This document shows positions 1 to 64,000 of a stretch of DNA of 64,000 bases, one piece after another. Source of the DNA: Amphirosellinia nigrospora. Its lineage: Eukaryota; Ascomycota; Sordariomycetes; Xylariales; Xylariaceae. The notes beneath the pieces were generated by a model. It had not been told where the DNA came from. It saw nothing but the letters and a program-made list of their open reading frames with translations, and did no database searches. Positions within the stretch are counted from its first letter, which is position 1. Each line of letters begins with the position of its first letter. The position numbers and the translations under genes are program-made. Location: positions 8,344,009 to 8,408,008 of the forward strand of contig SCHM01000003.1 of assembly GCA_004123355.1 (NCBI GenBank), written 5' to 3'.

Positions 1-3000
1 TTGCTTACACTAATGTAATTTAAGCTCTACCAAGTATTCTTGCTCTACGTAGCACAACCGCTTCATATAAAACCTCAATGTCCTAGGCGGACAGACCCTA
101 CCAATAGCTCCGGTAGCGGGGTAAGCTAGCAAACATACAACTTCGAAGTTAGTATTCCTACTTTGAATGTGGCAGGCGAGAAGTCTCTTGTATTACCTAA
201 CAGTTTAAAACGCGTAGTGCGGTAATTTGTAAGAAAAAATTAGGGGTTTTTGGCTAAAGTAATACGAGTCAAGGAGTTATTATAGGTACTATACTAGGCA
301 CAAGCATCTATTGTGTAATTTCCAACCTTGGTTATGCGAGAGGTCGATGCTGGCCGTAACACCGGCCGGCACAAGTTTACACAATGTATCCATGCCAGCA
401 TACCTAATATACCTCCTTACAACGCCGCTAACACAGCTCTAAGCACGTATTGCAAGGTTCATTAGCTGAACAAATACCTATTTTGACAGCTGGATCAACC
501 CGCCATGTTCTCTACGGCATACCTTCTTTCCTTATGGTCGTTTAGATCGAGCCAGCTAGTATAGCCCACAGGCAAAGTCAACGTCGGCGTCTCTTTCTGA
601 ACGTCTTCAAGATAACTGTCGGTAATGTCGAAATCCAGAAAACATATGAAATGGAAGGCGGCAGCAATAATGAGTACACTAACCACAAGTCAACAAGCCC
701 TTTTGTTTGCGGGGCGGGCGCAGGAGGAGGGCATAGATACATACTGCGAGTCCACTATTAGAGCTGGATCGTGCAAGCCGCCCTACTAGAGCCTCGGCTG
801 TCATCTGACCAAGCCAATTATCCGAGATGGTTGGCTGCCCGTCATGGATCTCCAAGGCCTTCTTCGCTTCAAACATGACCTGGTAACAGTCGGCTAATCC
901 GGGCTACGTAGTATATATCGGATGGATCGTCGTCGTTGCTGGTATACCGTCTGCAGTCGTAACCCCCCGTCATCTTCGGCTTGAATAACCCAGCCACCGG
1001 CCATAGTCACCTTGGCACAAGATGTGTACGGCAGTCTAGGCGATTAACTAGCGCCCAGTCCGGGTACGGGATCAAGTACAAGATGCAGCGCACGAAGCAA
1101 GTCAGGAGTCGCTCTGTATTAGCTTCGCGGCATTGGGTCATGATGATGATTTTCGGCCACAAAAGGATCGTCGCGAGACGAAACTTGCGAGCTCTCCTGA
1201 GCAGGGCTCGAGGATCCGACCTGCATCTGGGTGCTGTCTACCATGTCCGCATGCTCGACGTAATTCGGTTCCGTTTGGACGCTGGCTGGTCTAGTGGACT
1301 GCTCGGTACGTGGCCGTCTCCTTTTTCACGTGGTTCGGTGTAAGCACCCCTATCAGGCACCAGTTCTGCCAACGCAGCCAGAACTGGCCGAGAGGGCCAC
1401 CGTACTCAGACACTAGGTCGATATCGGTCCTGCCCCCTAGATCAGGAGTCGGCTGGAGTAGTTGTTTAATAGCCGGGTCTAGGAAAAGGTTATCGCAAGG
1501 TATAGTGCTCTCCTTCAGGTAAGGGAGAACTCGGGTATTGTAGCATTAACAACCACGCGAAAAGGTGGCGAGTTCGTCGGCTGCCCACGAACTACTGCGG
1601 GAAGTTCCTTGTCTCGATGACAGAATAAAGGTTGGGGTTGGCGCGTACGCAGAGCACTTGTGCTAGTAACAGACTTGACATAGTCGGCCATTGCGGGATA
1701 TATACCAATGATAAATCATAGACTGAGCAAAAGACAACAAAGCCCAGACAGCTATGAGCGGGTTGAGCTTCTGGGTCAAGAATCAGGTAGAAGACAGCTG
1801 GTTATGAGCATTCCCACTAGGCCACCAAGCTGCGGAGCAATATGCTATCTAACTACAAACAGTATCATTAGCGTAACTAGTGCTATATCTAGGGTAATGT
1901 ACACCAGTATGGTATTCTTCTTGTCCACGCGATGCTCAGCTTGTTGAATTGCTTACCGCTCATCTTGCTTAGATCGGATAATGTGCCACGAATAAGATTG
2001 AGGGCCGAGCAGATCCGTAAGGCTAGCACTGCGAGTGGGACCGCAAGGGATCCAGTATTTAAGAACAGCTACACCAGCGCATCCCCGATGTGGTCTCTTG
2101 CTTCAAACGATGTTTATAGTAGCTTAGTTGGCTACCCGGGCTACCTACAAACCAAGACTACAAGGCAGGTAGTTCAGGGGGACGGGGTGGCATCAGTATG
2201 TATCTGTATAAGAGATGATACTCTTCGTAATATGATCACGGGGGTTACAAATGAGGTTCGAGATTTACATCCAAGTTGGCAAAGGGGTCACGTGGATATT
2301 CTGATGGACGTCGTCCAGCGCTGAAAGCCTTGCCGTAATGCGGTAATGCCGGTTTTCCACAATAGGGGGCCCCCTCCAGGTCCGGCTCGATGATGGCGGT
2401 GACAGATATGGCCGCCAATAGGCGTTGCCTGAACGTGGCATGGGGTACATACGCCACGCGCAATGATCTAATCGTATAAGAGGCTGTGTAGTGGCCGTCG
2501 GGGTTGGTTGGGGTACTGAAAGCGTTCCAGCAAGGGACGGGATATGTGCGCCGTATAAACGTGCATGTTCTCGCTATCATCGCGGTGCGTAAACAGGAGC
2601 CGAGTCTGTAGCAGAGTTCATTAGCAAAGGTTACTGGCAGTCGGGTTGAGTCTCTTATGCCATTCAAAGTTGAGGTCTGTTGCGAGACGACTGGGGAACT
2701 GTTCTTACCATGATAACGCCATCCATGGCGGGCTCGGTAGTGTTATTAAGAGAAGGATGATTGCCAGAGACGTTAGTATTTGACTGGCCCTTCTTGGGGT
2801 TTGATTTTTCCAGCGGGACCGAAGACTGCGCACGGCTGATGAGGACAGCGGCAATGAAGGGCTCAAAAGGGCGTGTCAAGTCGCAACGGCGACGGACGCG
2901 AAAGCGTGGTCGTAGCACACAGCTCGAGTCAACGTACGGCAGTACTAGTGCGTCGTTGAGGAACAGGTGGAAAAGGAAATGCAGCTTGTACGTGCGCGGG

Positions 3001-5419
3001 CCAAGAGCTAACTGAGGCGTCATCCAGCGGAAGGAGAATCGTCGACCTAGCACGTCATCGTCACGTCGCTTGCGGTCCGTCTTCATATCTCGACGCCCGG
3101 CGGCCGCCGGAGCAGGCGACGGCAGGATCCGCCGGAGTAATCTGATTAGGTGAGAGGCACGCGTTTCGTAGTGTGAGCCCCCGGAAAGGATGCCATGAAT
3201 TGGCGCAGCCGCGCTGGAGTAAGGTCGGGGATAAGGGCGGCATAGTGCTCGTCGCCTGGCTCTCCTTGGTCTCCTTGTTCTCCTCCCGCCTCATGGTTAC
3301 CTTCGTTATCGGTATCGCTGCTATCTTCGTCTTCGTCTTCGCCGTTGATGGTCCGCCGCTTATCGTGGTTGGATGAATGTCGCGACAAAGCCGCCGACGA
3401 GGACGTATGCCCAGTGCCGACAGGTGGGCGCTTGTCCACTTCCGCGGCCGTTTCCACAGACTCTTGTCGGAAGCGACCACACGATTGAGCGAATAGTGCC
3501 TGAGGTTAACGGTAATATCCGGTGTAGTCATTGTTGCGCGGATCAGAAGCGCATATGGGTTTGAGAGAACAGAAAGGATGATACAGGTGACAGCGCGCGC
3601 GACGTAAACCATTGGATAAGACCTTGGCGTCTTGGTCAATGTGGCGTGATAATGTGGCTGAGTGACTGAGTGGCTGTCAGTGCTGCATACCCCTCTAACT
3701 TCAACATCGCCTGCATCCCCCTAGCACAGTCTAGGCTTATTTCTTATGGGCCGTGAGGTCTTTCTGAACATACATGTTGCCCATAGAGATTTGTGACATC
3801 AACAAAAACCTCAGTGTAGGTATCAAGATACTTTCGCCTAGCTAGTGCTACAGTTTACCCATGGCTATATCGAGACCTCACTTTTTATATCGTCAACGGC
3901 CCCCTCCCCATCGGGTGACGAGCCCATCCCCGCCTCTTTTTTTACGAAACTCGGGAAAATTGCTGAGTTGATGTTACCTTTAGCTGCATCCCGGTAGTCG
4001 TTGTACATGCGACACATGCTAACCAAGTGGCGACACATATCTTCTATTACATAAAAAGACCGTGCCGTTTGAAAGAAGCCGAGGATAACGCTAGTGCTGT
4101 TAGACAACAGAGGAAGACGAAAGAGAAGGGACAAGAACTGTGGTCTGCCGAGGTACTTTGGAACCTAGTTGTAAATTGTCCGCCGCGGCTGCGTATATAC
4201 TTACGATCCTGTGTTCTTCCGCTTCACGGCGTGTCGATGAGTCCCTTCCGCCTGCGTAATGTCCGCGCATAGGAAGGTCGCTAGCTTATAGGCGGGCATC
4301 ATCTGTAAGTGCGGACTGCTGGAGATAACCTTGGGATAGCGCAAGATGTGCTTAATAAACCGGCCTGAAACGTGCTGCGCATTATCTGGTCTGACTGTTT
4401 TATCGTCGACACCGGGATCTGGCATCAGCATTGGGTAGGCTAGGTCGTCTTGCGCGTCTTCGTACATACTATGCATAGCGGCTTTGCAAAGATCTCTGAC
4501 GATTTGTTTTACGTTCTGTAGGTTCCTCTGAATAGTTTGCTCGATGACTGACTTTATATAGTGATCGACTTGGTATATGAGTAGCGATAGAGATACCATC
4601 TTGCGTAGAACGGAAAGAGTTAAGCGGTTGCCGTGAGGAGTATTATGGGCAACCTATACTATCGGGGTGAATATTTCGTACGTTTGCGATCCCCGGCTGG
4701 CCTGGCTTGGGAATATGTCGAGGCGTTCGCTTTGCAGCGACCACACACAGTACACGGCCTGCTGGTCTGCTATTTGTAGGACCTCTACTTCTATATCCCA
4801 ATAGAGCGCAGTTTGTTCGACTAGCTGCCTTGCGCGCTTCTAAACCGAGGAGAGACTTGTGCGGCGCGGGTGGTAGCATTGGTATGGCTGATCGCGAAAG
4901 CATGGGGGAGCAAAGAAAGTGAAGGCGTACTCAGTACTACGTACTAATTTCGTGGTATTGAAGACAACTAATCATTTACTGCCACGGATTGTTAAAAACC
5001 CTCTCAATCCCAAACGTCCCACTGCCGTGTTGGCACGGTGCCTCCATGTATCACTCGCGGAGTGTAAAGGCACAGTGATGGCTAGTCGGGCTATTGCCCT
5101 CTGTCACGGACCTGATGTAAGATATCTACCTGCACATTGCCCATTTAAGGTTACGCAAGGGAAAGATTATCTTCTCGAACGAGCTTATTGTTTACATGAT
5201 GATGACCTGCCTGGAGGCTATGTACATACGACACGGTGGGCAATTTCTTCGGCTCTTTGGTATATCTACGTAAGATATCCGGAGTCAGTACCTATATTAT
5301 GTAGCGAATAAACACGAAGAAATTCATTTTCACTTATGACATCTTTCTTCACCATAAATAAAAGCCTTTGATGATTTCATTTTACCCCAGGGCAACACAT
5401 CACGGCCAAGTGATTCGCC
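1..5419. other. Region without a supportable gene
   Basis: This stretch has mixed base composition and only short open frames that overlap on both strands. None shows a family signature I recognise. The best hints of old coding sequence are on the minus strand: a 103-codon frame at 3146-3457 with a run of acidic and Gly residues (codons 40-72), and short frames at 679-876 and 495-686. None has a clear start, intron pattern or conserved motif, so I treat the region as non-coding or degenerate. Confidence 0.5.
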
Positions 5420-6538
5420 ATGCAACGTTTCCGGGCCGACACTCTCTTCCAGCATAGCAACCTGGCGGCTGCCATTGATACTGCGATGCTGACGGACGCG
5501 GATGGCAGGAGAAATCGGCTTTTCGGATCCATCATGGCATTCCCCCATCACAAGGTTGCACGAACCGTGTCGGTGCTTGGACTAGACTTCGTTATGATTG
5601 ATGCCTTACAAACGTGGGTATCCTTTATCCAGTCGTACGACTACGCGGCGTGGGATTTCAAGACAGCTGACCAGAGTGGCGAGGCAGTGCAATCGGGGCC
5701 GACGACCTATATGCTTTGATACAGACCATAAACTTCACGAGTGAAGGGCGCACATGCACTATCGTGAGAGTTCCAAGCGTCAGCTCACACCTACTCACAT
5801 ACGCTCTGGACGCCGGTCAGCAATGCCCCCTTCGTGGACTGCGGTCGTGGCGTTTCTCTACTTCCACACCTGGCACGAATACTAACCATGAGACAGGAGC
5901 TTCAGGCATCGTTTTCCCCATATCGATACCGCCGACGAGGCGGAAGAGAAAGTTAAGAAGGTCCGCTATGAGTACAGCAAAGAGGCACGATCACTAGCGC
6001 CCTGTGCGCTTCTGGGCGGCATCACGGACTTTGCCGGGCCAGGCTGGACAGCGGAAAAGATTGCGGACAGGAACATCGTGATCATCTGCCAAATTGAAAG
6101 TACTGTAAGTGACCTATGCCCATGAGGGAGAAAGAATGAGTCGCGTAGGTCCTTAGGAATTGGCGAGCAACTAGACTCACAAGAGAAATTGTCAGTATTT
6201 GGGCGGCCGTTGAAAACGTGAACGACATTGCGTCGGTCGAGGGCGTGCAGGCCCTGAGGCTCGGCGCGGGTGACCTCCGCGTGTCCCTTCGCCTGCCTGC
6301 GAGGACGCCACCAGGCTCGCCCGAACACCCGCGCTTCTTTGCTGCTGTCGACAAGTTGTTCGAGGCGGCAGAAGCCCACGGCAAGGCGCTGATGACGGTG
6401 GCATTCAAGTCAAACACTAATGAAGCGCAATGGCTGGGGCACTTCACGTTGTTAGTCACCAGTGCCGACATCGTGAGTGTAGTTAGGGGCCACAAAGAGA
6501 ACCTCGCGCGCATTAAGGCGATGGTAGCTGAGCCTTAG
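5420..6538 (+). pseudogene. HpcH/HpaI-type aldolase, frame-broken
   Basis: This resembles the HpcH/HpaI aldolase/citrate-lyase family: (beta/alpha)8 class II aldolases that cleave hydroxy-oxo acids, for example at the end of homoprotocatechuate degradation. The segment from 5420 contains AFPHHKVARTVSVLGLDFVMID, read as the first barrel strands. TINFTSEGRT and VRVPS follow near 5728-5780. An intron at 5816-5896 (GT...CAG, branch site tactaacc) joins ..YALDAG to ASGIVFP. Next come a GGITDFAGPGWTAEKIADRN segment and QIEST (metal-binding Glu of the family), an intron starting gtaagt near 6105, then NDIASVEGV, GAGDL (metal-binding Asp) and an uninterrupted C-terminus to the TAG ending at 6538. The frame is lost by one base in the C run at 5916-5920, where IVFP should run on into HIDTADEAEE, and the first intron junction before 5700 is unclear. 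The family call is strong. Whether the breaks are real or sequencing errors cannot be decided from the sequence alone. Confidence 0.75.
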
Positions 6539-7550
6539 GAGCAATCTGCCACAAATGGCCTAGTATAAGTTGACCGTCGGATGCGACGGTCTTGTACGAG
6601 CTGGGGGCAGGATGCACTTACCCATTAGTGGTCCTAAAATACATTATGTCATGGTGAGGTGTGTACCACCTTCCCTTACTAAATGGGTGTAATTGTAGTA
6701 TACATAGCATCTCGCCCACATGCAGGGTAGAGGATCCTCCATCTTCTCTAACACACATTTCCCACACTTCTCATCCTTGATTTTTGGTGATCATACCTTT
6801 TCTGTACGGAGTAGATCCGAGCTAGGGAAGCACAGTCTCCGTAAAAAAGTTAATGTGCTGCTTTACTTGAGCTTCTGCGAAGTTGCAGTGTATGCGCAAA
6901 TTCTGCTCCAGTAACGGACAGAGGAGTTCTCTCTAATTGAGTCCGGTGTCTGCAGAACCATTATCTGGCAAAATTGCCCGAGGCAGGAAATTCGACTATA
7001 ACGATTAGTATGGCTACATGTGACAGTGGGAAACTTGCCTCCTAAACAAAAGGTAAGCGTCTATAGTTACTTGTTCAAGTTCAAGACGTGTTTCCTGGGT
7101 AGATTCTATGCTTTGGATACGCCTGTTAAAGCTTTACTGAACTAACAAGAATTAGTTTAAAGTGATTTGTGGTGTAGTCCCTGGCAAGCGGGCGGCAGGT
7201 TTAAAATGCAGTGCTATGTGGAACACAGTTGACTGGCCGAGGACGGACTTATTAACGACCGACTGGGAATTTCTCATTCGGAATGTAGGGAGTTGTGCGA
7301 GGCGAGTTGACTCGTTTTCCCAAGACGCATTATTAGAAGAGGGCTCGTCAGCTGAGAGTAGGACGAGATTGACATTCTGATCCAGCGTTCCTAGCTCATC
7401 CTACGGATTGCTGCTCCAAACCACTTAGTCGTCCTAATCACCTGCACGCTAGATGAATGGGCTACCATGACAACTAAGGAGTTACAACGAGTGCGAGTCA
7501 CGATATGGTACGAGCCTCACCTGCTGTTCGGCCGAGAGTATTTTTAGCTA
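6539..7550. other. Intergenic region, nothing recognised
   Basis: This is about 1 kb between the aldolase and the FAD monooxygenase remnant. Only short open frames without recognisable motifs are present. It may hold the missing N-terminal start of the monooxygenase and the promoters of both genes, but I see no specific signal. Confidence 0.5.
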
Positions 7551-7561
7551 ACTTATACGTA

Positions 7562-8835
7562 TAGCGGGGCTGGAATTGCGGGCTTAGCGTTGGCTGCGTT
7601 TCTCTCAAAATGGGACAAGATACAAGCAGATCTATATGAGGCGTTAAATGAGATTCGTATGTGAGGCGCTGGCATCGCCGTTTGGAAGCGGTATGTAGAT
7701 CTCATACGAGACGAGCTGGATTTTGTTACAGCATGCGCAGGCCAAGGCTTTGCTTTGCCTGATAGGAGCCAAGGTCAGATAGAAAAAGCACATGTCGCCA
7801 TTCATCCGCTGTCTTAAAGACTTAGGCAATCGGTCAAGTCCTTGCTGATGCTAGGAATTTATGCCCACGACAGTCAAAGGCCCGTCTGTGCGCAAGTCCG
7901 ACACTGCCAACACTATTGGCTACGAGTTCTGTGTTCTCGAATACGGCCCGGTTGTCGTATCGAGGGCTTGCATTGCCAGCATTCTCCGATCTAAGATTAA
8001 CGTCGAGCGGTGCAGAGTCCATACTGGCAAGCGCTTGGTGAGATACGAGCCCGTAAGCCCAGTGGGTACTGTCAACCTGTACTTCGAGGTATTCTCGCAG
8101 GTGAGGCGGGTCTTCTTCGGGCATAACCCGTCGATGGCGCAGCACCACTTCAGCGGGCAGCTCGCGTCCCGCATGTCGTGCAGTGTGAATGTGCTGCGAC
8201 AGCTCAAACACGACCACATTGCACTACAGGGCTTTCGTATTGTAGGGGCAACAATAATTTCCGATGGAAATTACACACATGCTGCTGGCCGGTGATTCCA
8301 CTGCAGTGGGCGGGCCGTGGCCGGCATGTCACGTCCACCGTCGTCGACAACTAAATCCAGATAACCGTATGGGATAATGTCCCTGTAGACGCCCGCAGTG
8401 GCACCGAAACCAAGGTAAAGGAGGTACCCGGGCAGTTAGTTACATCTGCCTTCCGATGGTGGGAGCCGGACCTAGTCAGCCTACTTGAGCATGTGGGAGA
8501 AACGGCGTCTCAATGGCCAGTCCACGTCGTTGCTCTTCATTCTCGCCCGTCTCTTGGAGTCGCTCGCCGGTGATCGGGACATCTTGCCTGGGCGGCTGGC
8601 TGTCTACGACCAGATACGACGGCCCGTGTCCCAGAGCGTGGCCGACCAGTCCCTAGCGAACGGGCACATTTTTCCCTTCTTGTCCGGACTTGGAATTCTA
8701 GAAGAAGTAGATCGTGCCGTCATTGGAGCAGAGTTGATTCACTCGCAAGATTGGCTATTTCGAGGAAATAACTATGAAGATGAGGCGGCAAGAGCAAAGA
8801 GCTTGCTGGGGCTCCATCTTGGACAGCCTACCTAG
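7562..8835 (+). pseudogene. Salicylate-hydroxylase-like FAD monooxygenase, broken
   Basis: These are remains of a class A flavoprotein monooxygenase of the salicylate-hydroxylase type, which hydroxylate aromatic rings with FAD and NAD(P)H. At 7562-7610 the frame reads the dinucleotide-binding signature SGAGIAGLALAAFLSK (GxGxxG). DLYEALNEIR follows, then an in-frame TGA, then GAGIAVWKR. Around 7861-8100 the frame carries VRKSDTANTIGYEF and VHTGKRLVRYE with GTVNLYFE, which fit the middle of the family. At 8450-8500 another frame reads FRWWEPDLVSLLEHVGETASQW. It then jumps directly to LFILARLLES and the C-terminal LAVYDQIRRP (codons of the frame ending at 8835). The usual GDAAHA..PHQGAGA FAD-contact segment between these parts is missing, which points to an internal deletion. 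I see no start codon next to the first motif. The next gene upstream is also an aromatic-catabolism family. Confidence 0.7.
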
Positions 8836-9181
8836 AGACAAAAGGAGTCGGATGAATCAATCGCCTTGATGTCAACATCAAGCGACTACGGAACTCATCA
8901 AATTCATAGTGGTGTCAGTTTATATTGCCTTCGTTTTTGAAATTAACTGCTTTCGGCTTTCGTCGCATGCAAGCGGGTAGACTCGGCCTAGCCCCATGAT
9001 ATGCTAAGTTACCTACTTGTATTTATTTTTATTTTCAACATACGGAGTAAAAGACGGCGGAACACGCCACTATTAATTACTGTGAGGGTGCCGTATCACG
9101 GGTAAATCCTCATTGTACCCGCCACGCTAGACCGGTACCTACCGGTACTTAGTAAGGTACGGTAGGTAATCGCCAGAGATC
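8836..9181. promoter_or_regulatory. Intergenic region upstream of the HNH gene
   Basis: This gap separates the broken monooxygenase from the HNH gene and presumably holds the HNH promoter. Just before the gene (9130-9172) there are several copies of the taccggta/ggtacctac type, a short self-complementary motif seen in many filamentous ascomycete intergenic regions. No TATA box or specific binding site can be assigned with confidence. Confidence 0.3.
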
Positions 9182-10592
9182 GTGCATATCCCATTAATAC
9201 TTCCCTTTACATCACCCTCTACCATGACCCTCTCCCCTCTCCACCGTCATCAACTCTCCCTCGAGGGCCTCATTGACTTCTCCGCCGACGCCTCGTCTCT
9301 TAGCAGTAGCCAACGAAGTGCCGCGCAGCAAAGGTTTTATCGTATCGTCCAGCAATTCGAGACCGACGGCATTCGCGACACCAACAATGCCGACAAAAAG
9401 GCTGTGCAATACAGTCCCCCTCGACTAGTCCGCCTGACCTACGATTATGCGCTATCCGAGCAGTCCCGAGATAACTTCCTACGCGCCTTCTTCGCCGCCC
9501 TGGCCCTCTCGATAGATGGCCAGCAGGAGGAGGACGCCGAAGCTAGCGACGTAGAGGACTTGCGTTCGGCCTTCTTCGGCTTCGCTGACTATCTGCTGGA
9601 CAACTTCTTTCTGCCACGTAAGCGTGCATCCTCTGGACCTCCCCTGGCGCACCTAGCGCTCATGTCTCTCTAGTGAAGGCGTCGACGAAAAAGACGCCGC
9701 AGCCCTCTCCGGCATACCACTCGGCTATTGAAAGAGCCCAAAGCGGCGCATTTTCCGGCACATCGGACCGTGTGTCGGCACTCCGAGGCGCCTGTCTTGT
9801 TCGCGACCGCCATCGCTGTGTCATCTCGCGCAAATTCGACCTGTCAGAGGCTGCAAAGAGGGTGCGACAAGATGGGGACGACGCCTTGGACGACGATGGG
9901 AATTTACTCCGGGACGACGTACATTCTGTTAGCGTGCTGGAAGTAGCTCATATCCTTCCACATTCCCTGATGACGACCAACCCAGGGTCCGACCTGGTAC
10001 GTTCCCCCAATGGCCGAGAGCCGATGGTCGTTATGTGTCATCAGGTTCTCGCATCGCCATCGGGAACGGTGATCAATGTCAAGATGTCTGCTAACGGACT
10101 GCGCTAGAGTCCCTCTAAGCAAGCGGCCCTCGCGATTCTGAACATGTTCGACACCGGAGTGGTACACCTGATCGAAGGCCCTGACATCGACCGCCCCCGT
10201 AATGCCGTTACGTTAACGACCGACTTACATTCCCTGTTTGGAGACTTCCAGGTCTTCTTCGAACCCCTTCCCGACCCACACACCTACCAGATCGACTCGT
10301 TCTACCCTCGCATGCTGTTGCGAGACCCAGCCTTTCCTATCACGCGGACGCTCTACTTAAGCGAGCACCGAACGATTGACCCCCGTCCCCTCGGCTTCTT
10401 GCGCTGCATCGCGCCATCGCTCATATACTCCACCTCTCTGCTGCGGGCGAATACATCGACAGGCTACTGCTAGATATGGACGGCCAACAAGTACATACAG
10501 ATGGGTCTACTGAGCTTGATCGCTTGGTGAGGCTGAGGTTGAGGGAGCTGGACAAACCCGTTCTTCAACCAGTCTTGATCCAATATCCCTGA
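9182..10592 (+). CDS. HNH nuclease-domain protein (HNH_2 type)
   Basis: This is a fungal protein with a C-terminal HNH endonuclease module of the HNH_2 class; its cellular role is unknown. Three exons can be read. Exon 1 (9182 or, more likely, the second ATG at 9224, to 9617) encodes a helical N-terminal domain. Intron 1 is 9618-9673 (gtaagc...ctctag). Exon 2 (9674-9996) reads LRGACLVRDRHRCVIS with the first Cys pair, then LEVAHILPHSL with the catalytic His. Intron 2 is 9997-10107 (gtacgt...cgctag, branch gctaacg). Exon 3 starts ILNMFDTGVVHLIEG and contains DIDRPRNAVTLTTDLHSLFG, the Asn/His end of the module. At about 10,400 one base is missing: the conserved C-terminus ALHRAIAHILHLSAAGEYID continues in another frame to the TGA at 10590-10592. 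Without that correction the protein would end at 10,473. The splice sites join in frame and the family match is clear. Confidence 0.85.
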
Positions 10593-11106
10593 CGATTCAT
10601 ACGCCTCAAACCAACTACACCACTTTTGAGGTGAGTTTCCTGCACTGCATATAATACCTATATGTAGGTGGGTTGAATAGACTCTTAGAGCGCACTGAGC
10701 GGTGCGGCAGCTATGCTAAGCAAGCGTGTAAACATAAGTATTGTATATTATAACAATAAATAGGTCATCTGACCCAGTCCATGATAGTTAGGTAGCTATA
10801 CGATGCTTGTGTAGTTTTATTTATTATCATAACCTTTTTCTCAACCCCTTTAACAAGTGAATTGGCCTTACTTTACCGAATCCAAACACCGCATCTCAAC
10901 CCCTTCACCTTGCGTCTAGTTCCAACTTATTCTGCCTCTCCACCTTTGGCCAGTGTTAGTTGGCCGTCTTGTTACCTAGCACACTTGCGCTGCCTCTCGA
11001 TCTCGCGAAAGGAAGGATATACCTGAACAAGCTGAGACTGCAATGTAGTGCGCCTTTTGAATCTCAGAGGGATATCGCCCGGAATGAGTCATTAAGAATC
11101 AGCCTA
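10593..11106. other. Intergenic region between convergent HNH and AAA genes
   Basis: The HNH gene and the AAA ATPase converge here, so this space should hold both 3' untranslated regions. The part around 10,735-10,850 is AT-rich (tattgtatattataac...). I see no repeat, RNA gene or conserved frame. Confidence 0.5.
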
Positions 11107-14100
11107 TCATATGTGACTTGGGCCGGGGCCGTAAACCTCTGTTTGGGCAGAGATATTCCCTGCAGAGTCCACAGTCATATAGGGAGCAGACATGCCCATA
11201 GGCGGCTGCGTAGGGCCTGGCGGACTAGAGTGTTGAGGGTAATGTTGTGCTCCTGGGTAGGGTTGCGGGATCCCTGAATACTGGGCGTTTTGGACCTGCG
11301 CCTGATATGGTGTATAACCGCCAACGTCAAGGTGAGTTTTGTATAGTTGGTCTCTCGGAACTCCGGGCTTTGCAGTCTTAAAGTGATCATCCCGTTCACC
11401 TCGCTGTTTGGCGATGAAAGTCGCGCTGCCACCCCTGGTCTTCGTTATGTAATCTTCGAAATTGGTCATAGTCTGCTCCACGATTTCAAAGTGTCGCTCG
11501 TCGAGAACTGCCATAAAACGTAAGCATGAAGTAGAGAGATCGGTAAAACAGAACCCGGAGGCCGTAGATTTTAGAGCTGCCCCAGGCCAAGACTATACCC
11601 GGCAGATGTGCTAAGTAGCCACTTACTTGGTCGAATTTGCGCTGCGCCCTCGTCGCGGTCCGCCTCTCTATCATAGAGAGCAAGTGATGCAGCTATCTGG
11701 ACCGCGTTTCGAATCTGACGTCCGTTCCATCGGCCCTCCCCGTTCTGCGCCGCATGCCGCTTCCAGTGTTCAACTACGAACTCACAGATTTGACTCTTGC
11801 GTATGAAAAGTCGATTCTGCGGTGTTGATCCCGGTCGTCGGTTTTCTATCATTTCTAGACGCTCCAGATTCATTTGCATGATCTGTTCAGTCTGAGTCAT
11901 ATCAAGCGCTGGGTAGTATAACGATAGGTGGACTCTTGATTTAAATGCTTCATCGAGAGTTCCAACGCGATTAGTTGTTAGGAAGAGAATACCATTGTAA
12001 TATTCCAACACTCTATAACGCAGTCATTAGTTAAGAGATCGAATATAACTTCAGAGGCAGACTACCGTAAAAAGACAGAAACCAAAGCGTTTCGTTGTAA
12101 AGCGCTTGTCTCCCTTTGCGATAGGAAAACATCGGCTTCATCCAACAGCAAGATACTGGATAGGACAGCCGGGTTAGATTATATATGTACTCGAGCGTGA
12201 GACACATTATGACTCACCAGTCCCATAGGTGTGCAAGCCGGAATATCTTACTAAGCGATGCCTCAACCCCTTGAGGGGTAAAACCAAGGTCGCCGCAGGT
12301 GATAACAAAAAGGGGTTTCCGGTGCCACAGCGCTACAGCCTCAGCTGTTGCTGTTTTCCCGACGCCTGGCGCCCCATGAAGTAATATTACAAGCCCTCTT
12401 CCCTTGCCCCGAATCAAGTCTTGGTCCATGTGTGATTCGGAAATTGATGAAGGCTCCATAGACTTCCGTTGGAAGTGTGTCCATACGACAGATTGGACAA
12501 TACGGATGTGATTTTTGTTAATCTTCAGGCTTTTGAACGGATCACCCGTTTTCACAATTGTGACGAAGGATTCAATAGCTCCTAAGAAGAACTTCCGCTC
12601 CCGAAGTGCGTACGCATATAAACGGTTTGGTAGCAATACCAAGTCCTCCGCCTCAAAATCAACATTGGGGGCCTGTCCCGGAAGGATGAATTTGTCTTTT
12701 TCCTGAAAGATATTTGACTCGAGTGTGAATATACCATCAGCGATGTACGTTCGGTCTTGTACGGTAGATAATGGCTCTTTGCGGTCCCGGTTAGGCCATT
12801 GAATGATCTCGATTGAATCTTGGACCACAGTCCAGCCTTGTTGTCCCCAAGGAACCGCACGCCAAAACGGCTGAGGGATATCCCAGGCCGGTATAGCTCT
12901 AATCGCTTCCTTCACATCTACAATTACGTCGCTTTCAATGTAGTTAACATTGTGAAAGGCTATTTCCCGAGCTTCAAGTGTCATTGACGCTGGGTCAGAG
13001 GGATGGTCAAGACCTTGTGCTTGTGATTGAAACTGTCTTTGGGGCCCATTAACAGGGGGCGGCGGCGGAAGAGGCATCCCTGCTGATCGCGGTACTGGCC
13101 TCCCTGGTGGTATTTGTGAGGAAGCGAAATGTCGCTGTGGTGGAGTTGCACGGCTCCAGCCGCAATATAACATGTGTCTGGAAGCCACAGCATCTCGAAA
13201 TTTCGAGCCCAATTCTTGTGAAGTCTCAAGTAGCTTTGCCCTGTCCGGATGAAATCGAAGTGGGTATATAGGTAAAGACGTGATTTCCATTTTACCCCCA
13301 AAGAAATGTATCGTGACGTTACCGGTAGAAGCGATATATTTCTCCCCAGTATAGTCCAGTGTATAGCAGAACACAGAAAAGAGATCATTCGTGGTTGGCG
13401 ATTTTTGCCGTCTAGGGACACACTAAAAGCTTCATATTAGAATGAAAACTCCATGGGGCCTGTCACGATGACGCTCCTCTGGAACAAAGACGAAGGATGT
13501 GTAAAGCCATTGATAGGAGACTAGCCTACAGCACAAGGTATTGAAGACCCTTTGCATGATAATAAGTACCATATTACGACCTGTATACAGGGTTCCCGAC
13601 AGGGCCGAAAATGATTCATCAGGAATCCTGTGAAGGAAAGGGGCGGTTTGTGAATGGAAACAGTGCTTAGAGCTCCGATGTGCTTGATGCATATAAGAAA
13701 CTTACTCACGTTAACATACTCTTTCTGAGCCCATGAATGAGTTGCTGTGGCATCTGGTTTACCTAGGTCTCGAACTCTTGCAATGCGAGGACTATCAAAT
13801 TGATAGCCCGGGTTGGCAACGTATACAAGCTCACCCACTTGGAACAAGTAAGAGAGATCTTGGTACCTCACTAAAGATGACTCTTGAGTATCAAGAGATC
13901 TATATTTAGTGGCATGTGGAATGATACGCTTATCCACAAACCCGACGTAGCATCGTAGCGCCAATAGAGTTTCGTAGCTCTCTAAAGTGCTCGCTCGAGG
14001 ATGTCCCTATCAACTCGCTTCGGGAGAGATTTGACTCCGGTTCCCAGAGAGACTTGTTCCTTTTCAGAACGAGTAACTTTAGATTCCCGGATGCTTTCAC

Positions 14101-14840
14101 GACCAGCGGCCTGTTTTTCTAAGATCGCTGCTTCCTCTAATGATGTGACTAATTCAGCAACTGTGGGCCATGTAGTTGCCCCTGGCGGGGGTCGACTATG
14201 CTTGAGCTGCTCTTCAAGCTCTTCAAGTTTAAGCTTCATCTTTTCTTGGGCATGGAAACCAAGTGAACGGACGGAAAAATGTCAACCGATTTTGGCCTTT
14301 CCATAAGAATGAACCATTAACATGTTGATTCTCTAGTACAGCGTGGAGAAGAAATAGCAGTGAAGGTGACTGAATTCGAACTCTGTGAATTATTTGCTCG
14401 TCCGAGTCGTCGTAATTGTCGCCTGGCTTTAATTCATCCGACTCCAGTAGGTCACGTCGTTTTAGCTCTCGGCGAACCTGCTCCTCAAAATTTGATTCGG
14501 CGACCAATACTTCAATGCAGTACTTTCCCTCACTTTCTGTGTATCGGTTCTTAAAGTGCTCGAAATCTACATCTCGAACTTGATGTACCAGATTTTCCTC
14601 AAATCCAAGCTTGTAGTCGTCGTCAAGGTCTGATGCATCTGATGCAGCGTCCGAGTCATCATCGGCATCTGACTCGAGTGTCCCAACTCGGTGTTCGAGT
14701 CTGCTTAATCGTGTGCTCACATCGTGATGAAGCGATATCAGTTTGGACTGGGATTCATGCAAATCCTCTAGTTTGCCCTTCGGAGACGAGGATGAGTCAG
14801 CGGGTTCTGCATTACCTGTACCCATTGTTGTACTCGGCAC
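11107..14840 (-). CDS. Fungal AAA ATPase with N-terminal DUF7025-type domain
   Basis: This is a fungal AAA+ protein of the type with a long N-terminal domain (DUF7025) and a single ATPase core; such proteins probably remodel other proteins, with unknown targets. Readable pieces in gene order: an N-terminus from ATG 14840 with an acidic stretch and coiled-coil-like helices; a DUF7025 segment (RIQSPSLL, RPFTW); an exon ending at 13710 (gtgagt donor); one from about 13422 containing DLFSVFCYTLDYTGEKY, ITSLPIYPLRFHPD and the Walker A HGAPGVGKT, ending at 12218; 12155-12066 with Walker B ILLLDEADVFL; 12012-11627 with sensor TTNRVGT and the SRVHLSLYY arginine-finger region; and 11507-11107, a Pro/Gln/Tyr-rich tail. 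Introns 12156-12217, 12013-12065 and 11508-11626 join in frame. The frame breaks by one base at about 14,255, and another break or unrecognised intron lies near 13,985-14,010. The segment 13,432-13,709 could not be resolved into exons. Confidence 0.85.
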
Positions 14841-15023
14841 GGGTTCGTGGCATTTATGAGTATGAGAGGATGTATAAAATTCGTTGTGGAAGAATTCTAG
14901 GTCCAGATACTAGGTATAACAGGGGGTTGAGCGGGAAGCTTTGAGTCTTAAAGTGCTTGCTAGCGTTTCCCTCTATTTGATGTATATTTGTACCATCGTT
15001 TTAACAGTAACCTACCCCTTTTT
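14841..15023. promoter_or_regulatory. Upstream region of the AAA gene, up to the transposon target site
   Basis: This short region of normal composition lies between the start codon of the AAA gene and the left target-site duplication of the large AT-rich element. It should hold the AAA promoter. The element therefore sits only about 190 bp upstream of that gene. I see no specific binding motif. Confidence 0.3.
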
Positions 15024-15031
15024 CGCTCGGC
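15024..15031. repeat. 8-bp target-site duplication, left copy (CGCTCGGC)
   Basis: The eight bases CGCTCGGC directly precede the left terminus TAGGGTTTGGA. The same eight bases directly follow the right terminus at 23,999-24,006. A perfect 8-bp duplication is the size made by hAT-type, and a few other, cut-and-paste transposases. Confidence 0.85.
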
Positions 15032-18000
15032 TAGGGTTTGGATTTTTTACCCAAAACCCATTTACCCAGAACCCATAAAAACCTATGTGGGCATAATAGG
15101 TTTTTTTTTACCTATGGGTTTTTTGTCCCTATGCTACCCACGTAGGTTTTTTGTACCTATACTACTTATATAGGTTTTTTATACTTATATTACTTATATA
15201 AATTTTTTTAAACTAATAGTACCGATAAGAATTATATTAAAATTAAGGTATTATAGAAAAAAAAATATAAAAGCGATTAATGTACTAATTTATATACTAA
15301 TCAAACTATAGGCAGTATAAATAGCTTATTTTAATTATTTATAAAAATATATAAAACATACTAAATAATATATAGTTTATTTAGCATAAATAAAAATGCT
15401 ATACTAAAGCTAGTATTAAAGCAGGAAATATTTCTAACTTTGGAACTATATAGTATTTTATTATCGCTAAATTGCTAAAGTTTAGCTAACCTAAATAAAT
15501 TATAATAATAAAAGTTAGCCTAAAAAAATTCTAAAACTAAATATCTAAAGCTTAAAATTTTTATAGCATGCTAAAAATAGTAAAAACGCTATAATAATTA
15601 GAAGTAAAAGCTTTAAAACTTAAAAAAAAATAATATTATAACGCTTTATTTTATACCGGATAAATTATAGTTTATTTTAATTATATAGATTAATATACCG
15701 ATTAATATATTAAATAAAGATAATATACTATTTAGTAATAAAAGCGGGCTAAATAGCTCGATATTAAGCAAAAAAATAAACTAATTACTTTTTAATATCG
15801 TTAAAAAATATAAACAAAAAATAACGGGCAAATTATAGTTTATCCGATATAAAGATTATAATAAGCGTAATTTTATCTAAAATAAATTTAATTAATAGTT
15901 CTGTTTTATTTAAATTTTAAAACCGAGCAGTTTAAAAAACAAAATAAATAAAATTTTAGAATTAAACTAATTAATATTAAAAAGCTTTAACTTTAAAGTA
16001 TAAAATTTCAAAAGAAAAAATTTAAGCGTTTTTTTAAGCGCTATATAAATTATAATTCGATTCTTAAAAAGTTAATAAAAAAGTTACTAGAAACAAAAAT
16101 AACAATATATTTTAATATAAGCTTATTAATGCTTATTATAAAATATAAGTAGCGTATTTTAAAATTACTAATAAAATTTTTAATATATACGTTTAATAAA
16201 GCATAAATTTTTATAATATCCGCTTTTTATTAAGGATATAAAAAATAATTAATAAAAAGTTTAAAATAATAAAGTTAAATAACCTAAAAACTATTAATAT
16301 ATATTAATTATTATAATTAAAAAAAAATACTTATTTCGAAATAGTAGTCCTGAATAATATGTTTTTAATTAAAAGTTAAAATATTAAAATTAAACAAAAT
16401 AAAAATCGAAGCTTATTTCCGAGCGAATTTAAAAATATAATCTAACGGCCCGAAAAACTTCGTATTTTTTTTTTAATATTTTTTATAAAATAATAAGTAT
16501 AATTAAGATTATTTTCGTTTAAATTAACAATTTTAAGCTTATCGCTTAAATAAACAAAAAAATTGCGATTTTTATTATTAAAATTAACGTTTATAGCTAG
16601 TTTAACTATATTAAAAACGTTAAAAAAAATAATATAATTATAAGTAATAATAATTTAATTAAAATGTTTATTTTTACTGTGATTAATAGTTATAATAATT
16701 AATAAAAAAATTAATATAAAATTAATATAAAATATAATTTTTGTTAATTTATTTAGTAATAAATTAATATATGTTTTTAATTTTTTTAAAGTAATATTTA
16801 AGTTTTTATTTCGCTAATTTTCTTGTTTACGTTTAATTTAACGCTTAATAGCAATAAAGTTTTTTTTATAAGCTTTTTAGCTTTTGGGCAAGTAGAAAAT
16901 ACGCGTACGAGCTTTCTACGTATATAAATTATTTAATAATTATAACTTTTTTTTGCGCTGTTTTAGCGTAGCTATATTAGTTAATTTTTTTTTAAACGCT
17001 TAAAAGCTATTTGCGCAAAAAATTAGTATAAAATTAATATAACAATAAAATTATAAAATATAAGTATAACAATTAAATAGTACAAAAATAAATAGTATAT
17101 AAAAAAAAAAAAATAAATATATATATAGTAAGATTTTACGGTTAAAATTATAAAACTAAATTTATTGATTAAAATTAGCTTTAAAAAAAAGCCGGCTAAT
17201 AAAAGTTATAAAAATTATAAGCAAAAAAAAAATATAATAATTAGCTAAAATATATTATTAAGAGGAAAAAGCAATATAAATATATATATATAGTATAAAA
17301 TATATATAAATAAGTCCGCTATTTTTCTACCGCTTATATAATTTACCGCTTTTTTAATTAAAATATACCTTTAAAAATTTTTTAAAGTTTTAATTTTTAA
17401 TTATTATTATTATATAAAAAAATATTTATTTTTTGGCTAAAATTTTTTAATAACTAAATATTAAAACGCGTAATCGTAATATGTTTTATATAAATAATAT
17501 AATAGTTAATATTTATATATAATTAATATTTAAGTTATAAAACTAAAAAAAACATATAAATAAATATTTTTATTAAATAAGCTTTTGTTGCTTTTTATAA
17601 AACTTTAATAACATTTTTCTAAAATCGGTATTTTTTAGCTATTATTTTAATAATTATTTTTTTTATAAATTGGGCAAATAATAAACGAAAAATTAATAAA
17701 TTATTATTTTATTAATATTTATAGATTTTTCGTAAAATATTAACTAAAGCAAAATAAACAATATTAATTATTATATTAATTAAATAAATTAATACTTTTT
17801 AGCTTTTACTGGCGCTTCCGGTTAACCGCTTTTTATATATATACTTTTTTTTTTTTAGTTTTTAATAGCTGCTAAATTAACTAAGCTATATTTTTATCCG
17901 TTTAGCGTTTTTATATTAATAAAAGCTTAAAAAAAGCAAGGTTAAATAAATATATAAAAAAGAGCTAAAATAAAAATAAACAAAAAGTTATAAATCGGCT

Positions 18001-21000
18001 ACTATTAATAAAAAAAAACTCGTTAAATATTTCCTTAATATTATAGTTAAACGTTTTTAAGATCTTTTACGTACTATTATATATTAAGCTATAAAAAATA
18101 AACTTAATAATAGTTAAATAAAAAGAAATATAATAAAATAAATAAATAAGAACTAATAAAAAAAAAAAAACAAATATAAAAAACTATAGCTTATATAGTT
18201 TTTAATAATAATAATTTATACTGATAGCGCAAAAAAAACAAATATATAAATTAATATATTTATTTAAAAAACTTGCTATTTTATTAGCTTAATAATAATA
18301 TTTCTATTAAAACGTACTATTATTTTATTATTGTTTATAATAAATTTTGCTGCTTTAAAGTTTACTTAAAACGATTTAAATATTATAATTAATAATAACA
18401 ATTATTTTATTATTAAAAGTTCGCCACTTCGTTAAACTAGAACTATTTTAGAAAATAATAATAATAATCTAATTTTTAAGCCGCCCTTTAATTATTCTTT
18501 TTTTAACTTAACGGATATACTGTTTATACTAAATATCGAAAATCTTTTTATTAACGTTCTATTACTTATTTTTAATAAACGTTCTAGCTACTCCGGTTTT
18601 AGTATTTATATAAGCTCCGATAGATCTATTAATAACGTCGAACTCGAAAAAATACTATCTAATACCGAAAAAACAAGCAATAAAACCTATTTCCGACTAT
18701 AAAAGCTTTTTTATATTATTTATATTAAATAATAATAAATAAAGCATTTAAAAAGTAGCTACGATTAAAAAATAATATAAAATATACGCTATAATAAAAA
18801 ATAATATTTATAAAATCGATAAAATATAAAATATAAATAGCTAAATATTAGCTAGTTAAAATAACTAAAAATAAAGCGCAAAAATAAATACTAAAAAGCT
18901 AAAACTAATCTATAAAAAGTATAATATTACTTTAACGCATATTATATATTTAAAGTTAAATAATATACGATTATTATATATTTATTTCGCTAGCAAAAAA
19001 TATAAGCAATAATTACGAAATAATATCTCTAACTAAAAGCTAAATATAGCAAATACGTTATATTTTATTTATATTAATTATATATTAATCCGATAACAAA
19101 CAATACTAATAAACAAAAACTAATACTTTATTCGTTTTTAAGTTTTAAAAAACTACCCGTTTAATTTTAAAAATAAAAATATAAAAATATTAATTATATC
19201 GCTTAATAATAAATAGCTACTACTTTATAGGAAAAAATTATTTACGTAATATTACGTTTATAATAACTTTTATATTTAATATTAACTTAACAGAATTATT
19301 TTTAATTTAATATTAAAATTATTAGCGATATATAAACTAACCCTAGCTAATTGGAATACTATTAAAAATAATAGTATATTTTATTGATAAATACTAATAA
19401 TAATATAATATTTTTATTAATATTTATTTAATAATATTTAAACAAATAAATATTAATATAAAATAAATTATTAGCTTTTTAAAAAAATATAACTTTTATA
19501 AATATTTAAATATATATTTATAATAATAAACTTAGCTTTAATATTAATTTTATTTAGTATTAATTAAATATTATAATTAATTGGAAAACTTATATTATTT
19601 ATTTTCCTTGCTTTTTTTATACTATTTAATTAGTACTAAATAACATTTTAAAAAAAATCGGCGTTAATAAAGCCGTTAAAACTGTCGAACAAGCTACGTT
19701 TATATACGAACAATAAACAAAAAATAAGGAAATAATATACCGTTTAAACATTATAAATAGTACAATAAAAAAAGTATATTTTTTAAATCTAATTAATATA
19801 TTAATCAATATATTAATTAATATACTAATTAATATAGTTTTAATTATTAGTAACGTATATTTAAAGTAGTATTGCCCGCTAAAAATAGTTTAAAAATATA
19901 TAAAAATCGTTAGGTTTAATATTTTAATTATCGATAGTTTGTAATATTAAAACCTGTTAAAACTTAACTATTTTTATATTATAAAAAATATAAAAACTAT
20001 AATTAGCTATTAAAAAAGCTATTAAGAAATTTTTAGCTACGTTATTATTAATAATATAATATAGTTTTATATTAATATATTATTATATATTATTTTGTAT
20101 TTTATTTAGCTTATTAATATTTTAGCTTTTTTAAATAAAACTACATAAGCTATATATTAACTAGCTTTATATTTATAAAAAACATTTTATAATATATAAG
20201 CAGTAGCTAAAAGCATAGCAAATAATATTTAACGATTGTAATAAAAATATATTAAAAAAATTTATTACTAATATCGATTTCGGTTAAAAAAAGCTTAATA
20301 AATATATTAAAAAGCTAAAAATAATAACTAGGATATTTTATACTAATAATATTACTTAGTCCTAGAGCTTTTATATAGCTTAATAAACTATTTAATAAAT
20401 AGTAAAAATATTTATATATAAAATATAATAACAAGTAAAATATAAAATACGCCGTTAATTTACTAAAATATATATATTATCCGTTTTAGCAAAAATATAA
20501 TTAGCAAGCAAAATATAACAATAAACTTTAGCTAATCTAAGCGAACTAATAATTTTTTTATAGTTTAGTCCTAATAAAGTATAATAATATTTTTAATATT
20601 TATATTTTAACTAATTTAAATATAGAGCTTATAACTACTAAATAATATTATATTATTACATAAATATATTATTAATAAGATCTTATTACGCTATAAGTTA
20701 TTTATTTTTTAAAAAACGATTAGTATTAAAATTAATATATAATATATTATACTAGCTAAGATTAGTTAAGCTATTAATAAACTATCGAACATATTTTACT
20801 TAAGCTTATAGCGCTTATATAAAATATATTTTATATAAGTAACTTTTGTTATGCTAGAATATATATATTATTTGCTTATAATATTTATTTTAAACAAAAT
20901 AAATTATCCTTTAGCATTTTTCGAGCTTTTTTATATTATTTATATATATGTAAGATTATACGCCAGCGCTATTAATCGCTTTATATATAAATGCTTTTAA

Positions 21001-23998
21001 ACAAAAAGCTATTTAATAAAAAATAAAAAAAAAAAGCAACAATAAATATATATAGCTAAAATAGCCTAAAAACTTATATAATTATTTCTTTTTAATATAA
21101 ATACTCTAACGATTATTAGTTCTAGTTTATAGAATTTTTAATATTAATAAAATATTAGTTTTCGGCCCGCTAATTATTTTAAAAATAAAATTAAAATATA
21201 TATCTTAAAACTTATCTTTAATATACTAAAAATTAATTTTATATAAAACCTGCTATATAAAATCTTGCCCTTTATAAAAACAAAAGAATAAAAGGTTAAA
21301 ATTAAATTAATTTAAATTTATTAAAACTAGCCCGAAAAACAGTATAGATAATATTAAACCGCTAAACAATATAGTTTTTTTAACTATTATAACTTTAATT
21401 ATTAATATATAGTATACTTAAAGTTCTCGTAAATAAAACTTATAACTAAACAATATTTGTATAAAAATATATATACTAATTATATACTAATCCTAAAACA
21501 TAAAAAAGCAAAAAAAATTTTTTTAAAAAAAACGTTTTTTTTTTAAAAAATATAGATCTACTTTTTTTAATAAAAATAAGTCTTTATTTTACTATATAAA
21601 GAACTTTTATAATTTTTCGTACTATACTGCTTTTAATTTTTTATAACTATTTTTTATTTTATATAGTATATATTAATTCTTTATTATATTTAAAATCTTT
21701 GTTAGACTTTTTGCTATATACTTAATTTTAATTAATTTTTTTACTTTTTTTGGTTAAATCTAACTATTATTAAGTTTTTAGCTAGTTATAGATTAATCGC
21801 TTTATTATATAAACTAAAATAGTAATAAATAAAAAACCAAGTATATTTGTACTAATTATTATACTAATCGATATAGTTATTTTGCGGCTATTAAAATAGT
21901 AGAGCAAATAGTATAAATTTAAACAGATAAGCAATAAAATATCTGGAATTTATAAATAAAGCTTAAATATATTAATATATATATTAATTATATAATTAAA
22001 TTAACCGAGCTATATATTAAGCCTAAAAAATTAAATATAGAAAAACTATAAGCGTTATATAAAAATAATAAAAAAGCAGTAGTAGTAATAAAGCAATAAC
22101 TCTAAAATTTAGCAGAGTTCGAGGAATAAGCCGAAGCCTACGAATAAAAGCGCTAAAAACTTTTACCGCTTTAAACTTCGTTAAAAAAAAACAATAAAGC
22201 AACTAAAAAAAAAGCTCGAAAATCTAACTTTTTAAAGCTAATAATATATATTTATTTATTATTTGCTAACTATTTTTTATATTAATAATTATATTAATTT
22301 ATTTTTAAAAAGGTTTGCTATTAAATTAATAGCTTTTTAATTTATTTAGAAGTATAATTCTTATTATTATATTAAAAGTTAATATAATAATAGCTTTAAA
22401 TAATATATTTAATAAAGCTATAGTAAACATTAAGCCGGAAATAATAAATAATATTACTACTAGTATATAAGCAGGTTTTAATACTATAAATAAACTTTTT
22501 TTAAACTAATAAAAAGACCTAGTAATAAAAAAAAGCTATAAATAAACAAACTAGTAAGTATGCTTTAATTTATAATTTATATATTAATTTATATACTAAT
22601 CTTACTATATAACTACCTATTAAAACAGGTTTTTATACTAAAAAAAAAAAAGCTATAGAAAAAAGTCCTAGTGCTTAAAAGAAAGGGGCTACAAAAAAAG
22701 TCCTAGTGCTTAAAAAAAAGGGGCTACAGCAAAAAGTCGTCTTATTAAATCCGATATACCGCTAAAATCCTAAATAATTATACTTAAATTTATTTTTATA
22801 TATTAATCGGTATATTAATTTTGTTATATAAATAACTTTTAAAAAACTAAAAAATATTATAAAACTAGGTATAAATATTTTCCTAAGCAAAAAATAACTT
22901 TTATAGCTAATAAAAAATCCCCGCAAGCTTTTAGCTCTTAAACTTTAACGTATAAAAAAAGTTCGAAAACTAGTTAAAAAAACTAGGGTTTTTATAAGTA
23001 TGCCTACGCTTAAAATAGCAAATAAAAACTAGCTAAAATAATCCTCTAGTGCTATAAAAAGTTAGCATTTAAAAAATAGCATATTTTATATTATTATATA
23101 ATTTAGTTTTAAATAAAGCTTTGTAGAAAATTTAGCGGCTTTAAAATAACTTATATCTAGTCCTATTAATTAAAAAAGCATTTTTTATCTGTATTATAAA
23201 GATATTTTATATAGCTATATATTTAACGCCCGTATTTAAAAATTTACTATTATAGCTTTAATAAAAGTTTTTAAAAGTACTATTATATTTTTATAGCTAA
23301 TATATTTTTATATTAATATTATACTAATTTATATATTAATTCGCTTATTTAGCGGCGTATCTTATAATAATATATATTAAGCGTATTATATTTATACTTA
23401 AAAATATTTATCTAATATTCGCTATTATATAAATAACTTAATATTTTAATATCGATATTTTTATAACTTTTAATTATTTTTTATTTATAATATTATATTT
23501 ATTAAAAGTTATATAAAAATAAACGAAAAAATTACTATAAAAGTTGCTACAAAAAAAAATAAAAAAGTATAAGCTTAGTTAAAACTCGCTCGAAAACAAA
23601 AAAACCGAAAAGTTTAGCAGCAATAAACAATACAAAGCAAAAATAAATAAGTTCGAAATATATATTTATTTAACTTATTGCTAAGATTTATCCTAAAATT
23701 AATATAAAAATTAATACATGCTTACGCAATAATTATAGCTAATAAACAATTAATCGATAAATTTTAACGTTAATTATAAATAAACTTTACTTTTAATTTA
23801 ATATTGCTTATATTTTTACTTTTAGTCGTAAGTAAAACCTACTTAAAAAAACCCATAGGTTTTTCTAAGTACCTAAAAAAACCCATAGGTTAAAATACAT
23901 GGGTTAACCCATTAAAAAAAACCCATGGGTTTTTTTGGGTACCTAGAAAAACCCATGGTTTTCCGTGGGTACCCATGGGTACCCATTTCCGAACCCTA
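15032..23998. mobile_element. Large RIP-degraded class II DNA transposon (hAT-like by TSD and TIR)
   Basis: This is an 8,967-bp, extremely AT-rich block with clear ends. The left end reads TAGGGTTTGGA (15,032-15,042). The right end, read inward on the other strand, is TAGGGTTCGGA (23,998-23,988). The single mismatch is T versus C, as expected from RIP. Inside each end are many inverted copies of an acccataggtttttt-type motif (15,053-15,180 and 23,835-23,985), in opposite orientation on the two sides, like subterminal transposase-binding repeats. The 8-bp duplication CGCTCGGC flanks the element. No intact open frame survives. Decayed coding-like stretches, such as around 22,110-22,230, carry many stops where Trp codons could have stood. 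An 8-bp duplication with a TAGGG terminus fits hAT. The large size also allows a KDZ-type (Kyakuja/Dileera/Zisupton) or other class II element. The class is an inference; the boundaries are seen directly. Confidence 0.8.
22665..22734. repeat. 35-bp tandem duplication inside the AT-rich element
   Basis: Two adjacent copies of a 35-bp unit beginning gtcctagtgcttaaaa and containing ggggctaca lie at 22,665-22,699 and 22,700-22,734, with few differences. They keep G/C runs that are rare elsewhere in this block, so they either resisted mutation or duplicated after it. Confidence 0.7.
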
Positions 23999-24006
23999 CG
24001 CTCGGC
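23999..24006. repeat. 8-bp target-site duplication, right copy (CGCTCGGC)
   Basis: This matches the left copy at 15,024-15,031 exactly and directly abuts the right terminus of the AT-rich element. Normal-composition DNA resumes immediately after it. Confidence 0.85.
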
Positions 24007-24638
24007 CTCCGATCGTATGGCTCCTTGCAGGCAGCTGCATTTTCGTGGGCGTCGCCAGCCAATACCACATTCTATGCCCAGCTGACGGTGGCTTTGGCAA
24101 TGTGACAGTAAGCCTAATGTTCGATGATGAGAAGGGACAGATAACGCCAGAAGAGTCCTTCTTGGCCCCCACGATTTTACCTGCGTTAGAACAGGGGTGA
24201 CTGCTAGATAGCTCAATGTAACGTATTGTTTGCAAAAAATGGCGGCGGTTGTAAAGAGGGTAGGGTGGAAGCAGGCTGCCTTGGATTCGCCACGTAGTGA
24301 ATGCACCCTATTCGGGAATTCCCCGTTTAGAAACCGGGCATGGGCATGTTTTGCGCCAGCGTTCGTTTCTTGAGCCCCTTTGGCCTAGTTATCACTCGAA
24401 CCCACATGATCAGGTTTAGATTGAAGTCTCGAACCACAATCTCTTCATAGGCTAGGATTTCGCTGCTTCGTATATGTCAAGGGTCTGGAAGGGACAGAAC
24501 ACATCTGATGATTTCTCATCATTCACCCACGAGCTTTACGGCCGCTTCGGGTAGGCTTGTTCAGGTGAACGAGTTGGAGGATTTCCTAGACACTGGCGGA
24601 TCGAACATACATCGAGCTTATGGGGAGACCACACACTG

Positions 24639-26675
24639 GTGCGAAGATCAGCACAGATTCATATCCGGTCAAGAGCCTCCATCACAGTATGGCCTACGAT
24701 CCCTTTTAATTATACAGAAACTCGCTTACACGATCCGAATAGGAAGTTGAAGAATATGCTTATATTGTATCAGACCTCAGTCCATAGTACAGTATCAACT
24801 ACCACCGGGGTATCAAATTGGTTTGAATATAGTTGGGAGGACGTCCTTGCACAGCTTGAAATGGCAAAAGCCAGTTGTCTCGTCAGCAATCAGAAGCATC
24901 TCGCAAAGTGGATCGCTTTTTAGCAAAGGCGGCAGCATATACAGAAAAATGGATTGACTTGATTCCGGACGAATACGGCCTTTCAATCATTCGGGGGGGG
25001 CTCGGACTAGTTTTTGCCGTTTGTTCTTGAACTTCAATCCTAGCGCAACCTCAGTCACTAATTCTAGCACGTTACAGACAGCGATACAAAAGGTCGAGAA
25101 CCTAGAGAAAATCATTTTGACGTTTGAAGATATCCCGGATATGATAAGAACAATGGAAACAGCGGTGTGTACCTTCGATCTATTTTTAAAGAGTATACAG
25201 CGTTCTGAAGATGTGGGATTACACTGATGCGTTGTACGGTATCAGTACAAGTTGTTTGGCTCTGACGGAGAAGAAAACGTTGGGGACCTTGCGAAAGCCT
25301 ACTTTGACGAGCTATGCTCAGATATTCCCGACCTCATCCAGATACTAGATGGGAAAGCCTCCAGTAAGTCTTGTTTGACTGCAGGACTGACATATAATAA
25401 CGCCCAGAAGGGTTTAAACGAACACTTAATAGGCTCGCTGCTGGAGTTCCCGAGACAAACAAGATTGACGAAATTTTGGAGAGAATTGGAAGGAGAGCAA
25501 GGAAACTTGAATTGAGTATCAAACGCATCAAAATGAGGCTCGACGCAAAGGAACGATCGGAAATATCTGCCATATGGGAAGAATCAAAGAGAATCCAGAC
25601 TCGAGTGGGCTTCATCCAGTCAAACATACAGCAATTGCCAACTCGATCAGACTTCGATCATGCTGTCGAAGTGTTAGAACGATCTATATTGCAGAGAATG
25701 GAAAAAGAACTAAGGTCCAGATTTAAACATATGATGGATCAGACACAGGGAGAGTTAGCAGCGCTGGCGAAGACTCTTGTTTTCAACATGGTAGAAGAGA
25801 ATGCAGCATTAACAAACCAGAACGCGCAACTCACCGCCCAGAACAAAGACATTGAACCCCAACGTTCTACCCAGCCTTCGCCAATTGTCGGACCATTTTT
25901 ATCAACATTAGACCTCATGCGAATCTTAGATGTCGACCATCACCAGCCAACCGAAGACCTCCAGTTTGTACTAAAGCAAGCGGTTCGAACCAGCCCCGAT
26001 GACAAAGGCCGCGCCAGGTGGTTGATGAGGACTCTAAATTTCCAGAACTGGATGAGAGGGCCTAGGCATGCCCTCCTATTAGTTGATGGCGCAATGACAC
26101 TGGAAAAGGTTTCATCAATGTCAATTCTTGTAGCCACATTGACTATTAACTTACTCAATGCACCGTCAACGGTGGTTTTATACTTTTTCTGCGGGAAAAA
26201 CCTCGACCCCAGCGCAGAAAATTGGCTTAGCGGGCCTCATGGGATGTTGCGAAGTTTGATCACACAGCTTATGGTACAAATCAAGCCTATGTCCAATCTA
26301 GGTGGCATTAATTCCCGCAAATTCCTGCAGGACTGTTATAAACACGACTTCCCCGCGTTGTGTGAGGTTCTGAAGCTGTTAATTGAACAGCTGCCGCCGG
26401 ACACCACATTCTACTGTCTTATCGATGGAATTTCTTGGTACGAACAGGAAACCTGGGTTGGTCACATGCGCTTCTTTGTTGGGTTATTTAGGCACTTGAT
26501 GGCGCGCAATGGCGGGCCACCTCTGAAAGTTCTTATGACTAGCTCTAATAGAAGCACGGAGCTAAGAGGTTTGCTACGGACAGAATGGGAGTATGTTTCC
26601 TTAGCAGGAGCGAGCGTTGACTCTTTGCCACTTGTCTCACCACCTGTTATAGCTGCAATGGCTCTTCTCCAATAG
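24639..26675 (+). CDS. DUF7708-type STAND-like protein, N-terminus uncertain
   Basis: This resembles fungal proteins that start with a DUF7708 helical domain followed by a degenerate NACHT-like NTPase region; relatives are associated with non-self recognition, and the function here is unknown. WIDLIPDEYGLSIIRGGLGLVFA (codons near 24,949-25,018) is the DUF7708 signature. Intron 25,019-25,077 (gtttgt...ttacag) and intron 25,364-25,407 (gtaagt...gcccag, 44 nt) both join in frame. The last exon (25,408-26,675) encodes a long amphipathic/coiled-coil helix, then ARWLMRTLNFQNWM, LLLVDGA, VVLYFFCGKNLD, GMLRSLITQL and CLIDGISWYE (Walker-B-like), ending LKVLMTSSNRS. No canonical GxxxxGKS loop is seen. 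One base shifts the frame near 24,890-24,905, and the piece 25,210-25,260 is unresolved. The true start is unknown and could lie further upstream. Confidence 0.7.
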
Positions 26676-27540
26676 ATTGGCGTTAACGCGAGGATAATGT
26701 CACAAGGGCTCAGACAGAGGGCTTGGAATAGGTTCAATTAAGTAATTAGCAACTACGGTGCCAAAGGGGCCATATAGATCTAAGTTCTTATTCTCTCGAA
26801 ACGAGGATTCGTGCCCTTTTATGCTTAGAATTCTCTTTTCCTTCGCGGACCTCCGCCAACCTAACTAAAGACCTGACCACGAGTAGAAGGGAATTCTAGG
26901 TACAGAGGTCTATGCCACAATTGATAATTATCCTTGACAGCGGATCATAGTGCAAAGAACTTAAATTACCCTTATTGTATAGTTAAAGCAAACGCTCTGT
27001 AACATGCGGGCGGTTGCATAGCCGCTCTACCAAAACGCCTAGTAATAGATTTTATTGCGTTTTTTATTCTTGCTTTAAAATTATTATATAAATCGTTCTA
27101 AAGTCCTCGCTTTTAGCAATTTTAAGAACAGCAAACAAAACATGAATCTATTTCACCTTTCTAACTCCGCGATGTCCTAGCGGACTAACATGTTTAACGT
27201 AGAAGAGGGCGAGCCTCCGGAAATCGTATACAAACGCCGCTCCAACATGCCATAGACACGCCCGAAAACCTTTCAACCTTAGCTGACCAAACCATCCAGA
27301 AGGGCAATTCACGTTCAAGAACCAGATCCGGCGAATGTTTTTTTAGACTTGAATTAACGCTCTACTAGGCGCTCAATTCATTCCGGAATTCGGGCAGCCT
27401 GCTCGAGTTTATCGCCTTGCTGCCTTATCCTTTCCCTAGTATAAAGTCTTAGTTAGCTACGTTTCTATTAACTTATAGTTAGCTCCTCCAGGCAAGCAGT
27501 ATCAAATACAAATTGTGCCAAGGAAGCTAATAAAGCTTAA
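26676..27540. other. Intergenic region, nothing recognised
   Basis: This lies between the convergent DUF7708-type gene and the FunK1 kinase gene. There is a short AT-rich patch around 27,040-27,130. I find no RNA gene, repeat pair or conserved frame. Confidence 0.5.
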
Positions 27541-29912
27541 TTAATCTGCCTTTACTAGTGGGTCGTTCTGGCCGTCACGAAGGATTTGTGTCATCCGTGA
27601 ATATAGTCCGCCGTCTGTGTGTTGCCATCTTCTGCCGTTAGGAAACACTACCCTTCGCAGCTTGTTAACCCAAGGGATTAAAGGTCGGTAGTATGATGTA
27701 AAATTGCCTTCCGCAATGCGAACGAAATCCTTTTCATCAGAGATTATCCCTTTCTTATCACGTGCTAGTTCTCCGGTATTTAGACTATTCCACTTCTCAA
27801 ACTCAGTAGCCTTACCTTCCTGGCCCGGCCCCTTATAGTGGATACATACCCAGAAGAGAACCCAAAAAAACGACTCAAGGTCATCCATAAAGGTGTGGTC
27901 TTCGCCCATGAGGACACCAATTGCCATAAAGGCTCTCGTGCCAGTGATTCCTTTCGCACCTGATGCTTCTGTTCGATCAACCTCAATTGCAAGGTCTAAA
28001 TCAATCAAAAACGAGGACAAAGAAGATTGCGTGCTGCCTTGCTTTATCATGAGATTGTTGATCGAGATATCTCTGTGTAGGAGGCCTGCCTTATTGTACA
28101 GGGATTCATGTCCTCGAATACATCCTTCCAAGGCACCGAGCAAGACAGCTCGGGAACTTGCCTTGTAGATAGGCTCCCCATAGTCGCAGAGAATAATGCG
28201 TCGGTGTATTCGATTAGGAAGAGGCTCGTTATCGTGCTTTGTTGGAGACGCAGAGCCTGAACGAAACCGTTTGCCAGGTGGAAGCAGGGCACCAGTCTGG
28301 CTAGATGATCGCTTTGCGCCAGGGGAGCTATTACGCGATCTGGCTCCTACCGTCAGGGTCCGCAAGTTACGTGCGCGTCCCGTTCGATAGTTGCTTGCTC
28401 TTGTAATATCCAACCCTCCCGCACATTACCCTGGATGTCGTCATCTTTTGCCTGTATACGTACTGTCTCGTGGTAGTAATGCCGCGCCACGTTTGTTACC
28501 TCTCGATGCGTCGCTTGCTGCAGCAGCTCGCCTTCCTCGTCGCGTTCCGGGAATTGCCATGAATCCTTAATAACGAAGGGCTTGGACTTGTCTGTTTCTA
28601 AGTATGCTTTCCAGCAGATGGTTGCACGGCCCACTATGCTATGCGCCGATCTGATGACTTTGTTTAGAATGAGACGCTCTATTTTTGTGTCTTGTTGGAT
28701 CTCGATGTATTGCTGATGTTCCGATTTGATGATTGTAGGGTCGAAGCCGAGAGCCTCATCGTCCATCCAAAAGAAACCAAGAATCGTCGATACGAAACGC
28801 TGTCCGTCCTTGTTGATGCTGAACTTTTCCGATGCAATGCCTCCAAGCCGGTCGAATTCCAAAGCCGCATCCAATCTCCGCACAGGGTAAAGGCCAGAAC
28901 AAAGCGCCGCGTAGGTTGGGCAGTAAAGACCTCCCTCACATATCTTGCTATGTCGAGATGGGCCTTCGATGCTGAATCGTCGTTCGGGTTGCTCTTTAGC
29001 TCGCCAGGTATCAGGATATGTGACCAATGGTACTTCCCGTCTTTATTGGCCTTCGGGTCGTCCACAAGCCCAACGTCCAGCTTACGCTTCGCGACCGAAC
29101 CCCGAGTGGCGTGTCGGGCTGTGCCAACGGCCTCCGCATTGTTGTTGGTCTGTACTCTTGCGCCCATTGCAGAAAGCGCTCGACAATGTCGGCAAGCCAG
29201 GCAAGAACGCTTTCTTGCTTGGCATCTCCTGGCCATGCCGTCCAGCCTTCTCGAAAGAGGGGTTGTATCCCTTGTGTACACTTCTGGAAGATCTCTTCGG
29301 ACGCCGTCTCGAGCTGTGGAATGCCACCCCAAAATGCTTTATCAAAGTCTGGAACATCGACGTACATAACACCAAGTTCGTCACTCAGTAACTTATCCAT
29401 CTGATCTCGCTTCTCGGAAGAATTCACGACGCTGCTTGTACTAAGGCGCCATGGTGTCTGTAGGATAGAAGAGATGGTTTGCGAGGAGGTGTAGATTCGG
29501 TCACGGCATCGTAGACTCGTTCCCAAATTTCAAGATCGGGTCGGTGGGCAAGGACGGCATACAGAAGAGGTTTAATTCGGTCGGAGTACAAAGCATCGGA
29601 AGCGATCCTAGAAATGAGTTTTAGGATATCGCCGCTGAGATTGCCCTGTCTTGTTTGAGACGGCAGGAGGCGGGAGGCTCCATGGTTCCGTAGTAAGGGG
29701 AGAAGGGAAACGCCTAGATCCTGGATGACTAAATATATACTTATTAGAACAGAAGCACCTTGGGGAAGATTGCAATTGCATTTACCGTCGTAGCTAATAG
29801 TTTCCAGCTCCGCAGGGTCTTTGACGATTTCCTCAAACGAAGTGCACACCGCATTAAGATATGTGCTAAGAGGATGGGCTTGAATAGTTGCTAGCTGGTT
29901 CGGGTCCATCAT
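27541..29912 (-). pseudogene. FunK1-type fungal protein kinase, with four frame breaks
   Basis: This is a FunK1 (Pkinase_fungal) family member, a large expanded family of fungal kinase-like proteins of mostly unknown role. Start ATG is at 29,912; intron 29,729-29,785 (gtaaat...atttag) joins in frame. The N-terminal region holds YDAVTESTPP and LLSDELGVMYVDVPDF. The middle holds KRKLDVGLVDDPKA, HWSHILIPGELKSNP and EFDRLGGIASEKFSINKDG. The kinase half (27,541-28,413) has RRIILCDYGEPIYKASS, the catalytic loop LLHRDISINNLMI, FLIDLDLA in place of DFG, GTRAFMAIGVL and DLESFFWVLFWVCIHY, then NKLRRVVFPNG before the stop. The conserved protein switches frame by single missing bases at about 29,460, 29,100, 28,860 and 28,414, all beside short homopolymers. 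If these are sequencing errors, the gene is otherwise full length; if real, it is dead. Confidence 0.8.
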
Positions 29913-30130
29913 AACGGTGGCATCGTGCGAAAGGCGTGTGTGGTGGTGCGTTCGGTAACCATTGTTAGGAGAGAAAATACTTAAACAAAACCAGACAAGA
30001 CGCGTCGCGCGGCCCGATGGGCATGGGCATGTGTGGCGCGATAATGTGGCTGTGTGGCTGGGGATCCTCGTCCCCCAGCTAGGTAGTTATATAGCCTATA
30101 TTGTGCGTGCTTGTCAACCTATATTAAGTA
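29913..30130. promoter_or_regulatory. Upstream region of the FunK1 gene
   Basis: This GC-rich stretch precedes the kinase start and ends where the AT-rich block begins. It contains tgtggcgcgataatgtggctg near 30,033-30,053. A closely similar string occurs near 3,642-3,663, upstream of the weak minus-strand coding traces there. No defined site can be named. Confidence 0.3.
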
Positions 30131-30945
30131 ACCTATAAGGCTTTCATTATTGCGGTTTAAGCTATATAGATTAGGTCTTAATATATTAAGTTAGTTTATT
30201 AATAAAGGGCTAAATTTAGGTTTTTTAGTAGGCTAAATATTTATAACTATAAAATAAAGCTAGTTTATAATATTTATTAAAGCTTTATTAGTTATTATTT
30301 TAAAGCTATAATTATTTTTTTTTTTAAATAATTTTTTTAATTATTTATTATAATTAATATTTTTATAATAAAACTATTTATAGTTTAGCTATTTTTTATT
30401 ATTATTAAACGTTTTTAATTATTTTTATATTATTTAATTAGCGTATTAAATTTTATATAATAGTTATTATTATTATATATAAAAATAAATTAATTTTATT
30501 ATATTTATTTAATAATTAAATTTTATTAAAGCTTTATAATTTATAAATATTATTATAATAATTTATTATAGCTTATAGTTTATTATAAAAAGTTTATTTT
30601 ATTATTACGTTAATATATTTATATATTTAGTTTTTAAATATAAGTTTAAATTAAAAATTTTTTTTTTTATAAATAAACTTTAATTTAGTTTTTAAAAGCT
30701 TTTAAATTATTAAAATAGTTTTTTTTATAAATATTTCGTAATTTTATATTAAATTTTATTAAAATTCGACTTTTTTTTTTCGGTTAAGTTTTTTATATAT
30801 TTAAAATTTTAATAAATAATTATTATTAAAAAAATTAAATATTAAATAAAAAAAAATAGCTATTATAATTATTTAGTTTTAATATTTAATTATAAATATT
30901 TATAGCTATTTATAAAAATAGCTATATTAAAATATTTATATATTA
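30131..30945. repeat. AT-rich block of about 0.8 kb
   Basis: This is an extremely AT-rich stretch without open frames, sharply bounded by DNA of normal composition. It looks like a RIP-degraded repeat. I cannot find terminal repeats or a target duplication that would define an element; cttgtcaacc at the left and ccaacaag at the right are only weakly complementary. Confidence 0.5.
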
Positions 30946-31102
30946 AACTTGCCAACAAGTTGGTCCAGACCACCGCACTGGTCTGGCGATGTCCCCCGGT
31001 AGCATTAGCAGAACCACTGGCCGGTCCGCGCTAGACCCCGCTGGACCGCTGGGGTCCCCGCAAAATACCACTGGGGTCGCCCCACCGGGACCCGCAAACC
31101 AG

Positions 31103-31174
31103 TGGCAAGCCACGATTTAGAGTTTGGACCAGTGGCAAGCCACACGAACCGCTGGCAGGGATTAGGCAAGCCAC
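31103..31174. repeat. Cluster of TGGCAAGCCAC motifs (first locus)
   Basis: TGGCAAGCCAC occurs at 31,103-31,113 and 31,133-31,143, and GGCAAGCCAC at 31,165-31,174. The motif has a small dyad (TGGC-AA-GCCA). The same motif recurs in a second cluster at 38,665-38,806. The function is unknown. Confidence 0.7.
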
Positions 31175-31209
31175 AACCTTTCAAATTGAAGCCGCGGCGT
31201 CGCAAAGCC

Positions 31210-33780
31210 TTATCGCACTGTCCAGCTCTCTCCCCCCTCTAGCAAATGCTGCTTCGGCTATGTCACAATCACGATCACGATCTTAGACAAAGGCGGGTTA
31301 TCGGAAGAGGTTGTAGGCTCCTTGCGCAATAATACATATCGGAAGTCCTAGCAGTCTATCTTATGATGGAGAGCCATTATTCAGAAATTTAAAGCGATAT
31401 TCTAGATAGCACGTTTAGCTGCACGATCGACCGATGCAACTCTGCGCCGCGGCGTCATAACGCTCCTTTTATTAACTAGATAGACGCTAATAAGTTAAGC
31501 TTGTGCGGCGGATGCTTCAGTTCAAGGGTGAACCTCTCGATCAGGATGCCGGAACCCGGAACTTGATCAAAGGGGGCTGATAATGAACATATCCGCGTAA
31601 TATCTATAGACTGTCGAGGCGGGCGTACGGGGAAGGCGGGCCAGCTTATGTGATAAGATTGCATTGCACCTACAGCTCAGTGATGTTAGAAAGGAAGCTT
31701 CTAGCCACACAGCCTGATTTTGTTGACAACGACCTGATCAACTTTTAGGACACGAACTGGATCAAAGGTAGTGGAGACTTTTTCGTTGCCGGCGCATGCT
31801 CGGATGCGACCTAGACGAGAACGCCGCGACAAATCAAACATACAGTTTAAGATCAGCAGTTTGATTTCCTCCGTCGGTGTAGACTGCAGAGTAACCTCGG
31901 ATGAGCAAATGGATATCTTTTATTGAGGTTGAAATGCGACGGCGTCGGCATTATTTATCCCATCCTGTTTGTGCTGACGTTCCGGCACTATGCATGTGTA
32001 GGCCCCATATATGACATGAGAGTATATAACATTTTGCCACGTTAGGAGCTCAACGGAACTCTGTAGTCACCAGCGCTGAGGGGCTGGCTATGTCCTAGCA
32101 GACAGGCTGCACTACGAACCAAGACACCACCATCTAAGCAGTCGATCTTAGTCGATGAAGATCACCGAAATAGTACGTAATGCAGCGGGCTTAGAATCGG
32201 AGCTAAACCAGGACACGGGAAGCTTTTGCGAGTGGCTTAGCAAATCAAGGATTCTGCCTAATGCAGTAATCTGTGATGGCCATCTGCAGCGGCTCTGTGA
32301 TTGAGATCCAAGGCGAATCATCGTTCGCTACGCGAGACTGGAGTTGAGGGGGTTTTTACATTTCATACGAGTCACAACGGTTTCATCTGCGCTCTCCAAC
32401 TTTAGTTCCACCGACATATCCTTGCGCGTTGATGAGGAGCCTAGCCAATAGAGCCGGTATACAAGGCCTTGGTCGTATAGAGAAGGGGTGGCGTCGGGCA
32501 TACAATACGACCGCGTCATGCCATTGCTTTCCCTTCCGACGCAAATTCAGTTTCCCAGCTTGAAACCTTGCAGTCGGGCTGTGATGGAAGAGTTATTTGT
32601 CAGAGCCTTGCTGCAAGTCAAGCGGCTTCTTGCTACCTAGGTGCTCTTTTTTTTTGGCGCAATACTGTAGCAGCCCAGACTTTGCCTTGAGGGCAGGCCT
32701 AGGTAGATAACAGCCTTGGGTAAAGCAAGTTAGGAGCGAGAATGGGGGATACCGCCCTCCCTAAGTAATGAATCTTCGATCATTTGTAACTATACTTTCT
32801 TTTACTAATGTTTCGTAGAGTGCTGGAAAATCTAAGAACAAGTGGGGTGGTATCACACGGGCCAGCCATAGGACATGGCCACAATATTTACACAGAGTCC
32901 TGGGAAGTCCTAGGGAGGCCAATATCACTCCGATCATTTTTGTGAGCTGATACATAGGTATGTTGGCACGACATGTTGGCACAATAGGATTGGTTAGAAC
33001 AGCCTCGACCCCCTCGAACAGTCATAGCATCGGAAGCCTACAAAGAAGCAAGACGTCCTACAATTAGTTTACGTATGAAAGGGTTACATTGAAGTTAGAA
33101 TTAGGAAACCATAGCCCCAAAGAAATTATTAGCTAAATCGATCTCCAATCTCCAAGCCTTGTCACGAATAGGACTATCGTCGGAAGTAGTTTTGACATCG
33201 AATACTGCACACAATCTTTGTTTAATACTCCTACAACTAGGTCCATTGTAAAAGTTTACCAGTTTGGTAGAACAAGTCAGGTTACCTCGCTCTATAGGCT
33301 TGGTAAGATGGTAGAAAAAGGCACTTTATAGACTAAGCCCACCTTATTGGCGCTGATCTAAAAAAAATTACCGTATTACCGGGCGTCTTCCGAGGTTACA
33401 TTATCGGGATCGTATCCTAGGCAGCAAGGCAAACTATTGGCATGCAATAAGAAAATTAGGTAGGCTAGAGCCGACTGCCCTATCCTTCGGTAAAGGCCTT
33501 TCAACCGGAATCATGGAACGAAACCCGCCTAGCTGAAGGTCCCAAGACAGGTAATCCGACGCTGACCACCCTTCTAGGGCATGAATCAAGGCTTGATCCG
33601 CTCTCAAGGAGCATATCGACATAGACTATTCTGGGATCTATTGTTCAATAATAAGTATATATATAAGTAAGATAAATTGTCGGGCTGCTTTCTTCTATCA
33701 GAGAATAATTCATGCTGCAGCAAGTCTGTACTTTCAATCAATCTTAGCCATTCTACCATCTTTTACCAACCATTCTTCGT
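31210..33780. other. Region without a supportable gene
   Basis: About 2.5 kb of normal base composition lies between the motif cluster and the HET gene. The open frames are short and scattered over both strands, and I see no conserved motif, intron pair or repeat. It may include old degenerate sequence and the HET promoter. Confidence 0.5.
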
Positions 33781-33788
33781 CTATTACA

Positions 33789-36085
33789 ATGTCTATTGCT
33801 CCGGTTGCTAGCCAACAGGGTGATGATGCCGATACGAACCTTGAAACACTATGCGAACAATGCCAGGAGGTGGAATGGTCAAAGGTTCCAGATATGAATT
33901 CACAAACTTTGACACTCGAACAAGAATATATGCGAATCTTTAGCGAAGAGTGCCAGGACGTGGAATGGTCAAACATTCCAGATTTAAATTCAGAAACTTC
34001 AACAATCGAAGAAATATCTATGCGATTCTTTAGCAAAGAACGCCGTGCTGACCTCATCAAGTCCAGCTGTCCTGTTTGCAGACTTGTTGGGCACCTTACC
34101 GACCCTCAGATACCGGAGGAAAAGAACTAGATATAAACATCTCAGGCCGCAAAGGTCTTGGTCTACGCTTAACGACAGAGGGAGAAGACTCCGACGGCGG
34201 AACTGACGGTTCATTCCTATGTGCATGGTGAGAAATCTTTCTATAAGCGTGTTATGCTGGCACATCGCTTTAAGAACAATGAGGACGTCTGGATTCGAAA
34301 CCTGGAACCTTCCGGGGTTAATTACAACTTCTTGAATCAGCAATTAAAGAATTGTTCTGCGAAGCATACGCAGTGCAAATATTCAGAGAAAGCGGTCGAT
34401 GGGCTCTTGGTCATCGATGTTGAAAAACCCGAGAGCGGGGCTGATCGAGCTCCACGGGGGTGCGAATACATCGCGCTGTCCTATGTTTTGGCGGTTACAA
34501 GAAAAAGGAATCGGAGGGAAACTCGATCGAATACTCGCCAGTCGTCAAAGACGCCATTGCGGTCACAAGCGACTTAATTGCCGATACCTATGGGTGGATC
34601 AATATGTAAGTTACTACGGTTGTGGGATGATGCAACTCGACCTTAGGAACAAATAACTAAAATTTTATTTTAGTGTATTAACCAGAAAAACGAGTCGCAT
34701 AGGAGGCAGATGATCCTACAGATGGACCAGATCTATGCTAATGCCTACGCTACAATAATTGCAGCCTTCGGCAATAGCGCTGATGATCAATTACCAGGCG
34801 TTGGTGGCCCACCACGCTATCAAGGCCGCGTCGTGATTGGTGAAACTCAATTAGTTGAACTATCTACCACCGGATCAGACACGCTTAAACTCAGCAAGTG
34901 GGCTACGCGGGATGGACATTCCAGGAAGGGTTCCTTTCCAAAAGACGACTTATATTTATGAAAGATGAGGTATTCTTTCTTTGCAATAAACATTTTGCAA
35001 AGGAGACAGAAATACAATATGGGATTGATCGCTACGAAATGATGAACGTGCAACACCGATTCTCGCAGGCCGGACAGCCGAACATCCATTCAATTCACGT
35101 CATGGATTCCTTCCGTTGGATGATGCCTCATGAAGAGGGCACCGATCTCCTTACTTTCGTTGAACATCTGATTGGGGCGTACAGTGAACGAAATTTGACC
35201 GAGGATGACGACAGCCTGGATGCGTTTCTTGGCGTCCTAAAGCATTACGAGTCAAATATAAAGGAATCGGTGTCCCATTTCTGGGGATTCCATTGAAGCA
35301 TGTCAACCAAAAACTATACTTTGATCTAATGTGGAAAAGCGATTCTATTTTGAAAAGAAGAAGCGCTCTGCCCAGCTGGTCTTGGTCTGGCTGGGGGGGC
35401 CCAATTCGGTTTTTCCCTATGAAAAGTTCATGTTTGCAAATTGAACACCGTATGGTAGATAATTCGGGCCCGGCTGAGGGGACGAAGTTTGACCCCTCCC
35501 TGATTAAATCAATGGTTCGGATATTGGTTAACCATGAAAAAAGCTTATTGACCTCCCAGTGTTCATCGCTAGCCGTCTGCCAAGTAAAGTCGAGAAGAGA
35601 ACCGAAAGAACTATCGATCGCCTCGTTTCACCGTTCAGCTACAGTTCTGTGAGACCTCAGTGGCCCAACTTATAGGTCGGCGAAGGTCGGACACCGACAG
35701 TTCAGAAGGGTCCGTAACCCTGCTAAAACTCGCTATTAGTCCGGAGGTTTTCCTTGGTGTTCCCGTGGTTTTCAACAGAGACTATGATGCCAAATCTCAA
35801 CAATTGGGCCTAGTACTGCCAACTACTTGCGAGTTCTCTAAGGGGTGCATCTACTACATTATCATTCTACACGCCATCGAAAACAGAAAGTACGAACGAG
35901 CGGGAATTGTATGTCTGCACTATATTGCAGATGAGGGGGTCACCCATTACTCTGACGAAGGGTACGTTTACTTGGACCAAGAAAATCAGCCTATCGAGGG
36001 TTCTAAACCGGGCCAGGATAAAAGAGCGGAAAACAAGCATTTATTTCTTGAAAACGCAGAATGGCGCACAATATGTCTAGTTTAG
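33789..36085 (+). CDS. HET-domain (heterokaryon incompatibility) protein, frame-broken
   Basis: This is a HET-domain protein. The family is associated with vegetative incompatibility and regulated cell death in filamentous fungi. The N-terminus carries two tandem 30-residue units starting CQEVEWSKVPDM and CQDVEWSNIPDL. The HET core follows: YIALSYVW..GGYKKK, VVKDAIAVTSDL, RYLWVDQY, then intron 34,606-34,673 (gtaagt...ttttag, branch aactaa), CINQKNESHRRQMILQMDQI, YANAYATIIAAFG, RGWTFQEGFLSKRRLIF and ALPSWSWSGW. The C-terminal domain runs to the TAG at 36,085. Single-base breaks lie at about 34,485 (in SYVW), 34,575 (before RYLW), 34,910 (before GWTF) and 35,284 (in WGIP). More occur in the 34,130-34,220 and 35,640-35,670 joins. 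Every core HET block is present, so the gene is either intact with sequencing indels or only recently dead. Confidence 0.85.
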
Positions 36086-36966
36086 AAATCGAAGCCGTAG
36101 ACGGTTGCACGGCAACTAATGGAATGAATCATCGTTTGCTACATCTACTCCGGCTAGAAGTAAATGTACTATAAAACTTTTAGTTTTCGTAGACGAATTT
36201 AGGACTAAATCGTCACACTTAGGCACAGTTGTTAGGTTAGGTGAGGATCTGCTGCTACCACCAATGTGAATACCTTGTTTGATGAAGCCCGCGCGCGCCG
36301 CAAATTCGACCAGAAAACCTATGCTCATGCACATAGTATGATGTAAATTCAAACTCCAAATTGCAAATGTGCCGATCCGAGACAGTCCACGTCACCAACA
36401 GTACCTAGTTGCCAAGTCGTAACACATAGGCGCACGCAGTTGACTATATCACATTTGACAAAACTATCAGGTGAGTGGAAATTCAGCCCGACTGCAACCA
36501 CGGCTCACTGCCTACTATAGGCAATATATTGGAATCTATGCAGATGGCCGACAGTGAGCCCGCTGACGTCGGCTGACGACCTACCCAGGACGCTGTGTCA
36601 CCTACACGCATATTACTGTGGGTTTCTGACACCCTATGATGCGAGTAATCATATGAACGGTAAAGTGTACATGAAATCAGTTCCGATTGAGTCATAGTTA
36701 CGCCGACTACCTGATCATTGGAGACAGGCAGCCGGCGAGTTAAGTAAGGCAGATTGTAGCTCGCCGCCTTATAGGAGGGCTAGCCTGCATCCCATTTGGC
36801 TTGAGAATACCCATAGATTCCCAAAGCCGCCCCAAGCCATCTTTTTTGAAACCTGTTATTGGTAATCAAATAAGGGCAGACATCGTAATCTGTTCTTCCC
36901 GCATTCAATAAGAGCTCCGCTCAATTGGTGACGCTCCGCCCAAACTGAAACGTTGCATCTAACATC
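36086..36966. other. Intergenic region, nothing recognised
   Basis: This lies between the HET gene and the membrane-protein gene, both on the plus strand. It presumably holds the promoter of the latter. No repeat, RNA gene or conserved frame was seen. Confidence 0.5.
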
Positions 36967-38301
36967 ATGTATCCATGGAAAGAAGCACTATCCTCCTGGA
37001 CTAAGTCGTCTGGTCTCCATATCGACGCTCTAGGCCTAATCACCATCCTTGGTGCGGAGGAAGTTAATGTCAGCATCGGTCGTCTTGTCCCTAGCCTGTA
37101 TGTCGAGTTCCTGCCACTGCTGGGCGCTTTCCTTGTCGCCAACAATCATTTCACAAAGAAACAGCCTAACTTTACCCTTTACAACCTTACGGATGGGATT
37201 ATGACACAAGAGATAGCTGGCTGGTTCTCCCGCTGGCTGAAGATGCAGGATTTCCATCAAATTCGACACAGAGTTTACTGGGAAGTGAAAACAACGACCC
37301 CCCTGTCGCTATCATATGCTCGGACAGCACTGGCGGTTAGCATCCCATGTAATGGGATCCTGCTGGCACTTACTGTGTTATCGGGGGATTGGTGGGGCTT
37401 CGTGAACGCCTTGGCCATGATTGTATCTGTTGTTGTGCGAGTTGTGCTTGTGTGGCAGAACCGGGCTGGAATTGACCAGGCAGTTGATTCAGCAACCAAG
37501 CATCAGTCTTGGAACCCAGCTAGTCTCGCAAAAGTTATTGTGGTCATGGATGATTCCAAAATCATCACAATGAAGGCACCTCGTGCTTTGATAGGGCCAG
37601 TCTTTACGCAGACCCCGCAAGTCTCTAACCCTAATGTCTACAGATCCTCAAGATGGATAGGTTGGGCGGCTTTTGCCGCGCACATTATCAGCATAGGGAT
37701 GGCGTCGTTGCCGACGCAAATATTCACGATCGTTTTGATCGTGATCTCGACTATCCTTACAACATTTAAGGTTGGATGTGAGGACTGGCGCATGTTAAAA
37801 CATCTCTCAGCTAAGGTGGCAAGGGGAGAGGAATCCGCCAGCGCGCAGGGCACCGCAAGGGTATCGTGCCGGATATCGTCGAAATTGACGGCCGTTTGCT
37901 CAGAATATCCCGATAAGGATGATAGCTGGTTTCAAAGGGACGAGGAGAACGCACTTCCAGCAGGCCCCCAGCACCAGAAGAATACAGATGGCTCTAGAAG
38001 ATTTGGATCAATGTTGCAACACGTTCTTCTATTCATGACAGGCAAGGGTCCCCAAGAGAAGCCTCGGCTAGATTCGCGCTCTGACTCAGAAGCGCAACCA
38101 CCATCTGGTTCTGCTGTCGTTTTAATGGAACGAAACCAGGAAAGACCTAAGCGCCGTCAAGATCTTTTTGTTTGGCTAGACCTGAATGAACATGAATTAG
38201 GAATTATGAAAAGCTGGGATATTGTGCCTCACCACCAGAACGAGGAGTGGTGGCAGGAGTTCGATGTAAAACGCAAGCGGCAGCAGCCGAAAAAGGATTA
38301 A
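36967..38301 (+). CDS. Hypothetical multi-pass membrane protein, 444 aa, intact
   Basis: This is the longest uninterrupted frame in the window: one exon from ATG 36,967 to TAA 38,301, 444 residues. I do not recognise the family beyond resembling uncharacterised fungal membrane proteins. Hydrophobic segments are seen at about residues 119-137 (ALAVSIPCNGILLALTV), 143-163 (GFVNALAMIVSVVVRVVLVW), 231-247 (GWAAFAAHIISIGMA) and 250-268 (QIFTIVLIVISTILTTF), with a weaker one around 40-58. The C-terminal third is hydrophilic and basic, likely cytoplasmic, and ends in a Lys/Arg/Gln-rich tail. There is no signal peptide. In contrast to its neighbours it shows no frame break. It sits between the HET gene and the NACHT-WD40 gene, but nothing in its sequence ties it to them. 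Confidence 0.8.
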   Translation: MYPWKEALSSWTKSSGLHIDALGLITILGAEEVNVSIGRLVPSLYVEFLPLLGAFLVANNHFTKKQPNFTLYNLTDGIMTQEIAGWFSRWLKMQDFHQIRHRVYWEVKTTTPLSLSYARTALAVSIPCNGILLALTVLSGDWWGFVNALAMIVSVVVRVVLVWQNRAGIDQAVDSATKHQSWNPASLAKVIVVMDDSKIITMKAPRALIGPVFTQTPQVSNPNVYRSSRWIGWAAFAAHIISIGMASLPTQIFTIVLIVISTILTTFKVGCEDWRMLKHLSAKVARGEESASAQGTARVSCRISSKLTAVCSEYPDKDDSWFQRDEENALPAGPQHQKNTDGSRRFGSMLQHVLLFMTGKGPQEKPRLDSRSDSEAQPPSGSAVVLMERNQERPKRRQDLFVWLDLNEHELGIMKSWDIVPHHQNEEWWQEFDVKRKRQQPKKD

Positions 38302-38423
38302 TAAGTTACTAGAACTTAGGCCGGGAAAGAACCTGTTAAATTACGCACTAACAAGCGATCTATTAATATATTACTAAGTAGATTGCTTTATTAATTACTT
38401 AATACTTGTGTAATGTGCCAGGG

Positions 38424-38541
38424 CTAACTAGTATTCCTAGCTTAAGTCGAGTCGACTTAATTATGGCCGTCGCCTGCTATTAGTTTAACTAGTATTTTTA
38501 GCCTAAGTTAAGTCGACTTAATTATAGCTGTCGCCCGCTAT
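38424..38541. repeat. 61-bp tandem repeat pair
   Basis: Two diverged copies of a unit that begins ctaactagtatt, contains aagtcgacttaattat and ends gtcgcc[tc]gctatt lie at about 38,424-38,481 and 38,485-38,541. The differences are mostly C/T and G/A. The sequence just after it (38,546-38,586) resembles the border of the subtelomeric repeat found at 57,240. Confidence 0.65.
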
Positions 38542-38664
38542 TTTTACTCGTAAGTTATGGTTAAGTACCTAATAAACGAGCTATTATACAGTCTAGCTGG
38601 CGCCCTGCAACGCCTGCAGCACGTTTGCGTAGCCACCCTCGCGCACGGCCGCGCCCCGCCCCCT

Positions 38665-38806
38665 TGGCAAGCCACGCGCTAGCACTCGCACGCAAGCCAC
38701 GCCCGGCCCACAGAAACCTGCTGGCAAGCCACGCACCTCGTACCCCCGTACCGGAGGGCTCCACAAAAGCGTGTTGGCAAGCCACGAAAACGTGTTGGCA
38801 AGCCAC
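38665..38806. repeat. Cluster of TGGCAAGCCAC motifs (second locus)
   Basis: Copies lie at 38,665-38,675, 38,722-38,732, 38,775-38,785 and 38,796-38,806, with a shorter GCAAGCCAC at 38,692-38,700. The last two are 21 bp apart within repeats of the form cgtgttggcaagccac. The cluster lies in a GC-rich patch directly after the 61-bp repeats. An open frame reads through it on each strand, but the reading is repeat-driven (for example TKACWQATKTCWQAT) and I do not call it a gene. Confidence 0.7.
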
Positions 38807-38829
38807 CTTGAAGTCCCACACTAGCCCTT

Positions 38830-39938
38830 ACATCCCGCTTCGTATTAGCTGGCCGAGGAGCAGTCGAGGACTCGTTCAGTATTCTTGTTTCGTATTGTCA
38901 TGCGACAACATTGAAATACACACACCAGATCACGCAAAGCGACTCTCTATAGTCTTACAGTTATATAGAGCCCACAGAGATAGCTCCACTAGTTGTCCAC
39001 GCAATAACAGATGTTTATGTCCTACCCCAACTACATCCCTAGCACATATGTACTATTTATGCTGTCAGTTGTCATACGATGATCTCTACTAGCGCGAGGG
39101 GGAAATAATCTCCGTGATCGTCACAGCTAGCACTAGCTGCAGTAGAGCTGCGTTGTACGTGTTCGATACCTCCTTCAGAGCCCTTGTTCTTGTCGCCCTG
39201 TTGACTACTTAATATATGTGGCAGTGCGCTGGGGCTTGGTCAGTGGCTAGTGCCTCGCATTGCACCGATACATAGATCGATCAATACACACACATCACTG
39301 AATCTGACAGTTCTTTGACATTAGCTCTATGACTACTTTCCTAGGGTCGGATCTCCTCCAGAAAGGGACCCTTTCCATGCCGGTATATCATCGATATGTG
39401 TGACAAGGGCCTGTGCTTAGGTGCTTGGAATAAAGAGTTCAATTCAGCTAATAATCTCTTTGGGGCTCTAGGGGCTCTGGTTTCCTAATTCTGACTTCAA
39501 TGTAACCTCGCCCATGCCCTCAATTTATAGACGAATTCCTAGGTCCTCTGCCTCCTCGCAGGCCTCCGAAAGCCTGACTCCTCGAGAGGGGTCGAGGCTA
39601 TTCAACCAATACGAGTATACAAATATATTCTGTCTCAGCCCACGATAATGCCTCGGAGCGATACCTCGGAGCGATACCGGTCTTCCAGGTCCTTCCAGGA
39701 CCTTCCATGGGTTTCCAGGAGTCTGTGTGGCTTCTGTGGCTAGGTCCTGTGGCTGGCCCTAGGGTGGTCCGTGTGACAATATGATTCCATCTTTATTCAA
39801 ACCCCCTCAAGCACTACCTAGTTATGCGGCTGTAATTGTACATCTATTAGACCATCTGGCTTTCTGATCCGATACCAATTCGTTAGGACATCTTAACCTT
39901 TATAGAAATAAGATCTCAGAAAGTGGCGGGTTGTCGCA
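38830..39938. other. Intergenic region with small degenerate repeats
   Basis: No gene is recognised here. There is a short direct repeat (cctcggagcgatac twice at 39,652-39,680), followed by a run of ttccagg/ccttccagg variants up to 39,722. The 3' end of the NACHT-WD40 gene lies just to the right. Confidence 0.45.
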
Positions 39939-40503
39939 TTACAAATACACTAGAATTGAAGGCCATGGCTCCGTACGTGGTATCATCATCGGAGAGTTGG
40001 ATTCGCCGACAGGTGCCGGACCCATCTCCGTCAGAATCCAGCTCTCGTCCGCACTAGGGGCGGTGCTGAATCGCAGCGATGTAAAAGATTGCGCTTGCTT
40101 CCGAATGATGTACTTCTCACCCTCTAACTCCCATAGACATAGCTCCTTGTTAGAAGCTGAGGTTACAACACGCTTTCCGTCGGGCGAGAAGGTCACGCTT
40201 CGGATGCGCGAGGCGTTGAAAGTAAATTTTTTTCATTGCCTTGGTATCCGATAATTCTCCCGGCTTGGCGTTGGTGGTGGACGTATCCCATATATAGACC
40301 ACTCTGTCATCCCCGGCAGAAGCAAGGAAGCGGCCATCGGGTGAGAATGCGACGCAAATGGCGTAATCGGTGTGGCCACGGAAGACCTGGAGTGGCGAAC
40401 ATACCGTCGGCTCGCCGTCCTTGTCCTTTCCAGGGACCTTCGCGTCGACGTTCCAGACTCGGACTGTCCTGTCGTCAGAGGCGGTTGCTAGCCGCCGGTT
40501 AAC

Positions 40504-40559
40504 TGTTGAAATACTGCTTTGCCGAATTGAATGGTAGAGCTAAACTTTTGTTTTCATCA
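40504..40559. repeat. 56-bp direct repeat, copy 1
   Basis: This begins tgttgaaatactgctttgcc and ends ttttgttttcatca. It is identical to 40,766-40,821 except for one base (a versus g near 40,542). The sequence belongs to the WD40 gene on the minus strand, so a piece of the host gene was duplicated around the insertion. Confidence 0.9.
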
Positions 40560-40765
40560 GGTTATAAGCCCGGTTAGCTCAGTAGGTTAAGCGTCGACTT
40601 AGTTAGAGCCTCTTGGCACAAACAGCGGATTATCACCTCCACCTTATCCACTCAGATTGTACAGGCCAAAGAGCCACGGGTTCGATCCCCAGTAGCGGCA
40701 GTAGATGAGACGCAGTAACGTCCACCTACACGCACGAAAATGCGTTCGTACAGCTGGAGGAGGAG
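40560..40765. mobile_element. 206-bp insertion within the NACHT-WD40 gene
   Basis: This contains the tRNA-like part plus about 65 bp of tail with a small hairpin (acgcacgaaaatgcgttcgt, 40,732-40,751) and ends in ggaggaggag. It is bounded on both sides by the 56-bp host duplication. The duplication is longer than a usual SINE target duplication, so a repair-type insertion is equally possible. Confidence 0.55.
40566..40700 (+). tRNA. tRNA-like element, degenerate or tRNA-derived SINE
   Basis: The sequence starts gcccggttagctcagtagg, a typical tRNA head with a Pol III A box at 40,575-40,586 (tagctcagtagg), reminiscent of tRNA-Lys. The B box ggttcgatcc is at 40,679-40,688 and is followed by ccagtagcggca, a tRNA-like 3' end. 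The boxes are about 100 bp apart, more than in a normal tRNA, with unrelated sequence where the anticodon arm should be. The acceptor stem pairs at only three or so of seven positions. It is therefore either a damaged tRNA gene with a long insert or the head of a short interspersed element. It is antisense to the NACHT-WD40 gene. Confidence 0.55.
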
Positions 40766-40821
40766 TGTTGAAATACTGCTTTGCCGAATTGAATGGTAGA
40801 GCTGAACTTTTGTTTTCATCA
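40766..40821. repeat. 56-bp direct repeat, copy 2
   Basis: This is the second copy of the duplication flanking the 206-bp insertion, with one mismatch to copy 1. It is probably the original copy of the host gene on the 5' side of the break (the gene is on the minus strand). Confidence 0.9.
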
Positions 40822-43800
40822 TTGACAACGGAGGGCGGCGAAAATGCGCCGCCTCTGATCCAATCGTCGTGCTCTACAATTTTGTGCGTCAATTCCCCCG
40901 AGTTGGTGTCCCAGATCTTAGCCACGTTGTTTGCGAAAGTGGCTGCCAGGGCCGCGTCGTCGTGTGAGAAAAACAGCGATAGTAAGTCATCATTAGCTTC
41001 AAGTGAGTGAATATGGTTACCGGTATCGGCATTCCAGAGGATAATCGGCCCGTCCGCGGAGCGTGTGGCTAGGAACCTGTTATTCGGTGAGATGACTACA
41101 GTTTGGACGGGCTGTGTGTGCATTTTAATCGCAGTCGTCGCCGTTGGTACCGCGGTGCCGTCGTCGTCAGGTTTCCCGCTGTCCACATCCGCGACTTCGA
41201 CTGACCCCCCCCTGCCGCGATGCGATCCATGACACGGGGTCTTTAGGGGGAAAAGCGATCTCGAGAGGCCCCCTCGTGTGCCCTGTCATTATCTCCAGGG
41301 GCGTTTGGTCCGCTCCCTGATGCAGCCTCCAGATTTGCACAGCTTTCTGTCGTGACGCCACACCGAGAAAAGATCCATCGTTAGAAAATGCCAAAGAAGC
41401 AAAGGTAGAACGCGTTGACGGCTGGAGAGCTAACTTCTCTATCTTATGCTTTTCGTCGTCCAAGTTGATCTTCCAGATACACACCTTCTCGTACGAGCCT
41501 GCAGCCAGGAGGTTCGATGATGGGCAGAAGGCTAGCGCAGTTATTTTATCATCTATACCCTCCAGCGTTTGGATTTCTTCGCCGCTTTCGCTCCGGATGA
41601 CTAACCGGTGTCCTATATTTCCATCGCCTATATTGCTCGTGGCAAGCAGCCCACCTTGAATAGCCCAAGGGCATCATTTTTCGCGTTGCTGTTGCTTGTT
41701 CCACCGTCAGCCAGATATATGACAGAAGTCGCGCCAGGGCAGAGCCAGTGGCGGAGGGGCTGTTTCTCGGACTCCTCTACGTTCCAGATAGCGAGGCAGC
41801 CGTTGTCCGTGATCGCGGCCAGCCTTTTCCCGTCGGACGATAAGGATATGTCCCGCATGGAGGCGTTCTCGAAGTCGTTACCGATGTTGGACCCCTGGAC
41901 TGACAAGAAGGGATGCGATGCTGCCATGTTCCACATCTTAACATGGGTTGAATCCATGGTAACAATGCGAGACGGCTTGCCAGCCGAGAACCTGACGCGC
42001 TCCGGCCAGTTGTCAAAACCCTCCAAAGTTGCCTGCAGCGTGCCGTTGAGCGGGTCCCAGAGCCGGATCGTTCTGTCGTCCGAGGCTGAGGCGAGAAGCC
42101 GGCCGTCGGCCGAGAACGCGCACGACCGCACCCAATCCGTATGCCCGTCGAGAACGAGTGTAGTGCCAGGTTCCACGGTCGGGGTCGAGCTTAGCCATGG
42201 AAACCCACTGCGTAGGAGATCGCTGCGTCGTTTCTCAAAGCCGGGATAGAATAGGAGGCTATTTTTCGGCGGAACTTGGGGCGGGCTTTGGGTGGATTGA
42301 TGGAACCGGAGGAACCGCCTGCTAGACTGAACCTCATACAAACATCTCTCCAGGGCGTCGTTGGATTTGCTGGACCATTTCTGGGGCGAAAAGCGGCGTT
42401 AGTCCCGAATGAAACGGAGACAAGGAGAAAGAGAAAACGAAAGAAAGGGAAATAAACCTGTAACATGCTCTCCACATCTGCTAGCTGGGTAAGTGCCTGG
42501 GCCAAAACGGACGCCGGGGTTAGGGCTTCGAGCCACTGGAGGAAATACTTCTCAAGGAAATCAGCGACTTTGCCCATGGTCATATTGTATTTCTCTGGAA
42601 CACCTTCGCCATTCAGCTTGAATAGGTGCTTGAGCTAGTATACCGTGGAGTAGTGACGGAAATTTTCGACCTCTCTTTCCCTGACGCTAGCAGGCTTCCT
42701 TAGCTGTTCTTCTAAGGCTCTCAAGCAACATAGTGTCATGCGTGAGTGGCGCTGAGCTTTGTCCTCTATCTTCTTGAGGAAGAAGTTCTTGGCTGATTGG
42801 TGCACAAAGAAGACACGACCGTCGCGGATGTCCAAGAAGGCGAAGCACTGCTTCTCGATGATGGTAGCTAAGTCGACACTGGAGGGTATGGTGTCCCCAA
42901 GTAAGAACTCGCCTAGCTCGCAGAGCCGCAGTGGCTTGTACGCCACCTCTAGTGTATTGATGATCTCGCGGCAGTAACGCGGGCTGTCCCACTGCAGCTT
43001 GTTGATGGCGGCCTCCATATGGGCGTACAGCGTCTCGAAACCTGACGGTAGAGCCTCTTCAGGGGCTCGCTCAGAGCTGACGGAGCAAATCGCGTTCCAT
43101 GGCAAGCCGTGCGCGAGAATCTGCTTGCAGGCGAGGTCAACCCACAGGAAGTTCCCCTTCGATTGCTTAAGCATCTTATTCTCAACATCCTTGCGGAAGC
43201 AACCAGACGCATGCACGCCTCTCATGAGCCTTGCCACCCTGAACTTGATATGTTCTGACGCGGCGCTGAATAGTACGGGCTTGGTAGACTCTGTAGATAG
43301 AGACACCGAGTCACTGTCAAGACTCAGCTCTAGTTTCTGGTACGTACCGTCGGTCTGAGGGGAGTCTCTCTGTAAGGCACCGTCAGAGTCGGCTGATATG
43401 AGCCATCTCACGCCAGTGAACTGTCTGGTGCTGCTGATCAAACCCCTGAGCACCGACACGGCCTGATTGGTCCCAGCCTCATCCCCTTCGCTCCAGCACT
43501 CGTCGATGGCGTCGATGACGAAACATGTTGGCTTGAAGGCACCACCGCCCAGGATCGCCTGGAAGACCGCAGATATAACGTGCAGGTCTTCCGGGCGGTC
43601 GAACTTGTATCTCCCGGCCCTCGCGCGGGCTACGACGAAATGGTCACAGAGCCGAGTCTGCTGATCGAAAACTTGCGAGACAAGGCACTGCATGATGGCC
43701 GCGGGGTTCTCTGCCCTCCCTTGCCCCGGTTGCAGAAGAAAGCCGCCACATGCACTACTACGGATTTTGTCTCTAGTTCGAGACCTGATGTCTGGCGCCG

Positions 43801-44989
43801 GAACAGATCCTGAGCGATGGCCTCCAGTAACGTCGACTTGCCCGTTCCGGGCTTGCCGACGACCCAGAGCTCGCGGTCGGTATTGGGGGCGTCCGGGCGC
43901 AGAAATTTTGCGTACACTGTGGTTGATTTGACCCAACTGCAAGCGTGGTCTTGAATGCCTAGACGGTCCTCTGGGACTTCGGGCAGCTCGTCTCTAAAAG
44001 AGTACAACGCTTTTTCTGGTGACTCCTTGCTTTCTGTGTCTGTTTTTTGCTCGGAAAAAGCAAGAGATTTAACAAAGGAGTCAAGTTTCGACCGAAAGCA
44101 GGACCGATCAAAGCAAGCCATCACTGCTCGCTCCTTCTCGATAATAGTGTCTAGAAACTTGAGGTTCTCTCCCGATGCGAGCAAGAATTCAAGGTTTTCG
44201 TCGCTGCTCAGAGACGCCAGATGAACTAGATAGAGGAGAATAGCTTTGTACAGATCTAATATTGCCATTCTCGTTTCCTGGATTCGGGCACTAGGTTGCT
44301 CGAGTATAAGGGCTGGCAGGCTGCAATACCACTCCATCGCCGACATGATGTTTACGAGATATTGCCGGGATACCAGGCTGGCTGTCACTGACATGTTGAT
44401 CAAGGCCTACAATTTTTATTTTCCCTCGATCAGCTCGTCAAGATTTCAAAACTGGGGATTTTGATAATGCTTACACGCGCCGCAAAGTAGATGGCAACCC
44501 ACGCGACGGCACCTCCGCGCTGGGATTCTCGCAAAGCGGCCTGGCGAACGATGTTCTTGAACTTGGAGAATCCAGCGAGCCCGGTCTCGCTGTTACTGTC
44601 GCCGCCGCCTTTATCCCCACCCTCACTTAGGTCTGAATTGGCAAGCAAAGCCTTAAGTATTTGCCGCATTTTATCCCTTCGGGCGACGGGCTTCATTGGC
44701 TCGAAGTCGTCTTTGTCGCTTCCGTCCAGAATGGACAAATGCCACTCATGCCAGTGCCAATACTGCGAGAGAAGCCGATCAAAGGGAGACAGCTTTGGGA
44801 CATCGTTATTTAGAAGAGCATCATAGGCACCGTCCTAAAGCAGAAACAAAGCATCATCTCGGGCGGAGGTAGCATCATCTGTCGGTTTCGATTTGTCTGC
44901 CCCTTGCACCACAATAACTTTATTTGCTGGCGCCTGTTCAGGCTGTTTTTGAGTTGAGGACGCCTTCGTGTTCGAGGAGAACCCTATTA

Positions 44990-45569
44990 ACCCGTCTCGA
45001 AACATTCAACCGATGAACCCTACGCAACAAAGGTTGGTTATGGCGCTTGCCGAACCGCTGGTTAACAATCTTCAGTCCCATTTTAGACAAAGGGCAATGG
45101 CGATCAACGCCGTCGTAGCCTACTGCTTTGTCCAAGAGCCACTATCGACCAAAGTATTGGAGGCAAGGTAACCCCCTATACCTAAAAAGCTTAGCCTAGC
45201 TCCGGTAACAAAGCTACGCAGCTACGAAATTCTATTCTTGTTAGCCACGCTGGGAAGAAGATAAGACAGTATTTTATTTATATTGGCAAAGCGTTGACGT
45301 TGCCGCCAGAAGACCCACGCCTTGGAGCTTTATGCCGGGTATTTGGTCTGCCGACCGATATAGCGCGGCATTTCAAGAGTGTGCATCTGTCTAAGCTTAG
45401 CCCGGGCAGTAAGGTCGTCTGCCCAGTCTGTATACCAGCTGTCACGCTTAAACATACGATGCATTTACAGAACCACGCAGAGTCGGTTCATGGTATTAGT
45501 AGCCCGGGAAGGGTTACCACCTATAGGCACCTTCTGGAGGAAGACCCTGATTTAGCTTTTATAGCATAG
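44990..45569 (+). pseudogene. Remnant of a FluG/DUF3435-type protein with zinc-finger-like tail
   Basis: Two short plus-strand frames look like pieces of the fungal FluG-domain/DUF3435 family. At 45,010-45,171 the reading LVMALAEPLVNNLQS..FRQRAMAINAVVAYCFVQEP resembles the segment ending in AINAV.AYC.VQE. At 45,294-45,569 the reading HFKSVHLSKLSPGSKVVCP with CPVC..., then H..NHAESVHGI, resembles the C2H2-like tail of the same proteins. The large central part is missing or unreadable, and the join at 45,172-45,293 is not a clear intron. The left end overlaps the presumed first exon of the NACHT-WD40 gene on the other strand, so one of the two models is wrong there. DUF3435 proteins include the tyrosine recombinases of Starship elements, but this fragment does not show the catalytic residues. 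Confidence 0.45.
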
Positions 45570-45667
45570 CCTATCTAGCGCAACAGATATATCCTATTTC
45601 CTTACATGAATTAGGCAGCCTTAATAACAAACCGACAAAACAGCAGCGTTCGAGCCGGACGAGGTAC

Positions 45668-47134
45668 TTAGGTACCTGCTGTGCCAGCACGTCCTGGCTC
45701 GGTCCCTTCGGCTCGATCGACACTACACATGAACCAATCGCACATGGTACGATAGAATGTTTTTTTAATCCACCTTTTAACAGCTTTTAAGGAGCTAAGC
45801 AGAGTATGTAGTTGGAGGTCTGTAGCTGTTGAACCAATTCGTAACGGACCACGAAGCGTGATGCAATTGCCCTCGTCGCATGCAAAATAGACATCCCAAT
45901 CATGACCCGTCGCGACAATCAGAGGGACCGAACCAAGCTTGGGCTGTTTTGAGTCGCGTGTTTTAGTTTGCTGAAGACGGACAGCGCGGAGTTGGTACAT
46001 GCGTTGATGCCATGCTGCGACCCAGATCGCGAGCTGCAACAAGGGATCTCGTGATGACGAAATCGTTTTGGTCTCGATGGATAGAGCAATGAGGCTCTCT
46101 GATACGGCCGGATATGCGGTCTGGTTGACATGAGCTGGCGCTCCATCCCACACTAGTAGTATCAGCTCAAGAATGGTTTTCTTCAAGGGTGCGTCCTTTA
46201 TAACGTCGACTACAACCACATAGTCGACCTTCTTAGTGTCGCTGTTAGGGTATGTCGGAGTGAAATCGGGTTGGCTGGCAGTTTGCCCAGTGCTGATACT
46301 TTCTTCTGACGCAGACCAGGCTAATACTGAGCCTGCATCACTGCCCGTAAACAGTCTTCCTAGTCGCGGGATCGAATCACGAGCAATCGTGGCAGACATT
46401 ACGGGCTCAACACGAACCGATGGTGTCCAGCTACACTGCTCTTCAGAGGCAGAGTAGGACTCGGACTCGGACTCGACCTCGGAGTCCGACTCAAACGCTA
46501 ACTCAAGAAGCGGCATATGTACCCTATGATTCCCCGCACTCGTGTCGCTGGTACTTCGTCGAGGCTACGGCTTGGTGACGTATACGGCGTATCCTAGGAA
46601 GTAACGCGTCCGCAGCTGCGGTCTTCGTAGCGGCGTTCGAGCCTGTCGAAGGTGCGGAGCTGTCGAGTAGTTGGTGGCGCGGTTCGCCAATGAGTCGAAG
46701 CTGCTTATACAAGGCTTGGATGTCGGCGGGCAATGTGTCTGACTCGTCGTCTTCGAGTCCGTCGATTCGCACAGGCTTTTCCAGCCTTTGAAGGTCAAGC
46801 CTGCCTTTGATCGGACTTGTCGACCTCGATCGGCGTTTCGGTGCGCGCTCTCTTAGCCCTTTGACGGTAAGGGAGGGAAGACCGGCGGCATCTTAGGAGT
46901 CTCGTTGGCGGGTTGGATCGCCGTGTCTACGTCAACGTCTTCGGTAAATGCGTCTCCAGTGCGCTTGCCTCCTCTGACGTCTAGACTGCTCATCGTCAGG
47001 GATGGGGTATGTGGCGCATCGTACGGATAAGTAAGGTCAATAATATTGTGGCTATCTTTCCGAAGACGCCGACGTTTTGCGTTGGGTTCTGATCCTAAAG
47101 AATCGATCCAATCTTGAACGTAGGAATGGGACAT
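45668..47134 (-). CDS. PD-(D/E)XK nuclease-like fungal protein
   Basis: This resembles the fungal PD-(D/E)XK nuclease-like family, whose cellular function is unknown. The start is taken at ATG 47,134 (MSHSYVQDWIDSL then a basic KRRRLRK patch). The N-terminal half is low-complexity and Ser/Pro/Arg rich (RSRSTSPIKGR) and leads to LPADIQALYKQLRLIGE. The core reads HRVHMPLLELAFES, an acidic-serine run, VRVEPVMSATIARDSIP, KVDYVVVVDV and LIALSIETKT (the E-x-K of the fold). DPLLQLAIWVAAWHQRM follows, then VATGHDWDVYFACDEG, GPLRIGSTATDLQLHTLL and the C-terminal RTMCDWF. The frame shifts by one base in the C/G run at about 46,531-46,537, joining the N-terminal half to HRVH, and again near 46,860. No intron is needed. 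Confidence 0.75.
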
Positions 47135-47182
47135 GGCGGATGTTGATTGCGGGTTGTGGGTATCGCATACCTCCAACACATG

Positions 47183-47206
47183 TGGTGTGGTGTGGTGTGG
47201 TGTGGC
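47183..47206. repeat. GTGTG pentanucleotide microsatellite
   Basis: About four to five tandem units of gtgtg/tggtg lie just upstream of the PD-(D/E)XK gene start, in its likely promoter or 5' untranslated region. Confidence 0.7.
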
Positions 47207-47334
47207 AGATAGTGGGATGCGGAGAAGTACGTGTTGGCTAGGCAATATACAAACAAGGTTGGGGCTAACCAGTATTCCTGTCAGATTTAGTGATATGTGT
47301 ATTGATTTATTTGTATATCGTTGCCAAGCTTAAT

Positions 47335-47923
47335 TAAGGCATTTCTAGTATAGGGTATTTAACGGGAGCACTAGCCACTAGTTAAGCCCCGGCGTACTGC
47401 TATATATATTAAGTAAGCAACCTAGTAATTTATTTAATAATATATAACGTACCACACAACCATTTTGGCCACATAACCATCCTGGCCACCTTTTAGCACC
47501 TTTGTACGAATAATTAAAATAATTTAACTATAACATAAAAATCAATTAAATTTAATTAGAATTGCTTTTGTTAAATGTTTTTATTTTATTTTAATATATA
47601 CGCGTATTATATTTAAGCTTGCTATAAATCCTATAGCATTATTTATTTATAATATTTTTTTATATAATAATTATCCGACCGTATTTTATTATTTATTTAG
47701 CTTTTAATAGCTTTTTTAGTTTTTTAATTTTATTTTTTTATATAGTAAATATTTTTTTAATTTAAATCTATTTATTTTTATATAATAATATTAGCTTAGT
47801 TTATAATTTACTTTTTAAAATTTAGCTATTTTAAATTAAAATAGTATAATTTAATATTTTAATATATTTATTTTTTTACGATTAAATTAATTATATTTAA
47901 AATAGCTATAAAAAAGTTATTTT
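47335..47923. other. Transition into the AT-rich subtelomere
   Basis: Composition drops from normal to strongly AT-rich around 47,500. The last GC-containing patch, near 47,450-47,505, has a repeated ggccac (ttttggccacataaccatcctggccacc). No gene is seen. Confidence 0.5.
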
Positions 47924-48219
47924 AGTTACGCTTTACATACTTGAAAAAATAAAGCTCCAATATATATAGTATATTATATATAAAATCTATAGATAAAATA
48001 GGAAAAAAAAAAGGTTTAAGTTTATAATATAAGCAGCTGCTTAAATATTCGCGTGGGGTAGCTGTATTTATTGCTAGTGCTTGTTTTTATTTACTACAAC
48101 TATATTTATTGCAAATAATAGTTATATATTTATTATAAGTAGTAGTTATTATAAATAAAAATTACGGGTACTATAGTTAATAATAGGGCATAGCTACTAA
48201 AGCTTGTAGATCTATAACT
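47924..48219 (-). repeat. Long terminal repeat (3' LTR of the Ty3/gypsy element)
   Basis: This begins agttacgc and ends tataact on the plus strand. It shares with 54,395-54,686 the blocks gtttataatataagcagct and aaaaattacgggtactatag, and the tail aatagggcata..actaaagctt. Differences are mainly C/T and G/A. Confidence 0.8.
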
Positions 48220-51200
48220 ATTTTTTTTTCGAAAAAAAAAATAATTTAACCAGGGTTAAAGTTATAACTGCTTTCTAGCGAAAAAAAAAATCGTTTCGGG
48301 TTTTTATTAATATAAGTTTTTATAAAGCTTTTATACCGTTAAGTTATTATACTAGTTTTTTTATACGTTATTTAAAGTTTTTTTATTTAATAGTATTTAT
48401 ATTTACGCGTTTTTTTTTGTATTATTTTTTCTTTTTATACTATAGCCTTATTATTATCTAAATATAGCGCGTTAAAGTTATTATTTTGCGCCGCATTTAG
48501 CTATATTTATAATTTTACTAAAAGTCCGGCTAAATTAAAGTTTTTATCGTAAAAGTTTTTTAGTGCTTTTATATTGTTTTTAAAGTTTTTTATAAAATTA
48601 CGTATTATCGGAATTTTAACTTTTTTAGTTTATTTAATATTATAATTTCCGATAGTAAAGTTAAAAATTTATACTTTTTTAATTATAAATTCTTTTTTGC
48701 TTTTAAGCTTTACTATTTTTTTTTTAGGTTTTTTATTTTTTAATTTAATAATAAATTATTAAAGTACTTTTATAATCGGTTTATATAATAACGATTTAAT
48801 ATTTTTTAAGTTATAAAAACGTTTAGTATAAAATATTTCTGTTTTTTTATATATTTTAAATTTTTATTATATTATAAAAAAGTTTAGCTTATTTAATAAA
48901 CGATTTATTTTTAAAACTGTTTTTTTTTTAAAATTAATATATAATTTTTTACGTTAAAATTAAGTTTATAACTTTTATTAGTTTAATTAATTATATATTC
49001 TTAAGTATACTATAGGTTTTTTTTAGCTAATTTAATAAATTATGCTATTTTTTTTATTTTTTTTTATATTTGTTTAAATTGTTTTTTTTTTTAAAAAACT
49101 TTTATAGCTTTTTATTTGCGGTCCGATTTTTTTAGTTAAAATTAAATAATATTAAAAAATTTATTTTAACTTTATAAAGCAATAACTTTATTAAAGCGTA
49201 AAAAATTAATGCTTAAACGTAATTTATAATAAATATACGTTTAAACTAATTATTTTAATAGTAATTTATATATAGTTATAACTTTTAATTAATATATTTA
49301 TTTATAATTTTTATTTATTTATAGTTTTATAGTATTTTATAGTAGCTAGCGTATATTTTATACTTATTAGTTTATATAATTTATTTATAAAAGCAAAAAT
49401 AAACTAAAATTTACGGTTTAATATTATAGTTATAAATACTCCGAAAATTTAAAAAAGTTTTTTATAATATATTTTAGTAGCGTTTTTATAGTTATTTCTA
49501 TAATATAAAATATAATTTATACTTGTTTGCTTAAATAGTTTATTATAACTAATATATTATTATATTTATATTTATTTTTAAATATTTATTTAAAATTAAT
49601 AACGAAATAGCGCTATATATATTTAAATATTAAAAAAAATATAAGTTTATTAAAAGTTTTATTTTTAAATATTTTAATAAGTTTATATTTTATATAGTTT
49701 GCTATATAATAATTATAATTTTTATTTAACCTAAGCTATTAATAACATTTAGTAATAAATTTACGCGTTTTATTTTTGCTAAAATATATAATAAATATTT
49801 TATAGTACGTTTTTTTAATAAAGTATATTTTTAAGTATAAAAAATTAAAAATAATTAAACGTTTATAAAATATAGTTAATTTATTTTCTAGTTTTTATAG
49901 ATTTTTTAGCTTGTTATTTTTTGTTTATTAATAGTAAATTTTTATACTTATGTTTTTACGGTTTTTTTTAAAAATCTGCTTAATTAATTATAATTTTATA
50001 AAAACGTTTAGTTCGTTATATATTTTAATAAAACTTATTTAATATAATTTTATTTATATAAAAATTAATTATATTATATTATTAACTAGCTAAAATATTA
50101 TAAAATAGCGTTATATTTTTTTTTAGCTTTTTATATCGTTAGGTTTTTTTATTTTTATAATAAAACATTAGCTAATATATTATTTTTTTAAAATAATATA
50201 ATATTAAAAAGTTATATTTTAAAAAAAATTAATTTATCCGGCTTATTTTAAATTAAAATATTATTTTTCGCTAAAAAACTTTAATATTTAATTATTAGTA
50301 AATATTAAAAAAAGTTTATTATAGCCGCTAATTAACTCGGGTTTTTATTTTTTAAAATATAATATAACTACTAGTAATTTTTTATTATAAATATTATAAT
50401 TTAATTTAATATTATAAAATATTTTTAAAAAATACGCTATAAAATACTAGGTTTTATTATATAGTTATAATAATACGCTAAAATTAATACTATTAAAAAA
50501 TCAGTTTTAATTTTCGTTAATAAGTTATAATTAAAATATTTTAATAAAAAAATATATTAAAGCTTTTTTAAATTAATAAAATAATTTTTTATATTTTTTA
50601 GTTTATATAAAAAGTATGCTTTTTTATATTAATTAGTTTAAAAGCGCAATAATATAACTTTAAATATTAATAAAGTTTTAATAAAAGTTATAAAATCCTA
50701 AAAAAAATTATACGCTTTTAACTAATATAAAAGTTTTTTATTTTAATATAGCGTTAATTTTAGCAAAGTTTATTTAGATTTTTTTAGTATTAATAATATA
50801 ACTTAAAAATTTAGTTTTTATAATATAAAATTCGGACTTTTTTAAATTAATTTATAATCTAGCTTAAATTAATCGCTTTAATACGTAATATATATAAATA
50901 ATATATTTTTTTATTATTTCCGAATAAATAATAATATTATTAGCGTAAATATTATAAAAATCGTTTAAAAAATTAAATAATATATTATTAATATATTGCT
51001 AAAATATTAAAAGTTTATTAATAAAACTAAATAATAATACTAATAATTAATACGTATTATATTTTATATAAAACGTTATATAATTTTTGTTTTAAATAAT
51101 ATATAAATATAGTTAAATATTTATTATATATTAAATCGGGTAAAAATTTTCGCTTTATTAATACGGGCTAAAGTTTTTTTAATAAAAAAAGCAAATATTA

Positions 51201-54200
51201 GTTTTTTTTTATAATTTTATTTAGCTTATAATAATTTACGCAAAAATAAAACTTACTACTTATTTTTTTTAAATAAAATAAATATATTATATAAAATATT
51301 ATTAAATTTAATAAAACTTTTACGTAAGTTTTTAATTAAAAATTTTTATATAGCTTTTAACTCGTTAAATAATATTTTATATAAAAAACTATAGTTTAAA
51401 TTAGCTTTAAACTTATTTTTAAAAAACTTTATTTTATAGTTTATTTATAAATAATATAATAAAAATATTTAAAATTAATTTAGCTAAAAACGCGTATTAA
51501 GTTTTAGTATTTTTTAAAGATTATTTTTTACGTTTTTTATTTTAACTTTTTACTTTTTTTTTCCGGGAAATTGTTTTTATTTTTTTTAATTTTTTAATTA
51601 TTTTATTAATTTTATTAATACTAATAATATAAACGTTTTTTATTCGGTTTTTTTTTATTATTATATTAAAAATAATTATATTTAAGCTAGATATTTTAAT
51701 TATTAGTTTTTTTTATATTAGCTAATACTATTTTGTTTTATATAGTAAAAATTTTTTTATTAAACTTTTAAATAAAAATTAAAATTATATTTTTTGCAAA
51801 AAAGCATAGCTTACGTTTTTTAAAAATAAGTTTTAGTAAAAACTAATTAAATATTACGCGTTTTATTTTATTAAAGTTTTTTTATACCGGATTACTACGC
51901 TTTAAAATAAATATTTTTAGTTTTTTATTCTTTAAATATTATTATTTTTTTTTATTATTATTAACGTTATATTTTTTAATTTTAAAATTATAGTTTTATT
52001 AATTAGCGTTAAATTAATAAACTAAATATTATAACTATATATTTATTTTATTTATTATTAAATAATATTTTATATTATAATTAAAAAATAGCTAAAATAA
52101 AAATATTAAACAGTTTTATTAATAATCTAGTAAAATATTATAATATTTAAACTATAGCTTATTTAAAATAATATTATAAATTAAATTAATAATAATTATA
52201 AATTTGTTTTTAAAAGTTTTTTATATATTTTTAATAATAATAAAAAAGCCCGATTAATATTTTTTTTATTTTTATTATTATATTTTATAACTTTTTTAGC
52301 AAAAAAGTTTATAATAATAATAAAATTAAATAGTTTAATAATTTTTTTTACAAATTATTAGTTTACGCTTATATATATTTATTTTTATATTTCCGAAAAA
52401 ATTATTTATAATTAAAAAAAATCTATTACTATATAAAATATAAATATATAAAAAAGTTTTCCGCTTAAGTACTTTTTTATTAAATTTATTTTATAATTAA
52501 TAATATTTTTTAAAAATATTTTTTTTAAAAAAAAAGCTATTTTTTTTAAAGTTATTTTTTTTTTTTATATTTATTATAAGTTTATTTTTTTATATATTAG
52601 CTAGTTTAATATTTATATATTATATATAGCTAAAATAATAATAACCCGAGCTTTTTTATTTATTAAAGTTTAATTTTTTAAAAAGTATTTTTTCGAAATA
52701 TATTTTTATTAATAATTAAAATTTACTATTAAAAATTAATTATTATATTTTATCGGCGTTAAACTTAAACAATTAAATAAAATTGTTACTATTATTATTA
52801 TTTAGTTTTAAAATAAAACGAAAAATTATTTAAATAAAAGCAAAAAAAAAAAAATAAAAATTATAGCAAATTTTTACGTTTTTTTTTTATAAATTTTATT
52901 TCGCTTATAATCGGTTATTATTAAATAATAAACTATTTAAAAATAATATTTCGTATAAATATTAAAATTAACGCTTTTTTTTAAATATTTTAATATAGCT
53001 TTAATTATTAATTATAAGAATAGCTTATTTTTAAACTTTTTTTTTATTTAGTTTTATTAAATTTAATTTTATTAGCTAAATAAACAAAAATAGTTCGAAA
53101 CTCTAGAAATTTAGCTAATATATACTAATTAAAACTAAAAATTAAAAATTAACTTTAGCTTTTTTATTATAGTTAACGTTAATATAAATTTTTTTAAAAT
53201 ATTTTAAAATAACTTTTAAATTAATAAATATATTAAAATAATCGGATAAAAAATAAAAAAAAAAATCGTTAGCTATATAGCTTTTAATATAAGTTTTAAT
53301 ATTAGCTATTTTAGCTATATTATTATAAAACTAATTAATATTAAATTTAAAGCGATTTTATATAGTTTAAATTTATATTTTAAACTTAAGTTTATTTTTA
53401 ATTATATTATTATAAAAAATAAATATTAATATTTTAGCTATATATTAACTATTTTTTTTATTATTTAATAAAATAAAAATTATTTTATAATAACTTAGCA
53501 AATTAACTATTTATTAGTTTAAAATATTTAAATTATTTTAAACATAGTTATATTATTTAGTTATTTTTTATAGTTTATTTAATAATCGATTAATAGTTTA
53601 TTAATTAGCTTATTATTAGCTAAAATTATTTTTAGTTATAAATTAAAAAATATTAATAGTATATATTAACGTAATATATATTTCGTTATAAAAAATAGCA
53701 ATTTTACTTTATTTTTTTGCTTAATTAAATAAAACTTTGTTTTATTTATTTAATTTTTTAGCAAACATATATAAATTAATAATTAAATAATAATAAACTA
53801 TTATTAAAAAAACGTATATTTTTTTTTTTAAAAAATAACAATAAAATTTTTATATATATTATTATATTAGTTTAATCTATATTATATTCGAAATTAAGCT
53901 AAATTATTTTACTATACTATATTATTAGTTTAAAATAAAAACTAAGCTTAGTTTTTTTTATTTATAATTTTACGTAGTTATTAGTTAAATATTAAACTAT
54001 ATAATTAAAACTAATAATATTTATATCGAATTTTTATTTTTTAAATATATAATTATTAATAATATTATAAAACTACTATATTAAATTAATTAAAAATAAT
54101 TAGTTTTCGCGGCTTATTATTATAATTTTTATATAGTTTAAAAAGCTAAAATAAATATATTTTTTTATTATTTGCTAAAGTTTTATTATAAAAAACTTAT

Positions 54201-54394
54201 TATTTCGAATATTCGAAGCAAATAAGTCCGAAATATTAACAAAAGCTTTAATATATATAGCCGCACGCGTTTATTATTTTAATTCTTTTTTAAAAAATAT
54301 TTTAATATTTTTAAATTAAATTAATCGTTTAGTTTAGTTAAAAAATATTATAAAACAGTTTTAATATTTATAATATTTTAAATAATTTATAAAT

Positions 54395-54686
54395 AGTTAT
54401 ACTTTATATACTTAAAAAAACAAAGCTTTAATATATATATATATTATATAAAATTTATAAATAAAGTAAAAAAAAAAAAAGTTTAAATTTATAATATAAG
54501 CAGCTACTTAAATACTTACGTAGGGCAGCTGCATTTATTACTAATGCTTGCTTTTATTCATTACAACTACATTCACTACAAATAGCAGTCACGCATTCAT
54601 TACAAGTAGTAATTATTACAAGTAAAAATTACGGGTACTATAGCTAGTAATAGGGCATAACCACTAAAGCTTATAAATCCGTAACT
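54395..54686 (-). repeat. Long terminal repeat (5' LTR of the Ty3/gypsy element)
   Basis: This copy begins agttatac and ends gtaact on the plus strand. It keeps more GC in its middle (ttcattacaactacattcac) than the other copy. The two LTRs differ mostly by transitions. Confidence 0.8.
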
Positions 54687-54691
54687 ATTTT

Positions 54692-57239
54692 AATATTATA
54701 TAACTTTATATTTAATATATTAAGCTTATAATTTAGTATTTTTTGCGTTATAAAGTATTTATAACTTTTAAATTTAAAGTTTATCGGATAATTTTAGGAG
54801 TATTTTAGTTAAATTTTTAAACAAAAATTATAAAATAATATATTTTAAATTATATAAAATAAAGCTAGCTTTTCGAAAGTTTTTTTTAATATTTTCTAAT
54901 ATTATTATAATATTATATATAATATAAAATAACGTAAAAAAATCTTCTTTTTTAATATAAATAATATAAACCTAGGCTAATTTATTAATTTATTTATTAT
55001 ATAACTGTTTTAAAAAACTAAAATAACTAATATTTAAAAGCTAAAGTTTATACAATAAATAAATAAATATATAAAAAAAATAATTTTATATTTTTTAGCG
55101 TACGATTTAAATTCGATAAAATAATAACTTTTATAGCTATTTAAAATTAAAAAGCAATAAAAACTTTTTATATAATACGTTATATAATAATCGAAATATT
55201 TAATTTAATTTAAACTTTTTTTATTTATAGTTTAATTGTTTTTCGTTATTTTAATTTTTTAATCGGTTAATAAATAGCTATTTTTATATTAAAATAATAA
55301 ATAGGTTAACCTAGCTAAATAATATATAATAAAATAAAATAGCTATATAATAAAATAACGTTAATAAGCTTTACTAAAGATAATATAATATTAAGTTTAT
55401 ATTAAATAATAAAAAAAAAAGCAAATATTAAATAAAGCTTTTGTTAAAAGTAGGAAATTTATTTAGTCCTTAGCTTTTTTATTTAATCTATAAGACTAGA
55501 CTTTATTTATTAGTAGAATAGGCTTTATTTTATAATAGGGACCTTTTGCAGGGGTCACCCCCCCTGTTAAAGTGTAGCAAATGCTGGCCTAAAAAAAAAC
55601 TATTATTACTTTTAATAACTTTAGTATTATATTTAAGCTAATATATAATATTAAAATATTTATTAATATAAATTTATTATTTTAATTTAATTATTTTTAT
55701 AGTAAAATTTATTTTTTAAAGATAACTATAAGGTTGTTTACCGGGTTAAGCTATAATAGCTATAGCTTTTTTTTTTTTTTTTTAATTTTAAATTTATTAT
55801 TTATTTAAAACTAATATTTTTAATTAAATTTTTAAAGTTTTTTAATTACTATTTTAATTTTTATTAGTTATTTTTATAACTATAGCTTTTTTATTTTATT
55901 AAATATTAAAAGCTAATATAACTACGGTTTAATTAATATTATAAAATAGTTTTTATTTCGAAAAAATTATTATTTTTTTTAAAATTAAATTAATTATTAA
56001 AAATTAAACTAAAAAAAAAGATTTGTTAATAAAAAAGATTTTTATTATTTTATCCGGGAAATAAATAAGCAATAAAAATAATAAAATATATTTTAAAGGT
56101 TTTAAAAAAATTTAGTTTATAAGCAAAACGTTTAATTCGATTTTTAATTTTTTAAAAATTAATATATTATTAAAAAACTTTTTAAAAAATTTATTTAAAA
56201 AATAATAACTATAATATAGCTATAAATATATTTTATTTTTTTTTTAAATTTTATTAGCTTATGTTTTTAATTATAATATTATTAATTTTTAATAAAATAA
56301 AATCTATAGCTAATTTAATATTTTTACGTAAATATTTACGTATAAACGTAAGTTTTCGTATTTAATAATATTAATTTTTATTAATATATTATTAAGTTTA
56401 AAAAATTAAAACTAAATAGTTATTTATAAAGCAAAGATTTAATAAAATTTAAATAAATATTATTAAGATTTTATTATAAAAATAAAAATAAATTAATTTA
56501 ATTATTTTTAAAATATTTAAAGTTATAATATTAAATAATAATTTTTACGGTTTAGTTTTTTTGTTTAAAAAGATTATTTTTTTAAAAGTAATAAGTAATA
56601 ATTATAAAAAGCTTAATTTTTTATACTTTTTATAAACTTTTTTAAAAGTCCGAAATAAATTTACAATTTTAATCTAAAATAATATTAATAAATAATTTTT
56701 AATCGTTTAATAATAGTTATATAACTAATATAATTGTTTAATTTTTTATAATATATTTTTTATTGCTTAAAATAAATAAAGTTTTTTTTAAAGTAATATA
56801 TATTATAAGTATTAATATATTATAATAGTTATAATTTTTAATTTATTAAGGTATATTTACTAAAAAAGTTTTAAGCAAACTAATAATAAATTAAACGAAA
56901 TAGTTTTTATAAACTTAATATTTTTAAGGCGAATAAACTAATAGTTATTATAAGGTTTTTATAACTAGTAATATATATTTTATAATTATTATAATATTTA
57001 ATATAAGTTATTTTATATATTTTTAAATAAATAATATAAAGTTTTAATTTTTTAATATATATTATACGTTAAAATAATATTTATTATTATAAACTATTTA
57101 TATAAATTTATATATTTGTTTATTAAAATATATAGTTTATATTTATTTTTTTTATTTATATTATAAAGCAAATTTTTAATAATTATAAATAAATAGCTAA
57201 AGCGCGAAAATATTTTATTAATAACTTTATTGTTTTCTT
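54692..57239. other. AT-rich, RIP-like subtelomeric DNA
   Basis: No readable gene is present. One short GC island at 55,543-55,594 (gggaccttttgcaggggtca, then a C7 run and tgttaaagtgtagcaaatgc) interrupts otherwise AT-only sequence and may be the end of an unidentified element. Confidence 0.5.
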
Positions 57240-59930
57240 ACTCGTAAGTTATAGTTAAATATAAACAAACTATCTTTTAATATTAAACCTAAATTTAGAC
57301 TAGCGTTCCTTTTTAAGTATAATAATACGATTTAAGTATAGTAGCTTTTTTTCTTTTGTAATATTTATTCGAAATAATTTTTCTTATAAAATTTATATAT
57401 TATTATTAAATAAATTATATTTTTATATTTTATTTTAATTTTTATTTTTTTATTTATTTTTTTTTGTTTTTAATATAAGCAATAAATTTATTTTTTTTTT
57501 AGCTATATTTATTATAATAGCTATTTTATTTTATTTTTAATTCTGCTTTTTTTTTTTTATTTAAAGTAATTTTTTTTAAAATAAATTATTTTATTTTATA
57601 TTACGCTTTTTATAGTTTAGCGTATTTTTTTATATTTTATAAAAATATAAAACTTATTTATTATATTTTTTATAGTTTAGCGTATTTTTTTATATTTTAT
57701 AAAAGTATAAAACTTATTTATTATGTTTTTTATAGTTTAATATATTTTTTATATTTTATAAAAGTATAAAATTTATTTATTATGCTTTTTATAGTTTAGC
57801 GTATTTTTTTATATTTTATAAAAATATAAAACTTATTTATTACGCTTTTATAGTTTAATATATTTTTTTATATTTTATAAAAATATAAAACCTATTTATT
57901 ATGCTTTTTATAGTTTAATATATTTTTTTATATTTTATAAAAATATAAAATTTATTTATTACGTTTTTTATAGTTTAATATATTTTTTATATTTTATAAA
58001 AATATAAAACTTATTTATTATGTTTTTTATAGTTTAGTATATTTTTTTATATTTCGTAAAAATATAAAACCTATTTATTACGCTTTTTATAGTTTAGCGT
58101 ATTCTTTTATACTTTATAAAAATATAAAACTTATTATAAACTTATTTATATTTATTAAAACTTGTTTATATATACGTAGCCCCGCTTATATATAGGTCTT
58201 AAAAATAATACTTGCTTTTTATTTTATTATATATTATAAGTTAATAAAAAACAAAACTAAAACTAAAACTAAAGTTTAATAAAATAGCTAATTATTTTTT
58301 AAAAATTAAAATAACGAAATTATAGCTTTTTTAATTAAATTATTAATTTAATTATAATTATATAAATAAAAATTCTATATTTTTATTTTCTATAAACTTA
58401 TACTAAAATTTATTTATATATAAAGTTCTTTTTTATTTTTAAATTTATAACTAAAATACTTTTTATATAAAGCTTTTTAAAAGCTTTTTAATAATATTAA
58501 AACTAAAAAATAAATATAAATTAATTAAATTATAAATTTATATATACTTTTATATAGTTTTTTAAACCTTTTATTTTATTTTTACCTAAAGTCCTTTAAT
58601 TTACCTATATAAATATTAAGCTATATAATACTATTAAATAAATTCTTAAAGTTTATTTACCTTTAAGGTTTATTTTAAATTAATAAATTTATAATATTAA
58701 ATATTTTTTACCTTAGTATTATTTTTTAGACTTTTTATTTTATTTTTATTTAAAGTTTTTTAAATTATTTACGCAAATATTAAGCTATATAATATTACTA
58801 AATAAATTTTTAAGGCCTGCTTACTTTTAAAGTTTATTTTAAATTAATAAATTTATAATATTAAATATTTTTTTATTTTAATATAGCTTTTTATACCCTT
58901 TTTTTTTTATTTTTACTTAAAGTCTTTTAATTTATTTACGTAAATATTAAGCTATATAATACTATTAAATAAATTTTTAAAGCTTGTTTACTTTTAAAGT
59001 TTATTTTAAATTAATAAATTTATAATATTAAATATTTCTTACTTTAATATTATTTTCTAGATCTTTTATTTTATTTTTATTTAAGGTTTTTTAGATTATT
59101 TACGTAAATATTAAGCTATATAATACTATTAAATAAATTTTTAAAGCTTGTTTACTTTTAAAGCTTTTTTAAAGCTAGTAAATTCGTAATACTAAATATT
59201 TTTTATTTAGTATTATTTTTTAAAGCTTTATTTCTTTTTAGATTAATAATTTCTTTTTTTTAAATTAATATTTTTTTAATTTATATATTAATATATTTAG
59301 CTTTTTAAAAAATAATATAGTTTTATATATTTAAATTTTTTTTAGCAATATTTTAAAATAAAAAATAATTAATTAGTTATAAAACTAAATATATATTTAC
59401 GTATTATTAATAACTTTTTTTTTTTTCCTTTTTTTTAGAAATATTGCTAATTTTTTGCTTAAAAAAATTATAATAAAATATAATTCTAAATAAAAAATAA
59501 AATAATAGCTAAAAATAAAAATAGCTAAAAATCGTAAGTTTATTTTTACGTTATTTTTTTTTTTAAAAAAAAAAGTATTTTTTTAAAAATATAAATATAT
59601 TATTTATTATAAAACTTTTTTATTTAATAAACATATTATAAAGTATTAAGTCTTTTATAACTAGAGGGCTTTTAATTATTTTATTATAAAGGATTAAGCT
59701 ATTGCTATTATTTTTTATTTTTTTTTATTTTTTTTATTTTTTTATTTTTTATTTTTTATTTTTTTATTTTTTTATTTTTTTATTTTTTTATTTTTTTATT
59801 TTTTTATTTTTTATTTTTTAAAAATATTAAAATTTAATAATATAGTTAATATTATATATAGCTAAAAGAATAATATAACTAGTTTTTTTTTAATTTTAAA
59901 AATTTTTTTTTTTAGATTTTTTTATTTTTA
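57240..59930. repeat. Subtelomeric tandem repeat, copy 1 (~2.7 kb)
   Basis: The unit starts at ctcgtaagttatagttaaat and includes, in order: a tagactagcgtt block; a nine-copy array of a ~60-bp subrepeat (57,600-58,140); an agccccgcttatatata block; several ~200-bp internal repeats with aagctatataatactattaa (58,600-59,210); and a low-complexity T/A tract (59,714-59,820). The next unit begins at about 59,931. Confidence 0.85.
57600..58140. repeat. 60-bp subrepeat array, about 9 copies
   Basis: The unit is approximately tttttatagtttagcgtatt followed by a tataaaaatataaaactt core and ttattta. Successive copies fall almost exactly every 60 bases and differ by single bases, mostly c/t. Confidence 0.9.
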
Positions 59931-62579
59931 TTTATAAGTTATAGTTAAATATAAACGAGCTATTTTTTAATATTAAACCTGAATTTAGACTAGCGTTCTT
60001 TTTTAAGTATAAAATACGATTTAAATATAATGGTTTTTTTTTTTTGTAATATTTATTCGAAATAATTTTTTTTATAAAATTTATATATTATTATTAAATA
60101 AATTATATTTTTTATATTTTTTTTAATTTTTATTTTTTTTTTATTTTTTTTTATTTTTAATATAAATAATATTTATTCTTTTTTTTAGCTATATTTATTA
60201 TAGTAGCTATTTTATTTTATTTTTAATTCTGCTTTTTTTTTTTATTTTAAAGTAATTTTTTTTAAAAATAAATTATTTTTTTTTATATTACGTTTTTTAT
60301 AGTTTAACGTATTTTTTATATTTCGTAAAAATATAAAACCTACTTATTACGTTTTTTATAGTTTAGTGTATTTTTTATATTTTATAAAAATATAAAACTT
60401 ATTTATTACGCTTTTTATAGTTTAGTATATTTTTTTATACTTTATAAAAATATAAAACCTATTTATTATGCTTTTTATAATTTAACGTATTTTTTTATAT
60501 TTTATAAAAATATAAAACTTATTTATTATATTTTTTATAGTTTAGTATATTTTTTTTATATTTTATAAAAAATAAAACCTATTTATTATACTTTTTATAA
60601 TTTAGCGTATTTTTTTATATTTTATAAAAATATAAAACTTATTTAATTATATTTTTTATAGTTTAACGTATTTTTTTATACTTTATAAAATATAAAATTT
60701 ATTTATTATATTTTTTATAGTTTAATATATTTTTTATATTTTATAAAAATATAAAACTTATTTATTACGTTTTTATAGTTTAATATATTTTTTTATATTT
60801 ATAAAAATATAAAACTTATTATAAACTTGTTTATATTTGCTAGGACCTATTTATATACGTATAGCCCCGCTTATATATAAATCCTAAAAATAATACCTAC
60901 TTTTATTTCGTTATATATTAAAGTTAGTAAAAATAAAACTAAAAACTAAACTAAAGCTTAATAAATAGTTAATTATTTTTTAAAAATTAAAAAACAAAAT
61001 TATAGCTTTTTTTAACCGAATTATCGATTTAATTATAACTATATAAATAAAAATTCTATATTTTTATTTTTTATAAACTTATATTAAAATTTATTTATAT
61101 ATAAAGTTTTTTTTTATTTTAAACTTATAATTAAAATACTTTTTATATAAAACTTTTTAAAAACTTTTTAATAATATTAAAACTAAAAAAATAAATATAA
61201 AATTAATTAAGTTATAAATTTATATATATTTTTTATATAGCTTTTTAAACCTTTTATTTTACCTTTATTTAAAGTTTTTAACTTATTTACGCAAATATTA
61301 AACTATATAATATTATTAAATAGATTTTTAAAGCTTATTTATTCTTAAGGTTTATTTTAAATTAATAAATTTATAATATTAAATATTTTTTTTAATATTA
61401 CTTTTTAAACTTTTATTTATTTTTACCTAAAGTCTTTAGATTATTTATACGGATATTAAACTATATAATATTACTAAATAAATTTTAAAGCTTGTTTATT
61501 TTTAAGGTTTATTTTAAATTAATAAATTTATAATACTAAATATTTTTTATTTTAATAAACTTTCCGTACTTTTTTTTTTTACTTTTATTTAAGGTCCCCT
61601 AACTTATTATATAAATATTAAGCTATATAATACTACTAAATAAATTTTTAAAGCTTATTTACTTTTAAAGTTTATTTTAAATTAATAAATTTATAATATT
61701 AAATATTTTTACTTTAATATTATTTTTAAACTTTTTATTTTATTTTACTTAAAGTCCTTTAGATTATTTACGCGAATATTAAACTATATAATACTACTAA
61801 ATAAATTCTTAAAGCTTATTTACTTTTAAAGCTTTTTTAAAGCTAATAAATTTATAATACTAAATATTTTTTACTTTAGTATTATTTTTCGAAGCTTTAT
61901 TTTTTTTTAAATTAATAATTTTTTTTTTAAATTAATGTTTTTTTAACCTAATATTAATATATTTAGCTTTTTAAAAAATAATACAGTTTTATATATTTAA
62001 ATTTTTTTTAGCAATATTTTAAAATAAAAAACAATTAATTAGTATAAAATACTAAATATACTTATATATTATTAATAACCTTTTTTCCTCCCCTTTTCTT
62101 TTAAAAATATTATTAATTTTTTACTTAAAAAAATTATAACGAAAATATAATTCTAGAATAAAAAACAAAATAATAGCTAAAACTATAAAAATAGCTAAAA
62201 ATCGTAAGTTTATTTTTATATTATTTTTTTTTTATAAAAAAAAAAATTTCTTTTAAAATATAAACATATTATTTTTATAAAACTCTTTTATTTAATAAGC
62301 ATATTATAAATATTAAGTCTTTTATAACTAAAAAGCCTTTAATATTATTATAAAAAAAAACTATTGCTATTATTTTTTTTATTTTTTATTTTTTATTTTT
62401 TATTTTTTTTATTTTTTTATTTTTTATTTTATTTTTTATTTTTTTATTTTTTATTTTTTATTTTTTTATTTTAAAAATATTAAAATTTAATTACAATTAA
62501 TACTATACGCAACTAAAAAAAAAATATAGCTAGTTTTTTTAATTATTTAAAAATTTTTTTCTTTAAACTTTTTATTTTT
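59931..62579. repeat. Subtelomeric tandem repeat, copy 2 (~2.65 kb)
   Basis: This has the same order of blocks as copy 1: the aagttatagttaaatataaa start (59,936), tagactagcgttc, the 60-bp array (60,288-60,830), the agccccgcttatatata block (60,862), the ~200-bp internal repeats (61,255-61,860) and the T/A tract (62,370-62,475). Confidence 0.85.
60288..60830. repeat. 60-bp subrepeat array in copy 2, about 9 copies
   Basis: This is the same unit as at 57,600-58,140, with small length changes between copies. Confidence 0.85.
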
Positions 62580-63719
62580 ACTCGTAAATTATAATTAAAT
62601 ATAAATAAACTATCTTTAATATTAAACTTAAATTTAAACTAGCGTCCTTTTTAAATAAATAATACGATTTAAATATAATAGCTTTTTTTTATTAATATTC
62701 GAAATAATTTTTTTATAAAATTTATATATTATTATTAAATAAATTATATTTTTTATATTTATTTAATTTATTTTTTATTTTTTTTTTGTTTTTAATACAA
62801 ATAAAATCTATTCTTTTTTTTAGCTATATTTATTATAGTAACTATTTTATTTTATTTTAATTTTGCTTTTTTTTTTTATTTAAAGTAATTTTTTTAAAAA
62901 TAAATTATTTTATTTTATATTAATTTTTATAGTTTAGCGTATTTTTTATACTTTATAAAAATATAAACTTATTTATTACGTTTTTATAGTTTAGCGATTT
63001 TTTTATTTTATAAAATATATAAACTTATTTATTATATTTTTATAGTTTAGCGTATTTTTTTATACTTTATAAAAATTAAAACCTATATTATTATATTTTT
63101 TATAGTTTAGTATATTTTTTTATATTTATAAATAATAAAAACTTATTTATTACGTTTTTATAGTTTAATATTTTTTTTATATTTTATAAAAATATAAAAT
63201 TTATTTATTACGTTTTTTATAATTTAATATATATTTTTATATTTTATAAAAATAAAACTTATTTATTACATTTTTTATAGTTTAACGTATTTTTTATATT
63301 TTGTAAATATAAAACTTATTTATTACGTTTTTTATAGTTTAGCGTATTTTTTATATTTTATAAAATATAAAACTTATTTATTATGTTTTTTATAATAGTG
63401 TATTTTTATATTTAAAAAATAAAACTTATTATATATTTTATAGTTAGCGTATTTTTATATTTATAAAAATATAAAACTTATTATAAACTTGCTTATATCC
63501 GCTAGGACTTATTTATTATATATAGCCTCGTTTATATAGTTTTAAAAATAATACTTGTTTTTATTATTATATTATAAGTTAATAAAAAAAACTAAAAACT
63601 AGGCTAAAGTTTAATAAAATAGCTAATTATTTTTTAAAAATTAAAATAGTAAATTATAGCTTTTTTTAACCGAATTGTTAATTTAATATAACTATATAAA
63701 TAAAAATTCTATATTTTTA
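62580..63719. repeat. Subtelomeric tandem repeat, copy 3, truncated by the telomere
   Basis: This begins tactcgtaaattataattaa, contains the aaactagcgtcc block, a 60-bp array (62,925-63,485, the most length-variable of the three) and the agcctcgtttatatag block. It then stops inside aaattctatatttttatt, where TTAGGG repeats take over. The equivalent point in the other copies is about 58,388 and 61,066. Confidence 0.85.
62925..63485. repeat. 60-bp subrepeat array in copy 3
   Basis: Roughly nine to ten units of the tatagtttagcgtatttttt type, with many short deletions compared with the other two arrays. Confidence 0.8.
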
Positions 63720-64000
63720 TTAGGGTTAGGGAGGTTAGGGTTAGGGTTAGGGTAGTTAGGTTAGGGTAGGGTTAGGGTAGGTTAGGGTTAGGGTTAGGGT
63801 TAGGGTTAGGGTTAGTTAGGTAGTAGGGAGGTTAGGGTTAGGTTAGGGTTAGGGTTAGGTTAGGGTTAGGGTTAGGGTTAGGGTTAGGGTTAGGGTTAGG
63901 GTTAGGGTTAGGGTTAGGGTTAGGGTTAGGGTTAGGGTTAGGGTTAGGGTTAGGTTAGGGTTAGGGTTAGGGTTAGGGTTAGGGTTAGGGTTAGGGTTAG
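63720..64000 (+). repeat. Telomere, TTAGGG repeats
   Basis: The plus strand is G-rich (TTAGGG) toward the end of the window, as expected for a right chromosome end. The last ~130 bp are nearly perfect units. The first ~150 bp contain shortened units (ttagg, gttagg, ggagg) that may be true proximal variants or single-base sequencing deletions. TTAGGG is the standard repeat of filamentous ascomycetes. Confidence 0.98.

Follow-up and report, generated by a model that had tools for sequence, protein, structure and literature searches.

An AT-rich block with transposon ends

The window (the whole stretch of 64,000 nucleotides of Amphirosellinia nigrospora DNA that we analysed) contains an element of 8967 bp (15032-23998) that lies between identical octamers, CGCTCGGC. 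The two copies of this target-site duplication are directly outside the element, at 15024..15031 and 23999..24006, and the ends and the flanking octamer that an earlier note on this DNA had described are exact. GC content per kb is 0.14-0.21 inside the block versus 0.46-0.49 outside it in the window profile; it goes down at 15 kb and comes back up at 24 kb, in the per-kb profile and also in a 50-bp profile. The termini form an inverted repeat of 11 bp that is identical at 10 of 11 positions, with TAGGGTTTGGA on the plus strand at 15032..15042 and TAGGGTTCGGA on the minus strand at 23988..23998 (the right end of the window copy reads TCCGAACCCTA, with its last base at 23998). Both were placed from the end sequence and from matches in the genome. 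The earlier note had also reported subterminal repeat families. Indeed, acccat/atgggt units can be seen by eye at both ends, and were then mapped to 15043..15221 on the plus strand and, as ACCCATGGGT-type repeats, to 23825..23987 on the minus strand. A motif search placed a pair of TGTACTAATC motifs further in on the left (15281..15302, plus strand, RIP-altered) and a second pair on the right (23697..23718, minus strand, heavily RIP-altered in the window copy). Between these pairs are the remnants of four genes, which we term A to D.

To the left, within 11107-14909, is an AAA ATPase with DUF7025 and AAA_lid_13, as the note had said; to the right, within 25401-28425, are an NPHP3_N gene and a fungal protein kinase. 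The DUF7708-type gene that had been placed on the right was not confirmed: the open reading frame at 25401-26672 scored as NPHP3_N, and DUF7708 was not listed for it at E ≤ 0.01. The end of the window (63700-64000) and of contig C5 consists of TTAGGG telomere repeats, which puts the element about 40 kb away from the chromosome end. The window also has a further AT-rich block from about 47 kb onward and a short, separate AT-rich dip at 30001-31000 (GC 0.18), with normal stretches on either side.

A family of long and short copies

We searched the window's own genome (48.1 Mb, 11 contigs) with the first 201 bases of the octamer-flanked stretch and with the reverse complement of its last 207. There were at least 42 left-end and at least 39 right-end matches, counting the window's own copy and matches to internal repeats. 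Among the 33 left-end matches that start within the first 10 bases of the query, 18 start at base 9, which is the inferred terminal base. Pairing of the end matches gave 12 long copies (the window's and 11 others). We also took 21 short loci, of which 16 have both ends; the five with one end were excluded from the short-copy counts. The existence of other copies with these ends, on which the reading of the block as a transposon had been made to depend, is thus established by 12 long and 16 short two-ended copies. Nine of the long copies are 8.8-9.0 kb and the remaining three are 15, 26, and 57 kb, with ends that are only partly element sequence. The two-ended short copies are 248-343 bp.

The flanks of the long copies agree at 8 of 8 positions in eight copies, at 7 of 8 in three copies (each of which differs by a transition), and at 5 of 8 in one (L016). 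As a control, we mismatched left and right flanks in 132 pairings. The best score was 5, and the flanks of L016 match no better than these. The short copies have duplications of 8/8 in 12 of 16 cases, 7/8 in L034, 6/8 in L026, and 1/8 as scored in L031 and L039 (for L039, 8/8 by eye if a one-base offset is allowed). L034 sits within another transposon-like reading frame, and a paralogous site at C9:162850-163088 lacks the copy and has a single GTCGAAG. This empty site is 82% identical overall to the L034 locus, in an alignment that crosses the insertion point and, about 20-45 bases left of the junction, has gaps of 18 and 3 bases. The composition of the block is extreme, as it would be if the matching octamers and ends had come about by chance within an AT-rich isochore, but this origin is refuted by the scores of 7-8 for 11 of the 12 long copies versus at most 5 in the controls, as well as opposed by the empty site of L034, and we give it practically no credence.

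RIP and the unmutated copies

Three long copies (L009, L010, and L011) have a GC content of 0.42, versus 0.10-0.17 for the six RIPped full-length copies, a group that includes the window copy. A search with both ends for less mutated copies had been suggested, and these are what it finds: they are un-RIPped and near-identical, so no de-RIPping was needed. Pairwise, they differ by 3-9 substitutions and 13-38 gap columns over about 9 kb, and they occupy three different 8-bp targets. Near-identity at different targets indicates recent movement.

Relative to L011, 919 of 1077 CpA sites (85%) are changed in the window copy, versus 43-59% of sites in other contexts, and there are three reverse transitions. 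Across the six RIPped copies, the changed fraction is 0.85-0.94 for CpA and 0.40-0.75 for other contexts. This excess of C-to-T change at CpA is found on both strands, as expected of RIP-mutated DNA, and together with the flank duplications it upholds the earlier description of a class II element that makes an 8-bp duplication and has been ruined by RIP. The transversion distance between the window copy and the three unmutated copies is only 0.15-0.16%; given this and the RIP pattern, the window block and the unmutated elements are sister copies, of which the former has been mutated. The 16 short copies have a GC content of 0.33-0.38. Their retained GC is consistent with a length threshold for RIP of about 400 bp, as given in the available part of PMC6710886. 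As a side observation, both long copies found on contig C9 (L009 and L010) are unmutated, versus one of the ten elsewhere (L011, on contig C4). Contig C9 might be an accessory, RIP-poor chromosome.

Gene A and the placement of the element

To obtain gene models, we removed predicted introns from the unmutated copies and made no other change. After this predicted splicing, D is open in two copies (L010 and L011) and each of the other genes in a single one: A in L010, B in L011, and C in L009. All four genes are open in none of the three copies. The other combinations of copy and gene have a frame break, except that D in L009 has a shifted end. The host H3 gene (L065, C4:3288684-3292684) also has apparent frame breaks in the assembly, which suggests that the breaks in the element are uncorrected single-base assembly indels; this is likely but unproven.

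The remnant of gene A (18340..21392, plus strand) corresponds to a protein of 959 amino acids in L010. This product matches PF05699, the hAT dimerisation domain, at 39.9 bits (cut-off 21.4), and it matches the Hermes transposase over residues 748-814 (phmmer, 6.4e-5). The Hermes alignment is significant only for this C-terminal part; the parts with TSDMWT and TRWNST are sub-significant. The strings TSDMWT, CDNGPS, CFSH, TRWNST, and LERIWSF occur in this order, and they may correspond to the D, D, CxxH, RW, and E of hAT transposases. A candidate BED zinc finger near the N-terminus scored 11.8 bits (cut-off 20.6) in one Pfam scan and was unlisted in another. All 13 matches in the genome to the piece of gene A that we searched with fall within long copies of this family.

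The element thus combines PF05699 with an 8-bp duplication, as Hermes makes, and with short inverted repeats of the hAT type (hAT ends often begin like TAGGGTTTGGA and TAGGGTTCGGA). The guess of a hAT element in the earlier note is borne out, by way of the unmutated sister copies. Its alternative was a class II superfamily of the KDZ type, or one not yet described, that also makes an 8-bp duplication. In favour of this, one could cite the length of about 9 kb with extra genes and the DUF659 score of only 10.2 bits in gene A, under the Pfam cut-off of 34.7. However, DUF659 is absent from some hAT families, and Pfam, which includes a KDZ model, gave no KDZ-type match to the element's proteins at E ≤ 1. 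With the dimerisation domain above its cut-off and the Hermes match, a KDZ origin is disfavoured, and we consider this alternative very improbable. The note was right that about 9 kb is long for a hAT element; the length is due to three extra genes, two of which are histone-H3-like, that could not be seen from the mutated copy on which the note was based. These genes and the length set it apart from Hermes and the classical hAT elements, which it resembles in the C-terminal dimerisation region of gene A and in the 8-bp duplication. Typical hAT elements are about 5 kb, according to the available part of PMC6710886.

The window block is therefore what RIP has left of a hAT cut-and-paste transposon, a copy that is now dead. 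We are highly confident that this is a hAT family subject to RIP that carries two H3-like genes and transposes by cut and paste. The transposase would bind the ends and the subterminal repeats, excise the element, and reinsert it, duplicating 8 bp at the target. It would also mobilise the short two-ended relatives in trans, and these, being under about 400 bp (the threshold in the available part of PMC6710886), would escape RIP.

Two histone-H3-like genes with common predicted introns

The remnants of the H3-like genes are at 21819..23646 (gene B, plus strand, 468 amino acids, open in L011) and 17410..18131 (gene C, minus strand, 183 amino acids, open in L009). Both have the histone-fold core of H3: PF00125 scored 71.2 bits for B and 115.9 bits for C, versus a cut-off of 26.4, and the best matches among solved structures are H3 chains (E of 2e-20 for B and 8.5e-30 for C). 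Among the PDB matches listed (the best 60 of 176), the chains are of the H3 type, and H3.Y and H3.3 come first for C. Where host H3 has the Y of RYKPG, both B and C have W, and loop 1 of C is one residue longer than that of host H3. A canonical N-terminal H3 tail was not seen in the translation of either gene. In B, the H3-like domain lies behind a long, basic, proline-rich region (48 K+R, 31 D+E, and 43 P in 290 residues), which includes one RGRP and one ARKS. In normal H3, ARKS occurs around the silencing marks, so the ARKS string of B, at residue 99, speaks against a tail without marks.

B and C share two predicted introns. Both are in phase 1; one interrupts the second codon ahead of ALREI, and the other interrupts the codon that aligns to the Asp of FEDTN in H3. 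The exons of host H3 and CenH3 are uninterrupted at both points. In the aligned core, B and C are identical at 36 of 88 residues (41%), which is below the identity of either one to pieces of host H3 or CenH3 (50-63%). (For B, these are 14/27 and 25/49 for H3 and 18/32 and 28/56 for CenH3; for C, they are 17/27 and 27/49 for H3 and 20/33 and 29/49 for CenH3.) Because of this, the paralogy of B and C rests on the introns. As the two intron positions are common to both genes and absent from host H3 and CenH3, the sequences argue for B and C being an old paralogous pair, not recent copies of host transcripts.

A histone search of the genome gave 16 matches, of which six are in L009-L011 (three to B and three to C). 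Of the other ten, four are host H3 and CenH3, two on contig C10 look like host H2A/H2B, one on contig C9 looks like an H3 pseudogene, and three are at other loci (L066, L068, and L069). No second H3-bearing element family was seen among these 16 matches. The H3-like pseudogene on contig C9, at 4200-4900 of L064, has its frame broken in several places and lies about 4 kb away from one of the family's short copies. A pattern-based search of IMG/VR confirmed no relatives of C (three stretches matched the pattern only).

We also counted transversions to the RIPped copies at codon positions 1/2/3. The counts were 25/13/11 for B and 13/13/11 for D, and 22/25/18 for A and 2/5/7 for C, where the codon phases are approximate because L011 has frame breaks in these two genes. 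Overall, there is no third-position excess across A-D relative to the RIPped copies, and no sign of selection by this measure, which is not decisive given the star-like divergence. The transversion rate is 0.0044 in exons versus 0.0087 in noncoding sequence; this halving could be due to selection or to base composition.

Gene D and a paired motif

Gene D (remnant at 15331..17010, minus strand; 496 amino acids, open in L010 and L011) had no match above the Pfam cut-off. All 10 matches in the genome to the piece of it that we searched with fall within long copies of the family.

Allowing one mismatch at most, L011 contains 37 sites of the 10-bp motif TGTACTAATC, versus a mean of 0.74 and a maximum of 4 in 200 base shuffles. 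These sites form 18 clusters, in both orientations, and 17 of the clusters are pairs or triplets with a spacing of 11-12 bp. The motif is held by 13 of the 18 predicted introns (all introns are predicted, and the initial search for them required a branch-like sequence overlapping the motif, so there is a mild circularity here); the other five clusters are in spacers or near the ends. None of the 370 motif bases are in exons, which make up 70% of the element. Among the short copies, at the same tolerance, 13 of 16 have a pair of sites 12-14 bp apart and 15 of 16 have at least one site. The exact double pattern occurs 32 times in the genome, only in the three unmutated copies and in two short copies. 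The transversion rate to the RIPped copies is 0.0073 for the motif, near that of other noncoding sequence (0.0089), so the motif is not measurably more conserved there. In Rfam, the window had no match at gathering scores. The simplest reading is that TGTACTAATC is a candidate protein-binding site.

Relation to known elements

H3-carrying hAT elements are already published, and the kind is known. As described in the available parts of PMC3538342 and PMC6710886, the histone genes inside hAT elements of fungi have been interpreted as host H3 that was captured by accident and, in some species, then destroyed by RIP. As in these published elements, there is a hAT domain, an 8-bp duplication, and an H3-like gene inside inverted repeats here. 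Our comparison to them is by description, from the available text of both papers.

The most similar is the H3-hAT of Pseudocercospora fijiensis (Dhillon et al. 2019, PMC6710886), which, in the available part of that paper, measures 9.5-9.9 kb, carries one or two H3-like sequences, and has 8-bp duplications. Like the present element, it has a hAT domain, is of similar size, is RIPped, and lies in AT-rich blocks. Its H3 is interpreted there as the capture of a host transcript, within one clade dated to about 100 million years. In contrast, the Pseudocercospora copies are described in that text as inactivated by RIP, with H3-like sequences without introns, whereas unmutated copies with spliced open genes exist here; and the dimerisation and other domains are given as not identified, whereas here there are PF05699, gene D, and motif pairs. 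The H3L hAT of Pyrenophora tritici-repentis (Manning et al. 2013; available part of PMC3538342) also has near-identical copies, but it is about 5.6 kb and has one H3-like gene. The available part of PMC4994206 reports no histone-carrying element. What is new here is the intron-bearing H3 genes, the introns shared by B and C, the 10-bp motif, and gene D; we make no claim of a first report.

Possible roles of the histone-like genes

We propose that B and C are H3 variants owned by the element and descended from one intron-bearing H3 gene, and that they were retained because they wrap the element, or its transposition complex, in chromatin that lacks the normal H3 tail. Such chromatin would avoid the host's silencing marks. 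We are about evenly divided on this proposal. Anti-silencing is also just one of several ways in which histones could serve the element. If the element does encode a DNA-binding protein, then the paired TGTACTAATC sites would be its likeliest mark on the DNA.

Another possibility is that the H3 genes are passengers, that is, host H3 that was captured and is of no use to the element (transduplication; Manning 2013, Dhillon 2019). The published elements are read in this way, as captured H3 transcripts, in the available parts of PMC3538342 and PMC6710886, and the lack of a codon-position signal of selection within the family fits with it. However, a retrocopy would not be expected to have the predicted introns of B and C, two of them shared and absent from the host genes. 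Also, each gene is fully open in one unmutated copy despite identities of 41-63% to each other and to the host. Furthermore, a published element of similar size, which may or may not be related to the present one, has up to two H3-like sequences (available part of PMC6710886). On balance, we think that passengers are the less probable explanation, but a serious one.

A role for B and C in a centromere-like function or in segregation of the element, instead of in anti-silencing, seems improbable. C does align about equally well to host CenH3 and to host H3, and its longer loop 1 would fit. But the structural matches listed are of the H3 type, led for C by H3.Y and H3.3, and an integrated element requires no centromere of its own.

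Returning to variants that are owned by the element, a broader and more doubtful version is that an old fungal hAT lineage owns the divergent, intron-bearing H3 pair (in C the tail is replaced, and B is fused to its long basic region with RGRP) and gene D and uses them with the paired TGTACTAATC sites to form its own chromatin and evade silencing. The H3 "captures" published for Dothideomycetes would in that case belong to this lineage and not be separate captures of a housekeeping gene of the host. We offer this tentatively and consider it rather unlikely as a whole.

The unmutated copies of this family show the H3 genes as they were before RIP: two divergent proteins with common introns. The same intron test can be applied to the published Pseudocercospora elements (as described in the available part of PMC6710886). 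If the pair is old and owned by the element, then a mobile element encodes its own parts of the nucleosome, and, if this is true, chromatin made by a transposon would become directly testable.
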